Part shown: one piece after another, positions 1 through 64,000 of the stretch | Layout of the letters: each line of letters opens with the position of its first letter | Numbering within the stretch: the first letter of the stretch is position 1 | NCBI GenBank assembly: GCA_002401455.1 | Contig: NVTE01000010.1 | Coordinates: 1 to 64,000, forward strand | DNA from: Alphaproteobacteria bacterium | Lineage (GTDB): Bacteria; Pseudomonadota; Alphaproteobacteria; Sphingomonadales; Emcibacteraceae | DNA: 64,000 bases | Reading direction: 5' to 3' | Position numbers and translations under genes: made by a program | Notes under the pieces: generated by a model | Told to the model about the DNA's origin: nothing | What the model saw: the letters and a program-made list of their open reading frames with translations, nothing else | Databases searched by the model: none

Positions 1-60
1 GCTACAAAGCAGCACCAGAAATGAAGACAAATAAATCATTTTTAAATTCTTATCCCATAC

Positions 61-576
61 TTATAATCTCACCAAGAGAACACGTTCGATCGCATCTTGA
101 GAAGCAATTTCCTGCATCACTTTTTCACTCAGCGAAGAATCAAGGTTCACGACCGTTAAGGCAACCCCACCGACTTCGATCCGGCTCATTGATATCGTTG
201 CTATATTTACTTTGTCTTTAGCGATGATCGTTCCGATTTGCCCCACGACTCCCGGTTCATCACGATTCTCCACAACAAGTACGATCCCTTTATTTAGATT
301 AGCCTCCACTTCACGTCCATTCATACCGACAAGACGAGGATTGTTCGCAGTTCCAATGAGAGTCCCGGAAATGGAAGAGACACCTCCCTCAACTGAGTGA
401 GCCTCAATTTGAACCAACTCACTGTAGTCACTCTGTTGGCTAGACTTTGTTACCTCTACTTCTATGCCCAATCGCTCAAAGATAACGAGTGCATTGACGA
501 AATTAGCACTCTCACCACTAATCTGCTGGAGGAAGCCTTTCAGAATCGACCTCGTCAGAGAGTTTGCATCCAAATC
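61..576 (-). pseudogene. 3' remnant of serA-like phosphoglycerate dehydrogenase (ACT-domain end only)
   Basis: The minus-strand translation matches only the C-terminal part of a D-3-phosphoglycerate dehydrogenase. It has a 'VNAL..FERLGIEV' segment, an intervening allosteric substrate-binding-like region with 'SGTLIG..NPRLVGMNG', and a closing ACT domain with 'VVENRDEPGVVGQIGT' and 'NIATISMSR'. The roughly 350-residue NAD-binding and catalytic part is missing. The frame stays open to 657, but beyond about 576 it is antisense to conserved dprA sequence, so homology stops near there. An ATG at 576 behind a GGGG-rich stretch could still give a product of about 170 residues. The style of the ACT region recalls SerA proteins outside the Alphaproteobacteria, but I cannot test that. 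A decayed or translocated fragment is the simplest reading. Confidence 0.6.
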
Positions 577-1689
577 CATCACTTTACCCCAATAGAAAAA
601 CTTGCCCGGTTTCAATTGATCCGAACGGATAATGTCGGCCCGGTGACCTTTCGCCATTTGCTTTCAAGATATAAAACCGCCGTAAGGGCACTGGACGCCC
701 TACCGGAACTGGCCCGCCGGGGTGGCCGGAACAAAATACTCTTTGTCGCCAGAAAATCCGATATTGAAAAAGAAATTGACGCTCTATCAAAAGCCGGCGG
801 CACCTTGATTGTTTATGGCGACAATCTCTACCCCCGGGCCCTGATGGCGACAGAGGATGCCCCGCCGGTTCTGATGGCGCTAGGCCACACCCATTTACTG
901 GATCAAAAGAATTTTGCCATGGTCGGGGCCCGGAACTGTTCGGCCGTTGGCCTGAAGCTAGCCACGTCCCTCGCCCGTGACATGGGCCAGGCTGGCTATG
1001 TCATTTCTTCCGGCATGGCGCGGGGTATTGACACGGCTGTTCATCAGGGAGCACTGGAGTCGGGCACTATCGCCGTGCTCGCTGGTGGCGCCGATATTAT
1101 CTATCCCCGAGAAAATAACCAGCTGTATGAGGCCATTAAAAGCTGCGGCCTGATCCTGTCCGAGATGCCGCTGGGTACGCAACCCACCGCCCGGCATTTT
1201 CCCCGCCGAAACCGGATTATCTCAGGTCTGGCCGCAGGCCTTCTGGTGGTGGAAGCGACCCATAAGTCCGGATCCTTGATCACCGCCCGCCTGGCCCTTG
1301 AGCAGGGCCGGGAAGTTTTTGCCATCCCCGGCTCACCCCTGGACCCCCGGGCCAAGGGTCCCAATGATTTGATCAGGCAGGGCGCGGTTCTGGTGGATAA
1401 TGTCGAAAACATTCTTGACGTGCTGCAAATGATGGAAGGACGAACCATCTCCGAACCGCAATATAACCTCTTCGATAATATTACCGAGCATCAGATACCG
1501 TTGGACGACCAGAAATTTGACCTGATGCGACAGACCATACGTGATAAATTATCTCCGACAGCGATTCCCGTTGATGACCTGATTAGAATAACAAAATTAA
1601 GCCCGGCAGAGGTCCAATCCGTGCTATTAGAACTGGAATTAGCGGGAGAAATTAGCCGTTACCCCGGAAACAGGGTAGCTTTTTTCTGA
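397..1689 (+). CDS. dprA: DNA-processing protein DprA (Smf)
   Basis: DprA binds single-stranded DNA and loads RecA during natural transformation. The Rossmann-like core is clear: 'GARNCSAVG' at about residues 177-185, 'SSGMARGIDTAVHQGAL', 'LAGGADIIYP', 'RRNRIISGLA', and 'KSGSLITARLALEQGREVFAIPG'. A short C-terminal winged-helix-like domain ends in 'AGEISRYPGNRVAFF'. Native family similarity begins only at about 'PIEKLARFQLIRTDNVGP' (near 589). The first ~64 codons after the ATG at 397 run antisense through the serA remnant and look non-native. No ATG/GTG lies between 397 and 589; a TTG at 616 is the only nearby alternative, so the true start is unresolved. topA follows 55 bases later on the same strand. 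Confidence 0.85.
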   Translation: MSLNLNQLTVVTLLARLCYLYFYAQSLKDNECIDEISTLTTNLLEEAFQNRPRQRVCIQIHHFTPIEKLARFQLIRTDNVGPVTFRHLLSRYKTAVRALDALPELARRGGRNKILFVARKSDIEKEIDALSKAGGTLIVYGDNLYPRALMATEDAPPVLMALGHTHLLDQKNFAMVGARNCSAVGLKLATSLARDMGQAGYVISSGMARGIDTAVHQGALESGTIAVLAGGADIIYPRENNQLYEAIKSCGLILSEMPLGTQPTARHFPRRNRIISGLAAGLLVVEATHKSGSLITARLALEQGREVFAIPGSPLDPRAKGPNDLIRQGAVLVDNVENILDVLQMMEGRTISEPQYNLFDNITEHQIPLDDQKFDLMRQTIRDKLSPTAIPVDDLIRITKLSPAEVQSVLLELELAGEISRYPGNRVAFF

Positions 1690-1744
1690 ACAAAGGAGTA
1701 AAAGCCCTTAATTTTAGGCATTTAAAGATTGTAGAAATACGCAC

Positions 1745-4366
1745 ATGAAAACGGTTGTAGTAGAATCCCCGGCAAAAGCCAAAACCATTAACAAGTATCT
1801 GGGCAAAGATTATATAGTACTCGCCAGTTTTGGCCATGTGCGTGACCTGCCCTCGAAAAATGGCTCCGTAGACCCTGATAATGATTTTGCTATGATCTGG
1901 GAAGTGGACAGCGATGCCAAAAAGCGCATTAAAGACATCGCAGACGCGACCAAGGGCTCTGACGAACTGATCCTCGCGACCGATCCGGACCGGGAAGGCG
2001 AAGCCATCTCATGGCATGTGCTGGAATTATTGAAAGCCAAACGCGGGGTCATGAAAGATGTTACCGTCAAGCGCGTGGTGTTCAATGAAATCACCAAGAG
2101 CGCCATCCTGAAAGCCATGGACTCCCCGCGCGATATTGATGTGCCGCTTGTGGATGCTTATCTCGCCCGGCGGGCCCTTGATTATCTTGTCGGCTTTAAC
2201 CTGTCACCGGTCTTGTGGCGGAAACTGCCCGGTTCACGTTCTGCCGGCCGTGTCCAGTCGGTATCCCTGCGCCTGATCTGTGACCGGGAGCTGGAAATTG
2301 AACAATTCAAGTCTGAAGAATACTGGTCTGTGGAGGTTAATGCATCCACCGAAGCCAAGGATAAATTCAGCGCCCAACTGCATCTTCTGAATGGTGAAAA
2401 ACTCAAGAAATTTACCTTGACCACCGAAGCACAGGCAACGGCAGCTCAAAAAGCTATCGAAGCCGCCACCTTCACCATCACAACGGTTGAGAGCAAGCCG
2501 GCCAAGAGATTTCCCGCACCGCCCTTCACCACCTCAACCCTGCAACAGGAAGCCTCGCGTAAACTTGGCTTTAATGCCCAGCGGACCATGCGCTGCGCCC
2601 AAAAACTGTATGAAGGTATCGACATTGGCGGCGAAACAACCGGCCTGATCACCTATATGAGAACCGATGGCGTCAGCATCGCGCAGGAAGCCGTTCAGGG
2701 CTGTCGCGACGTGATCGCCAGTGAATATGGCAGTAATTATGTCCCGGCCAAGCCGCGCTTCTATAAAACCAAAGCCAAAAATGCCCAAGAAGCCCATGAA
2801 GCTGTCCGGCCCACAGACCTGAGACGTCTGCCCAAAGACGTTGCGAACCGTCTGGATGAAGACCAGCGGCGTCTGTATGAACTTATCTGGAAACGGACCG
2901 TTGCCAGCCAGATGGCCGAAGCCAATTTTGAGCGGACCAAGGCTGATATCCTGTCCGAGGATGGCAAAACCGGCCTGCGGGCCAATGGCTCCGTCCAGGT
3001 ATTTGATGGTTTCCTGCGCCTGTATCAGGAAGGCCGCGATGATGCGACAAGTGATGACAATGATAAGCGCCTGCCCAAACTGACCCAGGGCGAGAGTGTC
3101 GCTCAGGACAAGGTTGTGCCTAACCAGCATTTCACTCAGCCGCCGCCCCGCTTCACTGAGGCCTCACTGGTCAAAACCATGGAAGAGCTGGGCATTGGCC
3201 GCCCGTCGACCTATGCCTCAGTGCTGACTGTTTTGCGCGATCGTAATTATGTGGTGATGGATAAAAACCGTTTTGTGCCCGAAGACAAGGGCCGCCTGGT
3301 GACCTCCTTCCTGCAGAATTATTTCGCCAAATATGTCGAGTATGATTTCACCGCTAATATGGAAGAACTGCTCGATAAAGTCTCCAATGGCGAAATAGCC
3401 TGGAAAACAGTGCTGGCTGATTTCTGGCAGGAATTTCATGTCGCCATTGAAGACACAAAGGACCTGCGGGTTTCAGAAGTTCTGGAATGCCTCAATCAGA
3501 TGCTGGCGCCGTTCATCTTCCCGGAAAAAGAAGATGGATCAGACGCACGAGCCTGTCCCAAATGTGATGATGGCATCCTGAGTCTGAAAACCAGCCGTTA
3601 CGGCGCTTTCATCGGCTGCTCCCATTATCCGGAATGCGGCTACACCCGCAAAATGAACAATGGCGACGGCGAAGAAGACAACGGCAACCGGGTTTTGGGC
3701 ATCGATCCTGAAACCAATATGGAAGTCACCGTCCGTACCGGTCGTTTTGGACCTTACGTTCAGCTCGGTGAACCAGTTGAGAAGGAAAAACCCAAGCGCG
3801 GCTCAATCCCAAAAGGCATGGAAGCGTCAGATGTTGACCTGGAAAAAGCCCTGAAGCTTCTGTCCCTGCCACGTACCGTCGGGGATCATCCTGAGGATGG
3901 AAAAGTCATTAAAACCGCCATTGGCCGCTATGGTCCTTATGTCTCCCACGCTGGCATCTTCGCCAGCCTGAAAGACCCGGAAGACGTCTTTACCCTTGGC
4001 ATTAACCGGGCGGTGGACATGCTGGCCGATGCCAAGAAGAAAAAAGGCGCGGCCGCTGAACCGATCAAGGAACTGGGTAATCACCCCGAAGACGGTGAAC
4101 CGATCAATGTTTACGATGGTCGTTACGGCCCCTATGTTAAACATAAACGCACCAATGCCACCATCCCCAAGGACAAGGACCCCAAGTCCATCACTCTGGA
4201 AGAAGCCGTGGAATTAATCAAGGCACGGGCGACCAAGGGCAAGAAAAAACCCGCCGCCAAGAAAAAAGCGGCGCCTAAGAAAAAGGCAGCAAAGAAAACA
4301 ACAGCTGCAAAGAAGAAAGCGGCCCCGAAGAAAAAGGCCGCGCCTAAGAAAAGCACCACGAGTTAA
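1745..4366 (+). CDS. topA: DNA topoisomerase I
   Basis: Type IA topoisomerase relaxing negative supercoils; 873 residues, normal for the family. The N-terminal Toprim domain shows 'VVESPAKAKTI' and the acidic 'ATDPDREGE' triad. The catalytic tyrosine lies in 'LITYMRTDGVS' (Tyr304). A C4 zinc motif 'CPKCDDG...GCSHYPECGY' lies near residues 604-632, followed by two further topoisomerase C-terminal repeats ('GRFGPYVQLGE', 'GRYGPYVSH', 'GRYGPYVKH'). The last ~40 residues are almost entirely Lys/Ala/Pro with repeated 'KKKAAPK' units, a basic tail common in alphaproteobacterial TopA. The gene is co-directional with dprA and is followed after 2 bases by rnr, so topA-rnr are very probably cotranscribed. 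Confidence 0.97.
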   Translation: MKTVVVESPAKAKTINKYLGKDYIVLASFGHVRDLPSKNGSVDPDNDFAMIWEVDSDAKKRIKDIADATKGSDELILATDPDREGEAISWHVLELLKAKRGVMKDVTVKRVVFNEITKSAILKAMDSPRDIDVPLVDAYLARRALDYLVGFNLSPVLWRKLPGSRSAGRVQSVSLRLICDRELEIEQFKSEEYWSVEVNASTEAKDKFSAQLHLLNGEKLKKFTLTTEAQATAAQKAIEAATFTITTVESKPAKRFPAPPFTTSTLQQEASRKLGFNAQRTMRCAQKLYEGIDIGGETTGLITYMRTDGVSIAQEAVQGCRDVIASEYGSNYVPAKPRFYKTKAKNAQEAHEAVRPTDLRRLPKDVANRLDEDQRRLYELIWKRTVASQMAEANFERTKADILSEDGKTGLRANGSVQVFDGFLRLYQEGRDDATSDDNDKRLPKLTQGESVAQDKVVPNQHFTQPPPRFTEASLVKTMEELGIGRPSTYASVLTVLRDRNYVVMDKNRFVPEDKGRLVTSFLQNYFAKYVEYDFTANMEELLDKVSNGEIAWKTVLADFWQEFHVAIEDTKDLRVSEVLECLNQMLAPFIFPEKEDGSDARACPKCDDGILSLKTSRYGAFIGCSHYPECGYTRKMNNGDGEEDNGNRVLGIDPETNMEVTVRTGRFGPYVQLGEPVEKEKPKRGSIPKGMEASDVDLEKALKLLSLPRTVGDHPEDGKVIKTAIGRYGPYVSHAGIFASLKDPEDVFTLGINRAVDMLADAKKKKGAAAEPIKELGNHPEDGEPINVYDGRYGPYVKHKRTNATIPKDKDPKSITLEEAVELIKARATKGKKKPAAKKKAAPKKKAAKKTTAAKKKAAPKKKAAPKKSTTS

Positions 4367-4368
4367 AG

Positions 4369-6630
4369 ATGGCATCCCGCAAAGAGACACCCTTTCCCAG
4401 CAAAGAGGACATCCTGGTTTTTGTCAAAGAAAATCCGGAAAAACTATCAAAGCGCGATATCTCCCGGGCGTTTCACATCCGGGGCGACCAGCGGGTTAAG
4501 CTGAAAAAACTCCTGCGGGAAATGACCGAGGACGGCCTCCTGGACAAGGGTCATAAAGGCCGTGTCCATGCGGGCGGTGAGTTGCCGCCGGTCTGTGTTG
4601 TCGAAGTCACCGGCATTGACAAGATGGGCGATCTTATGGCCCAGCCTGTTGATTACAAGGGCGACGGAACCCCGCCCCCGATCACGATTTTTGCCGATGA
4701 TAAGCGCGGCAACCTGGCGACCCGCGACCAGGCCCTAGTCCGGCTCACCCAGGACCGGGACAGCAAAAACATCGTCTATGTGGCCCGGGTTATCCGCAAG
4801 TTGGAAAGAACCTCGACCCTAGTCATGGGCATCTTCCGCTTTGAAGATGACAATGTAGCCATGGTCCAACCGACCGATAAAAAAAACCGCAACATGTATC
4901 TGGTCGCTAAAAAAGATTGGAACGGGGCCAAGGACGGGGAACTGGTTCTGGTCGATGCCCGGGAAAGCAAATCCTCCCGTCGTCACATGGGACCAAAACG
5001 TGCGACTGTGAAGGACTGTCTGGGCACCTTGGATGAGCCAAAATCCATCAGCCTGATCGCCATCCACTCCCACGGCATCCTGACCGAGTTTTCCGACCCG
5101 ACCATGATTGAGGCGGAAAATTCAGCTGCGCCGACGCTTGGCAACCGGACCGACCTGCGCCAGATTCCGCTGATCACCGTTGATCCGTCCGATGCCCGTG
5201 ATCATGACGATGCCATCTGGGCCGAACAGGACCCGGACCCCAAGAATGAAGGTGGCTGGCATGTGATCATTGCCATCGCCGATGTTGCCCATTATGTAAC
5301 GCCGGGGTCTGCCCTGGAAAAAGACGCCTGGGCGCGGGGCAATTCCACGTATTTTCCGGACCGGGTCGTGCCCATGCTGCCCGAAGCCCTGTCCAACGGA
5401 TTATGTTCCCTGAAGCAGGGCGAGGACCGCTATACCCTTGCGGTCAATATCTGGTTTGACAAGCGCGGCAAGAAGATACGCCATAAATTTGTCCGGGGCC
5501 TCATGCGCTCCGCCGCCGGACTGTCGTACGAAGAGTTTCAAAGCGCCCATGAGGGGCAGGTCAGCGACCGGGCGGAACCTTTGCTCAATTCCGTCATTGA
5601 GCCGCTGTACGGGGCCTATGCGTGCCTGAAACTGGGACGCGAATACCGGGAACCGCTGAACCTGGTCATGCCGGAACGCAAAATAAAGCTCGATGACAAG
5701 GGTAACGTCACCGGCATTCACCCCCGGGTGCCCCTGGAGGCCCATAAGCTGGTCGAAGAGTTCATGATCCAGGCCAATGTGGCCGCGGCCGAAGAACTTG
5801 AACAGAAAGGCTGGCCCTGCGTCTACCGGGTTCATGAACAGCCCAGTGAAGAGAAGCTCAACAACCTGCGGGAATTTCTTGCCAGCCTGGGCTATAATTT
5901 TGCCAAGGGCATGGTTCAGCGCCCCAAGTTGTTCAACAATATCCTGCGCAAGGTCGAAGACACCCCCCACGCCGATGTGATCAATATCATTATCCTGCGC
6001 ACCCAGTCACAGGCCATCTACAGTACCGACAATCAGGGCCATTTTGGCCTGTCCCTGTCCCGCTATGCTCATTTCACCTCACCGATCCGCCGCTTTGCCG
6101 ACCTGATGGTTCACCGGGCGTTGATTGGGGCCCTGAAGCTCGGCAAAGACGGTCTGGCCAAGGCGGACCGGGAAAACCTCATTGAGACAGCGGATCATAT
6201 CAGCAAGACCGAACGCATATCCATGATTGCCGAACGGGAATCCACTGACCGCTATGTGGCCGCCTATATGCACCAGCATGTGGGCGAGGAATTCTCCGCC
6301 AGAATCGCCGGGGTCAGCCGCGCCGGACTATTTGTCACCTTCGATGACATCGGCGGCGATGCCTTCATTCCGGTCTCCTCCATGGTCGGGGACTATTTTA
6401 ATCACGACAAGGCCCTGCATATCCTGGAGGGGGAATATACCGGGATTATCTATCAGCTTGGCGATGCGGTGACGGTGCGCTTGAAAGAGGCAAACCCCAT
6501 AACAGGTGGCCTGTTGTGTCAATTGATTGATGAGAAATTAATCGCAAAGAATGGCGGGAAAAAATCGAAAAAACGGGGCAGACGACAAGGCCATTCTGGC
6601 CCGAGAAATGGCAGAAGGCAAAAAAGATAG
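4369..6630 (+). CDS. rnr: Ribonuclease R
   Basis: Processive 3'-5' exoribonuclease of the RNase II/R family that degrades structured RNA; 753 residues. Order: an N-terminal winged-helix/cold-shock region ('DILVFVKENPEKLSKRDISRAF'-like), the RNB catalytic domain with the metal-binding series 'DPSDARDHDDA' (Asp272-Asp281), 'LSLSRYAHFTSPIRR' toward its end, an S1 domain around residues 640-730 ('VSRAGLFVTFDDIGGDAFIP'), and a short basic tail rich in Lys/Arg/Gly. It starts 2 bases after the topA stop, indicating translational coupling. The downstream gene rpmG has its own likely promoter. Confidence 0.96.
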   Translation: MASRKETPFPSKEDILVFVKENPEKLSKRDISRAFHIRGDQRVKLKKLLREMTEDGLLDKGHKGRVHAGGELPPVCVVEVTGIDKMGDLMAQPVDYKGDGTPPPITIFADDKRGNLATRDQALVRLTQDRDSKNIVYVARVIRKLERTSTLVMGIFRFEDDNVAMVQPTDKKNRNMYLVAKKDWNGAKDGELVLVDARESKSSRRHMGPKRATVKDCLGTLDEPKSISLIAIHSHGILTEFSDPTMIEAENSAAPTLGNRTDLRQIPLITVDPSDARDHDDAIWAEQDPDPKNEGGWHVIIAIADVAHYVTPGSALEKDAWARGNSTYFPDRVVPMLPEALSNGLCSLKQGEDRYTLAVNIWFDKRGKKIRHKFVRGLMRSAAGLSYEEFQSAHEGQVSDRAEPLLNSVIEPLYGAYACLKLGREYREPLNLVMPERKIKLDDKGNVTGIHPRVPLEAHKLVEEFMIQANVAAAEELEQKGWPCVYRVHEQPSEEKLNNLREFLASLGYNFAKGMVQRPKLFNNILRKVEDTPHADVINIIILRTQSQAIYSTDNQGHFGLSLSRYAHFTSPIRRFADLMVHRALIGALKLGKDGLAKADRENLIETADHISKTERISMIAERESTDRYVAAYMHQHVGEEFSARIAGVSRAGLFVTFDDIGGDAFIPVSSMVGDYFNHDKALHILEGEYTGIIYQLGDAVTVRLKEANPITGGLLCQLIDEKLIAKNGGKKSKKRGRRQGHSGPRNGRRQKR

Positions 6631-6658
6631 ATTTATCGTTATTTTTAACGGCTTTTGC

Positions 6659-6686
6659 TTGACTTGAACGTTAATAACTGTATTTT
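6659..6686 (+). promoter_or_regulatory. Probable sigma-70-type promoter of rpmG
   Basis: TTGACT at 6659-6664 and TATTTT at 6681-6686 are separated by 16 bases, with TG directly before the second hexamer (extended -10). The pair lies 40-67 bases before the rpmG start in the short rnr-rpmG gap. A weak CGTTA/TAACG stem just upstream may end rnr transcription. Confidence 0.45.
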
Positions 6687-6725
6687 CCCCTCACGTATTT
6701 CGAATTTAAAAATGGAGCCAGAAAC

Positions 6726-6893
6726 ATGGCGAAGTCTACAGTTGTAAAAATTAAACTCGTCAGCACAGCTGGTACTGGTTACTATTATGTAACAAAGAAA
6801 AACCCGCGTAACATTACGGAGAAAATGGTTTTCCGTAAGTACGATCCTGTTGTGCGCAAACATGTGGAATTCAAGGAACATAAAATCAAATAA
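6726..6893 (+). CDS. rpmG: 50S ribosomal protein L33
   Basis: A 55-residue basic protein reading '[19 protein letters not shown]' followed by 'YVTKKNPRN', 'KMVFRKYDP' and ending 'EHKIK', which matches bacterial L33 over its whole length. It is the zinc-free form: the usual Cys positions are absent. It is a component of the large ribosomal subunit. A GGAG ribosome-binding site lies 9 bases before the ATG. The gene sits alone between rnr and a strong terminator, with its own predicted promoter upstream. Confidence 0.95.
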
Positions 6894-6929
6894 TTTGATT
6901 TCCGCAGATACCTTATTAGGCAGAATTTG

Positions 6930-6961
6930 AACGGTCTGGACCTCTGGTTCAGGCCGTTTTT
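6930..6961 (+). terminator. Rho-independent terminator after rpmG
   Basis: The arms AACGGTCTG (6930-6938) and CAGGCCGTT (6950-6958) form a 9-bp stem with one G-T pair, and a T run follows to 6961. It lies 37 bases after the rpmG stop and separates it from the convergent pleD. Confidence 0.8.
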
Positions 6962-7019
6962 CATTGGGGGAATCCTTCGCCCTTATGGCAAGGCTGGCCT
7001 CAAGGGTCACGAACCTGAA

Positions 7020-8390
7020 TTAATTCAGGCTGCAAACCTGATTACGACCGTTTTCCTTAGCCTGATACAGTGCCTGGTCCGCGGCAGCCAGCAATTGACT
7101 GCTGGAAAAATTCTTATCCCATGCAAGAGCAATACCAATACTTACCGTCACCTTGATTGGGGTGTCAGACCCGGATATTTTAAAGGGTTCATCTCCAATG
7201 GACATGCGCAGCCTTTCCGCAACAAAATGAGCATATTCAAGGTTTGTCTCCGGCATCACAATGACAAACTCCTCGCCCCCATAGCGGGCCGCAAGATCAA
7301 TATTACGGATGTCATTGCTGATTCTCCGAGCGAACTCGTGCAGAACCTCATCCCCGGCCGCATGGCCGTAGGTATCATTCACCAACTTGAACTTATCAAG
7401 GTCCATCATCAACAAAGATACTTTTGTACGCGTATCATTCTCCTTGGACATCAGATTATCCAGGTGGGTCGACAAAAAGTGTCTGTTATACAGTCCTGTT
7501 ACCGCATCGGTCATGGCCATTTCGATACTTTTCTGCATATTCTGGCGCAAACGGTTAGCATATCTATTCTGGCGAATTTGTGATTTTGCCCGGGCCAGCA
7601 ATTCATTGCGATCAATGGGACGGGTGATATAGTCTGTCGCACCCAATTCCATGGCCCGAACCAGCTGGTTGGTATCGCCCTCATCCACCAGCACCAGAAT
7701 AGGAATCCGGCGGGTCGCCTCAGATGATCGTAATTGGGAACAGAGTCGCAGGCCATCAACATCATTCAGGCCCAGGCTGATAATGAACAGGTCATAGTCT
7801 TCAAGGTGCGCGGTGCTCAGTTCACCAGAGGCCACATCATCCACATCAACAGTGGCCAGATCTTCCATATATCGGCTAATTCTGTCAGCAACTCTGGCAT
7901 AGTCCTCCACCAACAGCACTCTGGCCCCGGACAGGCTGATATTCCGGCTGAGGTCCGACCCCACGCTGATACCAAAATCCTGGCCGGTGGTTTCGCGCAT
8001 GCGCAACTCATCCATCAGAACCTTCAGGCGGGCCAGTGACCGCACCCGGGCAAACAGCGGCAAGTCCAGTACCGGCTTGGTCAGGAAATCATCTGCGCCA
8101 GCTTCCAGGCCGGCAACGCGGTCCTTTGGCTGATCAAGGGCGGTGACCATGATCACAGGAATATGAGCTGATTTTGCGTTAGCTCTGATCCGGCGGCAGA
8201 CCTCAAAGCCATCCATTCCCGGCATCATGACATCCAGGAGCACAATATCCGGGTGTTCCTTATCAATGATGTCCAGAGCATCCTGGCCATTCATAGCCGT
8301 CAGGACGTCAAAATACTCACTGGTAAGTTTTGCTTCCAGCAATTTAACATTTTGAATTACGTCATCAACAACAAGTACCCGTGCCGTCAT
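7020..8390 (-). CDS. pleD: PleD-type response regulator with diguanylate cyclase domain
   Basis: 456 residues: REC1 (1-~120), REC2 (~155-275) and GGDEF (~290-456), the architecture of Caulobacter PleD, which makes c-di-GMP from GTP when phosphorylated. REC1 has the phospho-acceptor in 'VLLDVMMPGMDGF' (Asp53). REC2 lacks it ('FIISLGLNDVDG'), so it is an adaptor/dimerisation domain, as in PleD. The cyclase motif is GGEEF, preceded five residues earlier by RNID, which fits the RxxD product-inhibition site. It lies directly behind divK on the same strand with a 9-base gap, the conserved alphaproteobacterial divK-pleD operon controlling the swarmer-to-stalked type transition. Confidence 0.93.
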   Translation of the reverse strand: MTARVLVVDDVIQNVKLLEAKLTSEYFDVLTAMNGQDALDIIDKEHPDIVLLDVMMPGMDGFEVCRRIRANAKSAHIPVIMVTALDQPKDRVAGLEAGADDFLTKPVLDLPLFARVRSLARLKVLMDELRMRETTGQDFGISVGSDLSRNISLSGARVLLVEDYARVADRISRYMEDLATVDVDDVASGELSTAHLEDYDLFIISLGLNDVDGLRLCSQLRSSEATRRIPILVLVDEGDTNQLVRAMELGATDYITRPIDRNELLARAKSQIRQNRYANRLRQNMQKSIEMAMTDAVTGLYNRHFLSTHLDNLMSKENDTRTKVSLLMMDLDKFKLVNDTYGHAAGDEVLHEFARRISNDIRNIDLAARYGGEEFVIVMPETNLEYAHFVAERLRMSIGDEPFKISGSDTPIKVTVSIGIALAWDKNFSSSQLLAAADQALYQAKENGRNQVCSLN

Positions 8391-8399
8391 GTCCTGAAA

Positions 8400-8765
8400 C
8401 TACCCCGCAAATTTTTTAACTGTTTCAATAAATTTCTTCACGAAAATCGGTTTCGCAATATAGGCTTCACAGCCCCCTGCCCGAATTTTTTCCTCATCGC
8501 CCTTCATGGCAAATGCCGTCACGGCAATGATGGGAATAGACCGCAGTTTCTCATCTTCCTTGATCCATTTGGTTACTTCAAGCCCGGAAACCTCCGGCAG
8601 TTGAATATCCATCAGAATAAGGTCTGGCATTTCTTCCCTAGCCAGTTCAAGGGCTTTCATGCCTTCCTGAGTCTGGATCGTGTCATAGCCATGCGCATTC
8701 AATAGATCACAAAAAAGCTTCATGTTTAATTCGTTGTCTTCGACAACAAGTATTTTTTTACGCAT
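8400..8765 (-). CDS. divK: Single-domain response regulator DivK
   Basis: 121-residue stand-alone receiver domain: '[16 protein letters not shown]' (acidic pocket), phospho-Asp in '[15 protein letters not shown]', the Thr of 'IIAVTAFAM' and Lys of 'AYIAKPI'. In alphaproteobacteria DivK is the phospho-switch acting on DivL/CckA and on PleC/DivJ. The start at 8765 is chosen over the in-frame ATG at 8804 because it matches the family length and has an AGGG ribosome-binding site 8 bases upstream. A TTAACCAT octamer lies 32 bases before the start. It is cotranscribed with pleD. Confidence 0.93.
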
Positions 8766-8796
8766 ACGATATCCCTGATCATCGCCTGGTTGAATA

Positions 8797-8804
8797 TTAA
8801 CCAT
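8797..8804 (+). promoter_or_regulatory. CtrA-like TTAACCAT octamer upstream of divK
   Basis: The plus strand reads TTAACCAT here, the octamer known as one of the CtrA recognition forms in alphaproteobacteria. It sits between the divergent divK and DUF3572 genes, close to the divK start. An 8-base match alone is weak evidence; its place in front of a cell-cycle gene is what makes it notable. Confidence 0.35.
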
Positions 8805-8936
8805 TCAAGACATACATTTATATCTTTGAGTGACATTATGCCACTATTTTATAACCATCTTATGAAAAAGCTGTTAACAGAAGTGCCATTGTGTATAAAT
8901 AAGTCAACTTTTATACAATAAATTTTGGTCCCCGTC

Positions 8937-9218
8937 ATGAATTATCAACAAGCAGAGATTTTAAGCCTACAGGCTTTATCCCATATGGCAGGGGATGAGG
9001 AAATATTAATGGCATATTTAAGGTTGTCAGGGATAACACCTGAGGAATTGAAGAACTCTGCCGCTGATCCGGCGACACTGGGTAGTATTCTGGATTATTT
9101 TCTGCAAAATGAAAAAAGACTGATTGAATTTTGTCAGGCAGGAAAAATAAGCCCAGACCAGGTGCAAAAAGCCCGGCAGTTCCTTCCCGGCGGTGATCCG
9201 GTTCACTATAGTACGTAA
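8937..9218 (+). CDS. DUF3572 family protein
   Basis: A 93-residue, mostly helical acidic protein beginning 'MNYQQAEILSLQALSHMAGD' and containing 'AYLRLSGITPEELK', 'LGSILDYFLQNEKRLIEFC'. This matches the DUF3572 family, restricted largely to alphaproteobacteria and of unknown function. The ATG at 8937 is preferred to the TTG four codons earlier. It is divergent from divK and followed after 23 bases by an HAD-family gene, so the two are probably cotranscribed. The divK-adjacent position is recurrent in this class, but no role can be read from the sequence. Confidence 0.8.
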   Translation: MNYQQAEILSLQALSHMAGDEEILMAYLRLSGITPEELKNSAADPATLGSILDYFLQNEKRLIEFCQAGKISPDQVQKARQFLPGGDPVHYST

Positions 9219-9241
9219 AAATTTAAGAGTACCAACCTGAA

Positions 9242-9892
9242 ATGAAATTTGCCCTTGAGCAATTAAAATCCCTGTCCCTGAGCGGGTCCCGTCCGATTAT
9301 TATTTCAGATGCCGATGAAGTTATTCTGCATTTCTCTGAAATATTGTCGGAATATCTGCTCAAAAACGGCATGTACGTAAATTTTACCAGCTACGCCCTG
9401 GAAGGAAATATCAAATACTCCGACACGGACGAACCGGTAGATAGTGCGCTCTTCCGGGAGCTTATTGATGACTATTTTGAGAACTATGTTGAAAAACAAC
9501 CGTTGGTGAAGGGGGTTGCTGAGCATTTGGAGAATTTATCTGCCTTTTGTGATATCGTCATCCTGACCAATATCCCCCATAATTTTGCTGACCGGCGACG
9601 CAAAAAACTTATTGAGGCTGGCCTGGACTATCCCCTGATCTCAAGCAGCGGCCCAAAAGGGCCGGTCATGAAAGCGATCAGGAGGCTTACCCCTGAGAAA
9701 TTAATCTTCATTGACGATATTTCCCATCACCACAAGTCTGTCGCCAAATTTGTCCCCGATTCCCTGCGAATCCAATATATCGCCAATGGCCATCTGGACA
9801 GTATTGAAAAAAAGTCAAAATACTGCCATCATAGATGCCGTGACTGGTCTCATATAGAACAGGTCATTCGGGAGTATATTCAAGGGCTTTGA
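9242..9892 (+). CDS. HAD-superfamily hydrolase-like protein
   Basis: 216 residues with three HAD landmarks: 'IIISDADEVIL' (motif I, DxD), 'DIVILTNIP' (motif II Thr) and 'EKLIFIDDISHH' (motif IV acidic pair). A Lys expected for motif III is plausibly in the 'GPKGPVMKAI' segment. This fits a phosphatase or phosphohydrolase-type fold acting in the cytoplasm; the substrate cannot be told. The C-terminal 'KYCHHRCRDW' has clustered Cys/His. The gene is one base upstream of dinB and shares its direction. Confidence 0.75.
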   Translation: MKFALEQLKSLSLSGSRPIIISDADEVILHFSEILSEYLLKNGMYVNFTSYALEGNIKYSDTDEPVDSALFRELIDDYFENYVEKQPLVKGVAEHLENLSAFCDIVILTNIPHNFADRRRKKLIEAGLDYPLISSSGPKGPVMKAIRRLTPEKLIFIDDISHHHKSVAKFVPDSLRIQYIANGHLDSIEKKSKYCHHRCRDWSHIEQVIREYIQGL

Positions 9893-9893
9893 C

Positions 9894-11186
9894 ATGTCAA
9901 AATTTGGCCCAAAATTTGGCCCAAAAAATAACGCAGCATTTTGCCGCGATTGCCTCTCTGATTTTGACGTCGGCACGTCAGATAACCGCTGCCCTACCTG
10001 TGGCAGTCCACGGATTGTGGACCATCCTGAACTAAGGGACTTAACCCTTGCCCATATTGATTGCGATGCTTTCTATGCCAGCGTTGAAAAGCGCGACAAT
10101 CCTGACTTGCTGTCCCAACCGCTGATTATCGGCGGCGGACAGCGGGGCGTTGTCGCCACCTGTTGTTATATCGCCCGGGCCAGCGGCATCCATTCTGCCA
10201 TGCCCATGTTTCAGGCTAAAAAACTCTGCCCCGAGGCGGTAATCCTGCCGCCGGATATGAAAAAATACAGTCAGGCCAGCCAACAGATCAGAGCGATCTT
10301 TGATCAGATGTCCCCCAGCATTGAGCCCCTGTCCATTGATGAAGCCTTCATCGACCTCTCGGGTACGGAAAAACTTCATGGTACTTATGCTGCCAAAACC
10401 ATCGCCCGGGCCGTTTTGAAGATTGAGCAGGATGTTGGGATCACCGTTTCTGTCGGGCTCAGCTATAACAAGTTTCTGGCAAAGCTGTCCTCTGACTTTG
10501 ATAAACCACGCGGGTTCTCCCTCATTGGCCGGGCCGAGGCCACGACCCTTCTGGCCCCCCTGCCCATCTCTAAAATATGGGGTGTCGGCAAAGTTCTGAA
10601 TAAGAAGATGAACCAGGCTGGCATCCGGCAGATTGGGCAATTACAGGCTCTGGACAAACACCAGTTGATCCGGAAATACGGCATCATGGGGGAACGGCTT
10701 TATCACTTCTCCCGGGGACAGGACAGCCGCCATGTCAACAGCCAAACCCGGTTAAAGAGCATTTCCAATGAAACCACCTTCAGCAAAGACTTGTCTGATT
10801 ACGACCAGTTGAAAGCCCTGCTCTGGCCCCTGTGCGAGAAGGTTTCCCTGCGCCTGAAAGATAAAATCAAGGCCGGCACTGTCATCACCCTGAAACTAAA
10901 AACCGCCTCTTTCCGTCAGATTAGCCGGTCGACCACCCTGGAAAGCCCGACGCAGATGGCGGAAATGCTCTTTGATGTGGGAAATCACCTGCTGAAGCCC
11001 GAATGCGGTGGCCTCTCTTATCGCCTGATCGGCATTGGGGTATCAGGTCTATGTGGCATTGAACAGGCCGACCAGCCGGATCTGATCGACACCGGACGCA
11101 GCAAAAAAATTAAAACTGAACGATTACTGGACAGTATCCGCCAGAAATATGGTAATGAGGTTATAAAAAAAGGGCGCAATCTATAA
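9894..11186 (+). CDS. dinB: DNA polymerase IV (DinB) with N-terminal zinc-ribbon-like segment
   Basis: Y-family translesion polymerase, 430 residues. The palm motifs are intact: 'LAHIDCDAFYASVEKRDNP' (first metal-binding Asp) and 'PLSIDEAFIDLSGTE' (catalytic Asp-Glu). Thumb and little-finger regions follow, including 'KIWGVGKVL' and 'ISNETTFSKDL'. Before the polymerase, a CxxC...CxxC pair ('CRDC' and 'CPTC') makes a short zinc-ribbon-like module, seen in some alphaproteobacterial DinB proteins. Directly after the start codon a 12-bp stretch (AAAATTTGGCCC) is duplicated in tandem at 9899-9922, giving FGPKFGPK. A start one base after the upstream HAD gene suggests coupling. Confidence 0.94.
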   Translation: MSKFGPKFGPKNNAAFCRDCLSDFDVGTSDNRCPTCGSPRIVDHPELRDLTLAHIDCDAFYASVEKRDNPDLLSQPLIIGGGQRGVVATCCYIARASGIHSAMPMFQAKKLCPEAVILPPDMKKYSQASQQIRAIFDQMSPSIEPLSIDEAFIDLSGTEKLHGTYAAKTIARAVLKIEQDVGITVSVGLSYNKFLAKLSSDFDKPRGFSLIGRAEATTLLAPLPISKIWGVGKVLNKKMNQAGIRQIGQLQALDKHQLIRKYGIMGERLYHFSRGQDSRHVNSQTRLKSISNETTFSKDLSDYDQLKALLWPLCEKVSLRLKDKIKAGTVITLKLKTASFRQISRSTTLESPTQMAEMLFDVGNHLLKPECGGLSYRLIGIGVSGLCGIEQADQPDLIDTGRSKKIKTERLLDSIRQKYGNEVIKKGRNL

Positions 11187-11199
11187 CAAGGGGACAAAA

Positions 11200-12795
11200 A
11201 TGAACACATCTATTGCACTAAAAATACTTGCAGTTTTCTTATTATCTTTCACCCCGGACGCCCTGGCTTTCGGGGCTGAGGTCCCCGACAGGACAGACGG
11301 TGACGGTCCCTATAACCGCCTGGTCCTCAGAGGAGGATATGTTATTGATGGCACCGGTGCCCCGCCCTTTGGCCCGGTCGACATTGTCATCGAAAACAAC
11401 AAGATTGCTGCCATTAAGACTATCGGAACACCGGGAATTACCATTGACCCTAAGCGGCGGCCAAAAGCAGGTGATAAAGAAATTGATGTCCAAGGAAAGT
11501 TTATCCTGCCCGGTTTCATTGATCTTCACAGCCATATCCATTCCCTGACCAGTGAACAGGGCGTGTCGCCTGATTATATCTTCAAACTGCAACTGGGTCA
11601 CGGCATCACGACAATCCGCAGCCTGGGCTCCGGCGGGGATAAGCGGATCGTCGATTTAAAACGCCGCAGCGCCAGGAATGAAATCACCGCCCCCCGCATC
11701 GTCGTCTATCCCATATTCGATGGCATCACCAGCCCGGAAGCGGCCCGAAAACGGGTCAGAGAAATCAAAAAAAATGGCGGCGACGGCATTAAATTCTTTG
11801 GTGCGCCAGCGGAAATTTTATGGGCTGCCCTCGATGAAGCCAAAAAACAGGACCTTCAGACAACCATGCATCACGCCCAGCTTGATGTCACCCATGCCAA
11901 TGTCCTGACCACCTCCGCCCATGGCCTGAACAGTATGGAACATTGGTACGGCCTGCCCGAAGCCTTATTTGAGGACAGGGTCATCCAGGACTATCCCACC
12001 GATTACATTTACACCAATGAACAGGATCGTTTTGGCCAGGCTGGTCGCCTGTGGAAACAGGCGGCAAAACCGGGCAGTAAAAAGTGGAACGAGGTGATCG
12101 ACACCCTGCTGGCCAGGGACTTTGCCCTCGACCCGACCTTCACCATTTATCTGGCAAGCCGTGACCTGATGCGCATGAGCCGGGCCATCTGGCATGATAG
12201 CTATACTATGCCCGCCCTCTGGGATTTTTACCGCCCGAACCGAAGTTCCCATGGCTCCTTCTGGTATTACTGGACTACCCAGGATGAACTAGAGTGGAAG
12301 AATAACTATAAACTGTGGATGCGCTTTATCAATGACTATAAAAACCGCGGCGGCAAGGTCGGGCTCGGCAGCGACACCGGCTATATCTACAGCCTCTATG
12401 GCTTTGGCTATATTCAGGAAATGGAGCTGATGCAGGAAGCCGGTTTTCACCCCCTGGAAGTGATCCGGGCGGCAACCCAGATCGGGGCACAAATCATCAA
12501 AAAAGATGCTGAAATCGGCACCCTTCAGGTCGGAAAGAAGGCTGACCTAGTGATTGTTGATGAGAATCCCGTTCATAACCTTAAGGTTCTCTACGGGACC
12601 GGGGCGGTGAAACTGAATGATGAAACCGGCAAGGTTGAACGGGTTGGCGGCGTACGCTGGACCATCAAGGACGGCATTGTCTATGACGCCTTTAAACTCA
12701 GGGCCGATGTCAGGGAAATGGTGCGGGCGGCCAAGATAGAGGCCGGGCTGTCGCTGGATAAACCGCTCAGCATGGTCAACAGCCCACAGGAATGA
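11200..12795 (+). CDS. Secreted amidohydrolase-family metal-dependent hydrolase
   Basis: 531 residues starting with a signal peptide (positive start, hydrophobic 'ILAVFLLSF', A-rich cleavage zone 'DALAFGAE'). The amidohydrolase fold is marked by the metal ligands 'FIDLHSHIHS', a candidate carbamylated Lys in 'GDGIKFFGAP', the His pair in 'TTMHHAQLDVTH', 'HGLNSMEHW', and the Asp of 'VGLGSDTGY'. The closing beta-sandwich 'VGKKADLVIVDENP' is typical. It is related to imidazolonepropionase/prolidase-like secreted enzymes, so a periplasmic cyclic amidase or dipeptidase is possible; the substrate is not readable. The YjbR-family gene starts one base after its stop. Confidence 0.85.
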   Translation: MNTSIALKILAVFLLSFTPDALAFGAEVPDRTDGDGPYNRLVLRGGYVIDGTGAPPFGPVDIVIENNKIAAIKTIGTPGITIDPKRRPKAGDKEIDVQGKFILPGFIDLHSHIHSLTSEQGVSPDYIFKLQLGHGITTIRSLGSGGDKRIVDLKRRSARNEITAPRIVVYPIFDGITSPEAARKRVREIKKNGGDGIKFFGAPAEILWAALDEAKKQDLQTTMHHAQLDVTHANVLTTSAHGLNSMEHWYGLPEALFEDRVIQDYPTDYIYTNEQDRFGQAGRLWKQAAKPGSKKWNEVIDTLLARDFALDPTFTIYLASRDLMRMSRAIWHDSYTMPALWDFYRPNRSSHGSFWYYWTTQDELEWKNNYKLWMRFINDYKNRGGKVGLGSDTGYIYSLYGFGYIQEMELMQEAGFHPLEVIRAATQIGAQIIKKDAEIGTLQVGKKADLVIVDENPVHNLKVLYGTGAVKLNDETGKVERVGGVRWTIKDGIVYDAFKLRADVREMVRAAKIEAGLSLDKPLSMVNSPQE

Positions 12796-12796
12796 T

Positions 12797-13150
12797 ATGA
12801 CCCGAGAAGAGTTTGACCAATTTTGCAAGGGCCTGAAATCCACCACCAATGTGATCCAGTGGGGCAATGCCTCTGTCTGGAAAATTGGCGGCAAAATTTT
12901 CGCCATTTGTTCCCACTGGGGGCCGGGTGAACAACAGAAAATAAGTTTCAAATGCTCGGACCTGAGTTATCAAATTCTGTGTGAATTGCCGGGGATCGCC
13001 CCGGCTCCCTATCTGGCCCGGTCCAAATGGGTACAAATCACCACCGAGGATGCCATGAGCGATGATGATATTCAGGCCTATATGGTAACCGCTTATGATA
13101 TCATTGCAAAAAAACTCACCCGTAAAATCCGGGCGGAGCTGGGCATTTAA
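12797..13150 (+). CDS. MmcQ/YjbR family protein
   Basis: 117 residues matching the small MmcQ/YjbR (CyaY-like fold) family: 'WGNASVWKIGGKIFAICSHWG', 'ISFKCSD', 'APAPYLARSKWVQI', and a C-terminal helix 'AYDIIAKKLTRKIRAELG'. Family members are annotated as DNA-binding on structural grounds, but the cellular role is unknown. The start is fixed by the one-base gap to the preceding amidohydrolase, implying an operon. Confidence 0.85.
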   Translation: MTREEFDQFCKGLKSTTNVIQWGNASVWKIGGKIFAICSHWGPGEQQKISFKCSDLSYQILCELPGIAPAPYLARSKWVQITTEDAMSDDDIQAYMVTAYDIIAKKLTRKIRAELGI

Positions 13151-13191
13151 CAGCCTACCCCTTCCCTAAACTTCCAATAATATCAAGACTT

Positions 13192-13215
13192 TATGGTTAA
13201 TGGATATTAACCATA
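13192..13215. promoter_or_regulatory. Inverted repeat made of two facing CtrA-like octamers
   Basis: Perfect 10-base arms TATGGTTAAT (13192-13201) and ATTAACCATA (13206-13215) are separated by 4 bases. Each arm contains ATGGTTAA/TTAACCAT, the octamer also found before divK and at the chemotaxis operon start. It lies about 95 bases upstream of the sigma-54-type promoter of the GGDEF gene, the distance range of an upstream activator site. Confidence 0.5.
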
Positions 13216-13307
13216 CGGAGGGGAGTTTTTACCGACCACCCTCGGTAACTTTTTCCCTACATCCCATCAATATTGATTTTTCCTCATTAAATACAATAAC
13301 TTAATAT

Positions 13308-13324
13308 TTGGCACGATGCTTGCT
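13308..13324 (+). promoter_or_regulatory. Sigma-54 (RpoN) type -24/-12 promoter
   Basis: TTGGCACGATGCTTGCT matches the -24/-12 consensus (TGGCAC, five bases, TTGC) with the GG and GC dinucleotides exactly 10 bases apart. It lies 47 bases before the GGDEF start. A perfect TGTGAG/CTCACA inverted repeat (13333-13347) lies at the expected transcription start. Confidence 0.75.
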
Positions 13325-13370
13325 ATATTAACTGTGAGATACTCACACAAAGCAGAAGATAAGGAAAATC

Positions 13371-14060
13371 ATGAACCATTTTACAATTCCTCTGAAACCA
13401 CAGGACCCTGTCCCCGCCAATGTAATTAACAAGCTTACAGATGAATTGCTGATGAATTTCAAAGTATCCGGCAAAAAACTGTCGACCAAAAGCTGGGACA
13501 TTCTTGCCGAGATTCTGGACTTTGTTGTTGAGGCCGAGCAGACAATCGCCGAACAGAATGAGCGCATCGAAAAACTTGAAGTCATGACGTCCACCGACCC
13601 CCTGACCGGTTTGTTGAACCGCCGGGGTATTATGCAGGAGCTGGAAAATGCCTTGGCCATGGCCGAGCGCCACGACGAACCTTCACTCTTTGTCTATATT
13701 GACCTGGACAGATTTAAACGAATCAATGACACCTATGGCCATGCGGTGGGAGATGCCAAGTTGAAATTTGTTGCCGACTGTCTTCTCAGCTCCATCCGTC
13801 AGACCGATTATGCGGCCCGCCTAGGCGGTGATGAATTTGCCCTTCTGTTGCGCCATTCTGAATTTGAAGGCGGCAAAACCCGGACCCGTTTCATCCAGCA
13901 GCAATTAAATTTTGCCAAATTCAAATTTAAAAACCATACCCTCCCCATTCGGGCCAGTTTCGGCCTCGCTGAAATATCCCCAGGCATGAATGTGGAAGAT
14001 ATTATCAAAATTGCTGACGGTCAAATGTATCACAATAAATCAATCCGCGGGCGGTCGTGA
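13371..14060 (+). CDS. Diguanylate cyclase (GGDEF) protein
   Basis: 229 residues. An N-terminal ~75-residue helical segment without a recognised sensor is followed by a complete GGDEF domain: 'STDPLTGLLNRRGIM', 'YIDLDRFKRINDTYGHAVGD', 'ARLGGDEFALLL'. The RxxD inhibitory site is present as RQTD, five residues before GGDEF, so the enzyme should be active and product-inhibited. It is monocistronic. Control is probably at transcription, through the sigma-54-type promoter and the upstream palindrome, so c-di-GMP output would be tied to an enhancer-binding activator (nitrogen, flagellar or similar). Confidence 0.92.
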   Translation: MNHFTIPLKPQDPVPANVINKLTDELLMNFKVSGKKLSTKSWDILAEILDFVVEAEQTIAEQNERIEKLEVMTSTDPLTGLLNRRGIMQELENALAMAERHDEPSLFVYIDLDRFKRINDTYGHAVGDAKLKFVADCLLSSIRQTDYAARLGGDEFALLLRHSEFEGGKTRTRFIQQQLNFAKFKFKNHTLPIRASFGLAEISPGMNVEDIIKIADGQMYHNKSIRGRS

Positions 14061-14156
14061 AAATTCTGCATGATAGTGGTCTTAAGAAGCTTTTCTTATT
14101 TTCCTGCACAGTGTATTCTGTAACTCGGAATTCACACAGGAGGAAATAAGCCACCC

Positions 14157-14627
14157 ATGAGTAATATCTACCAGCAAAACCTTGAAAAACTTGGCATCAC
14201 CCTGCCAACCCCCGTTGCCCCTGTGGCCAACTATGTCCCCTATGTCCAGACCGGTAACCTCCTGTCCATCTCCGGTCAGATTCCTGTGGATAGTGAAGGA
14301 AAATTCCCCTATCTGGGCAAAGTCGGCGAAGACGTCAGCCCCGAAGATGCGGTTCAGGCAGCGCGTCTCTGTGCCATCAATATCATCAGTCAGGCCAACG
14401 TCGCCTGCGGCGGCGACCTCAGCCGCATTGTCCGGATCGTAAAACTGGGTGCTTTCGTTAATTGTATTGATGGTTTCCCCGGCCAGCCCGCCATCGTCAA
14501 TGGCGCCTCGGACCTGATGGTCGCGGTTTTTGGCGAGGCCGGCAAACATTCCCGTTCAGCAGTGGGCACGAACGCCCTGCCGCTCAATGTGCCTGTGGAA
14601 ATTGATGCGCTCATAGAGATTTCATAA
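14157..14627 (+). CDS. RidA family (YjgF/UK114-like) protein
   Basis: 156 residues of the RidA superfamily: 'YVQTGNLLSISGQIPVDSEG', 'AARLCAINIISQANVACGGDL', 'VKLGAFVNCIDGFPGQPAIVNGASDL', and 'GKHSRSAVGTNALPLNVPVEID'. The Ser-rich signature and the Arg of 'HSRSAVG', used by enamine deaminases, are retained. This longer subgroup (about 155 residues) is distinct from canonical RidA, so the substrate is uncertain. A strong AGGAGG site precedes the ATG. It heads a three-gene cluster with GDPD and a FemAB-like gene. Confidence 0.88.
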   Translation: MSNIYQQNLEKLGITLPTPVAPVANYVPYVQTGNLLSISGQIPVDSEGKFPYLGKVGEDVSPEDAVQAARLCAINIISQANVACGGDLSRIVRIVKLGAFVNCIDGFPGQPAIVNGASDLMVAVFGEAGKHSRSAVGTNALPLNVPVEIDALIEIS

Positions 14628-14628
14628 C

Positions 14629-15354
14629 GTGACCCCGGACTTCCTGACAGCTAAACCCTTTGCCCACCGGGGCCTGCATGGCCCCCTTTCGGGGCATGTG
14701 GAAAATTCCCTGTCCGCCTTTCGGGCAGCCAATGACCGGGGTCATGGATTTGAACTTGATGTCCTTCTGAGTCAGGACGGCAAGGCCGTGGTCTTTCATG
14801 ATGTCGCCCTCAAACGATTGACCGGCCAGCCCGGAACCATTCAGAATTTCACTACCGACCAGCTGTCACGAATTAAGTTATCAGGCTCAGACGATGTCAT
14901 CCTGACACTAAAACAGACCCTGGAACACAGTGATCGACAGTTTCCTGTCCTGATTGAAATCAAAGGCGATCAGGGACAGTCGGATACTATTGCCCAAGCG
15001 GTCTATCAGGACATACAGAACTATTCCGGGCCTGTGGCGGTCATGTCCTTTTATCCGGACATCGTCCGCTGGTTTCAAAAAAATGCCCCGGACATATCCC
15101 GGGGACTGGTGGCCACAAGTATCAAGGACGACGACCTCCCGGATGAGTATTTCTCCCCGGAACAGCAGATATCGACCCTTGAGGATCTGGCGGTCGACTT
15201 TATCGCCTATGACATCAAGGCCCTGCCCAATGAAGTGACGGAGCACTGCCGGACCAATGAAATCCCGGTATTGACCTGGACCGTACGCACCGAAAAACTG
15301 CGCCAGAAGGCCGTTTCCCATACTGACAACATTATTTATGAAAACCTTGACTGA
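14629..15354 (+). CDS. Glycerophosphodiester phosphodiesterase family protein
   Basis: 241 residues with a GDPD TIM barrel: 'FAHRGLHG' (catalytic His with Arg), 'ENSLSAFRAANDRGHGFELDVLLSQDG' (metal Glu and Asp) and 'VVFHDVAL' (second catalytic His), then 'FPVLIEIKGDQ' and the C-terminal 'VLTWTVRTEK'. It would hydrolyse deacylated phospholipid headgroups to glycerol-3-phosphate. There is no signal peptide, so it is probably cytoplasmic. The GTG start at 14629 is set by the one-base gap after the RidA gene; its stop overlaps the next ATG by one base. Confidence 0.9.
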   Translation: MTPDFLTAKPFAHRGLHGPLSGHVENSLSAFRAANDRGHGFELDVLLSQDGKAVVFHDVALKRLTGQPGTIQNFTTDQLSRIKLSGSDDVILTLKQTLEHSDRQFPVLIEIKGDQGQSDTIAQAVYQDIQNYSGPVAVMSFYPDIVRWFQKNAPDISRGLVATSIKDDDLPDEYFSPEQQISTLEDLAVDFIAYDIKALPNEVTEHCRTNEIPVLTWTVRTEKLRQKAVSHTDNIIYENLD

Positions 15355-16508
15355 TGCGCGATTACCGACCCCAAATCATCTCCAGCCTGGCTGAAATATC
15401 TGAACAGGACTGGAACGGCTGTTGTTATAACGCGACGACCCGGCATAATCCTTTCCTCAGCTATCACTTCCTGAACGCCTTGGAAGAAAGCGGTTGTGCC
15501 ACCGCCGAGACCGGATGGCAGGCCCAACATATCATCCTGCGCCGGGACGACAGGGTTGTCGGCATTATGCCGCTGTATCTGAAAAACCATTCCCGCGGTG
15601 AATATGTTTTTGACCACGCCTGGGCCAATGCCTATCACACAGCCGGCGGCCACTATTACCCCAAACTGCAATGCTCCCTGCCCTTCACCCCGGTGACCAG
15701 TCAGAAGCTCCTGGTGCTGCCGGTCGAGAATCAACAAGAAGTTTACGATAACCTTCTGGCAGCGGCCCTGACCCTGACCAAAGAACTTGAAGTATCCTCC
15801 CTTCATGTGACCTTCGCTGAACAGCAGGAATGGGATTTTATGGCGGAGCACGGGTTCCTGAAACGCCTGGATCAGCAATTCCACTGGCTCAATGAAGGCT
15901 ATGTCACTTTTGATGACTTCCTGATGGCCCTGTCGTCCCGCAAGCGCAAGAATATCCGCAAGGAAAGAAAGCAGGCGGTGATAGGCGGCATTGACATAGA
16001 AGTGCTGACCGGCACGGAGATCACCGAAGAGCATTGGGACCATTATTTTTCTTTTTATCTGGATACCAGTAACCGGAAATGGGGACAGGCCTATCTGAAC
16101 AGGCCGTTTTTCTCGCTTCTTGGCCAAGGGATGGCGGATAAAATCGTGCTCATCATGTGCAAGCGGGACAACAGATATATCGCCGGGGCGCTAAACCTGC
16201 TCAGCGATGACACCCTCTATGGCCGCTACTGGGGCGCGACCGAGGATCACAGGTATCTTCATTTTGAGGTCTGCTATTATCAGGCCATCGACTATGCCAT
16301 CCGACATGGCCTGAAAAAAGTCGAAGCCGGGGCCCAGGGGGAACATAAACTGGCCCGAGGGTACCGGCCCACATCCACCTATAGCGCCCACTGGATCAGC
16401 AACCCGTCCTTCAGGCGGGCCGTCGCCGATTATCTGGTTCATGAAAGAGACGCCATCCTGGCAGATCAGGAATTTCTCACCACCTTCACCCCGTTTAAGA
16501 AAGACTAA
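15354..16508 (+). CDS. FemAB-like/GNAT-fold N-acyltransferase (COG3146 family)
   Basis: 384 residues of the COG3146 (formerly DUF482) family: 'RHNPFLSYHFLNALEESGCA', 'GWQAQHIILRRDDRVVGIMPLYLK', 'GEYVFDHAWANAY', 'SSRKRKNIRKERKQ', 'LYGRYWG', and 'VEAGAQGEHKLARGYRP'. The tandem GNAT-like fold resembles Fem transferases, but the substrate is unknown. Its ATG overlaps the GDPD stop by one base, so RidA-GDPD-COG3146 form an operon, a gene order I associate with many alphaproteobacteria. Confidence 0.85.
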   Translation: MRDYRPQIISSLAEISEQDWNGCCYNATTRHNPFLSYHFLNALEESGCATAETGWQAQHIILRRDDRVVGIMPLYLKNHSRGEYVFDHAWANAYHTAGGHYYPKLQCSLPFTPVTSQKLLVLPVENQQEVYDNLLAAALTLTKELEVSSLHVTFAEQQEWDFMAEHGFLKRLDQQFHWLNEGYVTFDDFLMALSSRKRKNIRKERKQAVIGGIDIEVLTGTEITEEHWDHYFSFYLDTSNRKWGQAYLNRPFFSLLGQGMADKIVLIMCKRDNRYIAGALNLLSDDTLYGRYWGATEDHRYLHFEVCYYQAIDYAIRHGLKKVEAGAQGEHKLARGYRPTSTYSAHWISNPSFRRAVADYLVHERDAILADQEFLTTFTPFKKD

Positions 16509-16517
16509 ACCAGCGGA

Positions 16518-16931
16518 TTAATCGGCTGATTTTTCCACTTTGGGTTTCTTTTTATATTCGACGAATTTACCCAGGCCGCAGGAGGGGCCCTGGATACCAC
16601 CGGTAGAATCAAAGACGGTGATAATATCCACATTACACAATTGGTTCATCGACACCTTATAGCTGAATGCTTTTTCAAACCCTAGGCGGGAACAACGGCG
16701 GGGCAGCGTATTCAGATAAGCTTTCTTGCCCCTCATAATGAACACAATATGATTGTCATCAATCACCCGACTTGAATAAATTTGGGTCAACCTGACACAC
16801 CGTTCGACTTTGCCGGTTTTCTCGTATTTTTCCAGCGCTTTTGCCAGTTTATCCGCTTTGTCACTCCCGGCCATAGCTGAGAGGGGGATGAAAGATAAAC
16901 CCAGAGCAAAAATGAATAATTTTCTAAACAT
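16518..16931 (-). CDS. Secreted DUF6491-like protein
   Basis: 137 residues with a clear signal peptide ('MFRKLFIFALGLSFIPLSAMAG'-type: basic start, hydrophobic core, A-x-A end). The mature part has four Cys in the DUF6491 pattern: 'VERCVRLTQI', 'TLPRRCSRLGF', 'QLCNVDIITV' and 'GPSCGLGKFVEY'. It is probably a small periplasmic protein with two disulfides; the function is unknown. It converges with the FemAB-like gene, stops only 9 bases apart, and is not obviously in an operon. Confidence 0.75.
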   Translation of the reverse strand: MFRKLFIFALGLSFIPLSAMAGSDKADKLAKALEKYEKTGKVERCVRLTQIYSSRVIDDNHIVFIMRGKKAYLNTLPRRCSRLGFEKAFSYKVSMNQLCNVDIITVFDSTGGIQGPSCGLGKFVEYKKKPKVEKSAD

Positions 16932-17059
16932 CTGTTTTTCCTTAACTTAGGCTGTTGGTATCAGCGTCATTATACAACGTCCCACCTGAATCCAATATGA
17001 ACAAAAGCGTGAACAGAAAAATAACTGTCGTATATAGGGCATATTTTACGATTCATGGC

Positions 17060-19375
17060 CTATTTGACAAATTCTTCCTTGCGGTCCGACGTTTCATCGG
17101 TGATTTTCTTGATCGGTGCCGGTGCCGGTTCAATATCAAAAATCAACTTGCCATCTTTGAGCCTGACCAGAACCTCGCCACCATTGACCAGCTTACCAAA
17201 CAGCAGTTCGTTGGCCAGCGGTTTCTTGACGTACTCCTGGATAGTCCGGGCCAAGGGCCGGGCACCATAAAGGCGGTCATAACCCTTCTCGGACAGCCAG
17301 GTCTTGGCAGCCGGGGTCAGACTGATATGAACCTTGCGCTCTTCCAGCTGCATTTCCAGCTCCAGGACAAATTTCTCAACCACCTGCCCCATCACTGACA
17401 TGGACAGGTTTTTAAAGGGTACCGTGGCATCAAGCCGGTTTCTGAATTCCGGCGTAAACAATTTCTTGATCGCCTCCTCATCATCACCTTCGCGGGCCTT
17501 TGCCCCAAAGCCAATGGCTTCCTTGCTCATTTCCATGGCCCCGGCGTTGGTTGTCATCACCAGGATCACATTACGGAAGTCAATCTTCTTGCCATTGCTG
17601 TCGGTCAGTTTACCGTGGTCCATGACCTGCAGCAGGATGTTATAAATGTCCGGATGGGCCTTCTCTATTTCATCAAGCAGGATGATACAATGGGGCGATT
17701 GGTCCACTGCATCGGTCAACAGACCGCCCTGATCATAACCCACATAACCGGGGGGAGCCCCGATCAGGCGCGAGACGGAATGCCGCTCCATATATTCCGA
17801 CATATCGAACCGGTGAAGTTCCAGGCCCAACAAGCTGGCCAGTTGCTTGGTAACCTCTGTTTTACCCACTCCTGTCGGGCCACAGAACAGATAACTACCA
17901 ATCGGTTTATCATCCTGGCGTAGGCCGGCCCGGGACAACCGGATGGCGTCGGTCAGGACCGCAATCGCCTCATCCTGACCATAGATGACCCGTTTCAGGT
18001 CGGTATCAATGTTGGCGAGAATGGCGGTATCATCCTTGGAGACAGATTTTGCCGGAATCCGGGCAATTTTTGACACCACGACCTCCACATCCTCGACCGT
18101 AATGTTTATTTTCCGTTTGTCAGGCGCAATCAACATTTGCGAAGCCCCAACCTCGTCGATGACATCAATGGACTTGTCGGGCTGTTTACGGTCATTAATA
18201 TGACGGGAAGACAGGTCGACAGCGGCATCAATGACATCATCACTGTATTTAACGCCGTGATGTTCTTCAAAATATTTCTTGAGCCCTTTGAGAATTTCCT
18301 TGGTCTCAGGGATTGTCGGTTCCTTGATATCAATCTTCTGGAAACGTCTCAGCAACGCCCGGTCTTTTTCAAAGTGCGAGCGATATTCCTTGTAGGTGGT
18401 CGAACCAATACAGCGGATGGCCCCGGAGGACAAAGCAGGCTTTAACATATTTGAGGCATCCATGGCCCCGCCACTGGTGGCACCGGCCCCAATGATGGTG
18501 TGAATTTCGTCAATGAACAGGATCGCCCCCTCATGCTCTTCCACCTCCGTCATCACTGCCTTCAGACGCTCCTCGAAATCACCCCGGTAACGGGTGCCGG
18601 CCAGCAGGGTCCCCATGTCGAGACAGAAAATAGTCGCGTTTTGCAGGACTTCAGGCACCTTCTTTTCGACAATATGACGGGCCAGACCTTCGGCGATGGC
18701 CGTTTTACCCACACCCGGGTCGCCGACATAAAGCGGATTATTCTTGGATCGGCGACAGAGGATCTGGATAGTCCGTTCAATTTCATGCTCGCGACCAATC
18801 AGACGGTCAATTTTGCCCGCCCGGGCTTTCTGGTTCAGGTCAACGCAGTATTTCTCCAGCGCCGTTTCTTCTTTTTCCGGCTCCTCGAAATCTTCTTCGG
18901 CCCCCAGAGGCGCTTCTTCCTCACTGAATTTTCCGGTCGCTTTCGCTAGGCCATGGGAAACATAACTGACGGCGTCCAGGCGGGTCATATCATGTTGCTG
19001 CAGGAAATATACCGCGTGGCTTTCCCGCTCTGAAAAAAGCGCGATCAGCACATTTGCCCCGGTGACTTCCTCACGTCCAGAGCTTTGCACATGCAGGATT
19101 GATCTTTGGATGACCCGCTGAAAACCAGACGTGGGACTTGCCTCACCGCCCTGTTCTGTTTTGATGGACTCAAGTTCCAGGTCAAGGTAGGCCTTTATCT
19201 CCGCCCGGAGCTGACGCACATTGACATCACTTGCCCTGAGCACAGAGACGGCATCCTTGTCATCCAGAAGCCCAAACAGCAGATGTTCCAATGTGGCAAA
19301 TTCATGTTTACGAAGATTGGCTTCGCCGACAGCCCGGTGAAGGGTATGTTCAAGATTGGGAGAAAATGTAGGCAT
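17060..19375 (-). CDS. clpA: ATP-dependent Clp protease ATP-binding subunit ClpA
   Basis: 771-residue Hsp100 unfoldase that feeds ClpP. The Clp N-domain (two repeats, starting 'MPTFSPNLEHTLHRAVGEAN') comes first, then AAA+ domain 1 with Walker A 'GDPGVGKT' (~216-223) and Walker B 'AILFIDEIHTIIG'. AAA+ domain 2 has 'GPTGVGKT' (~499-506) and 'CIILLDEIEKAH', and ends in a D2-small domain. There is no long middle coiled coil, which separates it from ClpB. The start at 19375 is preferred to the upstream in-frame ATG (19402) because it matches ClpA N-termini and has AAGGAG 8 bases before. It lies directly after clpS, its adaptor. Confidence 0.97.
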   Translation of the reverse strand: MPTFSPNLEHTLHRAVGEANLRKHEFATLEHLLFGLLDDKDAVSVLRASDVNVRQLRAEIKAYLDLELESIKTEQGGEASPTSGFQRVIQRSILHVQSSGREEVTGANVLIALFSERESHAVYFLQQHDMTRLDAVSYVSHGLAKATGKFSEEEAPLGAEEDFEEPEKEETALEKYCVDLNQKARAGKIDRLIGREHEIERTIQILCRRSKNNPLYVGDPGVGKTAIAEGLARHIVEKKVPEVLQNATIFCLDMGTLLAGTRYRGDFEERLKAVMTEVEEHEGAILFIDEIHTIIGAGATSGGAMDASNMLKPALSSGAIRCIGSTTYKEYRSHFEKDRALLRRFQKIDIKEPTIPETKEILKGLKKYFEEHHGVKYSDDVIDAAVDLSSRHINDRKQPDKSIDVIDEVGASQMLIAPDKRKINITVEDVEVVVSKIARIPAKSVSKDDTAILANIDTDLKRVIYGQDEAIAVLTDAIRLSRAGLRQDDKPIGSYLFCGPTGVGKTEVTKQLASLLGLELHRFDMSEYMERHSVSRLIGAPPGYVGYDQGGLLTDAVDQSPHCIILLDEIEKAHPDIYNILLQVMDHGKLTDSNGKKIDFRNVILVMTTNAGAMEMSKEAIGFGAKAREGDDEEAIKKLFTPEFRNRLDATVPFKNLSMSVMGQVVEKFVLELEMQLEERKVHISLTPAAKTWLSEKGYDRLYGARPLARTIQEYVKKPLANELLFGKLVNGGEVLVRLKDGKLIFDIEPAPAPIKKITDETSDRKEEFVK

Positions 19376-19380
19376 AGAGC

Positions 19381-19707
19381 TTACTCCTTTTCCAAAGTAC
19401 ATTGAAGGGGGTGGTCGTTACGACGGGCATTATCAATCACCTGCATAACCTTGGTCTCGGCAACTTCAAAACTGTAAACACCGCATATCCCTACTCCTGT
19501 CTGATGAACATTAAGCATAATCTGTACGGCCTCATCTTCTGTTTTCTGAAAATATGACAGAAGAACGTGAACCACAAAATCCATCGGTGTATAATCGTCG
19601 TTCAGCATGAGAACCTTATACATCGACGGTTTTTTAGTCTTTGGTCTTGTCTTGGTCAGAACACCGGTTTTATCCTGATCCTGACCGTCCTTTTGATCTT
19701 TACTCAT
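19381..19707 (-). CDS. clpS: ATP-dependent Clp protease adaptor ClpS
   Basis: 108 residues: a flexible Lys/Thr-rich N-terminal tail, then the folded core '[24 protein letters not shown]', '[27 protein letters not shown]' and '[10 protein letters not shown]'. The Asn-Asp pair and the His of 'NVHQTG' form the N-degron pocket. It delivers N-end-rule substrates to ClpA, which starts 5 bases after its stop on the same strand. The tail needed for ClpA engagement is present. Confidence 0.95.
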
Positions 19708-19933
19708 TTATCTGCCATAATAATTTTTGACCCTGTTATTTACCTTAAATAGAAAGTCCCAAGCAGATTTAAAGGCGTCACTGGAAATTCATTGAAGAAT
19801 TTATCCATTAACTGATATTCTCTGGCTTTTATTCTCAGGCTTTATTTTATCCTTCTATTCCTAATGTAGCGTTAAATTGGCCAAATTTCCAGTTGGAATA
19901 AGCTATTATTCTCATATATTACGAAAGAAAACC

Positions 19934-19964
19934 AAAAAAAAGCCCGACTATAAAAGCCGGGCCC
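19934..19964 (-). terminator. Rho-independent terminator after the phasin gene
   Basis: Read on the minus strand, CGGGCCCGGC... pairs through GCCCG/CGGGC (19942-19946 with 19958-19962) and runs into a T-tract (the A run at 19934-19940). A second small hairpin, GATACT/AGTATC (19965-19980), lies between it and the phasin stop. The remaining ~225 bases up to clpS are AT-rich upstream sequence with no gene seen. Confidence 0.8.
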
Positions 19965-20001
19965 GATACTTGGCAGTATCAACAAACTCTATAAAGTAAC
20001 C

Positions 20002-20523
20002 TTAGTTCCCAAGAGGAAGCTTATATTTTGTTGCAACTTCTTCGTAGCGAGCTTTTAAAGGCTCAACAACTTCATTTGCTGTCGCAGTGACGGCTTCGTT
20101 AACCTTAGTCGCTTCGGCAACAAAATCTTCATAACGGGTTTTAAACATTTCTGTTTGAAGTTTAAAGAACTCAGTCGGCGATTTAGCCGCGAACAGGGCC
20201 TTCACGTCAGACGCATTCTTTTCAGCAGATTTCTTGGCATTGGCCATAAAGTCAACATTAACTGTCTTGGCAACTTTTGCAGCAACATTGCCGGACTCAA
20301 CCAGAGCCTCATAATTCGCTTTGCTGAATTCAACAACGTTATCAAGGTTGCCTTTGGCTTCCTTAACAGCCTTCTGAACATTGTCCTGAGCAGCTTTAAC
20401 AGAATCCTGAGCGGTTTTCTGAGCAGCCTTTACTGTTTTCTCAATAGTGTCCTGAGCTGTTTTCTGGGCATCTTTAAAAGTTTTCTCGGCAGTGGCTTTC
20501 TGGCTATTTGCAGTCTTGGTCAT
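20002..20523 (-). CDS. Phasin family protein
   Basis: 173 residues, very rich in Ala/Lys/Glu and lacking Cys. The phasin domain is the second half ('SKANYEALVESGNVAAKVA', 'FMANAKKSAEKNASDVKALFAAKSPTEFFKLQTEMFKTRYEDFVAEATK'). It coats polyhydroxyalkanoate granules or binds membranes. The first ~60 residues are an amphipathic series of 11-residue-like units (KAAQKTAQDSV, KDAQKTAQDTI, KAAQDNVQKAV). The start at 20523 has an AAAGGA site; the longer frame start at 20553 would add ten unrelated residues. It is monocistronic with its own terminator; no PHA synthase is in the window. Confidence 0.88.
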   Translation of the reverse strand: MTKTANSQKATAEKTFKDAQKTAQDTIEKTVKAAQKTAQDSVKAAQDNVQKAVKEAKGNLDNVVEFSKANYEALVESGNVAAKVAKTVNVDFMANAKKSAEKNASDVKALFAAKSPTEFFKLQTEMFKTRYEDFVAEATKVNEAVTATANEVVEPLKARYEEVATKYKLPLGN

Positions 20524-20658
20524 AATTGGATCCTTTCCAAAAAATAAATTCAATAAATTGTGCGGCGCAACATAAGTTTACGCCCCAGATATAGCGGATA
20601 TTTTTGGAAAGTCAAATATTTTTTGTGCAGTGCAACAAAAAGTTCTTACTTCTGCAAT

Positions 20659-21105
20659 TTATCGGCTGAGCAGGATGTCCCGCGCCTGATTAAGTTTGGA
20701 GGCAAAATAATCCGAGCCCCCTTGGTCAGGATGCAGTTTCAGCATCATTTTATGGTGGGCGTCTTTTATTTCAGCCGGATCAGGATTACCAGACAACCCC
20801 AGGATTTCAAGGGCTTCTTCCCGCTTCATATCAGTGGTATTCCGGGGCGCAGGGGCCGAAACCGTAGGACCACTGACTAGAAATTCCCACAGACTGCCCT
20901 GAGCAGACAGAAAAGATAGCATTCCCAGGATGCCGCTCACCGCCACATTGCCCCGGACCAGGATCAAAAAAGCCAACAGGCCAAGGACAACCGCGAAACC
21001 ATAGCGGAATATCAGGTTTAGTTTCCTGGATTTAGATTTCTGCATCAAACGTGAAATCACATAAAGTAGAAAAACGAAACCAATTAATACGATGATAAAC
21101 GGCAT
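20659..21105 (-). CDS. Membrane-anchored J-domain protein
   Basis: 148 residues. The N-terminus is a transmembrane helix ('FIIVLIGFVFLLYVIS'), with a second hydrophobic stretch ('FAVVLGLLAFLILV'). The C-terminal ~60 residues are a J domain: 'EALEILGLSGNPDPAEIKDAHHKMMLKLHPDQGGSDYFASKLNQARDILL' in pieces, with the HPD tripeptide that stimulates DnaK ATPase. A C-terminal J domain after a membrane anchor is the arrangement of the mitochondrial Pam18/Tim14 type and its alphaproteobacterial relatives. It is 9 bases downstream of mipZ, so it is in the same transcript. Confidence 0.85.
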   Translation of the reverse strand: MPFIIVLIGFVFLLYVISRLMQKSKSRKLNLIFRYGFAVVLGLLAFLILVRGNVAVSGILGMLSFLSAQGSLWEFLVSGPTVSAPAPRNTTDMKREEALEILGLSGNPDPAEIKDAHHKMMLKLHPDQGGSDYFASKLNQARDILLSR

Positions 21106-21114
21106 TGTTAATTC

Positions 21115-21978
21115 CTATTCCGCAGCCGCTACCGGAACTTTGTTCCAGCCGGGAAGTTTCAGGGCGTCCATCAGGCGTCTGATTTCCTGACGAGCCGCCA
21201 CATGGGACATGGTCATTTTCTGATGACCGTTATTATTGAAATCTACTAACGTCAGCCCTTTTGGAAAGAGTTCACGGTAAATAACCCGTTCACCAAACCC
21301 AGGGACATAGCGGAAGGCAACCCGTTTTTGCAATTGGGTCAAAACGTCATGGACCCGTTGCGTATTCTTTGAATTCAGGGAGGACGTCCGGTTCCGCATC
21401 ACGATCCAGTCAATGGTCCCCCGATCTTTCATAGCCCTCATTTTGCGGGCTTCCCACACCATTTCACTATACAGACTGAGCTTATCCACCTGATAGGTAT
21501 CTGAATTAACTTTGGCCAACAGGTCAATATCAACAAAACTGTCATTGACCGGGGTAATCAGGGTATCTGCCGAGACATGGGCCAGTCTGGACAAATGGGT
21601 ATTACTTCCCGGACAGTCAATCAGGATATAGTCTGACTTTGACTGCAGATCCGCAAGAAGAGCCGATAAATTCACCTCATCCTGCTCTTCCGAATTCTGC
21701 GCTGTTCCACCCCCTGAGGATTCCAGAACATGAACATCTGGCATGGTAAGCTTCAAATTATGCTGGTCCGCATAGGCCTGACGGTTTTCAATATAACGGG
21801 CCAGGGATTTCTGCCGGGCATCAAGGTCGATGATCGCCACAGAATTGCCCCTGTCCAACAGGCTGACCACAATATGCATGGCGGAAGTAGACTTTCCTGA
21901 CCCGCCCTTTTCATTGCCAACGACAATGATATGAGCTCTGCCTTTTTTTTTCTGCTCCGCGTTACTTTGTATAGTCAT
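21115..21978 (-). CDS. mipZ: Division-plane positioning ATPase MipZ
   Basis: 287-residue ParA/MinD-type ATPase: deviant Walker A 'GNEKGGSGKST' (residues 21-31), 'VAIIDLDARQKSLARYIENR', and 'YILIDCPGSNTHLSRLAHV', followed by the MipZ-specific 'WIVMRNRTSSLNSKN' and 'FRYVPGFGERVIYRELFPKGLT'. MipZ forms gradients from ParB at the poles and blocks FtsZ polymerisation away from midcell, replacing the Min system in many alphaproteobacteria. No parB is adjacent. It is cotranscribed with the J-domain gene. Confidence 0.93.
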   Translation of the reverse strand: MTIQSNAEQKKKGRAHIIVVGNEKGGSGKSTSAMHIVVSLLDRGNSVAIIDLDARQKSLARYIENRQAYADQHNLKLTMPDVHVLESSGGGTAQNSEEQDEVNLSALLADLQSKSDYILIDCPGSNTHLSRLAHVSADTLITPVNDSFVDIDLLAKVNSDTYQVDKLSLYSEMVWEARKMRAMKDRGTIDWIVMRNRTSSLNSKNTQRVHDVLTQLQKRVAFRYVPGFGERVIYRELFPKGLTLVDFNNNGHQKMTMSHVAARQEIRRLMDALKLPGWNKVPVAAAE

Positions 21979-22106
21979 CTGGCCCCTTATGGCTCCCTTC
22001 TTTATTGAAAACCACTGTTTTCAAATCTAATCTCTGGTTTTTTTACGAACATTTTATTATAACCTACACCTTAACCACCAAATGAACTGGTCAGATCAAG
22101 CTGTGA

Positions 22107-23081
22107 ATGAACAATATGTATAAACGCAACGATCGTAACTTAATCAGAGACACTATTCTAATCTTCATTGCAATAGTGTTTTTTGCCGGCGGGCCGATTT
22201 GGCTGGCAAACTGGCTGATAAAAGACAGCATACAACAATACTCCCCCGTGAAAATGGTCAGAAACATCCAGCTTCATGACGGCATATATGCCATAAAAAT
22301 TCTGGCGTCTTACGGCTTCGACATGAACCTAATTCGGCAAAACAAAGCCACCGTACCAGAGGTTTATTTTGCCAGTCTGCCCCGGGAACTGACTAGAATA
22401 ACAAATGTCAGAATAAAAAAGGAACTGTTCTTTTCGTCCCTGCTGCCGCCAATTCTGAAAGTGAATGATATCATTCGTCAGGATCGCAGGAAACTGAAAA
22501 AAATAATCCTGGATATCACGGTCGGGGCGAATGTTTCCGAACCGGACTATTTCTGGCTGACCCAAAAACTGGTTAAATATAAGGTCAAGGTCCGGGATGT
22601 TCAGGACTTTATCTCCCGTCCCGGCGACATTCTTGATCAATTGCTGATCCGCATGAACATCATCCCCCCGGAACTGGCCCTGGCCCAGGCAGCACAGGAA
22701 AGCGGATGGGGCACATCACGTTTTGCCCAGCAGGGCAACGCCCTTTATGGCCAATGGACGTGGGGCAGCGGATGCGGCATGGTCCCGGCCCAGCGGGAAG
22801 AGGGCAAAACCCATCGCATGAAATGCTTCAAAAGCATCATAGAAGCCGTTGATAGTTATATGTTAAACCTGAACACTCATAGGGCCTATGCCGCCTTAAG
22901 ACAGGAAAGACGTGCCTTTCGGGATGATCAGGTCATAGATGTCCTTCCCCTGGTCCAAACCCTGACCCATTACTCGGAAGAGGGTGAAGAATATGTGGAA
23001 AAAATCAAAAATATCATTCGGGTCAATAAACTGAATGACTTTAATACAGCGCGGTTAAAAACAAGTATCAGGATCCCTTAA
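22107..23081 (+). CDS. Bax-like membrane-anchored glucosaminidase domain protein
   Basis: 324 residues. An N-terminal signal anchor ('DTILIFIAIVFFAGGPIWLANWL') is followed by a ~150-residue spacer and a glucosaminidase (GH73/COG2992 Bax-type) domain: 'ELALAQAAQESGWGTSRFAQQGNALYGQWTWG' with catalytic Glu198 and the supporting 'EAVDSYMLNLNTHRAYAALR'. It would cleave the beta-1,4 bond after N-acetylglucosamine in peptidoglycan on the outer face of the inner membrane. It is divergent from mipZ; panC starts 2 bases after its stop. A TTAACCAC near-match to the CtrA octamer lies upstream. Confidence 0.82.
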   Translation: MNNMYKRNDRNLIRDTILIFIAIVFFAGGPIWLANWLIKDSIQQYSPVKMVRNIQLHDGIYAIKILASYGFDMNLIRQNKATVPEVYFASLPRELTRITNVRIKKELFFSSLLPPILKVNDIIRQDRRKLKKIILDITVGANVSEPDYFWLTQKLVKYKVKVRDVQDFISRPGDILDQLLIRMNIIPPELALAQAAQESGWGTSRFAQQGNALYGQWTWGSGCGMVPAQREEGKTHRMKCFKSIIEAVDSYMLNLNTHRAYAALRQERRAFRDDQVIDVLPLVQTLTHYSEEGEEYVEKIKNIIRVNKLNDFNTARLKTSIRIP

Positions 23082-23083
23082 CT

Positions 23084-23965
23084 ATGAAGAACTCCTCAGT
23101 ACAGATTATCCGATCGAAAAAAGACCTTCGTGTCCAGGTTAAGGAATGGCGCATGAAAGGGTTAAAAGTCGGAATGGTTCCCACCATGGGCGCGCTTCAT
23201 CACGGTCACCTCTCCCTGATCAAGGAAATACAAAAGCATGTGGACAAGGTGGTCGTCAGCATTTTTGTCAACCCGAAACAATTTGGCCCCCATGAGGATT
23301 TCGATAAATATCCCCGGTCAGAAACCACCGACATCAAGCAACTGGAGGAAGTAAATACGGACCTTCTCTACGCCCCGGAAGCCGGGGAAATATACCCGGA
23401 CGGTTTTTTGACCTCTGTCACGGTTACTAAAATCACCGAAGGCCTCTGCGCCGCCAAACGGCCTGGACATTTTGACGGTGTCACCACCGTTGTCACTAAA
23501 CTGTTGCTGCAATGCCTGCCCGATGTGGCTCTGTTCGGGGAAAAGGACTTTCAGCAGTATACGGTACTGAAACAACTGGCCAAAGACCTGGACATCCCGA
23601 CAGAGGTCATGTGCGGCAAGCTGATCCGGGATGACGACGGCCTGGCCACCTCCTCCCGCAATATGTATTTAAGCCCGGAAGAGCGGCAAATTGCCCTGGA
23701 AATTCCCAAAACCCTGAAACAGGTCATCGCGGAGATTGAAGGCGGGGCCATGCCCCTGCAGGAAGCCCTGGATAAAGGCACACAGCACCTTCTGGACAGC
23801 GGATTTAAAGAGGTGCAATATCTGGAAATCAGGCAGTCTGACAATCTGGAGCCGATCACCCAGACCATCACTGAAACCTCACCGATACTGGCCCGAGTTC
23901 TGGTCGCAGCCGTGGTCGGAAAAACCCGCCTGATTGACAATATGCCGATAAAAATCTTATTTTAA
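23084..23965 (+). CDS. panC: Pantoate--beta-alanine ligase (pantothenate synthetase)
   Basis: 293 residues. It makes pantothenate from pantoate, beta-alanine and ATP in coenzyme A synthesis. It has the HIGH-type motif 'MVPTMGALHHGHLSLI' (His39-His42), 'VVSIFVNPKQFGPHEDFDKYPR', 'KRPGHFDGVTTVVTKLL', 'ALFGEKDFQQ' and 'LIRDDDGLATSSRNMYLSP' (the KMSKS-like region). The C-terminal dimerisation domain is complete. panB and panD are not in the window. It is joined to the Bax-like gene and convergent with DUF1489. Confidence 0.96.
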   Translation: MKNSSVQIIRSKKDLRVQVKEWRMKGLKVGMVPTMGALHHGHLSLIKEIQKHVDKVVVSIFVNPKQFGPHEDFDKYPRSETTDIKQLEEVNTDLLYAPEAGEIYPDGFLTSVTVTKITEGLCAAKRPGHFDGVTTVVTKLLLQCLPDVALFGEKDFQQYTVLKQLAKDLDIPTEVMCGKLIRDDDGLATSSRNMYLSPEERQIALEIPKTLKQVIAEIEGGAMPLQEALDKGTQHLLDSGFKEVQYLEIRQSDNLEPITQTITETSPILARVLVAAVVGKTRLIDNMPIKILF

Positions 23966-23973
23966 AGGAAAGG

Positions 23974-24399
23974 CTAGATCAGGCCCATTTCCCGGAGCGT
24001 CGCTGACATGTCTTCGGGCAGGTCATCCTGACTTTCCCCAGCCTGAATATCCCGTGGGGCGTCCCCGGCCTCCAGGTAACGCCATCCCTGATGAGGGCGA
24101 CGAGGCTGACTTTCGGTCCGCACAAGCTCAGTATCCAGAATAAATTTGCATTTTTTGCCGGTCTCCGTGTCCACCTGCTCCAGGCCAATGATCCGCTGAC
24201 GAACCTGGACAAAGCCCTTGATCACCCAATAGAGCGACCCAGCCCGCAGTATTTCGTCGGCCCTTTTGGGACGAGAACGGGTGATATGAAAATTATAGGG
24301 GGTGCCGTCGGGCAGATACTGCTCCCGGCCTTTCCTGACGTCTATCAGGTGGTCAACACTGTCAATGCCGACACATAGCTTTAATATATGGACTGTCAT
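23974..24399 (-). CDS. DUF1489 family protein
   Basis: 141 residues: 'VHILKLCVGIDSVDHL', 'ITRSRPKRADEILRAGSLYWVIKGFVQVRQRIIGLEQVDTE' (in pieces) and 'TELVRTESQPRRPHQGWRYLEAGDAPRDI'. This matches the alphaproteobacterial DUF1489 family of unknown function. The Arg-rich, positively charged midsection suggests nucleic acid or phosphate contact, but that is speculation. It begins 12 bases after the mgtE stop on the same strand, so it is the second gene of that transcript. Confidence 0.85.
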   Translation of the reverse strand: MTVHILKLCVGIDSVDHLIDVRKGREQYLPDGTPYNFHITRSRPKRADEILRAGSLYWVIKGFVQVRQRIIGLEQVDTETGKKCKFILDTELVRTESQPRRPHQGWRYLEAGDAPRDIQAGESQDDLPEDMSATLREMGLI

Positions 24400-24411
24400 T
24401 CACTCTTTACA

Positions 24412-25809
24412 TTACATCAGTACGATTGAGGCAAGCCCCAGAAAGGCCAGGAATCCGATAACATCGGTTATGGTCGTCACAAAAATGCTGCTGGCCAGAG
24501 CCGGGTCAATATTAATTCTTTCCAGGCCAACAGGGATTAAAATACCCGCCAGCCCCGCCATCACCATGTTAATGATCATGGCAACGGCAATCACCGCCCC
24601 CAGCAGCGGGTTGTCAAAATAAAGCAGGGACAGCACACCGATAATCACCGCCATCACCGCCCCATTCATCGTGGCGATGGCAAATTCCTTGCCAATAACC
24701 CGCTTGACATTACTCGGGGTCAGGTCTTTGGTCGCCAGAGAGCGCACGGTCACCGTCATGGTCTGGGTTCCCGCATTACCGCCCATGCTCGCCACAATTG
24801 GCATCAGGATGGCCAGAGCCACCATCTGCTCAATACTGGCTTCAAACATGGCAATCACCATGGAGGCCAATATGGCGGTGCCTAAGTTAACCAGGAGCCA
24901 GACAATCCTGTTCTTTGAGGCCTCCAGAATTGATTCCGTAATGTCGGTTTCCTGAACCCCGGCCATACGCAGAATGTCTTCTTCGGCTTCCTCGTCGATG
25001 ACATCGACCACGTCATCAACGGTGATCATGCCCAGCAGGCGGCCGTCGCCATCGACAACCCCCATCGAGGTCAGATCATATTGCCGGAACAGATGGGCGA
25101 CTTCTTCCTGATCGATATCCGCGGGCACGACTTTGGGGTCCGTATCCATGATTTCCCAGACCGGGGCCAGGTCGCCGCTGCGGATCAGCTGACTGAGCGA
25201 CACCATGCCAATGGGGTGATGCAGGGGGTCAACGATGAAAATCTCATAAAATTCCGGCGGCAGTTCTTCTTCCGTGCGCAGGAACTGGATCACCCGCCCC
25301 ACGGTCCAGGAACCGGGAACGGTGATGACATTTTTCTGGACCATCCGACCGGCACTGTCCTCAGGATAGGACAAGCCTTCTTCAACCGCCAGCCTTTCCT
25401 CATCAGGCATGGCGGCGATGATCCGGTTCCGGTCTTTGGGATGAATATCCTCAAGCACATCAACCGCGTCATCACTTTCCAGCTGACTGATGGCCTCGAC
25501 CACATCCTGGTCATCCATTTGCCGGATAACCTGGTCAAGGGCGTTATCTTCGAGTTCAGTCAGAACTTCCGGGTTCATTTCCGGACCAAAATAGGCGGTG
25601 AGCTCATTACGGTCTTCGCCGCGCAATTGTTCAAAAATAATGGCGATATCGGCGGAATGCAGGGGGTCGAGCAAATAGTCAAGCTGCTCAATATTTTTTT
25701 GCCTCAGGGCAGCGGAAATTTCCTCAATCAGGTCCGATGTTACTTCAAACACCTCCTGATAAGGTAAATTCTTCCCCTCATTTTTATCTATTAAATCACG
25801 CGTTTCCAT
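24412..25809 (-). CDS. mgtE: Magnesium transporter MgtE
   Basis: 465 residues. It has an N-terminal MgtE_N domain ('HSADIAIIFEQL', 'VLTELEDNALDQVIRQMDDQDVVEAISQLESDDAVDVLEDI' region), a CBS pair ('VPGSWTVGRVIQFLRTEEELP' and 'VAHLFRQYDLTSMGVVDGDGRLLGMITVDDVVD'), and a five-helix membrane domain with the signature 'MPIVASMGGNAGTQTMTVTVRSLA'. It is a homodimeric Mg2+ channel gated by cytoplasmic Mg2+ through the CBS domains. The start at 25809 (METRDL) is preferred to 25830; a GGACAG site precedes it. Confidence 0.95.
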   Translation of the reverse strand: METRDLIDKNEGKNLPYQEVFEVTSDLIEEISAALRQKNIEQLDYLLDPLHSADIAIIFEQLRGEDRNELTAYFGPEMNPEVLTELEDNALDQVIRQMDDQDVVEAISQLESDDAVDVLEDIHPKDRNRIIAAMPDEERLAVEEGLSYPEDSAGRMVQKNVITVPGSWTVGRVIQFLRTEEELPPEFYEIFIVDPLHHPIGMVSLSQLIRSGDLAPVWEIMDTDPKVVPADIDQEEVAHLFRQYDLTSMGVVDGDGRLLGMITVDDVVDVIDEEAEEDILRMAGVQETDITESILEASKNRIVWLLVNLGTAILASMVIAMFEASIEQMVALAILMPIVASMGGNAGTQTMTVTVRSLATKDLTPSNVKRVIGKEFAIATMNGAVMAVIIGVLSLLYFDNPLLGAVIAVAMIINMVMAGLAGILIPVGLERINIDPALASSIFVTTITDVIGFLAFLGLASIVLM

Positions 25810-25964
25810 GATGCCTGTCCTGATTGACACATACGCCTGTAGGTATCGTTTTTTTCACCTGTGAGGTCAACTCTTCTTAATTATTTAATTTATACCCCCG
25901 TGGAGAACCCTATAGAATCCTTGAGATAAAGAGGAAATACCCCCCCCTCTCCCTGTTAGAGTGC

Positions 25965-26297
25965 CTAGCCTTCTGCTTCCACCTGCCGGGTAATATCCTC
26001 AATACGTTTAATGGAATGGGCGAGGGTTTTTTCCATGTGATCGGCCTCATGTTCGGCCTTATCGTGGGCCCCCTTCAAAGCCATTGGTTTGCCATCGCGG
26101 GCCTCGTCCAGTTCGTCGGCGAGGAGGATCGCTGTCATCAGCAGAAGCCGCACATCAGACACAGAGCCCATGGCTTTGGCAATTTGCCCAGCCTTGTCAT
26201 TTACATAGTCTGCCAGTTTCGCCAAGCGTTCACCTTCCCCGTCCTGACAGGCCAGATGATAATCCTGATTGTTGAATGTCACAATTACATTTGCCAT
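25965..26297 (-). CDS. zapA: Cell division protein ZapA
   Basis: 110 residues: 'ANVIVTFNNQDYHLACQDGEGERLAKLADYVND' (ZapA beta-hairpin and first helix, in pieces), 'MGSVSDVRLLLMTAILLADELDEAR', then a C-terminal coiled coil. It bundles FtsZ protofilaments at the division site. It follows the DUF4164 coiled-coil gene on the same strand by 25 bases and is divergent from tkt, the usual alphaproteobacterial arrangement. The gene usually next in other genomes (6S RNA, then fau) is not found; mgtE is there instead. Confidence 0.92.
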   Translation of the reverse strand: MANVIVTFNNQDYHLACQDGEGERLAKLADYVNDKAGQIAKAMGSVSDVRLLLMTAILLADELDEARDGKPMALKGAHDKAEHEADHMEKTLAHSIKRIEDITRQVEAEG

Positions 26298-26322
26298 GAT
26301 TTTTCTTTCTCAAACTTAAATA

Positions 26323-26661
26323 TTAATGCAAACTTTTTCGGGCGATGATCTGGTCCAAGTCATGGAGGGTGGAAACAAGCTCCTTTTCCGCCGAATCATT
26401 TGCCTTTTCCAACCTTGTGCATTTCTCCTCCATCGCCTCATAACCATTTTTCAGCGCAATGCAGTTTTTCTTCATCTGGGTGAGCTCGCGGGCTAGTTTT
26501 TTATTTTCTATTTCAAGCTGTTCAATATAGACCGCTTGCTCACTGGAAGAGGCCTGCCCTTGATTCTTCCGGCTGAACACGGCACGCTCCAGACGAGTTA
26601 AAGCCTCGTCCACAGCGGATCCCGCCTGTTCGGCACTCATTATATCTTTACGTTTTGACAT
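26323..26661 (-). CDS. DUF4164-like coiled-coil protein
   Basis: 112 residues. From about residue 15 nearly everything is predicted coiled coil ('EALTRLERAVF', then 'EQLEIENKKLARELTQMKKNC', 'MEEKCTRLEKANDSAEKELV'). It resembles the DUF4164 family that precedes zapA in alphaproteobacteria, perhaps a ZapB-like partner of ZapA; that is inference from position and shape. Its ribosome-binding site lies inside one copy of a tandem 22-bp duplication. Confidence 0.75.
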   Translation of the reverse strand: MSKRKDIMSAEQAGSAVDEALTRLERAVFSRKNQGQASSSEQAVYIEQLEIENKKLARELTQMKKNCIALKNGYEAMEEKCTRLEKANDSAEKELVSTLHDLDQIIARKSLH

Positions 26662-26672
26662 GCTGTGCTCAT

Positions 26673-26716
26673 TCCTTGAAGTAAAAAATATCTGGCCTTA
26701 AAGTAAACAATATCTG
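26673..26716. repeat. Tandem 22-bp duplication in the leader of the DUF4164 gene
   Basis: Two head-to-tail 22-base copies (26673-26694 and 26695-26716) agree at 19 of 22 positions; the shared core on the plus strand is AAGTAAAMAATATCTG. On the minus strand each copy carries the TTAAGG/TCAAGGA stretch that supplies the Shine-Dalgarno of the gene. The remaining ~225 bases up to tkt are AT-rich, with no gene seen. Confidence 0.7.
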
Positions 26717-26943
26717 CGTCTCAGGTCCTTAAAAACAAGACTCATGTGGGCAAATAAAGAAGACTCATTGTTGCAAAAAAACCACCATATTTGAAGCCAA
26801 AAAATTAAAAACAATTATGAAGCCTTTGATTCAGCATAAAATCTTACAAGCAGGTTGACGAAAGCACCTCAAAAGGTCATTGTGCGGCCGTTAACTGGGT
26901 AATTTTTCAGCAATTTTTTTTATATGTAATCGGTACTTAAAAT

Positions 26944-28917
26944 ATGACAGTTTCACAATCCGAAATGGCCAACGCGATCCGCGCTTTGTCCATGGACGCT
27001 GTGCAGGCAGCAAATTCAGGACATCCGGGGATGCCAATGGGCATGGCCGATGTGGCAACGGTTCTTTTCACCAAACATATCAGATATGACCCCACCTGGC
27101 CGGAATGGCCCAACCGGGACCGGTTTATCCTGTCCGCGGGTCATGGTTCCATGTTGCTCTATTCCCTGTTGCACCTGACCGGATATGAAAATCCAACCAT
27201 GGATGACATCCGGAATTTCCGTCAATTGCATCACCCCTGTGCCGGTCATCCCGAAGTGAACGAGCTGGCCGGTGTTGAAATGACCACGGGCCCCCTGGGA
27301 CAGGGATTGGCTTCGTCGGTTGGTTTTGCCTTGGCTGAACGCCTGTCACAGGCCCGCATGGGCGACGTGATCGATCATAATACTTATGTTATCTGCGGCG
27401 ATGGCTGCCTGATGGAAGGTCTCAGCCACGAAGCCATTTCCATGGCCGGCCATCTGAAACTGGGCAAAATGATCCTTTTGTGGGACGATAACGAAATCTG
27501 TATCGATGGCAGCACCCACGCCACGGTTTCCGATGACCAGGTCGCCCGCTTCTCCGCCTCCGGTTGGCACGTTCAGGCCATCAACGGTCATGACCCGGAA
27601 GAAATTGATGCCGCCATCGAAGCCGCCAAGCAGGATGATCGCCCGTCGATGATTGCCTGTCGCACGACCATCGGTTACGGTGCGCCCAACAAACAGGGCA
27701 CCGCCGGTGTCCATGGTGCCCCCCTTGGGGTCGACGAAATCGCAGCCGCGCGAAAGATTCTGAACTGGCCCCATGCGCCGTTTGAAATTCCAGCCGACAT
27801 TCTGGCCGCTTGGCGCACTGCCGGCACCCGGTCCCAGGACTTGGCCCAACAGTGGAAAATCGCCTTTGATGGTCTGGATGACGCAGTTAAGGCCGACTTT
27901 ACCCGTCGCCTGAACAAACAACTTCCGGAAAGCCTTGAAGGCGCCATGAACGCCTATAAAAAGAACCTGGCGGAAAACCCGGTCAAGGTTGCCACCCGTA
28001 AGGCGTCCCTGATGGCGCTGAATGTCATTAACCCAATTGTTGAAGAAACCATCGGCGGTTCTGCCGACCTGACCGGCTCCAACCTGACCAAGAGCTCGGA
28101 TCAGGAAGCGATCACGCCCGATGACTTCTCTGGCCGCTATATGTATTACGGTGTCCGGGAATTCGGCATGTCCGCCGTGATGAACGGCCTGGCCCTGCAC
28201 GGGGAATATATCCCCTACGGCGGCACCTTCATGGTGTTCACCGATTACTGCCGGTCCGCCATCCGCCTGAGCGCGTTGATGGAACAGCGGGTGATTTATG
28301 TCATGACCCATGACAGCATTGGCCTGGGTGAAGATGGCCCGACCCATCAACCGGTTGAGCATCTGATGAGCCTGCGCGCCATGCCTAATGTGGCAGTGTA
28401 CCGTCCGGCTGATGCGGTGGAAACCGCTGAAGCCTGGCTCGCCGCCCTGCAAGACACTACCCGGCCCAGCATCCTGGCCCTGACCCGTCAGGGCACAGAG
28501 CCTGTGCGCCTGACCCACACCGATGAAAATCTGGTGGCCAAGGGCGGCTATGAGCTACGCGCGGCTGACGGCGACGCCAAAGTCACCATCATCGCCACCG
28601 GTTCCGAAGTTGAGCTGGCGGTTGCTGCCCGCGATACCTTGCAGGCTGACGGCATCCCGACCCGTGTGGTTTCCATGCCCTGTACGGATGTCTTCGATCA
28701 GCAATCAAAAGCCTATCAGGATGAAGTTCTCGGCACCACGGCGATTAATGTTTCCATCGAAGCCGGGGTGAAATTCGGCTGGGAGCGTTATGTGGGCCGG
28801 GATGGCATCATCATCGGCATGGACAGCTTTGGTGCCTCGGCCCCGGCAGATAAATTATATGACCATTTTGGAATTACAGCTGACGCCATTGTCTCTGCTG
28901 TAAAAAACAAACTTTAA
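26944..28917 (+). CDS. tkt: Transketolase
   Basis: 657-residue thiamine-diphosphate enzyme moving two-carbon ketol units in the pentose phosphate/Calvin pathways. It has '[21 protein letters not shown]', '[20 protein letters not shown]', the ThDP/metal motif '[35 protein letters not shown]' (in pieces) and '[22 protein letters not shown]'. The C-terminal half contributes '[22 protein letters not shown]' and '[20 protein letters not shown]'. It is full length and heads the tkt-gap-pgk cluster, with gap 25 bases downstream. Confidence 0.97.
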
Positions 28918-28942
28918 TTTTAGGAAAACGGAGTATTTATTA

Positions 28943-29947
28943 ATGACTATTCGTGTAGCAATTAACGGATTTGGGCGCATTGGCCGTTTGGCACTTCGGG
29001 CCATTTATGAATCAGGCCGCGACGATATTGAAATCGTTGGCATCAATGACTTGGGCGCCATTGATATGAATGCCTATCTTCTGAAGCGGGATTCTGTCCA
29101 TGGTACCTTCCCCTTCGACGTAAATGTCGACGGCGACAGCATCAACCTGGGCCGTAATTCCATTAAAGTCACTGCCGAACGTAACCCGGCAGACCTGCCC
29201 TGGGGCGAGCTTGGTGTTGACATCGTGTATGAGTGCACAGGCTTCTTCGCCTCACAAGAAGGCTCACAGGCTCACCTTGATGCCGGCGCTAAAAAAGTAT
29301 TGATCTCTGCTCCGGCTAAAAACGTCGGCAAGACCATCGTTTACGGTGTCAACCATGACACCCTGACCGCGGATGACCTGATCGTGTCCAACGCGTCATG
29401 CACGACAAACTGTCTGGCCCCGGTTGCCCAGGTCCTGAATGATACTGTCGGCATCGAAAATGGCATCATGACCACGGTTCATGCCTATACTGGCGATCAG
29501 CGGGTACTTGATACCCTGCATAGTGATCCCCGTCGTGCCCGCGCCTGTGGCCTGAGCATGATCCCGACATCAACCGGTGCTGCGCGCGCGGTTGGTCTGG
29601 TCCTGCCGGAACTGGCCGGCAAGCTGGACGGCACATCTGTCCGGGTACCGACCCCCAATGTGTCCATGATTGACCTGACCTTTATCGCCAAGAAATCAAC
29701 CACGGTTGAGGAAATTAACGGCGCTATTCAGGAAGCCGCCAATGGCCGCCTGAAAGGTGTTATGGCTTATGTGACGGAACCTGTTGTCTCCATCGACTTC
29801 AACCATGATCCGGCTAGCTCCAGTTTTGATGCCTCACAGACTTCTGTGATGGGCGGCAACCTGGTGCGTATCCTGAGCTGGTATGACAACGAGTGGGGCT
29901 TCTCCAACCGTATGTCAGACACCGCCAAGGTTATGGCTGGCCTGTAA
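28943..29947 (+). CDS. gap: Type I glyceraldehyde-3-phosphate dehydrogenase
   Basis: 334 residues. NAD-binding '[19 protein letters not shown]', catalytic Cys153 in '[17 protein letters not shown]', '[24 protein letters not shown]', '[19 protein letters not shown]' and the C-terminal '[13 protein letters not shown]'. An Asp at the end of the second beta strand ('INDLG') is compatible with NAD+ preference. It catalyses oxidation and phosphorylation of glyceraldehyde-3-phosphate. It sits between tkt and pgk, with the pgk ATG two bases after its stop. Confidence 0.97.
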
Positions 29948-29949
29948 GA

Positions 29950-31161
29950 ATGGTACAGTTCAAGAATATTGAAGATCTGGGCGCGCTTAGCAATAAGCGC
30001 GTCCTTATTCGTGCTGACCTCAATGTTCCCATGGGAACCGACGAGGACGGCAATCCCATTGTCAGTGATGACACCCGGATCAGGTCCGTAGCCCCGACCA
30101 TCCTTCATCTGTTGGAAAAAGGCGCCCGGGTCATGGTCATGTCCCATTTTGGCCGCCCCAAGGGGCAGGTCGTGCCGGAGATGTCCTTGGAACAGCTGGC
30201 CCAGCCCCTGGCCAATGTGATCAAGAAAGCCGTGGTCTTCATCAATGACTGTTCCGGTGACCTGGTGGCAGAAACCATAGACGCCATGGAAGACGATGCG
30301 GTTTTGTTACTGGAAAATGTCCGCTTCCATCCCGGTGAAGAAAGCAACGACGCTGATTTCGCCCAGGCGCTGGCCGACAATGCTGACTTTTATGTCAACG
30401 AGGCTTTTTCCTGTTCTCACCGCGCCCATGCCTCAACCGAAGGCATCGCCCATCTGATCCCGTCCGCCGCCGGCCTCGCGCTGGAGAAAGAACTCTCCTC
30501 GCTGGAAAACGCCCTTGGCGATCCCAAACGGCCGCTCTGCGCCGTGGTTGGCGGGGCTAAGGTGTCGAGCAAGCTTGATGTGCTAACCAACCTGGTGGAA
30601 AAAGTTGACCACCTGATCATTGGTGGCGGCATGGCCAATACCTTCCTCGCCGCTCAGGGTGTCGCTGTCGGCGCGTCCCTATGTGAGCATGACCTGGCCG
30701 ATACCGCCCGGACAATCCTGACTAAGGCTGCGGATCAGAACTGCACCATCCATCTGCCGACCGACCTTGTGGTGGCAAAGGAGTTCAAGGCCGGCGCGGA
30801 CAACCGCATCATCGGCCTGGACGATGTGGCCGCTGATGAGATGATCCTGGATGTGGGTCCGGCGTCTATTGACGGCCTGGCTGATATGCTGAAAAGCTGC
30901 AAGACCCTGATCTGGAACGGCCCCATGGGGGCTTTTGAGATTGCTCCCTTTGACGCGGCAACCGTGGCCCTGGCTAAAGCCGCCGGGTCTCTGACCGAAA
31001 AAGGCTCCCTGGTCTCTGTCGCCGGAGGCGGTGATACCGTCGCGGCCCTTAATCATGCCGGTGTCGCAGGTCAGTTCTCCCACATTTCCACCGCTGGCGG
31101 AGCTTTCCTCGAATGGATGGAAGGCAAAGAACTGCCCGGCGTGAAAGTGTTGGAGAAATAA
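29950..31161 (+). CDS. pgk: Phosphoglycerate kinase
   Basis: 403 residues. N-terminal substrate domain 'VLIRADLNVPM', 'VMVMSHFGRPKG', 'ENVRFHPGEESND', 'VNEAFSCSHRAHAS', and nucleotide domain 'AVVGGAKVSSKLDVLTNLV', 'LIIGGGMANTFLAAQG', 'LIWNGPMGAFEI' and 'SVAGGGDTVAALN'. It makes ATP from 1,3-bisphosphoglycerate. The ATG at 29950 is chosen over the longer frame (29893), which overlaps gap coding sequence; the family begins at this position. A terminator follows, closing the tkt-gap-pgk unit. Confidence 0.97.
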   Translation: MVQFKNIEDLGALSNKRVLIRADLNVPMGTDEDGNPIVSDDTRIRSVAPTILHLLEKGARVMVMSHFGRPKGQVVPEMSLEQLAQPLANVIKKAVVFINDCSGDLVAETIDAMEDDAVLLLENVRFHPGEESNDADFAQALADNADFYVNEAFSCSHRAHASTEGIAHLIPSAAGLALEKELSSLENALGDPKRPLCAVVGGAKVSSKLDVLTNLVEKVDHLIIGGGMANTFLAAQGVAVGASLCEHDLADTARTILTKAADQNCTIHLPTDLVVAKEFKAGADNRIIGLDDVAADEMILDVGPASIDGLADMLKSCKTLIWNGPMGAFEIAPFDAATVALAKAAGSLTEKGSLVSVAGGGDTVAALNHAGVAGQFSHISTAGGAFLEWMEGKELPGVKVLEK

Positions 31162-31222
31162 CAATTTCACTTTCCGACTTATGGAATCTCCCGTCCTGAA
31201 ATAGGTTGGCGGTTTCTAGATT

Positions 31223-31253
31223 AAGCCAGTTGTCTCTGACGGCTGGCTTTTTT
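31223..31253 (+). terminator. Rho-independent terminator of tkt-gap-pgk
   Basis: AAGCCAG (31223-31229) pairs with CTGGCTT (31243-31249). The stem extends inward through TTGTC/GACGG with two G-T pairs to a three-base loop, and six T follow. Confidence 0.88.
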
Positions 31254-31335
31254 GTGCACGGGACTTACCATTGGCACAGCCAGACTAAGATTGGACGGCG
31301 ACCCTGGAGGCCATATATTTTTTGAGCTTGTTTAT

Positions 31336-31349
31336 AGGTCATATGACCT
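31336..31349. promoter_or_regulatory. Perfect 14-bp palindrome in the pgk-POT gap
   Basis: AGGTCATATGACCT is its own reverse complement and is followed by five T on the plus strand. It sits between the pgk terminator and the POT-gene terminator, in about 230 bases where no gene is seen. It could be a protein-binding site or a remnant of lost sequence. Confidence 0.4.
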
Positions 31350-31485
31350 TTTTCAATTTACGCAACGACGGATAATTTAAAACCTAAAGGGTAATCTCGC
31401 TGACTACGCCTCGCCCAGAATTTTTGGGACTTTCATAAAATAAGCCTCCCAAGTGCAAGCCTTTTTCCAGACGTGACATTTAGAC

Positions 31486-31534
31486 AAAAAAGCCGCCCAG
31501 GTTTCCCAATTCAGGATTCTCAGGGCGGCTTTTC
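31486..31534. terminator. Strong bidirectional terminator at the end of the POT gene
   Basis: AAAAGCCGCCC (ending 31498) and GGGCGGCTTTT (from 31523) form a GC-rich stem flanked by A and T runs, so it can end transcripts from either strand. On the minus strand it follows the POT stop by about 20 bases. Confidence 0.85.
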
Positions 31535-31552
31535 TGTATTTATAAGGGACGT

Positions 31553-33106
31553 TTAATGAACGCCGTGCATGCCTTTTTTCAACAGCGGGGACAGCAGAGC
31601 CAAGGCCAGGGCAATGCCTAAAGCCAACAGACCCACGTTCCAATAAACATCCATGGTCTTCGCCAGAGCTTCCACACCATTTTCGCCATTTTCCGCAGCA
31701 GTCATTTTAGCGATCTGTCCGGCAATATAATTGGCCGCAGCCGATGCCAGGAACCAGGCTCCCATCATAAAGCCAACCATTTTAGCAACGGATAGTTTCG
31801 TCACCACCGACAAACCCACCGGCGACAAACAGAGCTCACCAGTCGTATGCAACAGATACAGCAGGACAATCCAGATCAGGGCAATTTTACCGTCGTCGCC
31901 GACCATACCCGCGCCATAGACCAAAATCATAAACCCAAGACCAACCTGGGCAAGGGCCAGGGAAAACTTCATGGGAGTATTTGGTTCCCACCCCCGGCGC
32001 GCCAGGGAAACCCAGAGAATGGCAAAGAAGGGAGCCAGGGTAAAGATAAACAAAGCATTGAGGGATTGCAGTTGCGACGCCTGTATGGTGACGCCCATAA
32101 CGTCCCGGTCAACACTTCTTTCGGCCAGGAGATTCAACGAGCTGCCTGCTTGTTCAAACAAGGCCCAGAAAATAACCGACATGAAGATCAGAAAGGAGAC
32201 AACCATCATCCGGTCCCGCTCAACAGGATCACATTTAAAGAATGAATAGGCCAGGATGATCGTCAAAATAACGGCCCCAAAACCGCCTAATATCTGACCG
32301 ACAAGCGCCTGATACTGAACCAGTTGCCAAAAAGCAATCACCGCGCCAATGGCACCAATATAAATGATTGTTTCCCGGCTCAAACCAGCAAATACTTTCT
32401 CTTTTAACTGTTCAGGATTTTTCGGTTCCGCATGGCCCTCGAGGAGATCCTGCCACTTGAGGAAAACGATCAAGCCGAATACCATGCCGACACCAGCAGC
32501 ACCAAAACCGGCCCACCAGCCAACTTTTTGACCAAGGTAACCACAGAGAAGTGCGGCAACAAAGGAGCCCAGGTTGATGCCCATATAGAAAATGGTGAAA
32601 CCACTGTCGCGTCTGGGGTCATCCTTTTCATATAACGCCCCGACAATTGTAGAGATGTTCGCTTTCAAAAAGCCAACTCCGGTGATGATCAGGCCAAGGG
32701 ACAGGTAAAATATCTGAAGGAAAAAGTCATCCCGCACGACCGTGCTGACCCCGTCAATCATTTCCCGGGTGGCCGGCAAACCTTCAATCGCCATACCGAT
32801 ATGACCCAGGACCAGTAATATAGCACCAAGCGTTACCGCTTTCCGTGAGCCTAAATACCGGTCTGCCAGGGCGCCGCCCAAGACAGGCGCGAGATAAACC
32901 AAAGCCGTGTAAGCGCCATATATGGCATAGCTTTTTTCGTCAGAAAATAAAAAGTGCTGGGTCAGGTAGAAGATTAACAGGCCCCGCATCCCATAATAAC
33001 TAAATCGTTCCCACATTTCTGTGAAAAACAGAACATAAAGACCTTTGGGATGACCCAAAAACTCCCTAGTCTTTGTGTTGGCATCCATTGTTGTATCAGA
33101 CATCAT
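31553..33106 (-). CDS. POT/PTR family proton-coupled peptide transporter
   Basis: 517 residues with about 14 hydrophobic helices. The family signature opens the protein: 'LFFTEMWERFSYYGMRGLLIFYLTQ' (ExxERFxYYG), and the second signature is 'RRDSGFTIFYMGINLGSFVAALLCGYL' in pieces. It is a proton-driven importer of di- and tripeptides in the inner membrane (DtpA/YdgR relatives). Two adjacent ATGs (33106, 33103) could start it, and the AGGGG upstream fits either. It is monocistronic with its own terminator and divergent from an M14 carboxypeptidase gene, so peptide uptake and cleavage may be linked; that is inference. Confidence 0.93.
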   Translation of the reverse strand: MMSDTTMDANTKTREFLGHPKGLYVLFFTEMWERFSYYGMRGLLIFYLTQHFLFSDEKSYAIYGAYTALVYLAPVLGGALADRYLGSRKAVTLGAILLVLGHIGMAIEGLPATREMIDGVSTVVRDDFFLQIFYLSLGLIITGVGFLKANISTIVGALYEKDDPRRDSGFTIFYMGINLGSFVAALLCGYLGQKVGWWAGFGAAGVGMVFGLIVFLKWQDLLEGHAEPKNPEQLKEKVFAGLSRETIIYIGAIGAVIAFWQLVQYQALVGQILGGFGAVILTIILAYSFFKCDPVERDRMMVVSFLIFMSVIFWALFEQAGSSLNLLAERSVDRDVMGVTIQASQLQSLNALFIFTLAPFFAILWVSLARRGWEPNTPMKFSLALAQVGLGFMILVYGAGMVGDDGKIALIWIVLLYLLHTTGELCLSPVGLSVVTKLSVAKMVGFMMGAWFLASAAANYIAGQIAKMTAAENGENGVEALAKTMDVYWNVGLLALGIALALALLSPLLKKGMHGVH

Positions 33107-33402
33107 TGTCCCCTAGTTAAGTTATATATTTTTCTTATGATTGTTTTAAAGTCACGCAGTCTAGGAGAAAACGTCACCCCTGTCACCTGCCGAGGTGGTA
33201 TAGACAGGCAAAAGAGTAGAATATTCCACCCACAGGCCCGCCATGGACATATTCTACAGACTATTCATGATATGTTCTATGCGATCATTGTCATGGCTGG
33301 CGAATCTTATTCCCGCCGTCCAGATATTTATCTTGGCAAGCTGCCGGTCTGTCGTATATATCTGACCTATAAATCGGGGTAAGAGAAAAAGGATAAACAC
33401 CC
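33107..33402. other. Divergent intergenic region (POT transporter / M14 peptidase)
   Basis: 296 bases that must hold two divergent promoters. An imperfect pair AGAATAT...ATATTCT (about 33217 and 33248) is visible, but I could not assign convincing -35/-10 elements. No gene is seen. Confidence 0.5.
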
Positions 33403-34527
33403 ATGAAAATCAGCAGTAATTTTGACTCCGGTAATATCGAGGTCATCGAGGCCGGCAATCCCGGCAACATCCGGCTCCGCATCCGCAAGGATCATAACTC
33501 TGAATTTTACCAGTGGTTCCATTTCCGCCTGACCGGGGCCAAGGGCCAGCTCTGCGCCATGACCATCGAGAATGCCGGCGGCGCCGCCTATGCCATGGGC
33601 TGGGAAGGTTATCAGGCCTGTGTCTCCTCCGACCGGGAGGAATGGCAGCGGGTCAGCACCGTCTATCATGACGGCGAGCTGACAATTCAGCATATCCCGG
33701 AAAGTGACAGTGTCTATTACGCCTATTTCGCGCCCTATAGCATGGACCGCCATCATGACATGGTGTCCCAGGCCGCCGAAGATGAAAAGGTCAGCCTGCA
33801 TGTGATCGGCGAAACCCTCGACGGTCAGGATATGGACCTGCTGACCATTGGGGAAATGGCTGTTGGTAAAAAAGTTATCTGGGTCATTGCCCGCCAGCAT
33901 CCCGGCGAAAGCATGGCCGAATGGTTTGTCGAAGGTTTCCTCGACCGTCTTCTGGACGATGAAGATGCCCTCAGCCGCAGCCTGCTGGAAAAAGCGGTCT
34001 TCTATGTGGTGCCCAACATGAATCCGGACGGCAGCCGTCGCGGTCACCTGCGCACCAATGCTGCCGGGGCCAACCTAAACCGGGAATGGGACAATCCATC
34101 CTTGGAAACCTGCCCCGAAGTCTTTTATGTGCGCGGCAAGATGGATGAGACCGGCATGGACCTGGTGCTCGACGTGCACGGCGACGAAGACCTGCCCTAT
34201 AATTTCATTGCCTGTTTCGAGGGTGTGCCCGACCTGGACGCGGCCAACCTGGACATTGCCTATGACTATCAACGGCAGCTGATGCAGGTCAACCCCGACT
34301 TCCAGATGGAAAAGGGCTATGACAAGGATGCCCCGGGCTCGGCTGATATGTCCATCAGCACCAATCAGCTGGCCCACCGCTATCAGGCGGTGTCCATGAT
34401 CCTGGAAATGCCGTTCAAGGATACCGCCAACTGCCCGAACCCGACCCATGGCTGGTCACCGGAACGCTGTCGCAAGCTCGGCCGCTCCAACCTGGACGCC
34501 CTGGCCGCGGTCATCGACCGGCTGTAG
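33403..34527 (+). CDS. M14-type (cytosolic carboxypeptidase-like) metallopeptidase
   Basis: 374 residues without signal peptide. The N-terminal ~120 residues form the beta-sandwich of cytosolic carboxypeptidases ('IRKDHNSEFYQWFHFRLTGAKG', 'VYYAYFAPYS'). The catalytic domain has zinc ligands His-Glu in 'ARQHPGESMAEWF' and His in 'LDVHGDEDLPYNF', the Asn-Arg pair in 'NLNREWDNP', and a catalytic Glu in 'MILEMPFKD'. It is probably a zinc carboxypeptidase trimming C-terminal residues of a cytoplasmic protein or peptide; the substrate is unknown. It is GC-rich like the core genome. Confidence 0.88.
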   Translation: MKISSNFDSGNIEVIEAGNPGNIRLRIRKDHNSEFYQWFHFRLTGAKGQLCAMTIENAGGAAYAMGWEGYQACVSSDREEWQRVSTVYHDGELTIQHIPESDSVYYAYFAPYSMDRHHDMVSQAAEDEKVSLHVIGETLDGQDMDLLTIGEMAVGKKVIWVIARQHPGESMAEWFVEGFLDRLLDDEDALSRSLLEKAVFYVVPNMNPDGSRRGHLRTNAAGANLNREWDNPSLETCPEVFYVRGKMDETGMDLVLDVHGDEDLPYNFIACFEGVPDLDAANLDIAYDYQRQLMQVNPDFQMEKGYDKDAPGSADMSISTNQLAHRYQAVSMILEMPFKDTANCPNPTHGWSPERCRKLGRSNLDALAAVIDRL

Positions 34528-34578
34528 GGGCGCGTCATAGGGGGGCCAATTATGTAGTATTGTGTCCCCCGATTTAAA

Positions 34579-34599
34579 AAATCAATTTACTCTGACCCC
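34579..34599. repeat. Repeat copy A of the TCAATTTACTCTGACCCC element
   Basis: The plus strand carries AA + TCAATTTACTCTGACCCC, identical to copy B at 36329-36349 over 21 bases. Read on the minus strand (GGGGTCAGAGTAAATTGATT), it supplies the last codons (Gly-Ser-Glu) and the stop of the TPR gene. A GATTT/AAATC hairpin and a G-run/C-run pair are beside it. Confidence 0.8.
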
Positions 34600-36134
34600 T
34601 TGCTGTCCCCCTTGGCAGGGGAATCCACCGCTTCTTTCGCTGCATTGAGGGCTATCAGCGTTAACCTTTTGCCCCTGGTGCGGCGGGCGGCCTTTTCAAG
34701 CACGTCTTGCGCCTCCGTAATCCGCCCGGCTTCCAGCAGTTTTTCCCCCAGCAGCTCAAAAGCAGGTTTGGCGGGGTTTGGCGGCCCAAACCCAAACGGC
34801 AGGGATTCTTCAAGGATGGCGGCAGCGCGCAACTTGTCAAGGGACGCCTCCCTGTTTCCCTCAGACCACAACAAAAGCGCATCCAGCTGCTTCATTTCAA
34901 CAAGCGGTTTGCTCCGGGCGGGTTTGTTCTGGCCCAGACCCTGCGCGTCCCAATACCGGTTGAGCCCCTCTAGTTTTTTCTGCGCCTGCTTTTGGGCCAG
35001 GCGTGCGGCCGGAAGATCACCCCTGTTCAGGGCGACGATGGCATCTGTATAGCTGTTTGTATAGTCGGCCCTTTTGTTGACAGAAGAATTTACCGGGAGG
35101 CTGGCAATCTCACCGGTCCATTCACCAGTGTCATACAAATACAGGGTGCGCATCCAGCTATAATAGCGGTGGGTTGAAGCATTATTTTGTCCCTTGCCGC
35201 CGACGATTGCGACGCAATTTTCCATTAAATCACGGGCCTTGTCGCGGTTTTCGACTTGCAGGTAAGCATACATGAGCCAGGATGAATAATGCCCACAAGC
35301 CGGGTCCATTTCCCCAAGCTTTGCGCGGGCAGCCACACTCAGACCATGCGCCCGTATATTGGCACTGATCACATCATCCCAGCGGCCCAGCGCGAGGAAA
35401 ATGTGCGAGGTCATATGTTGGGCATGGCCTGCATTGGGCGCGATTTCTGCATAGGTCAGGGCGGCACGCAGGCCCAGAGGGGCATGGGTAGGGTCATCCG
35501 TTGAGTGGATCAAATAGTGAGCAACGCCCGGATGATCTGGGAATTTATGGATAAAATTCTCCATAATGGCGGCGGACTGCATATAGAGCGCCGTGTCGCG
35601 CCCTTCGTGGGCGCTGGCCATGATCGAGAGGGCATAAAAGGCGGCGATGTCGACATTATCGGGATATTTTTCATGGAGACGCGCCATTTTGGCCCGGTAT
35701 CTGTCGTCATTTTTCTCCTTGGTGCCGGCCCCGTACAAAATGTCCACGGCGGCGAGGAGGTCCTTTTCAAGTCCGGTTGGTGCCTTCGCCTGTCGATCAG
35801 CCGGGTCTGGAGCATATCTGGCCAGGGCAGCGAGGGCTTTTTCCTTGTTTTGACGCTGCCAGATTCCATGGTTATAGGTCATCGCCTCTCCCCAATAGGC
35901 GAGGGCAAAATAAGGGTCTTTTTTTTGGGCGGCAATAAAATCGAGGGCGGCAAACTCATATTCAAAATTGTGCAACTGGGCCAGCCCGTGGAGGAAGTCC
36001 TGCTGGGCAGCCTTCGCACCTGAATTTTTGAGGGCAACCTGCCCCACGTCGCTCAGGTCCACCGTATCTTCATACGCCTGTAGCGGCGACACCGCGAGGG
36101 TGATGTATAAAAAAATCCAAGTGATGGTTTTCAT
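34587..36134 (-). CDS. Secreted TPR-repeat protein of unknown function
   Basis: 515 residues with a signal peptide ('MKTITWIFLYITLAVSPLQA'). The mature part is built of helical TPR-like repeats: 'GLAQLHNFEYEFAALDFIAAQKKDPYFALAYWGEAMTY' in pieces, then 'DNVDIAAFYALSIMASA' and 'GHAQHMTSHIFLALGRWDDVISAN'. The His-rich 'HAQHMTSHIF' is a conserved-looking block. The start at 36134 has an AAAGGATG site; the frame start at 36179 is unlikely. The C-terminus ends inside repeat copy A, so the native end may have been replaced. The function is unknown; probably periplasmic. Confidence 0.75.
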   Translation of the reverse strand: MKTITWIFLYITLAVSPLQAYEDTVDLSDVGQVALKNSGAKAAQQDFLHGLAQLHNFEYEFAALDFIAAQKKDPYFALAYWGEAMTYNHGIWQRQNKEKALAALARYAPDPADRQAKAPTGLEKDLLAAVDILYGAGTKEKNDDRYRAKMARLHEKYPDNVDIAAFYALSIMASAHEGRDTALYMQSAAIMENFIHKFPDHPGVAHYLIHSTDDPTHAPLGLRAALTYAEIAPNAGHAQHMTSHIFLALGRWDDVISANIRAHGLSVAARAKLGEMDPACGHYSSWLMYAYLQVENRDKARDLMENCVAIVGGKGQNNASTHRYYSWMRTLYLYDTGEWTGEIASLPVNSSVNKRADYTNSYTDAIVALNRGDLPAARLAQKQAQKKLEGLNRYWDAQGLGQNKPARSKPLVEMKQLDALLLWSEGNREASLDKLRAAAILEESLPFGFGPPNPAKPAFELLGEKLLEAGRITEAQDVLEKAARRTRGKRLTLIALNAAKEAVDSPAKGDSKGSE

Positions 36135-36328
36135 GGTTTCATCCTTTTGATTCAAGATTAAGTCAAAATATTTCAGCACCCCTCATGCCTTCTTTTGAAC
36201 GGGCACTGAACAGGAAGGGCAGCCCACGACACTCGCAACAGTAATTTACTTCAGGAACAGCCCGTAGCATACCAGAGTCCCTGTGCATGTCCATCCTGAG
36301 GCTTTAGGCATTGAAATTCAAATAAAAT

Positions 36329-36371
36329 AAATCAATTTACTCTGACCCCATTCTGACCCCATTGATTCTGC
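36329..36371. repeat. Repeat copy B with an internal partial duplication
   Basis: 36329-36349 repeats copy A exactly. It continues with a second CTGACCCC unit and ATTGATTCTG, so on the minus strand it reads AATCAAT, then two GGGGTCAGA units, then GTAAATTGATT, with AATCAAT/ATTGATT as short outer inverted arms. It lies between the TPR gene start and the stop of the AT-rich DGGHN gene. The rest of this 309-base gap (36135-36443) shows no gene. Confidence 0.8.
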
Positions 36372-36443
36372 CATCGATCTCACCCCATTGACCGTAAAAG
36401 GCGCCACTTGGAAAGCAGCGCCCTTATAAAATGGAGTTCCTTT

Positions 36444-37805
36444 TTAGCCTAGGTGGTCTTTTAAGGCCATTTTGAATCTATCAACTGTGAAATCGTACAT
36501 TCCTTCATTTTTACCAATTTTTTGAGGGTCAAATCCACCCATATCAAAAACAGTTTTGTAAGAACGTAAAATTGTTTCAAAATGAAGATCCAAAAAATCA
36601 ACTGGATCTGTAGCCCAAATTATCTCATCACGTTCAACTTTCATCAATGCGGTGAGAGCATAAATTAAGGGCATTATTAAACCATCTGGATAACTATACT
36701 TTACTCCTTCATAAGTGAATTTTGTTTTCGGTTCTGATTTTAAATATTTAGGTGTGCCATCCTCATTGCCAGGATCATATATCCTCACAATAGGATTTCT
36801 TCCAAACCGAGCCTTCACTGCTTTGTTATAAGCCTCTGGAAAATCAGCATAAATCTTGTCATATAATTTTGGAATATCCCCCAAGATTTTAATTGCGCTA
36901 CGTACTATGGGGTTGGTTAGTTCATGTTCATAATTTCCATCAACTGTTTTTGAAACATTTTCATTTTCCATGAGTTGACTAAATAATTTAGAACATTCAC
37001 CCTTATTTCGATAAATATTTTGAGGGGCTGTACTAATCTCTATTGGTAACAAGCCTTCATCATTCAAAACATTTAAAGGCATCCATGCTAAGGCAATTAA
37101 ATCACGGACCTTAATAGATCCCCCATCATTAGTTTTCCATTCAACATTTTTAGCAATTGTTGGAGGAAGTGCCTCGCGAAGCTCATTATAAAAACCTTTT
37201 TTATTTGCTTTTGTTTCAGGGGTTAACTGGACATTGTTATTTCGGGCGGCACAGATATCTAATAATGAATTGTTAAAATGATCTACAATTTCAGAATCAT
37301 TCAAATCTGATGGCACTAAAACCTCAACAGGGACCAAAAAATTAAATGAACTTTTTATTTTTTCTATACGGGTCCTATATTTATTCCATGCCCTTTTAAA
37401 GAGGCTCCAAGTTTTAATTCTATTTAATTCTTTTAAATCAGAAATGACCTTACTTAAAAAATGAATTCCAATGGCTAACATATTATGACCACCATCAAGT
37501 ACACCTTCGGTTTCGGGGTCTTCAAATTGAAGTTTATAGCGCTTTCTTTCCAAAGGGGTATAAATTGCAGTACCTATTAAAATACCTTTTGTTTTAAATG
37601 GAAAAATATCTGAACCATCATTAATACTTTCAATGATGTCATCAGTCACACTTCCAGTTTTTGCTGATCTTGGATTGGCTTCAAGGTCAATAATATCGAA
37701 TAAACCAAAAAGGTACTCAGCTTTAACCAAACCAACTATTCTGGTCACAGAACCTTCGGTTTGTTCGCTTACGTGAGTAAATTTTATTAATGTAGTTTTT
37801 GTCAT
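36444..37805 (-). CDS. AT-rich orphan gene with DGGHN motif (AIPR/DGQHR-like, tentative)
   Basis: 453 residues. I do not recognise it firmly. Its N-terminal third reads 'IDLEANPRSAKTGSVTDDIIES' ... 'FPFKTKGILIG' ... 'EGVLDGGHNMLAIG' (DGGHN at 104-108). This layout resembles AIPR abortive-infection proteins and the DGQHR/ParB-like nucleases, where Asn-Pro-Arg and Asp-Gly-x-His form the active centre. The middle is helical and basic; the C-terminus has no membrane or HTH signal. Base composition is markedly AT-rich compared with all neighbours, and codon use follows that, so recent acquisition is likely. A leader inverted repeat overlaps its ribosome-binding site, and it is bracketed by oppositely oriented repeat copies. 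It stands alone. Confidence 0.7.
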   Translation of the reverse strand: MTKTTLIKFTHVSEQTEGSVTRIVGLVKAEYLFGLFDIIDLEANPRSAKTGSVTDDIIESINDGSDIFPFKTKGILIGTAIYTPLERKRYKLQFEDPETEGVLDGGHNMLAIGIHFLSKVISDLKELNRIKTWSLFKRAWNKYRTRIEKIKSSFNFLVPVEVLVPSDLNDSEIVDHFNNSLLDICAARNNNVQLTPETKANKKGFYNELREALPPTIAKNVEWKTNDGGSIKVRDLIALAWMPLNVLNDEGLLPIEISTAPQNIYRNKGECSKLFSQLMENENVSKTVDGNYEHELTNPIVRSAIKILGDIPKLYDKIYADFPEAYNKAVKARFGRNPIVRIYDPGNEDGTPKYLKSEPKTKFTYEGVKYSYPDGLIMPLIYALTALMKVERDEIIWATDPVDFLDLHFETILRSYKTVFDMGGFDPQKIGKNEGMYDFTVDRFKMALKDHLG

Positions 37806-37807
37806 GT

Positions 37808-37840
37808 TAGTTCTCTTTTTCTAATGTTTAAAGAGAACTA
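37808..37840. promoter_or_regulatory. Inverted repeat over the ribosome-binding site of the DGGHN gene
   Basis: TAGTTCTCTTT (37808-37818) and AAAGAGAACTA (37830-37840) are perfect 11-base arms with an 11-base gap, ending 3 bases before the start codon. The proximal arm holds the AAAGAGAA ribosome-binding stretch. It could act as an operator (autoregulation) or as an mRNA hairpin masking translation. Confidence 0.6.
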
Positions 37841-38304
37841 ATCCTGCATTGAATATGCAAAGGTATTTTAAAATATCAATCCTTTTCAGGTTATCAATTT
37901 TTAGATTTACCATCCGGTAAAAAATTCAATCCAGAATCAGTCCTGATTCTTATTTCAGCCCTTTTTCAAAGGCACTTGCATAATAGTATAAAGTGCATTT
38001 TAAGTCAAGATTAACTACATATAGGCTTGGTAATGATCAATGTGGTCAGGGTAAATTTATTTTTTATTATATAAAACAATGATATACCTGAAAAAATCAT
38101 GATACTGGCCTATTATCCACCTTCCACAAACTCACCCCCACATTAAACGCAGCGCGTGCGCCATGTCAAATTGTGATATCGGTATGAGTGCACCCCTGAC
38201 TCTCAAGACAGGGCGCGGCAGAAAGTCAGCTTCAGGCGCTGGCCCAGACCACACGATCATTCCCTGATCTTGACAGGTCCGGGTAAGGTGATTATGAAAA
38301 CGGC
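37841..38304. other. Non-coding region with a composition boundary
   Basis: From 37841 to about 38130 the DNA is very AT-rich, contains repeat copy C and has no credible gene. At about 38130 it changes sharply to GC-rich core-like sequence. A 60-codon minus-strand frame (38132-38314, ending 'MAHALRLMWG') fills the GC-rich part. It looks protein-like but matches nothing I know and overlaps the DUF1636 start, so I do not call it. Confidence 0.5.
38036..38062. repeat. Degenerate repeat copy C, inverted relative to A and B
   Basis: The plus strand reads AATGTGGTCAGGGTAAATT, against AATGGGGTCAGAGTAAATT in copy B read on the minus strand: 17 of 19 agree, and both continue into T-rich sequence. B and C thus face each other across the AT-rich gene. 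Confidence 0.5.
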
Positions 38305-38637
38305 ATGACAACACAACTGACCATCTGCCTGACCTGTCAGAAGAATACAGGAACAGAGCTCTATAATATCATGACCGAACTTGGCACCCCGGACGGGGTG
38401 AAAATAGAAGGCTTTGACTGCCTGTGGTCCTGCTCATCCGCCTGTTCCGTGCAGATAAAGTCGCCGGGGAAGTGCGGTTATCACCTGGGTGGCTTTACTG
38501 CCACAGAGGACCATGCGGCAGCGTTAATTGACTTTGCCGGCGAATATCACCTGTCCGCCACGGGAGAGGTCAGTTTTGACCTGTGGCCAGAAGCCATCAA
38601 AGGGCATTTCATGGCCCGTATTCCGCCGCTCAAGTAA
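38305..38637 (+). CDS. DUF1636 family metal-binding/thioredoxin-like protein
   Basis: 110 residues. 'TICLTCQKNTG' near the start and 'FDCLWSCSSACSVQIKSPGKCGYHLGGF' in the middle give a CxxC plus a Cys cluster typical of DUF1636 (COG5469), whose fold resembles 2Fe-2S thioredoxin-like ferredoxins. The C-terminal helix 'WPEAIKGHFMARIPPL' is also family-like. Relatives often sit near cobalamin or cobalt genes; none are here, and I found no cobalamin riboswitch upstream. It converges with the SDR gene, stops 3 bases apart. Confidence 0.82.
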   Translation: MTTQLTICLTCQKNTGTELYNIMTELGTPDGVKIEGFDCLWSCSSACSVQIKSPGKCGYHLGGFTATEDHAAALIDFAGEYHLSATGEVSFDLWPEAIKGHFMARIPPLK

Positions 38638-38640
38638 AAT

Positions 38641-39411
38641 TTACAGGGTGGTTGACCAGCCGCCGTCGACGGTGATCGTGGTGCCGGTGACATAACTGCC
38701 GGCCCGGCTTGCCAGATAGATCGCGGTCCCGGCCATGTCTTCCAGTTGGCCAATGCGGCCCAGCGGAATCTGGTCGAGCATCATCTGCTCATGCTTTTCC
38801 AGCAAAACCTTGGTCATATCGCTCGGGAAGGCCCCGGGCGCGATGGCATTGACCGTGATATTATCTTTCGACAGCCGCTTGGCCAGAGCCTTGGTCAGGT
38901 GAATGACCGCGGCCTTGCTGGCGGAATAGCTATAGGTCTCAAACTGGGGCACCGACTGGCCATCGACCGAGGCGATATTGATAATCCGCGCCATCGTATC
39001 CGGGGTTGATGCCGCCCGCAGCAGGGGCAGGAATTTCTGGCTCAGGAAAAACACGCTTTTGACATTGATGTCCATCACCTTGTCCCAGCCCGCTTCCGGG
39101 AAGTCGTCGATCGGGGCGGCCCAGACCGCGCCGGCATTATTAACCAGGATATCAATCTTATCTTCCCGGGCGGCAATCTCCGCGACAAACTTCTCAATAC
39201 CGTCGAGGCTCGACAGATCGGCCTGCAGCGCGATACACTCGCCAAATTCAGACAGGGCCTTGGCTGTCCCTTCCGCCTGTTCCAGGGTCCGGGAGCAGAT
39301 ATAGGTCCGACATCCGTTCTCCACATAGCCCCGGGCAATCATCGCGCCGATCCCGCGGGAGCCGCCGGTGACAACGGCGACCTTGCCGGAAAGATCAAAC
39401 AGGTTTTTCAT
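38641..39411 (-). CDS. SDR family oxidoreductase
   Basis: 256-residue classical short-chain dehydrogenase: cofactor motif 'VVTGGSRGIGAMIARGY' (TGxxxGIG), 'ILVNNAGAVW' (NNAG), catalytic Ser in 'IINIASVDG', and 'YSYSASKAAVIHLTKALA' (YxxxK). An Arg in the loop after the second strand ('CSRTLEQAE') favours NADP(H). The closest flavour is RhlG/FabG-like 3-oxoacyl reductase. It is the third gene of a minus-strand operon after the FAH-family gene and maiA, 12 bases after maiA, so a role in aromatic or branched acid catabolism is possible. Confidence 0.9.
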   Translation of the reverse strand: MKNLFDLSGKVAVVTGGSRGIGAMIARGYVENGCRTYICSRTLEQAEGTAKALSEFGECIALQADLSSLDGIEKFVAEIAAREDKIDILVNNAGAVWAAPIDDFPEAGWDKVMDINVKSVFFLSQKFLPLLRAASTPDTMARIINIASVDGQSVPQFETYSYSASKAAVIHLTKALAKRLSKDNITVNAIAPGAFPSDMTKVLLEKHEQMMLDQIPLGRIGQLEDMAGTAIYLASRAGSYVTGTTITVDGGWSTTL

Positions 39412-39423
39412 TGGTATACTTCC

Positions 39424-40059
39424 TTATGTGGCGTCGGGCTGGTTTTCCGGCATGGCCTGAATGAAGGCCTCCAGACGGTTACAATTATCCACAATACGCA
39501 GGATATTTGGGAAGTCGTCCAGCGGGCATTTAAAGCGCTGGGCATTGTATACTTGGGGCACCAGGCAAAGGTCGGCAAAGCTGACCTGATCGCCGTGGCA
39601 AAAATCACCAGTCCCGCTGTCCCGCAGCAGGGCCTCAAGGGCGGTGAAGCCCTCAATAATCCAATGGTGGTACCAGGCGGTCTTCTGGTCATCAGTGACA
39701 CCCAGATCATGCTTGATATATTTCAGCACCCGCAGGTTATCCAGCGGATGGATATCACAGGCAACAATCCCGGCCATCTGTCGCACCCTGGCCCGACCCG
39801 CGGCATCACGTGGCAGCAGGGCCGGATCAGGATAAGTTTCTTCCAGATACTCCAGCATGGCCATCGACTGCCCCATGGAAATATCACCGTCCGTGAAGTA
39901 AGGCACAAAACCTTGCGGATTTTTCGCCGTGAAAGCCGGGGTTTTATTTTCGCCCGACAACAGGGACACCGGCACCGCCGTATAGTCCAGCCCTTTTAAA
40001 TTAAGGGCGGCGCGGACCCGGTAGGCCGCCGATGACCGGAAATATCCGTAAAGTTCCAT
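39424..40059 (-). CDS. maiA: Maleylacetoacetate isomerase
   Basis: 211-residue zeta-class glutathione transferase. The N-terminal thioredoxin fold has the zeta motif 'YGYFRSSAAYRVRAALNLKGLDY' (SSxxxRVRxAL) and 'NPQGFVPYFTDGDISMGQSMAMLEYLEETYP'; the all-helical C-domain includes 'GDQVSFADLCLVPQVYNAQRF'. It isomerises 4-maleylacetoacetate to fumarylacetoacetate with glutathione, in tyrosine/homogentisate breakdown. It lies immediately after the FAH-family gene, the next enzyme of that pathway. Confidence 0.93.
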   Translation of the reverse strand: MELYGYFRSSAAYRVRAALNLKGLDYTAVPVSLLSGENKTPAFTAKNPQGFVPYFTDGDISMGQSMAMLEYLEETYPDPALLPRDAAGRARVRQMAGIVACDIHPLDNLRVLKYIKHDLGVTDDQKTAWYHHWIIEGFTALEALLRDSGTGDFCHGDQVSFADLCLVPQVYNAQRFKCPLDDFPNILRIVDNCNRLEAFIQAMPENQPDAT

Positions 40060-40087
40060 GCACTTACTCTCTATCTGGTGGGGGGCG

Positions 40088-41071
40088 TTATTTAGGGGTG
40101 TATTGTGTCACCACCTGATTGATCCGGCCAAAGATAGTCTTGCCGTCAGCATCAAACATATCAATCTCAACCCGGTCACCAAAGCTCATGAACGGGGTCG
40201 ACGGTTTGCCGTCAGCAATGGTTTCCAGACAGCGTACTTCCGCCAGACAGCAGGAGCCATCTTTTGAGCCTTTGTTGGACACGGTCCCGGAGCCGATCAC
40301 GGTACCGGCCACCAAAGAGCGTGACTTGGCCACATGATTGATCAGCTGAGTGAAATCGAAAGTCATGTCAACACCGGCATTGGGCTTGCCAACCGTCGTG
40401 CCATTGAGAATGGCATGGAGCGGCAGGCTGAGTTTTTTGCCGTCCCAGGCATCGCCCAGCTCATCAGGGGTGACAAATACCGGGGAGAAAGAGGTCCAGG
40501 GCTTGGACTGGTAAAAACCAAACTGCTTGCCGAGCTCACCAGGGATCAGGTTGCGTAAGGACACATCATTGAGGATGGCGATCAATTTAATATGGCTGGA
40601 GGCATCTTCGACTTTGACACCGGCTGGCACATCATCGGTGATCACGGCGACTTCGGCTTCAAAATCGATGCCCCAGGCTTCGGTTTCGACCTCAATATCA
40701 TCGCACGGGCCGATGAAGGCATCGGACGCGCCCATATAAACCAATGGATCGGACCAGAAGCTTTCGGGCAATTCAGCACCACGGGCTTTACGGACCAATT
40801 CCACATGGGTGACATAGGCACTGCCATCAACCCAGTGATAGGACCGGGGCAGCGGCGCGTCACAGGCCACAGGCTCAAACGGAGTGCTGTCGAGTTTGCC
40901 GGCGTTCAGATCGTCAGAGATCGCGCGCAGTTTGCTTTCGTCTTCGGACCAGTTGTCCAGGGCCGCCTGCAGGGTCGGGGCCACCGCAGCGGCGGAGACA
41001 TAGGCGCTGAGATCTTTTGAAACAACGACCAGCTGGCCATCACGTCCGTGCTTTAATGATGCTAATTTCAT
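40088..41071 (-). CDS. Fumarylacetoacetate hydrolase family protein
   Basis: 327 residues of the FAH superfamily: 'RSYHWVDGSAYVTHVELVRKARG', 'DPLVYMGASDAFIGPCDDIEV', metal ligands in 'WGIDFEAEVAVITDDVP' (E-x-E) and 'ILNDVSLRNLIPGELGKQFGFYQSKPWTSFSPVFVTPDELG' (Asp, Lys; in pieces), and 'GTVIGSGTVSNKGSKDGSC'. With maiA next door it very probably hydrolyses fumarylacetoacetate to fumarate and acetoacetate. The form is the shorter bacterial type lacking the eukaryotic N-domain. It heads the operon and faces the divergent marR gene. Confidence 0.9.
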   Translation of the reverse strand: MKLASLKHGRDGQLVVVSKDLSAYVSAAAVAPTLQAALDNWSEDESKLRAISDDLNAGKLDSTPFEPVACDAPLPRSYHWVDGSAYVTHVELVRKARGAELPESFWSDPLVYMGASDAFIGPCDDIEVETEAWGIDFEAEVAVITDDVPAGVKVEDASSHIKLIAILNDVSLRNLIPGELGKQFGFYQSKPWTSFSPVFVTPDELGDAWDGKKLSLPLHAILNGTTVGKPNAGVDMTFDFTQLINHVAKSRSLVAGTVIGSGTVSNKGSKDGSCCLAEVRCLETIADGKPSTPFMSFGDRVEIDMFDADGKTIFGRINQVVTQYTPK

Positions 41072-41151
41072 TGGTATAGTCCATCCATTTCAAATATCGT
41101 AAAATCATTCTGAAGGTTTTTATGCTTTTCAATTCATAATAAAGCTATTAT

Positions 41152-41167
41152 AGTTACATATGAAACT
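41152..41167. promoter_or_regulatory. Candidate MarR operator
   Basis: AGTTACATATGAAACT is a 16-base palindrome with one mismatched pair, centred in the 132-base gap between the FAH-family operon and marR, 37 bases before the marR start. Size and position fit a MarR dimer site controlling both directions. Confidence 0.5.
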
Positions 41168-41203
41168 TATTTCAAGAAATTAAAGTAATTAAGGACCAGG
41201 TCC

Positions 41204-41656
41204 ATGTCAGATGATAATTCCCCCCGGCTCGTGCTGGAAGACTTCCTGCCCTACCGGCTGTCGTTCCTGACCAATATCATCAGCCGCAAGCTGGCCCGGC
41301 TCTATTCCGAGAAATTTGACATCAGTCCTCAGGAATGGAAGATCTTGGCCAATCTGAACCGCTATCCTAACATATCTGCGGCCCAGGCCGGGGAGAAAAC
41401 CGCCATGGACAAGGTCGCGGTCAGCCGGGCACTCAAGGAGCTATGTGACAAGGGACTGGTTCATAAAATTTTTTCCAAGGTAGACCGCCGCCGGTCAGTG
41501 CTGACCCTGACCGAAGAGGGTACAGATATATATCAACAGATCGAACCGATGGTCGCCAATTATGAGGCGGCCCTTCTGGATATTCTGGACAAGGACGAGC
41601 TGTCGCAACTGGATCACCTGCTGAGCAAACTCACCGCCCACGCCTCGACGGCCTAG
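41204..41656 (+). CDS. MarR family transcriptional regulator
   Basis: 150 residues with a winged helix-turn-helix: 'SPQEWKILANLNRYPNISAAQAGEKTAMDKVAVSRALKELCDKGLVHKIFSKVDRRRSVLTLTEEG' in pieces, with the wing Asp-Arg-Arg ('VDRRRS'). It is a dimeric repressor that usually responds to aromatic acids. Divergent placement to FAH-maiA-SDR suggests it controls that operon. Its stop codon overlaps the hemN stop by 3 bases on the other strand. Confidence 0.92.
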   Translation: MSDDNSPRLVLEDFLPYRLSFLTNIISRKLARLYSEKFDISPQEWKILANLNRYPNISAAQAGEKTAMDKVAVSRALKELCDKGLVHKIFSKVDRRRSVLTLTEEGTDIYQQIEPMVANYEAALLDILDKDELSQLDHLLSKLTAHASTA

Positions 41657-43029
41657 CCTTCGCTCTCATGGACACAGCGGTCGATGATGTCGGTGCCTTG
41701 GGGGAAATACTGGTCGAAGAGAGTGGCTATCGCCCTTAAGTATGGCTGTCCGGCCTCGGTGATCCGGTAGCTTGTGCCATCCTTTGACATATAGCCCACC
41801 GCCACGAGACTCTCCAGGTCTGCGCCTTCCCGCTCAAAGTCATAATCGACCTTATGCGCCCGGGCTATAGCCCAGGGGTCGACGGCAAAATTGCTCATCA
41901 GGGTCGAGATCACATCCCGCATCATCAGGTCCTGGGCATCCACCATCAGGCCCCGGCGCACGGGGATTTCCCCGTCGGCCAAGGATTCAGAATAGGCTTT
42001 CAGGTCCGGGCTGTTCTGGGCATAGCCGCCGGGCAGTGAGCCAATGGCCGAGGCCCCAAAGCCGATCATGGTCGTCGCCGGGTCGGCACTATAGCCCTGA
42101 AAGTTTCGTTTCATGCGTCCCTCTTCCCGGGCCACCAGCAGGCTGTCACCGGGCAGGGCAAAATGATCCAGCCCGATGGCCTGATAGCCAAATTCCTGCA
42201 GCTTGGTGCTGGCCAGCTCAAACATGGCCTGGCGTTCGGCCTGCTCCGGCAGGTGGTGTTTGTCCATCATCTGCTGATGTTTTTTGATCCACGGCACATG
42301 GGCATAACCAAACAGCGCAATCCGCGATGGCCGGAAGTCATTGGTCTTGCCGACGGTTTCCTCGATGGTTTCCAGAGTCTGGCGCGGCATGCCATAAATC
42401 AGGTCAAAGTTAATATTCGTGATCCCGGCTTGCTTGAACCAGCGCAGGTTATCGGCGATCAGCTGATCCGACTGGACTCGGTTGATGGCCTCCTGAACGG
42501 CGGGGTTGAAATCCTGAATACCCAGGCTGACCCGGTTGACCCCGCTGGCGGCATAGGCCTTGACCTTATCCTCGGAACAGGTGCGCGGATCAATCTCGAC
42601 CGCGATTTCCGCGTCGGGTAGAATGTCAAAATTCTCCCCGACCAGCGCCATCAGGTCGGTAAACTGTTCGGCCGAGATAATGGTCGGCGAGCCGCCACCA
42701 AAATGAATATGGCTGATTCTTTTGCGACCGGTAACGCCGCCGATCAGGCTGATCTCCGCCCGCAGAACATCAAGATACCGCTGGACCGGCTCCATACTGT
42801 TGGAAATTTTGGTAAAGCAGCCACAGAACCAGCAGAGCTTCTCACAAAAAGGAATGTGGAAATACAGGCTGATGGGCTGATCATCGGGCAGGTCCCGCAG
42901 CCAGTCCTGATACAGACTAGGGCTAAGGTCCGAGAATTCCAAGGCCGTCGGATAGCTGGTATAGCGCGGCAATCGGCGCGGCTTGTCCCCCATAGGGGCT
43001 ATTTTCTGATGTGTTGTCATGGACCCCAT
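41653..43029 (-). CDS. hemN: Oxygen-independent coproporphyrinogen III oxidase
   Basis: 458 residues. Radical-SAM enzyme of anaerobic/microaerobic haem synthesis. 'RYTSYPTALEFSDL' precedes the cluster motif 'CEKLCWFCGCF' (Cys62, 66, 69). Then 'ISHIHFGGGSPTII', 'EIDPRTC', 'GVNRVSLGIQDFNPAVQEAINRVQ', 'NINFDLIYGMPRQTLETIEETV' and the HemN C-terminal domain. The start is uncertain: ATGs at 43029, 43020 (GGGG three bases upstream) and 42993 are in frame. An FNR-like box lies just upstream, so low-oxygen control is likely. Confidence 0.93.
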   Translation of the reverse strand: MGSMTTHQKIAPMGDKPRRLPRYTSYPTALEFSDLSPSLYQDWLRDLPDDQPISLYFHIPFCEKLCWFCGCFTKISNSMEPVQRYLDVLRAEISLIGGVTGRKRISHIHFGGGSPTIISAEQFTDLMALVGENFDILPDAEIAVEIDPRTCSEDKVKAYAASGVNRVSLGIQDFNPAVQEAINRVQSDQLIADNLRWFKQAGITNINFDLIYGMPRQTLETIEETVGKTNDFRPSRIALFGYAHVPWIKKHQQMMDKHHLPEQAERQAMFELASTKLQEFGYQAIGLDHFALPGDSLLVAREEGRMKRNFQGYSADPATTMIGFGASAIGSLPGGYAQNSPDLKAYSESLADGEIPVRRGLMVDAQDLMMRDVISTLMSNFAVDPWAIARAHKVDYDFEREGADLESLVAVGYMSKDGTSYRITEAGQPYLRAIATLFDQYFPQGTDIIDRCVHESEG

Positions 43030-43053
43030 ATGCCATATCTGACATCTGAAACA

Positions 43054-43067
43054 CTGATCCAGATCAA
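43054..43067. promoter_or_regulatory. FNR/Anr-like box upstream of hemN
   Basis: On the minus strand TTGATCTGGATCAG matches TTGAT-N4-ATCAA except for the last base. It lies 25 bases before the first hemN ATG. A class II position (-41.5) would put the transcript start near 43019, at or inside the first two ATGs, which favours a later start or a leaderless message. Confidence 0.6.
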
Positions 43068-43145
43068 GAAATTTCAGCTGTTAAGCAAAAGCCATGATTT
43101 TCGGACGGCATCAAGGCTTTTTGGACGACATCCAGACTTTCCAGC

Positions 43146-43388
43146 CTACATGAAGGCCTTATAGGCCATGATCGTGAACGTATCCTTGATACCGGGAATC
43201 GTCTGGACCCGGTCATTGATATAGCGTCCGATGTCTTCATCCTCTTCCAGATGAAGCTTCATCATCAAATCGAAGGCTCCGGAGACCGAATAGACCTCCT
43301 CGGTTTCCTCAAGGCTGTCGACAATATGCTCGGCAACCTCATAAACCTTGCCAAGCTCACATTTAATCTGTACGAAAATATTCTTCAT
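43146..43388 (-). CDS. Stand-alone Lrp/AsnC ligand-binding (RAM) domain protein
   Basis: 80 residues: 'FVQIKCELGKVYEVAEHIVDSLEETEEVYSVSGAFDLMMKLHLEEDEDIGRYINDRVQTIPGIKDTFTIMAY' (in pieces), which is the alpha-beta RAM domain of Lrp/AsnC regulators without the DNA-binding half. Such proteins form oligomers that sense amino acids and may modulate full-length Lrp. It faces away from the thioesterase gene, with 61 bases between starts. A full-length Lrp gene is present at 62181-62606. Confidence 0.88.
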   Translation of the reverse strand: MKNIFVQIKCELGKVYEVAEHIVDSLEETEEVYSVSGAFDLMMKLHLEEDEDIGRYINDRVQTIPGIKDTFTIMAYKAFM

Positions 43389-43449
43389 CTTGCTTTCTTT
43401 AGGTTATGCTCATAATTTTAAATACGTTACTACGGGAAAATACAGAATA

Positions 43450-43881
43450 ATGCCACGCTTCACAACAGAAATTGTCGTTCGGTTTAATCATGTCGATCCG
43501 GCGGGTATCGTCTATTACCCCCGCTATTATGAAATGATCAATCAGGCCAGCGAAATCTGGTTCGAAGAAGAACTGAACTACCCCTACCCCAAAATGTTTG
43601 CCGAAGGCTGGGCTGTACCGCTCGCCCATCTGGAAAGCAGCTTCCGCAACCCGAGCTATCTCAATGATCGACTGACCTTTGCCCTGGGTGTGCGTAAAAT
43701 CGGCCGCAGCCGCATTGACCTGTCGATCATCACCTCCTGCAAGGACGAGATCCGTTTTCTCACCCGCCAGAGTATCGTCTGGGTCGATCATAAAAAAATC
43801 AAATCCGCCAGCATTCCGACTAAGATTCGCCAGCAGATGGAACGCTTCATGATATCCGAGGACGAAGATATTTCTTTTTAA
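43450..43881 (+). CDS. Acyl-CoA thioesterase (4HBT hotdog fold)
   Basis: 143 residues. The 4-hydroxybenzoyl-CoA thioesterase signature 'VVRFNHVDPAGIVYYPRYYEMINQASEIWF' (in pieces) holds the catalytic Asp, followed by 'GWAVPLAHLESSFRNPSYLNDRLTF' and 'RQSIVWVDHKKIKSASIP'. It hydrolyses acyl- or aryl-CoA thioesters in the cytoplasm. The start at 43450 fits the family; the longer frame (43348) would overlap the divergent RAM gene. Confidence 0.88.
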   Translation: MPRFTTEIVVRFNHVDPAGIVYYPRYYEMINQASEIWFEEELNYPYPKMFAEGWAVPLAHLESSFRNPSYLNDRLTFALGVRKIGRSRIDLSIITSCKDEIRFLTRQSIVWVDHKKIKSASIPTKIRQQMERFMISEDEDISF

Positions 43882-44011
43882 GCACCCTCCCCTGCCCAAT
43901 AAATGACAATTTTATGTAAGAAATTCTTGTTTGCTCAATCACAAAAGGATAAACAGCTATAAAGGCTATAATTCCGCTAGAAATGAAACAGTAATCAAGA
44001 ATGGAATATAC

Positions 44012-44488
44012 ATGACCGTGTATGAGACAATGAAGAGTTTGACGGGACAGTCGGCAAAGGCAATGATTTTAGGGATTGCCCTTACCGTGGGGGGCTGCAG
44101 CATGTTTGGCGGCGGCGATGATGAATCACTTAAAAAAATCGAGGCGGCTGAAGAAGTCTTCCAGATCGGTGTCAACGCCTATCTGTGGCGTGCGTCCCTG
44201 GATACTCTGTCCTTCATGCCCCTGAATAGCGCTGATCATAACGGCGGTGTTATCATGACCGACTGGAAGGTCAACCCCGGCAATGATAAAGAACGGACCA
44301 AGGTCGATATCATCATTCTGGGCCGCAAGCTGACCGCCGACGCCCTGAATGTTACTGTCCACCGCCAAATTGCCAGCAGCAATGGCTGGACCGATGAAGC
44401 ACCCCGCCCCGGCGCGTCCATTAACATCCGCAATGCTATTTTGATGCAGGCCCGACTTCTGCGCCGCAACAATGCGCCAATTAAATAA
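44012..44488 (+). CDS. DUF3576 lipoprotein
   Basis: 158 residues. The hydrophobic N-terminus 'AMILGIALTVGGCSMFGGG' carries a lipobox (VGGC), so it is a likely lipoprotein. The mature part 'IGVNAYLWRASLDTLSFMPLNSADHNGGVIMTDW' (in pieces) and 'LTADALNVTVHRQ' match DUF3576, an alphaproteobacterial family preceding leuS. The proximity to lptE suggests envelope assembly, but no function is known. A GCCCC/GGGGC hairpin (44529-44542) lies in the 100-base gap before leuS. The start at 44012 is chosen over 43931. Confidence 0.87.
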   Translation: MTVYETMKSLTGQSAKAMILGIALTVGGCSMFGGGDDESLKKIEAAEEVFQIGVNAYLWRASLDTLSFMPLNSADHNGGVIMTDWKVNPGNDKERTKVDIIILGRKLTADALNVTVHRQIASSNGWTDEAPRPGASINIRNAILMQARLLRRNNAPIK

Positions 44489-44588
44489 TTTTCAGGTCTG
44501 TTTTTAGGCTGGTAATTTTATACTGGTTGCCCCTTTGGGGGCGATCCGTTCTGAAGCAGTTTTTTACATTTAAGAATCAGGATATGAC

Positions 44589-47192
44589 ATGACACGCTAT
44601 AACGCCGGAATTACCGAGGCAAAATGGCAGAAGATTTGGGCTGACAGCGAAACCTTCACCGCCACAGTAGATACCTCGCGGCCCAAATATTATGTCCTGG
44701 AAATGTTCCCCTACCCCTCGGGCAAGATTCACATGGGTCATGTGCGTAACTATACCCAGGGTGATGTGGTCGCGCGTTACCGGCGGGCAAAAGGCTTTAA
44801 CGTTCTGCATCCCATGGGCTGGGATGCCTTTGGCATGCCAGCGGAAAATGCTGCCATGGAACATAATGTCCATCCGGCCAAATGGACCTATGAAAATATT
44901 GACCATATGCGTGGTCAGCTAAAACAGATGGGCCTCAGCATTGACTGGTCCCGGGAATTTGCCACCTGCGACCCGGAATATTACGCCCAGGAACAAAAAA
45001 TGTTCCTCGACTTCCTCGACGCAGACCTGGTTTACCGCAAGGAATCATGGGTTAACTGGGACCCGGTGGACAATACTGTTCTGGCCAATGAGCAAGTGGT
45101 TGATGGCTGTGGCTGGCGCTCTGGTGCCCCGGTCGAACGTCGCCGCCTGAGCCAGTGGTTCCTGAAAATCACCGATTATGCTGACGAGCTGAATTCAGCC
45201 CTGGACGACCTGCCCCGCTGGCCGGAGAAGGTCCGGACCATGCAGAAGAACTGGATCGGACGGTCCGAGGGCCTGCGCCTTTTCTTTGACATTGAGGGTC
45301 ACGGGGACATTGAAGGTCACGATAAAATTGAGGTCTACACCACCCGCCCGGATACCATTTTCGGGGCCTGCGGCATGGCCATCGCTCCCGATCATCCGCT
45401 GGCAGAAAAACTGGCCGAAAACAATCCTGAACTGGCCACCTTTATCAAGGAATGCCGTACCGGTGCCACCACCGAAGAAGCCATGGAAAAAATGGAGAAG
45501 AAAGGTTTCGACACCGGGGTCACAGCCAAGGCGCCGTTCGAAGACCGTGACCTGCCGCTGTTTGTTGCCAACTTCGTTTTGATGGACTATGGCACGGGGG
45601 CGATCTTTATGTCCGCCGCCCATGACCAGCGCGACCTTGATTTTGCCCATAAATATAACCTTGATGTGCGCACCGTTATCCGGCCAGAGGGCGCAGACGA
45701 CAATTTCAGCGTCGACACCGAAGCCTATACCGGTCCCGGCACCTTGTTTAACTCTGAATTCCTCAATGGCCTGACCATTGACCAGGCCAAAGCAGAGGTC
45801 GCCCGCCGGGCCGAAGACGGGGACTTTGGCCAAAGCACAATTAATTTCCGCCTGCGCGACTGGGGCATCTCCCGCCAGCGCTATTGGGGCTGCCCGATCC
45901 CGATCGTCCATTGTGACGACTGCGGCCTGGTGCCAGTACCAAAACAGGACCTGCCGGTCAAGCTGCCCGATGATGTCACGTTCGACAAGCCGGGCAACCC
46001 GCTGGAGCATCACGCCACCTGGAAAAATGTTGACTGCCCGAAATGCCACAAGCCTGCCCGGCGCGAAACCGATACCTTTGATACTTTTATTGACTCATCC
46101 TGGTATTTCTCCCGCTTCTGTTCACCAAAATCCGCCGATCCGGTCGATAAAGCCGCCGCCGACTACTGGCTACCGGTCGATCAGTATGTCGGTGGGGTCG
46201 AGCATGCGATCCTGCATCTGCTCTATAGCCGTTTTTACACCCGTGCCATGAAAAAAATTGGCCTGTCGTCGGTGTCCGAACCCTTTGATGGCCTGTTCAC
46301 ACAGGGCATGGTCTGCCATGAAACCTATACCGACCCAGAGGGCAAATGGGTCCTGCCCAGCGACGTCATCTGGAGCGAGGACGGCAAAACCGCCCAGACC
46401 CGCACCGGGGAAGGGGTTACCATTGGCCGATCCATCAAGATGTCAAAATCCAAGAAGAATGTGGTCGATCCGACAGAAATCATTGACCAGTACGGCGCTG
46501 ATACCGCCCGCTGGTTCATGCTGTCCGACAGCCCGCCCGAACGGGACCTGGAATGGACCGAAGAAGGCGTTGAAGGCGCCTGGCGCTTTACCCAGCGTTT
46601 GTGGCGCACGGTAACCACCGGCATGGAAAATTTATCACAGTTTGTTAATGTGACCTTGAAATTTCATGGGGATATTCCGGAACCAAGTTATTTCAGCAAA
46701 ACGGCTCAGGATCTGCGCCGGATGTGTCATGTGAGCATTGAAGCCATTGGCCGTGATATTGAGGATTTTCACTTCAACAATTGTGTGGCCCAGATTTATA
46801 AATTTTCCAATGCAGTTGGGGCATTTAAATCCGACAACTCTGACGGGGACAACTATGCCCTCTCCGAAGCCCTGACCACCCTGGTTAAGCTGGTCGCGCC
46901 CATGATGCCTCACCTGGCCGAAGAAATGTGGCAGCAGTTTGGACATGAGGGCATCGTCACCGACAGCCCCTGGCCTGTGGCTCAGGAGGCCCTGATGCAG
47001 GTAAACACCGTGACCATCGCCATCCAGATCAAGGGCAAGCTACGCGACACCATCGAGGTCGCCAAAGATATGGACAAGGCCGAGGTCGAAAAACTGGCCC
47101 TGGCTTCAGAAAAAATCCAGAAGGCCATCGGCGACAACACCATTCGCAAGGTCATCGTGGTGCCCAACCGAATTGTTAACATTGTGATATAG
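44589..47192 (+). CDS. leuS: Leucyl-tRNA synthetase
   Basis: 867-residue class I synthetase. HIGH-type motif as '[13 protein letters not shown]' (~48-51), CP1 editing domain with '[22 protein letters not shown]' and '[19 protein letters not shown]', zinc-like '[25 protein letters not shown]' (in pieces), and '[13 protein letters not shown]' (KMSKS, ~617). The C-terminal anticodon and tRNA-binding domains are complete. It charges tRNA-Leu and edits isoleucine and methionine analogues. The order DUF3576-leuS-lptE-holA is conserved in alphaproteobacteria. Confidence 0.98.
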
Positions 47193-47200
47193 GAAAGCCC

Positions 47201-47731
47201 ATGAAATTTGTTCTGCTGCTCATATCTGCCATGATCCTATCTGGCTGTGGCTTCAAGCCCATGTATGGACAATTTTCTGATGACGGCAGCGACTTGCGCG
47301 ACGTCATGGCCAATATCCGGGTCACCGATATCACCGAACAGGGACGGCCCTCGCGCATTGGGCAGGTTATCCGCAATAATCTGCTCGACCGGCTGACGCC
47401 CTTTGGCGAAACAAAATCGGCGGAATTTGTGCTGAAAGTCACTTTCCTGATCGAAGAACATGGTTATGGCATCCGGGCCAATGAGAGTGTCACCCTGCAG
47501 AACCTGAAGCTGGTCACCACCTATCAGCTGGAAGATATAAATACCTCGAAAGTGGTTCTGGACTTTGCCGCCCGGGCTTTGGTGACTTATGACTTGGCCC
47601 AGTCGGATTATTCCAATATGATCGCCCGCAATGCGGCGTTGAAACGTCTGTCAGAAGAAGTTGCCAACCAGATGGCCGCCCGCATTGGCGCCTATTTCAG
47701 CAAAACGGCAGCAAAAGAACAGCCTCAATGA
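47201..47731 (+). CDS. lptE: LPS assembly lipoprotein LptE
   Basis: 176 residues with a lipoprotein signal: 'FVLLLISAMILSGCGFKPMYGQ' in outline, lipidated Cys in 'LSGCG'. 'RVTDITEQGRPSRIGQVIRNNLLDRL', 'EFVLKVTFLIEEHGYGIRANESVTLQNLKLVTTYQL' (in pieces) and a conserved 'ALVTYDLAQSDYSNMIARNAALKRLSEEVANQMAARI' helix match LptE/RlpB. It plugs LptD at the outer membrane. It starts 8 bases after leuS; its stop overlaps the holA start (ATGA). Confidence 0.92.
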   Translation: MKFVLLLISAMILSGCGFKPMYGQFSDDGSDLRDVMANIRVTDITEQGRPSRIGQVIRNNLLDRLTPFGETKSAEFVLKVTFLIEEHGYGIRANESVTLQNLKLVTTYQLEDINTSKVVLDFAARALVTYDLAQSDYSNMIARNAALKRLSEEVANQMAARIGAYFSKTAAKEQPQ

Positions 47732-48750
47732 AATTAAACAAAAACGACGTCACGGCACAGATCAAAAAACTCAGCCCCGCTTACCGGGCTGTGCTGATTT
47801 ATGGCCGAGATGAAGGCCTGGTGCGCGAACGGGCCGACAAGATTGCCCGCCAGATCGTCGAAGACCTGCGCGATGCCTTCCAGGTGGCCAATATCGAGCC
47901 GGACCGGCTTAAAGCCGAACCCTTCCTGATGGCCGATGAGGCGGCGGCCATTTCCATGATGGGCGGCCGGCGGGTGATCCGGGTTGACGGCGCCGGAGAG
48001 AATGTGACGGCAGCGGCTAAATCATTTCTGGCTGACCCCATTGGTGATGGACTGGTGATCATCACCGCCGGCGGCATCCGGGCCACATCGCCACTGGTTA
48101 AGCTATTCAATAAAGCCAAAAATGCCGCCGCCATCGCCTGTTATGAGGATAACGTCGGCGACCTGCAAACTCTTATACTTGAAGTCATGGGCAAGTATAA
48201 CCTGCGGGTTGATCCGGACGCAGCCTCTTTTCTCAAGAATAACCTGGGCGGGGACCGGATGGTCTCCCGGGGCGAGCTGGAAAAACTGGCGCTCTATATG
48301 GGGACAGACAAGACGACCGTCAGCCTGGAGGATGCCCGGGCCTGTGTCGGCGACAGTGGCAGCCTGACCCTGGATATGATCGCGACAGCGACCACCGGCG
48401 GCGACCTGAAACTGTTGGACAAAACCCTGTTCAAGGCGTTCAACCGGGGGGAAAGCCCGATTCCGATCCTGCGTAATCTGGCCCGGCGACTACAAAAACT
48501 GCATCTGGTGCGCGGCAGTATGGATCAGGGTATATCTGCGGAAAAGGCGGTCACGGCCGTGGTCTATAGCCCCTATTCGCCGGAAAAGAAGTCCCTGATG
48601 GGCCAACTTGGCAAATGGTCAACGTCAAAACTGGGCAACGCGCTGGAAATTGTCATGGAAGCCGAAGCCGACTGCAAGGTGACCGGCTTACCGACCGAGG
48701 CCATTTGTGCCCGCGCCTGTTTGCGCATCGCTAACGCCGCTCGAGTGTAA
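47728..48750 (+). CDS. holA: DNA polymerase III subunit delta
   Basis: 340 residues: 'YRAVLIYGRDEGLVRERADKIARQIV', 'EPFLMADEAAAISMMGGRRVIRVDGAGEN' (the alphaproteobacterial form of the clamp-opening wrench), 'GDRMVSRGELEKLALYMG', 'SLTLDMIATATTGGDLKLLDKTLFKAFNRGESPIPILRNLARRLQKL' (in pieces). It is a clamp-loader subunit that opens the beta clamp. It overlaps lptE by 4 bases (ATGA), so it is translationally coupled. Confidence 0.94.
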   Translation: MKLNKNDVTAQIKKLSPAYRAVLIYGRDEGLVRERADKIARQIVEDLRDAFQVANIEPDRLKAEPFLMADEAAAISMMGGRRVIRVDGAGENVTAAAKSFLADPIGDGLVIITAGGIRATSPLVKLFNKAKNAAAIACYEDNVGDLQTLILEVMGKYNLRVDPDAASFLKNNLGGDRMVSRGELEKLALYMGTDKTTVSLEDARACVGDSGSLTLDMIATATTGGDLKLLDKTLFKAFNRGESPIPILRNLARRLQKLHLVRGSMDQGISAEKAVTAVVYSPYSPEKKSLMGQLGKWSTSKLGNALEIVMEAEADCKVTGLPTEAICARACLRIANAARV

Positions 48751-48760
48751 AAAGGGGCCT

Positions 48761-48783
48761 GCAAGCCTAATAGGACGGCTTGC
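48761..48783. terminator. Possible shared hairpin between holA and echA
   Basis: GCAAGCC (48761-48767) and GGCTTGC (48777-48783) pair around a 9-base loop containing the echA stop. On the minus strand it runs toward CCTTTTT. It may end either convergent transcript; the T-tract is not ideal. Confidence 0.35.
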
Positions 48784-49543
48784 GTTTAGTGAGAAAGGCC
48801 TCAACGCCTTCTTTGTGATCCGCGCCATCAAAAGCATCCAGGAAAATATCTTCTGACACGATGTCATCCTCCCGAACCCCACCCTGAATACGCGCGATAA
48901 GCTTCTTGATCTCCCACAGACTGTGGGGGCTGTTGGCGAGCAGAATATCACTATAGTCCCGCACTTCCTGTTCCAGACTGCCCACCGGGTAAATTTCATT
49001 GACCAGCCCCATGCTCAGGGCCTTATCCGCCCCAATGATGCGGGCCGAGAACAAGATATCACGGGTCGCCGCCGGCCCCACCTGGTCCAGCAGTCGCCGG
49101 GTGTCTGACAGACCATAAACCAGCCCGAGCTTAGCCGGGGTAATGCCGTAACGGGATTTCTCATCGCCAAACCGCAGGTCGCAGCTAAGGGCCAGGATAC
49201 AGCCCCCGCCAATACAGGCCCCGGCGATCATGGCTATGGTCGGGCCGGTAAAACCCTCCAGCGCCAGACAGGCTGCCCGTATGGCCGCCCGGTTCTGATC
49301 CCGAGCGTCCCGGTCCTTCATGAACAGGTCAAATTCGCTGATATCAGCCCCGGCACAGAAAATTTTCGGTACCGCCGAGCACAGGATCAAAATTCTGATC
49401 TCCGGATCATTTTCGGCCTGTTGAACCAGATCCGGTATCGCTCGCCACATGTCTATATTGAGGGCATTTTTCCGGTCTGGTCGGTTCAGGGTGAGCCACG
49501 CGATATGGTGATCTTTTTTCAGGTATATAAATTGTTCATTCAT
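48767..49543 (-). CDS. Enoyl-CoA hydratase/isomerase family protein
   Basis: 258-residue crotonase-fold protein: 'AWLTLNRPDRKNALN', oxyanion-hole 'PKIFCAGADISEFD', 'GPTIAMIAGACIGGGCILALSCDLRFGDE', and 'SRYGITPAKLGLVYGLSDTRRLLDQVG'. The catalytic acidic residues vary among crotonases, so hydratase, isomerase or another CoA activity cannot be separated. The start at 49543 (MNEQF) is chosen over upstream in-frame ATGs because it fits the family. It converges with holA. Confidence 0.88.
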   Translation of the reverse strand: MNEQFIYLKKDHHIAWLTLNRPDRKNALNIDMWRAIPDLVQQAENDPEIRILILCSAVPKIFCAGADISEFDLFMKDRDARDQNRAAIRAACLALEGFTGPTIAMIAGACIGGGCILALSCDLRFGDEKSRYGITPAKLGLVYGLSDTRRLLDQVGPAATRDILFSARIIGADKALSMGLVNEIYPVGSLEQEVRDYSDILLANSPHSLWEIKKLIARIQGGVREDDIVSEDIFLDAFDGADHKEGVEAFLTKRKPSY

Positions 49544-49599
49544 GGGCGCAACCATAACCGATGAGGGAGAAAAATAAAGCAAAAGATGAGGATAGTTAC

Positions 49600-50487
49600 T
49601 TAATCAAGAGCGAATTTAGCAATCGCCATCACCTTGTTTCCCCTCCCAATATATTCCAGATAATCAAAACTGGTAGATCGGGCAAGGGAAATTCCCCGGC
49701 CATGAAATTTTGTATTACTGGAAAAATCCACATCCAGATAATCGGCATAATTAAACCCCGTCCCTTGATCCTCGATCTTGAAACAGACCAGATTATCCTC
49801 CCTCTGGAAGGCAATTTCCACATATCTGTCTTTATACTCGGGACGGGCCAGACGAGATTTTATTTCATCCCTATGGCTGTTATTCTCCATCAATCTCCAT
49901 TTTTCTTCATGGTCGATTTCTAGATTACCATGTTCAATACCATTGGCAATCAACTCAAACAATCCAAAGGCAATCCGATCCGGATCTGGACAGGTTAAAG
50001 CCAGCATAGTGGTCAGGGCCTCTGCCTCCTCAAAGGTTCTTATGCGGAATGTTCCTTGGGTGATGACCCCGATCACGGACTGACGTGAGGCGATTTCCCG
50101 CCGGAAAGCCCGCCGCTGGGAAAATTCATTTTCAGCACAGAGAATCATGGAAAAGAGAAGTTGGTCTGTGAAGGATTGGGGCAACCATTGATAGGAGGCC
50201 TTAAGGCGAAATGACTTGATATCTGCCTGGTCGCCCCCCCCCAGAGTCAGGATCAACGGGATATCCCTGAGTTGGTCATGTTTGACCAGTTTTTTTATAA
50301 AATCCGGCTCTTCTGACACATAGCTATAAGCAACGATGATGGTGTGAATTTCTTTGATAGAGTCACAAAGAAGTTCGCAACCATCCCTAAAACCAGTTAC
50401 CTCCACATAAGGGGATTTTATGGCATCAAGGGCTGAAACAATGTCGGTTTGGTGTGCTGAGGGTGTGTGAATAACCAATATTTTCAT
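49600..50487 (-). CDS. Pseudo-receiver plus HATPase (RsbW-like) protein
   Basis: 295 residues. The N-terminal ~120 residues have a receiver-like outline ('MKILVIHTPSAHQTDIVSAL', 'HTIIVAYSYVSEEPDF', 'DIPLILTLGGGDQ') but lack the acidic pocket and the phospho-Asp. The C-terminal ~150 residues are a GHKL ATPase of anti-sigma type: 'FGLFELIANGIEHGN' (N box), 'IEDQGTGFNYADYL' (G1) and 'FHGRGISLARS' (G2). It has no dimerisation/His domain. It resembles a partner-switch serine kinase/anti-sigma component and is transcribed divergently from the chemotaxis operon, whose end encodes a STAS antagonist and a PP2C phosphatase. Confidence 0.8.
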   Translation of the reverse strand: MKILVIHTPSAHQTDIVSALDAIKSPYVEVTGFRDGCELLCDSIKEIHTIIVAYSYVSEEPDFIKKLVKHDQLRDIPLILTLGGGDQADIKSFRLKASYQWLPQSFTDQLLFSMILCAENEFSQRRAFRREIASRQSVIGVITQGTFRIRTFEEAEALTTMLALTCPDPDRIAFGLFELIANGIEHGNLEIDHEEKWRLMENNSHRDEIKSRLARPEYKDRYVEIAFQREDNLVCFKIEDQGTGFNYADYLDVDFSSNTKFHGRGISLARSTSFDYLEYIGRGNKVMAIAKFALD

Positions 50488-50761
50488 GGAATAGTCATGT
50501 CCTGTAATTGAGGAAAGAATAGCATACTCAAAAAAATAATTACCAATTTAGCAATTTAACAAACTTAATATCAGCCAATACCGCCACAGTATAACAAGAT
50601 AAATACAGTCTTCAAGTTGCACATTTGTTTATTAGAATATTCTTTATAATTATATTCGTAATTTATAATAATCTTAAACTTATATTAAGCTTTAGATCCT
50701 AAATTTCTAATCATAAGGGCATAAGCCATAGAGCTTAAGCCATCAGGACAAAATATGGTTA
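50488..50761. promoter_or_regulatory. Divergent promoter region of the chemotaxis operon
   Basis: 274 bases, very AT-rich, with no gene. The octamer ATGGTTAA (TTAACCAT on the other strand) covers 50755-50762 and overlaps the ATG of the first operon gene; the 12-mer ATGGTTAATGGA also occurs in the palindrome at 13194. No clear -35/-10 or -24/-12 element was identified. Confidence 0.4.
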
Positions 50762-51088
50762 ATGGAGAATAATGTGGGTATATTTAAGCTAACCGATTCC
50801 GAAAATGAAATTCAGCTGGATATGGCACCCGTCATGGACCTGACCGTAGCCGAAGACCTGCGGCTTAGCTTTCTGGACTGCCTATCACACGGCAAAACCA
50901 TAAAAATCATGGCCGGGGATGTTGACCGGATAACCACCCCCTGTCTTCAGGTGCTCTTCGCTATGAAAGCGAAAACAATAGAGCAAAACATTGATTTCAT
51001 AATTCCCACGATATCCGAGGCCTTTCAGAAAGCCCTGAAAGAAGTCGGCCTCACGGACCAGTTTATTACTTCGGAGCATAACGAATGA
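50762..51088 (+). CDS. STAS-domain protein at the head of the chemotaxis operon
   Basis: 108 residues of the STAS/NTP-binding (MlaB-like) type: 'VMDLTVAEDLRLSFLDCLSHGKTIKIMAGDVDRITTPCLQVLFAMKAKTIEQNIDF' in pieces. The position that carries the phospho-Ser in SpoIIAA is a Thr-Pro ('ITTPCLQVL'). Such small STAS proteins often precede cheY-cheA in alphaproteobacterial clusters. Its stop overlaps the cheY start (ATGA), so it is coupled. The exact role is unknown; adaptor to the partner switch is a guess. Confidence 0.85.
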   Translation: MENNVGIFKLTDSENEIQLDMAPVMDLTVAEDLRLSFLDCLSHGKTIKIMAGDVDRITTPCLQVLFAMKAKTIEQNIDFIIPTISEAFQKALKEVGLTDQFITSEHNE

Positions 51089-51450
51089 GCAGAACCGCCC
51101 TAACAATTGATGATTCAAAAACCATGAGAGATATGGTGGCCTTTACCCTGAAAAATGCAGGTTTTGACGTGACCGAAGCTGAAAATGGCCAGCTTGGTCT
51201 GGATCAGATAAACGGCTCTTCTTTTGATGTCATCATAACAGATATTAACATGCCGGTAATGGACGGCATCACTTTCACCCGGGAAGCACGAAAACGAGCT
51301 GAGGCCAGGACAACCCCCATTCTCATCCTAACCACGGAAAGTGGGGCCGACCTTAAAAGTGAAGGCCGTGATGCCGGAGCCACCGGCTGGATTGTGAAAC
51401 CCTTTAATCCTGAAAAGCTATTACAGGTTGTAGAAAAGGTCTGCGGGTAA
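51085..51450 (+). CDS. cheY: Chemotaxis response regulator CheY
   Basis: 121-residue single receiver domain: 'ALTIDDSKTMRDMVAFTL' (acidic pair), phospho-Asp53 in 'VIITDINMPVMDG', Thr in 'ILILTTESG' and Lys in 'GWIVKPFNPEKL'. Phosphorylated by CheA, it binds the flagellar switch or acts as a phosphate sink. It overlaps the STAS gene by 4 bases; cheA follows 69 bases later. Confidence 0.94.
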   Translation: MSRTALTIDDSKTMRDMVAFTLKNAGFDVTEAENGQLGLDQINGSSFDVIITDINMPVMDGITFTREARKRAEARTTPILILTTESGADLKSEGRDAGATGWIVKPFNPEKLLQVVEKVCG

Positions 51451-51519
51451 GTTCCCCTGGCATGACCACGGTATGATCCTGGAATGGTCCAGAAATAAAA
51501 GTCAGAAAAAGGAAATTTT

Positions 51520-53673
51520 ATGTCAGATTCAATGGAGCAGTTTAAAATAGTCTTCTTTGAAGAATGTTCCGAACTTTTGATAAGTCTTGAAGAAGGCCTG
51601 ATGCAACTGCACAGAGGCGACAGTGACGATGAAACCATTCATGCGGTTTTCCGGGCTGTCCACTCGATCAAAGGCGGGGCCGGGGCTTTTGGTTTTGACC
51701 GTCTGGTAGCTTTTGCTCATATTCAGGAAACCCTCCTTGATGAAATGCGTGCCGGCACCCTTGAGATGAAAAAGGATTATATCGACATTCTGCTTCAAGC
51801 CTATGACATCCTGAGCGAACTGGTTGGTGCCGCCCAGCGCAATGTTGACATGGAAGAAGGATTTGGTGGCGATGCGGCCCAGGCCATGCAAAAAGTCATG
51901 GAGACAATCGAGGCCTCTGACGACACCCCTCAGGAACACTCTGATGACGACAGCACGCCGGCCACAGCCTCCGCTACTCAGGGCATTAACACCCGCCTCT
52001 TCTCCATAATCTTCAAACCTTTTATCGGTCTGTATCAGCGGGCTAATGAACCCATACTGCTGATCCGGGAACTGAATGACCTAGGCGACCTGACCGTGGA
52101 TCTGGATACATCCGACATGCCGTCGTTGGATGAGATGCACGGCGAGCATGCTTATTTCTCCTGGAAATTCAGTCTGGTGACCGAATTTGACGAGAATGCC
52201 ATTCTCGAGGTATTTGAATTCGTCGAAGGCGATTGTGAACTGGAGATTAAGGACCTTGGCCCCATCCCGGCATCCGCTGAAGACAGCGCGACAGATGCCG
52301 CAGCCATCACAGAAAAAAGCTCTTCATCCCCTGACGGCCCAGCTCCAACACAATCTAAAACTACCGCTCCGGCAGCTCCCCAAGGCGGGGGAAATGGCAG
52401 CGAAGCCGTAGTCAGCCAATCGATCCGGGTCGAGCTGGACAAGGTGGACCGGCTGGTCAATATGGTCGGAGAACTGGTAATCACACAGGCCATGCTGCGC
52501 GAACAGGGTAGCCAGCTTCTGGTGGAACAATATCCAAATCTTGTCCAGGGTATCGAAGAACTGTCCCGACATATCCGCGACCTACAAGAAAGCGTCATGG
52601 CGATCCGGGCCCAACCGGTAAAGTCGGTCTTTTCCCGTATGCCGCGTCTGGTCCGGGAACTGACGGCTTCCCTGAATAAAAAAGCCCGACTGGTGATGAC
52701 CGGTGAAGAGACCGAGGTTGATAAAACCGTCACCGAAAGAATTGGTGATCCCCTGATGCATATGATCCGCAACAGCGTCGATCACGGGCTCGAATCGCCA
52801 GAAGACCGTCTTAAAGCCGGCAAACCCGAAGAGGGCGTCATCCATCTTTCAGCCTTTCACCGGGGCGGCCGGATATTCATCGAAATCGAAGACGACGGCG
52901 CAGGCATTAACCGGAAGGTGGTCCTGAAAAAGGCCATTGAAAGTGGCTTGGTGACCCCCGATGCCAACTTGACCAATGAAGAAATTGACAATCTGATCTT
53001 CCTGCCCGGTTTCTCCACCGCCGAAAGTGTGACCAAAGTCTCCGGACGCGGAGTCGGGATGGATGTTGTCCGCAAGAATATTCAAAGCCTCGGCGGCCGG
53101 GTCTCCATCAGTTCCGTCACCGGCAAGGGCAGCAAATTCACCATGTCCCTGCCCCTGACCCTGGCGGTCATGGATGGCATGGTGGTCGAGATCGGTGATG
53201 AAAAATTTGTCCTGCCCCTGGTCAATATTATCCAGACCCTGCGCCCGACACCTTCGGAGGTCAACAGCCTGCCCGATGGCCGTAATCTGATGATGTTCCG
53301 GGATGAATATATCTTCCTGGTGCCGCTCTATGACGTCTTCGATGTCCCAGACGCCATAACAAACCCCTGCGAGGGCCTGGTGGTGGTGGTCGAAGGCGAC
53401 GGCGGCATGCTCATGGGGTTCATTGTTGACGACCTGGTAAATCAGCAGCAGGTGGTGATCAAAAGCCTGGAAACAAATTATGAACTTATTGAAGGCGTCT
53501 CCGGCGCAACCATTCTCGGCAATGGGCGGGTGTCGCTGATTGTCGACATCGCCACCGTCCAGGAGATGGCAGCAAAACAATATTCCAAGCCCCAGACATT
53601 CGATCAGGATACCGAAAGTTCCTTATCGCAGGATACTTCATCCTTGGCACAAATCAGCGTAGAGGTCCACTAA
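51520..53673 (+). CDS. cheA: Chemotaxis histidine kinase CheA
   Basis: 717 residues. HPt domain with phospho-His48 ('AVHSIKGGAGAFGF'), a divergent second domain (~165-250), an acidic/Pro linker, the dimerisation helix pair ('VELDKVDRLVNMVGELVITQAML'), GHKL ATPase ('MIRNSVDHGLE', 'IEDDGAGINRK', 'GRGVGMDVVRK', 'KGSKFTMSLPLTLAVMDGMVV') and a CheW-like regulatory domain. It is complete. It phosphorylates CheY and CheB under receptor control. Its stop overlaps the cheW start by one base (TAATG). Confidence 0.97.
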   Translation: MSDSMEQFKIVFFEECSELLISLEEGLMQLHRGDSDDETIHAVFRAVHSIKGGAGAFGFDRLVAFAHIQETLLDEMRAGTLEMKKDYIDILLQAYDILSELVGAAQRNVDMEEGFGGDAAQAMQKVMETIEASDDTPQEHSDDDSTPATASATQGINTRLFSIIFKPFIGLYQRANEPILLIRELNDLGDLTVDLDTSDMPSLDEMHGEHAYFSWKFSLVTEFDENAILEVFEFVEGDCELEIKDLGPIPASAEDSATDAAAITEKSSSSPDGPAPTQSKTTAPAAPQGGGNGSEAVVSQSIRVELDKVDRLVNMVGELVITQAMLREQGSQLLVEQYPNLVQGIEELSRHIRDLQESVMAIRAQPVKSVFSRMPRLVRELTASLNKKARLVMTGEETEVDKTVTERIGDPLMHMIRNSVDHGLESPEDRLKAGKPEEGVIHLSAFHRGGRIFIEIEDDGAGINRKVVLKKAIESGLVTPDANLTNEEIDNLIFLPGFSTAESVTKVSGRGVGMDVVRKNIQSLGGRVSISSVTGKGSKFTMSLPLTLAVMDGMVVEIGDEKFVLPLVNIIQTLRPTPSEVNSLPDGRNLMMFRDEYIFLVPLYDVFDVPDAITNPCEGLVVVVEGDGGMLMGFIVDDLVNQQQVVIKSLETNYELIEGVSGATILGNGRVSLIVDIATVQEMAAKQYSKPQTFDQDTESSLSQDTSSLAQISVEVH

Positions 53674-54194
53674 TGACAACACTTGTAGCAAATGACACCC
53701 GAGGTGATGATCAGGTCAGAGAAGAGCCGGTCATCAAACAATATATTTCCTTTAATGTGGGAAAAGAACTCTATGCCGTGGAAATCACAACCGTCCGAGA
53801 GATCAAGGGCTGGATACCAACCACCAGCCTGCCCAATTCACCAGATTATATGCGCGGTGTTATCAACCTGCGCGGCGTGATTGTCCCGGTCTTTGATTTA
53901 CGGACCCGCTTCCGGCGCGGCCATACCGAGCCCGGCAAAAACCATGTGGTGATCATCGTCAAACTGGACAAGCGGACCATTGGTATTCTGGTAGATGCCG
54001 TTTCCGATATCCTGACCATACCCTCGGAGGAAATTCTCGCCGTCCCGGACCAGGACGTCAATCCGGAATATGCCTTCATGGAAGGGCTGGTCGCCGTCGA
54101 CGAAAAGATGGTCGCGATCATCAAGCCCCGCCTACTGTTCGACATGAATTTGATGCCAGACATGGATAGAGAACCCGAAGCCAACGTCGCCTGA
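53673..54194 (+). CDS. cheW: Chemotaxis coupling protein CheW
   Basis: 173 residues: 'YISFNVGKELYAVEITTVREIKGW', 'TSLPNSPDYMRGVINLRGVIVPVFDLRTRF', 'VVIIVKLDKRTIGILVDAVSDILTI', 'FMEGLVAVDEKMVAIIKPRLLF' are the two SH3-like subdomains of CheW. It bridges receptor and CheA in the array. It has a short charged N-terminal extension. It overlaps the cheA stop and is followed after 68 bases by the receptor gene. Confidence 0.96.
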   Translation: MTTLVANDTRGDDQVREEPVIKQYISFNVGKELYAVEITTVREIKGWIPTTSLPNSPDYMRGVINLRGVIVPVFDLRTRFRRGHTEPGKNHVVIIVKLDKRTIGILVDAVSDILTIPSEEILAVPDQDVNPEYAFMEGLVAVDEKMVAIIKPRLLFDMNLMPDMDREPEANVA

Positions 54195-54262
54195 ACGCGC
54201 CATAGTGGCTAAAAATATAAAACAAAGACAGCAAGATATAGAATAATCAAGGAGCATATGAA

Positions 54263-57200
54263 ATGACCACTTCTGCAACACCATCGATCCTCAGAAACCT
54301 GAAAAGCAGCACGCTGGGATTAACAATTTCCCTTTTATTGGTGACCTCACTTGCCATTTTCGTCCTCATCGGGGTGCAGTCTCAAAGTGTGACAATTCCC
54401 CTGATAGGGGCGGTGTTGACCGCCCTGGCCGCCTATGGTTCATGGTTTGCCCGCACCAGATTCACCAGCCAGTTAGCTATCATGGAGAAGGCTCTGTCCA
54501 AACTGGCAAAGGGCGACATCGCTGTCGATCTTCCCGAAACCGCGGATGCAGATGACCTGAACAGTATCTATCAAACCATTACCGACATCCGGGATCAGGC
54601 GGAAATGACCAATCGCCAGCAAAGTGCCCTCGGCAGTGCCCAAACCAATATCATGGTCGCCGATGCCGACTATAATATCGTTTACATGAACGATACCATG
54701 CTGGAAATGATGCGGGCCAACGAGACCCAGTTGAGAACCGTCCTGCCCCGGCTTAATGCCAATAAGCTAATCGGCACCAACATTGATCAGTTCCACAAAG
54801 ACCCGTCTCATCAACGTAATATCCTGCAACATCTGAATACCACCATCACCACCCATCTGGAACTGGCCGGCATTGAATTTGATCTGGTGGTTAGCCCGGT
54901 CCATGACGCCCAGGGCCAACGTAGTGGTACCGTCGTTGAATGGGAGGATGTCACCGAAAAACTGGCCAAAGAGCGTGACGATGCCGAGAAGTCCAGCGAC
55001 AATCTACGCATCAAGACCGCTCTGGACGGGGCCAAGACCAATGTCATGGTCGCCGACCCTGACTATAATATCATCTACATGAACAAAACCATGCAGGACA
55101 TGATGAGGGAAAATGAGGCCACGTTGAGAACCGTTCTCCCCGGCCTGGATGCCAGCAAACTGATCGGCACCAATATTGATGTCTTCCATAAGGACCCGGC
55201 ACATCAGCGCGGCATTCTGAATAATCTAACCACGACCATCACCACCCACCTGGAACTAGCGGGTATCGAATTTGACCTGGTGGTCAGCCCGATCCGGGAT
55301 GCCCAAGGCAATCGTAGCGGCACCATCGTTGAATGGGAAGATGTCACGGAAAAACTGGCCAAAGAACGCGACGACGCCCAGCTTTCAAGTGAAAACCTGC
55401 GCATCAAGACCGCCCTCGACAGTGCCAAGACCAATGTCATGGTCGCCGATGTCGACTATAATATCGTCTATATGAACGAAACCATGATAGACATGATGAA
55501 GGTCAATGAGGCCACATTAAAAACTGTCCTGCCCCGGATGGATGTCAGCAAATTGATCGGCACCAACATTGATGTCTTCCATAAGAACCCGGCCCATCAG
55601 CGCGGCATTCTGAATAATCTGACCTCAACCATCGAAACCCATCTGGAACTGGCTGGCATTGAATTTGACCTGGTGGTCAGCCCAATCCTGGATGCCAATG
55701 GCGAGCGCAACGGTACCGTGGTCGAATGGGAAGATGTCACGGCAAAACTGGCTAAGGAACGGGCTGATGCCCAGTTGGCCAATGATAACCAGCGGATTAA
55801 AATTGCCCTGGATAATGCCAGCACCAATGTCATGGTCGCCGATAAGGACCTGAATATTGTCTATATGAATGATATCCTGCGCAAAATGATGCATGAAGCC
55901 GAACCTGAACTGCGTAAGGTTCTGCCCAAATTTGATGCCAACAGTCTGATCGGCACCAATATCGATGTCTTCCATAAAAATCCAGCCCATCAGCGCGGTA
56001 TGATGCAAAATCTGACCACGACCATTGATTCCAATATCAAGGTTGGTATTTTTGACTTCAACCTGGTGGTTAATCCGGTTACCGGTGACGACGGCGAACG
56101 TCTGGGCACGGTGGTTGAATGGAAAGACATGACCCAGGAACTTGCGATCGAAGCCGAAATCAACGGCGTGGTCGATGCGGCCGCCGCCGGCGAGTTCAGC
56201 AAACGGGTATCGACCGACGACAAGGAAGGCTTCATGCTGTCCCTGGCCAACAATATGAACGCCATCTGTGCCAATACCCAGGCCGCGACCGATGATCTGG
56301 CCCGGGTTCTGGCCGAACTGGCCAAGGGTAACCTGACCGAGAAGATCGAGGCTGATTATGAAGGCACCTTCGAACTGCTGAAAAACAGCGCCAACGAAAC
56401 CGCCGACCAATTGACCACGATTGTTACTCAGGTCAACAGCTCAGCCAGCGAAGTGGCCTCAGCAGCGGCTGAACTTTCCACCGGCAGTGATGACCTGTCC
56501 CGGCGGACCGAAGCCCAGGCATCAGCCCTGGAAGAAACCGCGGCCTCCATGGAAGAACTGGCGGTGACGGTGAAACAGAATGCCGACAATGCCGATGATG
56601 CCAACAAACTAGCCAACCAGTCCCGCGAAATGGCGGTCAATGGTGGTGAAGTCGCCAAAGAAGCCGTCGCCGCCATGGGTGTGATCGAGGAATCTTCCCA
56701 GAAGGTTTCCGACATCATCGGGGTGATCGATGACCTGGCCTTCCAGACCAACCTGTTGGCCCTGAATGCGGCGGTGGAAGCGGCCCGGGCCGGGGAAGCC
56801 GGCAAAGGCTTCGCGGTGGTTGCCGAAGAAGTCCGGACCTTGGCCCAACGTTCCGCCCAGGCCTCCAATGAGATCAAGTCCCTGATCACAAGTTCCAATA
56901 CTCAGATCAAGGAAGGTGTTGAACTGGTTAATAACGCCGGTACCGCATTGGGAGATATCATGGACTCCATTTCCAAGGTGGCCGAAATTGTCGCCGAAAT
57001 CGCCAGCGCCAGTTCGGAACAGACCCAGGGCATTGACGAGGTCAATGTGGCCATCGCCGAGATGGATGACATGACCCAGCAAAACTCCTCCCTGGTGGAA
57101 GAAAGCACGGCAGCGGCCCGGGTTCTGGAACGTCAGGCCTCCGAAATGCAGCGCCTGATGTCCTTCTTCAAAGTCGCGGAAGGTGGCGCTGGCATCCCGG

Positions 57201-57343
57201 CAGCCGCCTCACCCGCCCTGGTCCAGCAAGGACAAGTCCAACGTGCCATGGCCGCCGAACCGGTGGTCACCCCGAACCTGAAGAAGAAAGCCGCTGGCGG
57301 AGGCGGGGCAAAGGGCCGGGATTCTGATTGGGCCGAGTTTTAG
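54263..57343 (+). CDS. Methyl-accepting chemotaxis protein with four tandem PAS units
   Basis: 1026 residues. Two N-terminal membrane helices (~20-38 and ~44-62) are separated by only about eight residues, so there is no periplasmic sensor. A HAMP-like stretch is followed by four tandem 131-residue PAS units (~118-645), each with 'NVMVAD.DYNI.YMN', '[16 protein letters not shown]', and '[10 protein letters not shown]'. Then come a second HAMP-like region and the signalling domain with the hairpin tip '[44 protein letters not shown]' (in pieces) and methylation helices. It ends in DWAEF, a CheR-tether-like pentapeptide. It should sense an intracellular cue (redox, gas or metabolite). cheR starts 11 bases later. 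Confidence 0.95.
54644..56215 (+). repeat. Four tandem 393-bp (131-codon) PAS-encoding repeats
   Basis: The ACCAAT codons of the TN(V/I)MVAD motif begin at 54644, 55037, 55430 and 55823: exact 393-base spacing three times, without a single indel. Units 2 and 3 agree at roughly four of five residues; unit 4 is the most diverged in its second half. Recent in-frame duplication inside the receptor gene is indicated. Confidence 0.92.
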
Positions 57344-57354
57344 GAGGCTCCCCA

Positions 57355-58212
57355 ATGTCAGTAGTAGCAGAGAGAGTCCGGGAATTTGAATGGCGAGATA
57401 AAGATTTCAAATTCCTGGCAGGGTTGCTTCACGAAAAAACCGGCATTGTCCTGACGGAAAAAAAGAAGGAAATGATGTATGGCCGCCTAGTACGCAGGCT
57501 CCGGGCCCTAAAGATCCCAAGCTTTGCCAAATATTGTGAATATCTGCAAGGCCCGTCCGGGGACAAGGAGCTGGGGTTCACCCTGAACGCCATCACCACC
57601 AACACCACAGATTTCTTTCGGGAAAAGCATCACTTTATCTATCTGCGGGATAAACTCTTACCCCCGGTGCGCAAACAGATTGACCAGAATTCAGCCCATC
57701 ATTTCCGGGTTTGGTCCGCCGGTTGTTCATCGGGCCAGGAACCCTATAGCACCGCCATGGTAATGCGAAGCGTGCTCGGCCCAGCGGCACGGAATTGCAA
57801 AATTCTAGCCACCGACCTTGACAGTAACATGCTGGCAACTGGTAAAATGGGGCAATATGATGCGGCAAAATGCCGCGACACCATCCCCCGGACTTATCTG
57901 AACTCCTATACCAGAAGGGTCAAGGATTCAGAGGGGGACCTGATTGCCATGAATGATGACATTAAAAAACTGATTACTTATCGCCAGCTAAATTTATTGC
58001 ATGACTGGCCTATGAAGGGGAAATTCGATATTATTTTTTGTCGCAATGTCATGATCTATTTCAACAAAGAAACCCAGGATAGCTTGGTCCGGCGCTACGC
58101 CACCTATTTAAAGCCAGACGGAATTTTATTCATCGGCCATTCCGAGAGCCTGCTAAGTGCGTCAGACGTCTATAAGTGCGAAGGAAAAACCATCTATAGG
58201 GTGCTGTCATGA
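57355..58212 (+). CDS. cheR: Chemotaxis protein methyltransferase CheR
   Basis: 285 residues. N-terminal helical domain ('FKFLAGLLHEKTGIVLTEKKKEMMYGRLVRRLRAL', in pieces), then 'TTNTTDFFREKHHFIYL', the SAM-binding 'RVWSAGCSSGQEPYSTAMV', 'KILATDLDSNMLATGKMGQY' and 'FDIIFCRNVMIYFNKETQ'. It methylates receptor glutamates. The start at 57355 has a TAGGAGG site; the frame start at 57328 lies inside the receptor end. It overlaps cheD by 4 bases (ATGA). Confidence 0.95.
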   Translation: MSVVAERVREFEWRDKDFKFLAGLLHEKTGIVLTEKKKEMMYGRLVRRLRALKIPSFAKYCEYLQGPSGDKELGFTLNAITTNTTDFFREKHHFIYLRDKLLPPVRKQIDQNSAHHFRVWSAGCSSGQEPYSTAMVMRSVLGPAARNCKILATDLDSNMLATGKMGQYDAAKCRDTIPRTYLNSYTRRVKDSEGDLIAMNDDIKKLITYRQLNLLHDWPMKGKFDIIFCRNVMIYFNKETQDSLVRRYATYLKPDGILFIGHSESLLSASDVYKCEGKTIYRVLS

Positions 58213-58883
58213 CCCTAACGCGCTCCCTCACCAGACCAACCGTCCGGAAAAAGAAAACGCCGGGTTTTGTTGAACGCCGAGGACGGGATGCCCTGGCCGA
58301 TATTCCAGCCGGCTCCACCTATTATGACCATAAATTCGATACCATGGTTCATAAAATCAATGAAGGGGGCTTTTGTGTGCTGTCCCGGTCAGAGCATGTC
58401 ATTCTGACCACCCTTGGCTCCTGTATCTCGGTCTGCATGTTTGACCCGGTCATCAAGGTCGGCGGCATGAATCATTTCCTGCTGCCCGAAGAACGCCATA
58501 GCGAACGGAAGAACAACTTTTGTATGCGCTATGGCAATAACGCCATGGAAATACTTCTCAATGAAATATTAAAACGCGGCGGCCAAAAAGATCGCATAGT
58601 TCTCAAGGCCTTTGGCGCAGGAAATGTCCTGTCCATCAATGCCAATATTGGGGAAAAAAATCAGAACTTCCTGAAAAAATATATCACGGATGAAAGTATG
58701 AAGCTGGAAACCTGCGATCTGGGCGGTGACCTGCCCCGCCGGGTGGCGTTCTTTCCCGGCACTGGCAAAGCATTTGTCAAGCTCCTGCGCCGGGCGGGTG
58801 ACCGTAATATTGGCCGTCAGGAAGAAAAATACCGTCATAAAATCGAAAGCCAACATGCTTCTGGCGATATTGAATTATTTTAA
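58209..58883 (+). CDS. cheD: Chemoreceptor glutamine deamidase CheD
   Basis: 224 residues, longer than usual (about 160-200) through an N-terminal extension of ~50. The core has the catalytic Cys in 'TTLGSCISVCMFDP', His in 'GGMNHFLLPE', and 'NFCMRYGNNAMEILLNEILKRGG', 'LKAFGAGNVL' and 'IGEKNQNFLKKYI'. It deamidates receptor glutamines and in many bacteria binds CheC/CheY-P. Its ATG overlaps the cheR stop; cheB follows after 15 bases. Confidence 0.93.
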   Translation: MTLTRSLTRPTVRKKKTPGFVERRGRDALADIPAGSTYYDHKFDTMVHKINEGGFCVLSRSEHVILTTLGSCISVCMFDPVIKVGGMNHFLLPEERHSERKNNFCMRYGNNAMEILLNEILKRGGQKDRIVLKAFGAGNVLSINANIGEKNQNFLKKYITDESMKLETCDLGGDLPRRVAFFPGTGKAFVKLLRRAGDRNIGRQEEKYRHKIESQHASGDIELF

Positions 58884-58898
58884 GAAGGACCACCTATA

Positions 58899-59960
58899 AT
58901 GAAAAAAATCAGATTATTGATTATTGATGATTCTCTTCTGATCCGGACCATGATCAGATCAATCGTCTCCCAGGACCCGTCCATTGAGGTAGTGGGCGAG
59001 GCAGTAGACCCCATCGAAGCCCGGGAAAAGATCAAACAATTGAACCCCGATGTGGTCACGCTGGATGTGGAAATGCCCCGTATGGATGGCCTGTCGTTTC
59101 TGGAAAAAATCATGTCCCTGCGGCCCATGCCGGTGGTTATGGTCTCGACCCTGACCCAGAAAGGTGCCGATGTGACCATTCGAGCGCTGGAACTTGGCGC
59201 AGTTGATTATGTGGCAAAACCCCTGAACCAGGATCTGACGGTTGTTGGCCATGAACTGATCATGAAGATCAAAGTCGCCAGCTCGGCCCGCATCCGGCAA
59301 AGCGGTCGGCAAAGAATTGAACCCGGCAGCCATAAACCGATGGCAAGTCCCGGGGCATATAGCCGTAAACTCATTGCCATTGGCTCCTCAACGGGGGGAG
59401 TTGAATCTCTGTATGACATCATTCTCGCCCTGCCAGTTGATTGCCCACCAGTGGTCATCGCCCAGCATATCTCAAAAGGATTTTCCGAGCGTTTTGCCCT
59501 TCGAGTGAACAAGGCTTCAGCCATTCATGTGAAAGAAGCGGTTCATGGAGAACGCCTGCTGCCGGGGACGGTCTATATTGGTCAGGGCGGCAAGCATTTT
59601 ACGGTAAAAAAATCCGGCGGCTCCTTCATCAGTCAGGTGACAGAGGACACGGAGGGTGAGAGTTACCGGCCCTCTGTTGATCGCCTTTTCTGTTCCGTGG
59701 CCGAAACCGTCGGCAAGCATGCGGTCGGGGTCATCCTGACAGGCATGGGAAAAGACGGGGCCCTTGGGCTGCTTACCTTACGGGGTATCGGCGCCGCAAC
59801 CCTGGGCCAGGATGAAGCCAGTTCCATCGTTTACGGCATGCCAAAAGCCGCCATGATGGCGGGCGCAGTCGAAAAGCAGGTATCCCTGTCCCAGATGGCC
59901 CGGGAAATAATCCAATCCTGTACCAGGACTGAAGCCCGCAGAAAGGTTGCTGCGGTATGA
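58899..59960 (+). CDS. cheB: Chemotaxis methylesterase CheB
   Basis: 353 residues. Receiver domain with phospho-Asp56 in 'VVTLDVEMPRMDGLSFLEK', linker, then the methylesterase with the Ser of 'IAIGSSTGGVESL', His of 'VIAQHISKGFSERF' and Asp of 'LTGMGKDGALGLL'. It removes receptor methyl groups when phosphorylated by CheA. Its stop overlaps the start of the CheZ-like gene (ATGA). Confidence 0.96.
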   Translation: MKKIRLLIIDDSLLIRTMIRSIVSQDPSIEVVGEAVDPIEAREKIKQLNPDVVTLDVEMPRMDGLSFLEKIMSLRPMPVVMVSTLTQKGADVTIRALELGAVDYVAKPLNQDLTVVGHELIMKIKVASSARIRQSGRQRIEPGSHKPMASPGAYSRKLIAIGSSTGGVESLYDIILALPVDCPPVVIAQHISKGFSERFALRVNKASAIHVKEAVHGERLLPGTVYIGQGGKHFTVKKSGGSFISQVTEDTEGESYRPSVDRLFCSVAETVGKHAVGVILTGMGKDGALGLLTLRGIGAATLGQDEASSIVYGMPKAAMMAGAVEKQVSLSQMAREIIQSCTRTEARRKVAAV

Positions 59961-60589
59961 CAGTCCCCCTTCCCCTCGACAATAAAGATTCGGCCCGTGG
60001 TATCGCCCCGGAGGACCTGAAAGATATCAGGCAGTTTACTCTCGCCAATATCTCCGAAGAAGTTCTGCAGATTTCTGACCTGGTGGAAAATAGTATTGTT
60101 GACCTGTCTGACGAATTCATGAAGTTGGTGAAATATTCCAAACAACAGGTTGACGACATGACCATGGCCTGCGACCTGCTGCAGGCGGAAAAGGACGACA
60201 AAGACGGGTCAAATAATGACAAGATTCATGAGATGCTGCGGGAAAGTGCCGAAGTGTCCACTTACTTCCACCAAAACGTCAACCGCATGATTTATACCAT
60301 GCAGTTCCAGGATCGGGCCCGCCAACTCATGCAGGCTATATCAGTTTCCCTTAATATTTTAATATATCTATCCGAAACCATTGAAAACAACCAAAATTCT
60401 GATAATATAAAGGAAACCGTAACCATTTCAGAAGATAATAAGAATATTCTAACAAAGCTGATTGAGGACGCCGCCCACCGGGAGCTTGATCAAAATTATA
60501 TTCTGAGAATGTTTATGGGAGGGACGAATACTGATGATGAACCGAAGCATGATGATTCAGAGGGGTTCACCGACATTGAATTTTTTTAA
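59957..60589 (+). CDS. CheZ-like helical protein (putative CheY-P phosphatase)
   Basis: 210 residues, almost wholly helical. The key segment 'MQFQDRARQLMQAI' places Asp119 and Gln123 in the same FQDxxxQ spacing as the catalytic Asp/Gln of E. coli CheZ ('FQDLTGQ'). A long N-terminal amphipathic helix pair and a flexible acidic C-terminal tail ending 'FTDIEFF' resemble the CheZ layout, in which the tail docks CheY. Overall similarity is low, so the call is inference. Translationally coupled to cheB; a STAS gene follows 14 bases later. Confidence 0.65.
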   Translation: MTVPLPLDNKDSARGIAPEDLKDIRQFTLANISEEVLQISDLVENSIVDLSDEFMKLVKYSKQQVDDMTMACDLLQAEKDDKDGSNNDKIHEMLRESAEVSTYFHQNVNRMIYTMQFQDRARQLMQAISVSLNILIYLSETIENNQNSDNIKETVTISEDNKNILTKLIEDAAHRELDQNYILRMFMGGTNTDDEPKHDDSEGFTDIEFF

Positions 60590-60603
60590 CTTAAGGACCT
60601 GTG

Positions 60604-60912
60604 ATGGAATATCAAATCGACGTAACCGATAATAAATTTGAAGCAAAACTGAGTGAAAAGATTACCTTTTCAGACCTGGATGGCTTCCGGGAAATGGTAC
60701 GGCGTATGGTGGAAAGTCATTCAAAAGATAATATTGTTGACTTGTCAGATGTAGAATTTATTGATTCTGCTGGCCTGGGCATGCTGTTGCTGGTCCGGGA
60801 TGAAATCTCAAAAATATCTTCTCATCTCACCTTAAAGTCCCCTCAGGGACAAGTTCAGCGCATGTTCACAGTGGCCCGATTTGATCAGATGTTTGATATT
60901 GAAACCGGATAA
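60604..60912 (+). CDS. STAS-domain anti-sigma factor antagonist
   Basis: 102 residues of SpoIIAA/RsbV type: 'DGFREMVRRMV', 'NIVDLSDVEFIDSAGLGMLLLVRDEI' with the phospho-Ser in 'FIDSAGLG' (Ser55). Phosphorylation by a cognate HATPase kinase and dephosphorylation by a PP2C enzyme are the expected switch. The PP2C protein is encoded 8 bases downstream; a candidate kinase is encoded at 49600-50487. A GTG one codon earlier is an alternative start. Confidence 0.9.
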   Translation: MEYQIDVTDNKFEAKLSEKITFSDLDGFREMVRRMVESHSKDNIVDLSDVEFIDSAGLGMLLLVRDEISKISSHLTLKSPQGQVQRMFTVARFDQMFDIETG

Positions 60913-60920
60913 ATTTTCCT

Positions 60921-62165
60921 ATGGCATCATCTATAATAAATAATAACCACAAGAGTTCCCTGCCGGCCAGCCCCCAAGCCCACGCCATCCAGCAAGAGGT
61001 GCTGGAGAGCGTCATTCTTATTGTGGACGATGATGAGCTTCATTGTCAGATGATCTCGATTATTTTAACTCAGGATGGCTTCAAAAACCTGCATTTTGCC
61101 AACGATGGCCGCCAGGCCCTGAAGATGGCAATTGAGCTGAATCCGGATATGATCATTCTCGATATCCTAATGCCAAATATCGATGGGTTGGAGGTCTGCC
61201 GCCAGCTCCGGGAAATGAAACACTTTCGGACGATCCCAATCATCGCCCATACCATCAAAAAAAAACCGGAAGACCGGGCCGAAATCTATGATGCCGGGGC
61301 CACGGATATTTTCCCTAAACCCGTTTCCGAAAGGGAAGTCCAGAACCGTGTCTATATGCATTTGAAATATGCCAGGATGGTGAAGGACCTGAAACAGTAT
61401 CACACCCGCCTGACCCGTGACCTGGAAATCGCCCATTCCATGCAGAATGCGCTGCTGCCGGAAGTCTCCCAATTGGAGTATATTTTGGCCAGCCACGGGC
61501 TGGATATTGATTATCACTATGAGTCGACCAGTGAGTTAGGTGGCGACTTCTGGGGCATTGATGTGATTGATGACGACCAACTTCTGGTTTATATTACTGA
61601 CTTCTCTGGCCATGGGATCGCCTCTGCCCTCAATACATTCCGCCTTCACACCCTGATTTCAAATTATCAATTGTCCCGGCTTGGTAAAAGCAGTTCCCCA
61701 GCTGAAAGACTGAAACTTCTGAACCGGACGTTACATGGTTTATTGCCGGTGGAACAATTTGCCACCATGCTCTGTGGCATTATTGACCTGAAGAAAGACA
61801 CCTTCACCTATGCGTCGGCGGCATCAACCACCCCGCTCAAATTGACCGTAGGCACACAGGAAGTTATCAGCCTGGACCCCACAGGTTTTCCGCTGGGTAT
61901 GATTGCGGATGCCACCTATGAAAACCATGTTGTCCCGTTCAGGAAAGGCGAGTTGATTTTTCTCTATAGTGATGTGTTGACCGAAAGTCTGGATCATACT
62001 GGTCAAATGATCGGCGATGACTTCTTTCTGGAAATGTGCAAGCAGACCAGCGGCAATCTTACCGACGATCAGGTCTTCCTTAACAGGCTTATGAAAGGGT
62101 TTGATGCTAAAGTGGTCAGACCGCTCCCCGATGATTTGACTGCTATCACCCTGAAAAGGCTTTAA
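60921..62165 (+). CDS. Response regulator fused to PP2C (SpoIIE/RsbU) phosphatase
   Basis: 414 residues. The N-terminal receiver ('ILIVDDDELHCQMISII', phospho-Asp81 in 'MIILDILMPNIDGLE', 'ATDIFPKPVSE') is joined by a coiled coil ('HTRLTRDLEIAHSMQNALLPE') to a PP2C-type phosphatase: 'SELGGDFWGID', 'YITDFSGHGIASAL', 'FATMLCGIIDL' and 'LPDDLTAITLKRL'. The metal Asp residues are all present. Phosphorylation of the receiver, possibly by CheA, would control dephosphorylation of the upstream STAS protein. Last gene of the chemotaxis operon; it converges with lrp. Confidence 0.93.
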   Translation: MASSIINNNHKSSLPASPQAHAIQQEVLESVILIVDDDELHCQMISIILTQDGFKNLHFANDGRQALKMAIELNPDMIILDILMPNIDGLEVCRQLREMKHFRTIPIIAHTIKKKPEDRAEIYDAGATDIFPKPVSEREVQNRVYMHLKYARMVKDLKQYHTRLTRDLEIAHSMQNALLPEVSQLEYILASHGLDIDYHYESTSELGGDFWGIDVIDDDQLLVYITDFSGHGIASALNTFRLHTLISNYQLSRLGKSSSPAERLKLLNRTLHGLLPVEQFATMLCGIIDLKKDTFTYASAASTTPLKLTVGTQEVISLDPTGFPLGMIADATYENHVVPFRKGELIFLYSDVLTESLDHTGQMIGDDFFLEMCKQTSGNLTDDQVFLNRLMKGFDAKVVRPLPDDLTAITLKRL

Positions 62166-62180
62166 ATCCAGCGCAAGAAC

Positions 62181-62606
62181 TTAAAGTTCAAATTTTGTCG
62201 ACAAGACGATGGAGGACGTGGTTTTCTTGATCCCGTCCATGCGGCCAATTGCATCAAGGATGCGGTCGATTTCCTCGGTGGTTTCTGCCGTGACCAGAAC
62301 AATCATGTCATAGATACCACTGACGGCATATACCGCCCGGATCAAGGGAATTTTTTTCAGGTTATGAAGGATCTGATCGGAAAACTTTGGATTCAGCGAC
62401 ATGAGCACATGGGCGGTGATCTGACGTCTGGTATAGTCCGCGTTAAAACGGATCGTATAGCCCGCAATAATGCCCCTGTCTTCCAGACGTGAAATCCGGT
62501 CCTGAACCGTAGACCGTGACAGACCCAGCTTCCGCGCCAGGGCCGTCGTGCTTTCCCGACCATTGTTTTTAAGCAGGGTGATTAACTTTTGATCTGTGCT
62601 GTCCAT
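62181..62606 (-). CDS. Lrp/AsnC family transcriptional regulator
   Basis: 141 residues. The HTH 'DQKLITLLKNNGRESTTALARKLGLSRSTVQDRISRLEDRGIIAGYTIRF' (in pieces) is followed by the RAM domain 'VLMSLNPKFSDQILHNLKKIPLIRAVYAVSGIYDMIVLVTAETTEEIDRI' (in pieces). It is a typical amino-acid-responsive regulator forming dimers or octamers. It is divergent from the acyl-CoA synthetase gene, with 120 bases between the starts, so it may control it. Its stop codon lies in a GAACTT/AAGTTC palindrome (62177-62189). Confidence 0.92.
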   Translation of the reverse strand: MDSTDQKLITLLKNNGRESTTALARKLGLSRSTVQDRISRLEDRGIIAGYTIRFNADYTRRQITAHVLMSLNPKFSDQILHNLKKIPLIRAVYAVSGIYDMIVLVTAETTEEIDRILDAIGRMDGIKKTTSSIVLSTKFEL

Positions 62607-62726
62607 GCCCTAAAAATGCCGGAAATACCGTTAAATTGCAAGATAAAACCCCACGATTAGTCTATATGTTACAGAATCAGAACCTAGGGCCCGCTATATC
62701 TATTGTCCGGCATATAAAATGACGAT

Positions 62727-64000
62727 ATGGTGGCTTTAAAAGTGGCTTATTTTAAGGAGAATTGTATCACCATAAGAAATACTCAGGATAGCGCACGGCT
62801 GGAAAGATTTCCTTTGGACCACCGGCTGGAGGGATTGCAGTCCACCTATGACCTCATCCGCAGAACCACCGACCGCATGCCAGACAAAACCGCTTTTCAT
62901 TTTCTGGAAACCGCCGGGAGCAACTCTCAAGCCCATGACATTTCTTACCGCCAGTTATTTTCCCGGATAACGCAAACAGCCAACCTATTCCATGACCTGG
63001 GACTTAGGAGCTGTGATGTGGTGTCCTATCTTCTGCCCAACCTTCCGGAAACCCATTATGTCCTGTGGGGCGGAGAAGCCGCTGGCATTGCCAATCCGAT
63101 CAACCCCCTGCTCGATCTGGATCATATTGTCGGCATCATGACCGCAGCCCGGTCAAAAATATTGGTGATTCCGGGGCCCTTACCGGAAAACGACATCTGG
63201 CTAAAGATCAAAAACATCAAGGACCGGGTCCCCAGTTTGGAGCATATCATCCAGCTGAACGGCACACCGGAGCAGGGCAATTTGTGTTACGAGGACATCA
63301 TTGACAATTATCCAACCGACAGGCTTGTCAGTGGCCGGGTCTTTGAGCGGGATGATGTCTGTTCCCTGTTTCATACTGGCGGCACCACCGGCACCCCAAA
63401 ACTCGCCCGCCACAGCCATTACAATGAGCTTGCCAACGCACTTATGGCCAGTCTTGTCATAGATATAACGGCTGAGGATGTCAGCCTGTGCGGCCTGCCT
63501 CTGTTCCATGTCAACGGGGTTATTGTCACCGGGCTGGCCTGCTTCCTGGCCGGGGCCTCAGTGGTGATTGCAACCCCTGGGGGATTTAGAACCCCGGATG
63601 TGATCCCCAATTTCTGGACCATCGTTGAAAAATACCGGGTCAGCTTCTTTAGCGGCGTGCCAACAATTTATGCGGCTTTGCTTCAGGTCTCCATTGGAGC
63701 GGCCGATGTCTCCTCGCTGCGCACGGCCCTTTGTGGCGCGGCCCCCATGCCCCATGATCTGATCACACGATTTGAGGCCGTCACCGGCCTCGCCCTGATG
63801 GAAGGTTATGGCCTGACTGAAGGTACCTGTGTCAGTTGCTGCAATCCTCTTGACGGCGAACGCCGGGTCGGCTCCATCGGCTTCCCCCTGCCCTATCAGG
63901 ACATGAAGACGGTGATCCTGGATGAGGAAGGCGCCTATCTGCGGGACTGTGCGACAGATGAGATTGGGACCGTGGTGATCAGGGGGCCAAATGTTTTTGA
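62727..64000 (+). CDS. Acyl-CoA synthetase (AMP-binding), 3' end beyond the window
   Basis: At least 424 codons, truncated by the window end. ANL-superfamily adenylating enzyme: 'TYDLIRRTTDRMPDKTAFHF', 'CSLFHTGGTTGTPKLARHSH' (AMP/P-loop motif, near 63360-63410), 'LPLFHVNGV', 'SGVPTIYAALLQ', 'LCGAAPMP' and 'EGYGLTEGT' (near 63800). It activates a fatty or aromatic acid with ATP and CoA; the substrate is unknown. The ATG at 62727 is the only standard start upstream of homology apart from GTGs at 62730 and 62742. The best Shine-Dalgarno, AAGGAG at 62754-62759, is followed in frame only by ATC (62766) and ATA (62772). Confidence 0.9.
   Translation, partial: MVALKVAYFKENCITIRNTQDSARLERFPLDHRLEGLQSTYDLIRRTTDRMPDKTAFHFLETAGSNSQAHDISYRQLFSRITQTANLFHDLGLRSCDVVSYLLPNLPETHYVLWGGEAAGIANPINPLLDLDHIVGIMTAARSKILVIPGPLPENDIWLKIKNIKDRVPSLEHIIQLNGTPEQGNLCYEDIIDNYPTDRLVSGRVFERDDVCSLFHTGGTTGTPKLARHSHYNELANALMASLVIDITAEDVSLCGLPLFHVNGVIVTGLACFLAGASVVIATPGGFRTPDVIPNFWTIVEKYRVSFFSGVPTIYAALLQVSIGAADVSSLRTALCGAAPMPHDLITRFEAVTGLALMEGYGLTEGTCVSCCNPLDGERRVGSIGFPLPYQDMKTVILDEEGAYLRDCATDEIGTVVIRGPNVF

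Follow-up and report, generated by a model that had tools for sequence, protein, structure and literature searches.

A probable che4-type chemosensory operon with a serine partner switch as a candidate second output in a marine alphaproteobacterium

In a marine relative of Emcibacter, a chemosensory operon is packed together with the genes of a serine partner switch, and we consider it probable, from the proteins encoded, that this is a che4-type F7 operon for which the switch is a second output, with CheA phosphorylating the receiver of a PP2C-type phosphatase. The cluster lies in a 64,000-nucleotide stretch of contig NVTE01000010.1 (hereafter the window) and comprises a plus-strand run of eleven packed genes, ordered as in Table 1 and spaced by -16 to +69 bases, together with a pseudo-receiver/HATPase gene that diverges from the first of them, STAS1, across a gap of 274 bases. 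This gap holds 28 promoter-consensus matches versus 15.8 in shuffles, a figure from consensus matching only. The genes named in a first-pass annotation were all recovered in place, with Pfam backing CheY, CheA, CheW, MCP, CheR, CheD, CheB, STAS2, REC plus SpoIIE and HATPase. Its central claim, that a full Che set is joined to a partner switch, stands in large part, the set being complete, the linkage conserved and the phospho-acceptor Asp81 of the phosphatase intact, while its reading of STAS1 required correction, as did that of the ninth gene, which is one of eleven present as described but had been left unnamed and bears a CheZ-like motif.

Table 1. Features of the chemosensory and partner-switch cluster, in window coordinates
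Feature	Coordinates	Strand	Evidence
HATP: degenerate receiver + HATPase_c_2, putative kinase/anti-partner, divergent	49600..50487	-	Pfam PF13581
Divergent intergenic region, promoter-like matches on both strands	50488..50761	.	consensus matches only
STAS1, CheS-like single STAS domain	50762..51088	+	TTPCLQ, no antagonist serine
CheY	51085..51450	+	PF00072 94.7 bits
CheA: Hpt, dimerisation, HATPase, CheW-like	51520..53673	+	Pfam; HSIKG at residue 48
CheW	53673..54194	+	Pfam
Aer2-like receptor: four PAS repeats, HAMP, MCP signalling domain, DWAEF tail	54263..57343	+	Pfam
CheR	57328..58212	+	Pfam; later start near 57355 possible
CheD	58209..58883	+	Pfam
CheB	58899..59960	+	Pfam
CheZ-like protein, McpA/Tlp4b-like receptor derivative	59957..60589	+	QFQDRARQ motif, terminal DIEFF
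STAS2, anti-sigma-factor-antagonist type	60601..60912	+	STAS 52 bits; Ser56 in DSAGLG
REC-PP2C (SpoIIE-type) phosphatase	60921..62165	+	Pfam REC plus SpoIIE

A closely similar layout is already in print. The available sections of PMC7184735 describe an F7 'stage 1' chemosensory cluster of gamma- and betaproteobacteria, naming Vibrio cholerae and Methylomicrobium alcaliphilum, whose order of antagonist, cheY, cheA, cheW, aer2-like, cheR, cheD, cheB, mcpA-like, antagonist and serine phosphatase is shared by the window; they call the function of F7 in stages 1 and 2, and the role of the conserved McpA C-terminus, unclear. The tail of the Aer2-like receptor fits the F7 pattern x-[HFYW]-x2-[HFYW], and the protein holds four FHKxPxHQR repeats and scores 774.7 bits with NCBIfam NF041847, under that model's 1200-bit cut-off. 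On gene order and receptor tail, the cluster is thus classed, as part of the reading given above, as a probable alphaproteobacterial F7 system (che4-type, 'stage 1'-like). It differs from the published stage 1 clusters in having one cheW instead of two, an mcpA-like gene that lacks the signalling hairpin, a divergent HATPase gene that goes unmentioned in those sections, and a host from another bacterial class. What appears to be new here is the membership of the HATPase, the CheS-like character of STAS1 and the hairpin-less, CheZ-like McpA.

Among the Alphaproteobacteria, the nearest described system is the che4 operon of Azospirillum brasilense, which encodes CheS, CheA4, CheR4, CheB4, Tlp4a (Aer2-like) and Tlp4b (PMC8561660, PMC6759762) and has nine genes (PMC8561660). 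The available text of PMC8561660 on che4 makes no mention of STAS, PP2C, SpoIIE or anti-sigma, and in it the regulators linking CheA1 and CheA4 to the rpoN and nifA promoters are inferred rather than identified. Two A. brasilense loci (L144 and L152), which we infer to be che4, follow the window's gene order as far as the sequence reached (cheS and cheY fall outside the stretch); there the che genes are followed by STAS2, the HATPase and two REC-PP2C genes, so that, compared with the window, the HATPase sits between STAS2 and PP2C and the PP2C gene is doubled.

All the switch proteins of the window are intact, with their active residues conserved. In REC-PP2C, whose best PDB match is 3eq2 (E=5.4e-31), Asp81 is kept in all 133 full-length relatives examined (122 distinct sequences) and Lys133 in 132 of the same 133, while the position of Ser56 in STAS2 is serine in 107/107 homologues (90 distinct). 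The HATPase passes PF13581 (HATPase_c_2) with 29 bits versus a cut-off of 27.4, and its profile finds 9qih, SenB, as best PDB match (E=2e-24) over most of the protein, followed by receiver structures matching the N-terminal part; the N-box Glu/Asn/His/Gly, the DxGxG motif and the G-G of GRG are kept in 33/33 stand-alone homologues of 270-330 aa, 28 of them distinct. No plasmid copy of REC-PP2C was found at E 1e-40. The HATPase is, by its gene-fusion and loss pattern, a member of the layout: it is fused to REC-PP2C in both orders, as REC-PP2C-HATPase in one related genome (G056) and as HATPase-REC-PP2C in Thalassospira, and it was undetected in three genomes (G005, G007 and G009) in which the PP2C protein no longer has a receiver. 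The Thalassospira order is that of SypE of Vibrio fischeri, in which kinase, REC and PP2C domains occur in this sequence with SypA as the STAS partner; SypE/SypA feeds biofilm control and is not known to be part of a che operon.

Both STAS proteins had been put forward for a check of binding to the HATPase; by sequence, STAS2 is of antagonist type and STAS1 is not. The latter scores 17.8 bits with the Pfam STAS model, under the cut-off of 22.6, and TTPCLQ occupies the place of the phosphorylatable DSAGLG of STAS2; as the antagonist serine is absent, STAS1 was rejected as a second antagonist. It is a stand-alone STAS protein, if one below the Pfam cut-off, encoded within a che cluster, as CheS is, and it looks CheS-like in a comparison made with the description of CheS in the available text of PMC12654446, where CheS of Sinorhizobium binds CheA, and not with an aligned CheS sequence. 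Counts of STAS1 homologues refer to 33 sequences, 28 of them distinct.

The 210-residue product of the ninth gene has no Pfam hit, CheZ (PF04344) included, yet it keeps a QFQDxxxQ motif and a terminal phenylalanine, and D119 and Q123 of its DxxxQ are invariant across 14 aligned homologues. Its relatives bear an MCP hairpin that the alignment shows to be missing from the window protein, which is thus, as judged from these features, an McpA-like receptor without the signalling hairpin that has retained the CheZ-like motif and the tail. A terminal Phe was present in 60/60 family members (52 distinct), a count that is not wholly independent because the search profile included the tail; the search also demanded a [QE]D...Q motif, and in the family motif listing the register is wrong or doubtful for L061 and L168. 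Three family profiles compared with E. coli CheZ alone gave E values of 0.52, 0.04 and 0.063, none significant, the latter two landing on the catalytic motif FQDLTGQ (FQDRARQ in the window protein) and the first not. The family profile also retrieves a Pfam CheZ protein, and two relatives (L190 and L203) match PF04344 with E 0.0008 and 0.0095, under the curated cut-off; a PDB search with the profile returned no CheZ. The protein shares DxxxQ with CheZ and differs in lacking a Pfam CheZ hit and in having relatives that carry an MCP hairpin. DxxxQ is likewise shared with the alphaproteobacterial CheT phosphatase, described as CheZ-like in the available text of PMC12654446.

A survey of co-occurrence in related genomes, proposed at the outset as a check, found the pairing of che genes and switch to be conserved. 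In 144 Alphaproteobacteria genomes (150 were requested, at completeness 90 or more), a same-strand SpoIIE-type phosphatase lies some 3-5 kb downstream at 9/20 CheD loci outside the window's genome; detection used a threshold of 1e-12 and therefore missed weak phosphatases. The chance expectation, for a 6-kb same-strand stretch and with gene placement taken as uniform and independent, is 0.03 loci, and none of 200,000 simulations reached nine or more (the maximum was two). The linkage is not chance. In all nine sampled linked clusters the che genes precede STAS2/PP2C and share their strand, and the full switch is absent from six of 15 sampled clusters of the window's gene order. A single-protein REC-PP2C search of the genome contigs gave no relative, while an alignment-based search gave 289, and at 37 of the nearest 80 of these loci, the best 80 being analysed, at least one che gene lies within 10 kb. 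Records with che-linked REC-PP2C include Azospirillum, Terasakiella, Breoghania, Aestuariispira, Sneathiellales and Kordiimonadales. The switch stands without che genes, within the stretch examined, in Thalassospira, several Kordiimonas and Telmatospirillum, and two of the unlinked copies (L102 and L111) adjoin an MCP gene. On the PP2C tree, where 'unlinked' means no che gene in up to 10 kb and 10 of the 75 rows, which lie on short contigs, carry no linkage state, linkage requires eight changes.

The pairing is nevertheless separable from both sides. Six of 60 related genomes (G017, G018, G041, G044, G052 and G056) have the switch but no close relative of the window CheA, the sole CheA match of each at E 1e-60 being distant, with about 40% identity; a CheA of the window's type is therefore not an obligatory donor, and in these genomes another donor must serve. 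In G016 the switch and a close CheA occupy separate loci. Conversely, no switch was detected in G008 and G011, which retain the che operon, nor in G019, which has che with a more distant CheA (51%). The genus supplies natural steps of switch loss: G005 is without REC and HATPase, G007 and G009 lack these and also have altered metal-site residues, and in G009 the STAS2 frame is broken. STAS2 occurs without an adjacent PP2C gene in G015 and G001. The six genomes without a close CheA and the two with che but no switch count against the strongest form of the proposal, in which CheA is the donor.

The observation that no sigma factor is adjacent was borne out, the window's contig having no sigma-70 region-2 match. 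FlgM, the STAS target in HsbR/HsbA, was undetected in any sampled carrier of the switch (six of them, G010, G012, G013, G016, G017 and G018, being 98-100% complete), though the search could have overlooked a strongly diverged FlgM; the family occurs in five of 60 genomes (the window's own included in the 60), every one of them a member of family f6, in which the switch went undetected. FlgM was accordingly set aside as a target, as was a conserved neighbour, since conservation of genes beside the module does not extend past the genus. Among the unlabelled neighbours, the two largest clusters come chiefly from Azospirillum and have the look of spurious reading frames in GC-rich sequence.

In the mechanism that we favour, the Aer2-like receptor would control CheA, which would phosphorylate CheY, CheB and the PP2C protein's receiver. 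Once phosphorylated, the phosphatase would remove phosphate from Ser56 of STAS2 and the HATPase would restore it, and unphosphorylated STAS2 would bind the HATPase or another partner, so freeing or blocking a regulatory target not encoded nearby. The CheS-like STAS1 may tune CheA, and the CheZ-like protein may act as a phosphate drain for CheY and perhaps for the PP2C receiver too. Known switches supply close parallels. HsbR/HsbA of Pseudomonas aeruginosa and CrsR/CrsA of Shewanella, as described in the accessible part of PMC6482189, have in common with the window REC, PP2C and kinase domains, a STAS partner and a receiver-controlled phosphatase, HsbR/HsbA being driven by a phosphorelay; the window encodes, as judged by sequence, parts of this type, namely a REC-PP2C with complete active residues, a STAS protein with a phosphorylatable Ser and a HATPase kinase. 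HsbR is, however, one fused protein fed by HptB, while the window has two genes placed with a che operon, fusion being seen in G056 and Thalassospira. The alphaproteobacterial RbaV/RbaW/RbaY of Rhodobacter capsulatus (PMC3999984) resembles the window in its separate STAS, HATPase and REC-PP2C genes and in having no sigma factor identified, as the window has no sigma gene nearby, but RbaY is encoded apart from RbaVW, and the text searched mentions neither che genes nor CheA and describes no pseudo-receiver.

That HptB feeds HsbR (PMC6482189, in its accessible part) also lends itself to a rather unlikely alternative, in which the receiver is fed by some other histidine kinase or Hpt protein and its place in the che operon reflects history or serves co-expression only. 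The six genomes with the switch and no close CheA agree with it, as does the one Thalassospira-group locus scanned (L083), where the switch adjoins an NtrC-type regulator gene and a hybrid kinase bearing an Hpt domain is encoded about 4 kb away; the recurrence of the window's gene order over many families, the lack of any other kinase or Hpt gene in the operon and the MCP genes beside two unlinked copies argue against it. We regard as improbable that the switch feeds back on the array itself, through CheS-like STAS1, CheA or the receptor, with no transcriptional or c-di-GMP target. CheS-CheA binding in Sinorhizobium (PMC12654446, available text) and the failure to find a conserved neighbour, a sigma factor on the contig or FlgM would fit such feedback, whereas those six genomes retain the module in the absence of a close CheA, G008 and G011 retain the che operon with the module undetected, and STAS1 lacks the antagonist serine. 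Very improbable is that in this lineage the operon carries the switch as a passenger undergoing decay, for the intact window proteins speak against it even if the graded loss in the genus, from G005 through G007 and G009 to G008 and G011 with no detected part left, would be expected under decay.

More broadly, and tentatively, the McpA/Tlp4b-like 'receptors' of F7 systems could be hairpin-tethered CheZ-type phosphatases of the array whose conserved C-terminal tail binds CheY, and the ancestral F7 output could be a partner switch at the 3' end by which CheA controls gene expression; the regulators linking CheA4 to the rpoN and nifA promoters in Azospirillum are an example of where this might apply. 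For the unclear points of F7 systems, the window offers direct candidates: a partner switch, with a kinase assigned to it, into which CheA could feed, and an McpA reduced to its CheZ-like part and tail. The recurring pairing of che genes and switch in relatives suggests that steering of swimming is not the sensory system's only role and, if the favoured mechanism is true, a single chemoreceptor array would control both swimming and gene expression by way of one kinase and its two receivers.

The plus-strand run comprises eleven genes, ordered STAS1, cheY, cheA, cheW, an Aer2-like receptor gene, cheR, cheD, cheB, the 59957 gene, STAS2 and REC-PP2C, with gaps of -16 to +69 bases, and a single divergent gene lies 274 bases away. 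Pfam recognizes CheY, CheA, CheW, MCP, CheR, CheD and CheB in the run, together with one clear STAS (STAS2) and one REC-SpoIIE protein; the divergent gene is HATPase_c_2 at a score barely above cut-off, and STAS1 is a weak STAS match under it. Gene positions and Pfam thus confirm the eleven-gene run, full Che set, REC-PP2C and divergent HATPase of the first-pass annotation, whose gene list stands except that it missed the 59957 gene. REC-PP2C is the only SpoIIE match in the window's genome (2.08 Mb, 69% complete), where the sole other STAS above cut-off lies on a different contig in a 554-aa frame. Emcibacter MAGs are among the closest named records, and the layout is common to the related genomes G013, G004, G010 and G012, with the PP2C divided between two contigs in G012 and STAS1 diverged (33% identity) in G010. 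Across the window's genus, the receptor ranges from 755 to 1177 aa.

Positions of the features discussed, in window coordinates
Feature	Position	Strand	Description
HATPase (switch)	49600-50487	minus	single divergent gene
Eleven-gene run	50762-62165	plus	
STAS1	50762-51088	plus	motif TTPCLQ
Receptor	54263-57343	plus	four PAS repeats, FHKxPxHQR in each, 131-residue period
59957 gene	59957-60589	plus	predicted CheZ-like product
STAS2 (switch)	60601-60912	plus	motif DSAGLG
REC-PP2C (switch)	60921-62165	plus	

The association of che genes with the switch extends well beyond chance. In an even class draw of 144 genomes, the window's own included, a SpoIIE match occurs in 54 and CheD in 20, at 21 loci. 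All 20 CheD loci outside the window were inspected, and in nine a SpoIIE gene on the same strand follows some 3-5 kb downstream, against 0.03 expected, a count reached in none of 200,000 simulations; the proposed co-occurrence is therefore conserved in related genomes. Fifteen of the 20 carry the order STAS1-CheY-CheA-CheW-(MCP)-CheR-CheD-CheB, complete or nearly (the cheW-cheR interval has no receptor in L156, L161, L164 and L165, and L165 has no CheB match), and five have different layouts. STAS2 and REC-PP2C occur together in nine of the 15, STAS2 alone in L168 and neither in five; a HATPase accompanies eight of the nine, fused in two, with none found in L160. Of the five with neither, L165 (genome G105) has a lone HATPase homologue ~5 kb from CheD, its genome's single SpoIIE match being on another contig, and L164 has a 505-aa opposite-strand protein with weak matches.

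Among the best 80 of 289 phosphatase relatives, 37 lie within 10 kb of one or more che genes, and several of the other 43 are on short contigs. A tree of 75 phosphatases, of which 38 are linked, 27 unlinked and 10 without a score, requires eight changes of linkage, compared with 20.9 with shuffled labels; only three changes are forced by well-supported branches, and several branches are long. As the linked clusters share one gene order, we infer an ancient linkage that was lost repeatedly, the direction not being fixed by the tree alone. In L112, L122 and L131 (Terasakiella and a Methylocystaceae MAG), REC-PP2C directly follows the che cluster's CheZ-like gene, itself short (207-300 aa), with no STAS2 detected between them.

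The two STAS proteins differ in motif. The serine of STAS2 is present in 107/107 homologues examined, and Thr59 and Gln63 of STAS1 in 29/33 and 32/33 (duplicates counted throughout). A STAS1 homologue, called in some cases weakly (22 to 28 bits), heads 15/15 sampled clusters with this gene order and is immediately 5' of cheY in 13, an MCP-like gene intervening in L156 and L165. The available text of PMC12654446 describes CheS as consisting of one STAS domain, as encoded in che clusters of alphaproteobacteria and as binding CheA in Sinorhizobium. STAS1 fits that description in placement and features and is read by analogy as CheS-like.

The 59957 product (210 aa) has no notable Pfam match. It aligns with proteins of 356-397 aa from other genera that carry a mid-protein MCP signalling hairpin, which it lacks while retaining QFQDRARQ and a C-terminal DIEFF; E. 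coli CheZ carries FQDLTGQ, with DSLGF as its last residues. The terminus x-[IV]-E-[LFM]-F is found in 18/18 aligned C-terminal parts, and the terminal Phe in 60/60 relatives across loci (52 distinct) for which the motif was itself the selection rule. Two of three profiles place the CheZ alignment exactly at FQDLTGQ, none reaching significance. The CheZ model gives weak matches to two members that carry the hairpin (E 0.0008 and 0.0095), the motif lying within the matched region. A C-terminal profile matches 36/299 phylum genomes, two of which contributed profile rows; among the matches, L200 is a true Pfam CheZ protein (57.8 bits; profile E-value 6.5e-5, assuming a library of 100,000). Kinship with CheZ is probable on these alignments, and a CheZ-like function is the likely prediction. 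In the phylum sample, L176-L205 form an MCP-like family, mostly of 350-450 aa, whose members carry QFQDxxxQ and, at the C-terminus, a Phe tail; they look like receptor/phosphatase hybrids, and some adjoin STAS- or receiver-like matches. The C-terminus of the related McpA is called strikingly conserved and its role unclear in the available text of PMC7184735, which gives the P. aeruginosa tether motif a valine at the second position.

In the phosphatase, the receiver includes the acid pair and Thr/Ser111, with phospho-Asp81 in 133/133 full-length homologues and Lys133 in 132/133, and the SpoIIE metal-site residues are complete in the window's protein. The column of metal-site Asp227 holds Asn, and the Asp351 column Val, each in 13/133 homologues, and some copies may therefore be pseudo-phosphatases. 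The N-terminal region of the HATPase protein resembles the receivers PleD and CheY in profile matches. By eye, the acid pair is absent from 13/13 aligned proteins, and an Asp near the acceptor position, present in at least four of the 13, is missing in the window's, so the first-pass label 'pseudo-receiver' holds for the window. The top solved relative of the HATPase protein by profile is SenB (9qih, E=2e-24). The HATPase, found in 17 of 60 genomes including the window's own (STAS2 in 21), belongs to the switch: in G056 it is joined to the C-terminal end of REC-PP2C, and in Thalassospira to the N-terminal end.

Within the window's genus, che is kept in G005 (L106), G007 (L055) and G009 (L056) beside a PP2C without receiver, and no HATPase was found at E 1e-8. 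The PP2C of G007 and G009, and not that of G005, has metal-site motif changes (Asp-to-Asn, Asp-to-Gly), and the STAS2 frame of G009 is broken, possibly by assembly error. This amounts to a graded decay: receiver and HATPase lost, then metal-site changes, then STAS2 broken. G008 and G011 keep che and a shortened 59957 homologue, with no part of the switch detected, and G001 (62% complete) and G015 (77% complete) have STAS2 without an adjacent phosphatase, G015 also a partial HATPase. From these losses, switch components tend to disappear jointly, and the che operon can persist without them.

The switch also occurs without che. G016, G017 and G018 represent other genera within the family and have their HATPase, STAS2 and PP2C genes grouped at a locus free of che genes, and homologue clustering places these among flanking genes shared with the window's genus, which we take to be LeuRS and HolA; it is as if the che operon had been inserted between HATPase and STAS2 in the window's genus, or lost from these three. 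L102 and L111 (Magnetovibrio MAGs) have STAS2, HATPase and PP2C adjoining a receptor gene, with no che genes in the stretch examined. G017, G018, G041, G044, G052 and G056 all have the switch, yet the only CheA match in each at E 1e-60 is one of about 40% identity to a C-terminal portion of the CheA in the window; G016 has a closer CheA cluster (54%) at a locus separate from its switch. These genomes are evidence against a fixed dependence of the switch on this CheA.

As to the target, the reported absence of an adjacent sigma factor holds: the window's contig has no sigma-70 region-2 match, five lying elsewhere in the incomplete genome. FlgM is found in 5/60 genomes, all of family f6, in whose genomes no switch was detected. 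No candidate target among the neighbours is conserved past genus level. In P. aeruginosa, the che2 cluster adjoins siaABCD. SiaABCD is a PP2C/kinase/STAS switch acting on a c-di-GMP enzyme (PMC9239204). The closest studied switches in the available sources are HsbR/HsbA (PMC6482189, PMC8256260) and RbaVWY, for which the available text of PMC3999984 reports that no sigma factor was found.

The stage-1 F7 chemosensory cluster of gamma- and betaproteobacteria has the same order, both antagonists and the serine phosphatase included, and the available text calls the role of such systems at stages 1 and 2 unclear, with stress-response evidence reported (PMC7184735). The Azospirillum che4 operon is described as nine genes including CheS, Tlp4a and Tlp4b, with CheA4 affecting the rpoN, nifA and nifH promoters via unidentified regulators (PMC8561660); Tlp4a is termed Aer2-like (PMC6759762), and PMC8100600 returned no match to switch terms. 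In the Azospirillum loci of our sample, the switch adjoins what we take to be the che4 operon. The che operon with its switch is real, conserved and functionally coherent, and is a variant of an already published cluster type. The most likely input to the switch is the proposed phosphotransfer from CheA, which on the sequence evidence we regard as reasonably probable; it would not be an obligatory input in all relatives.
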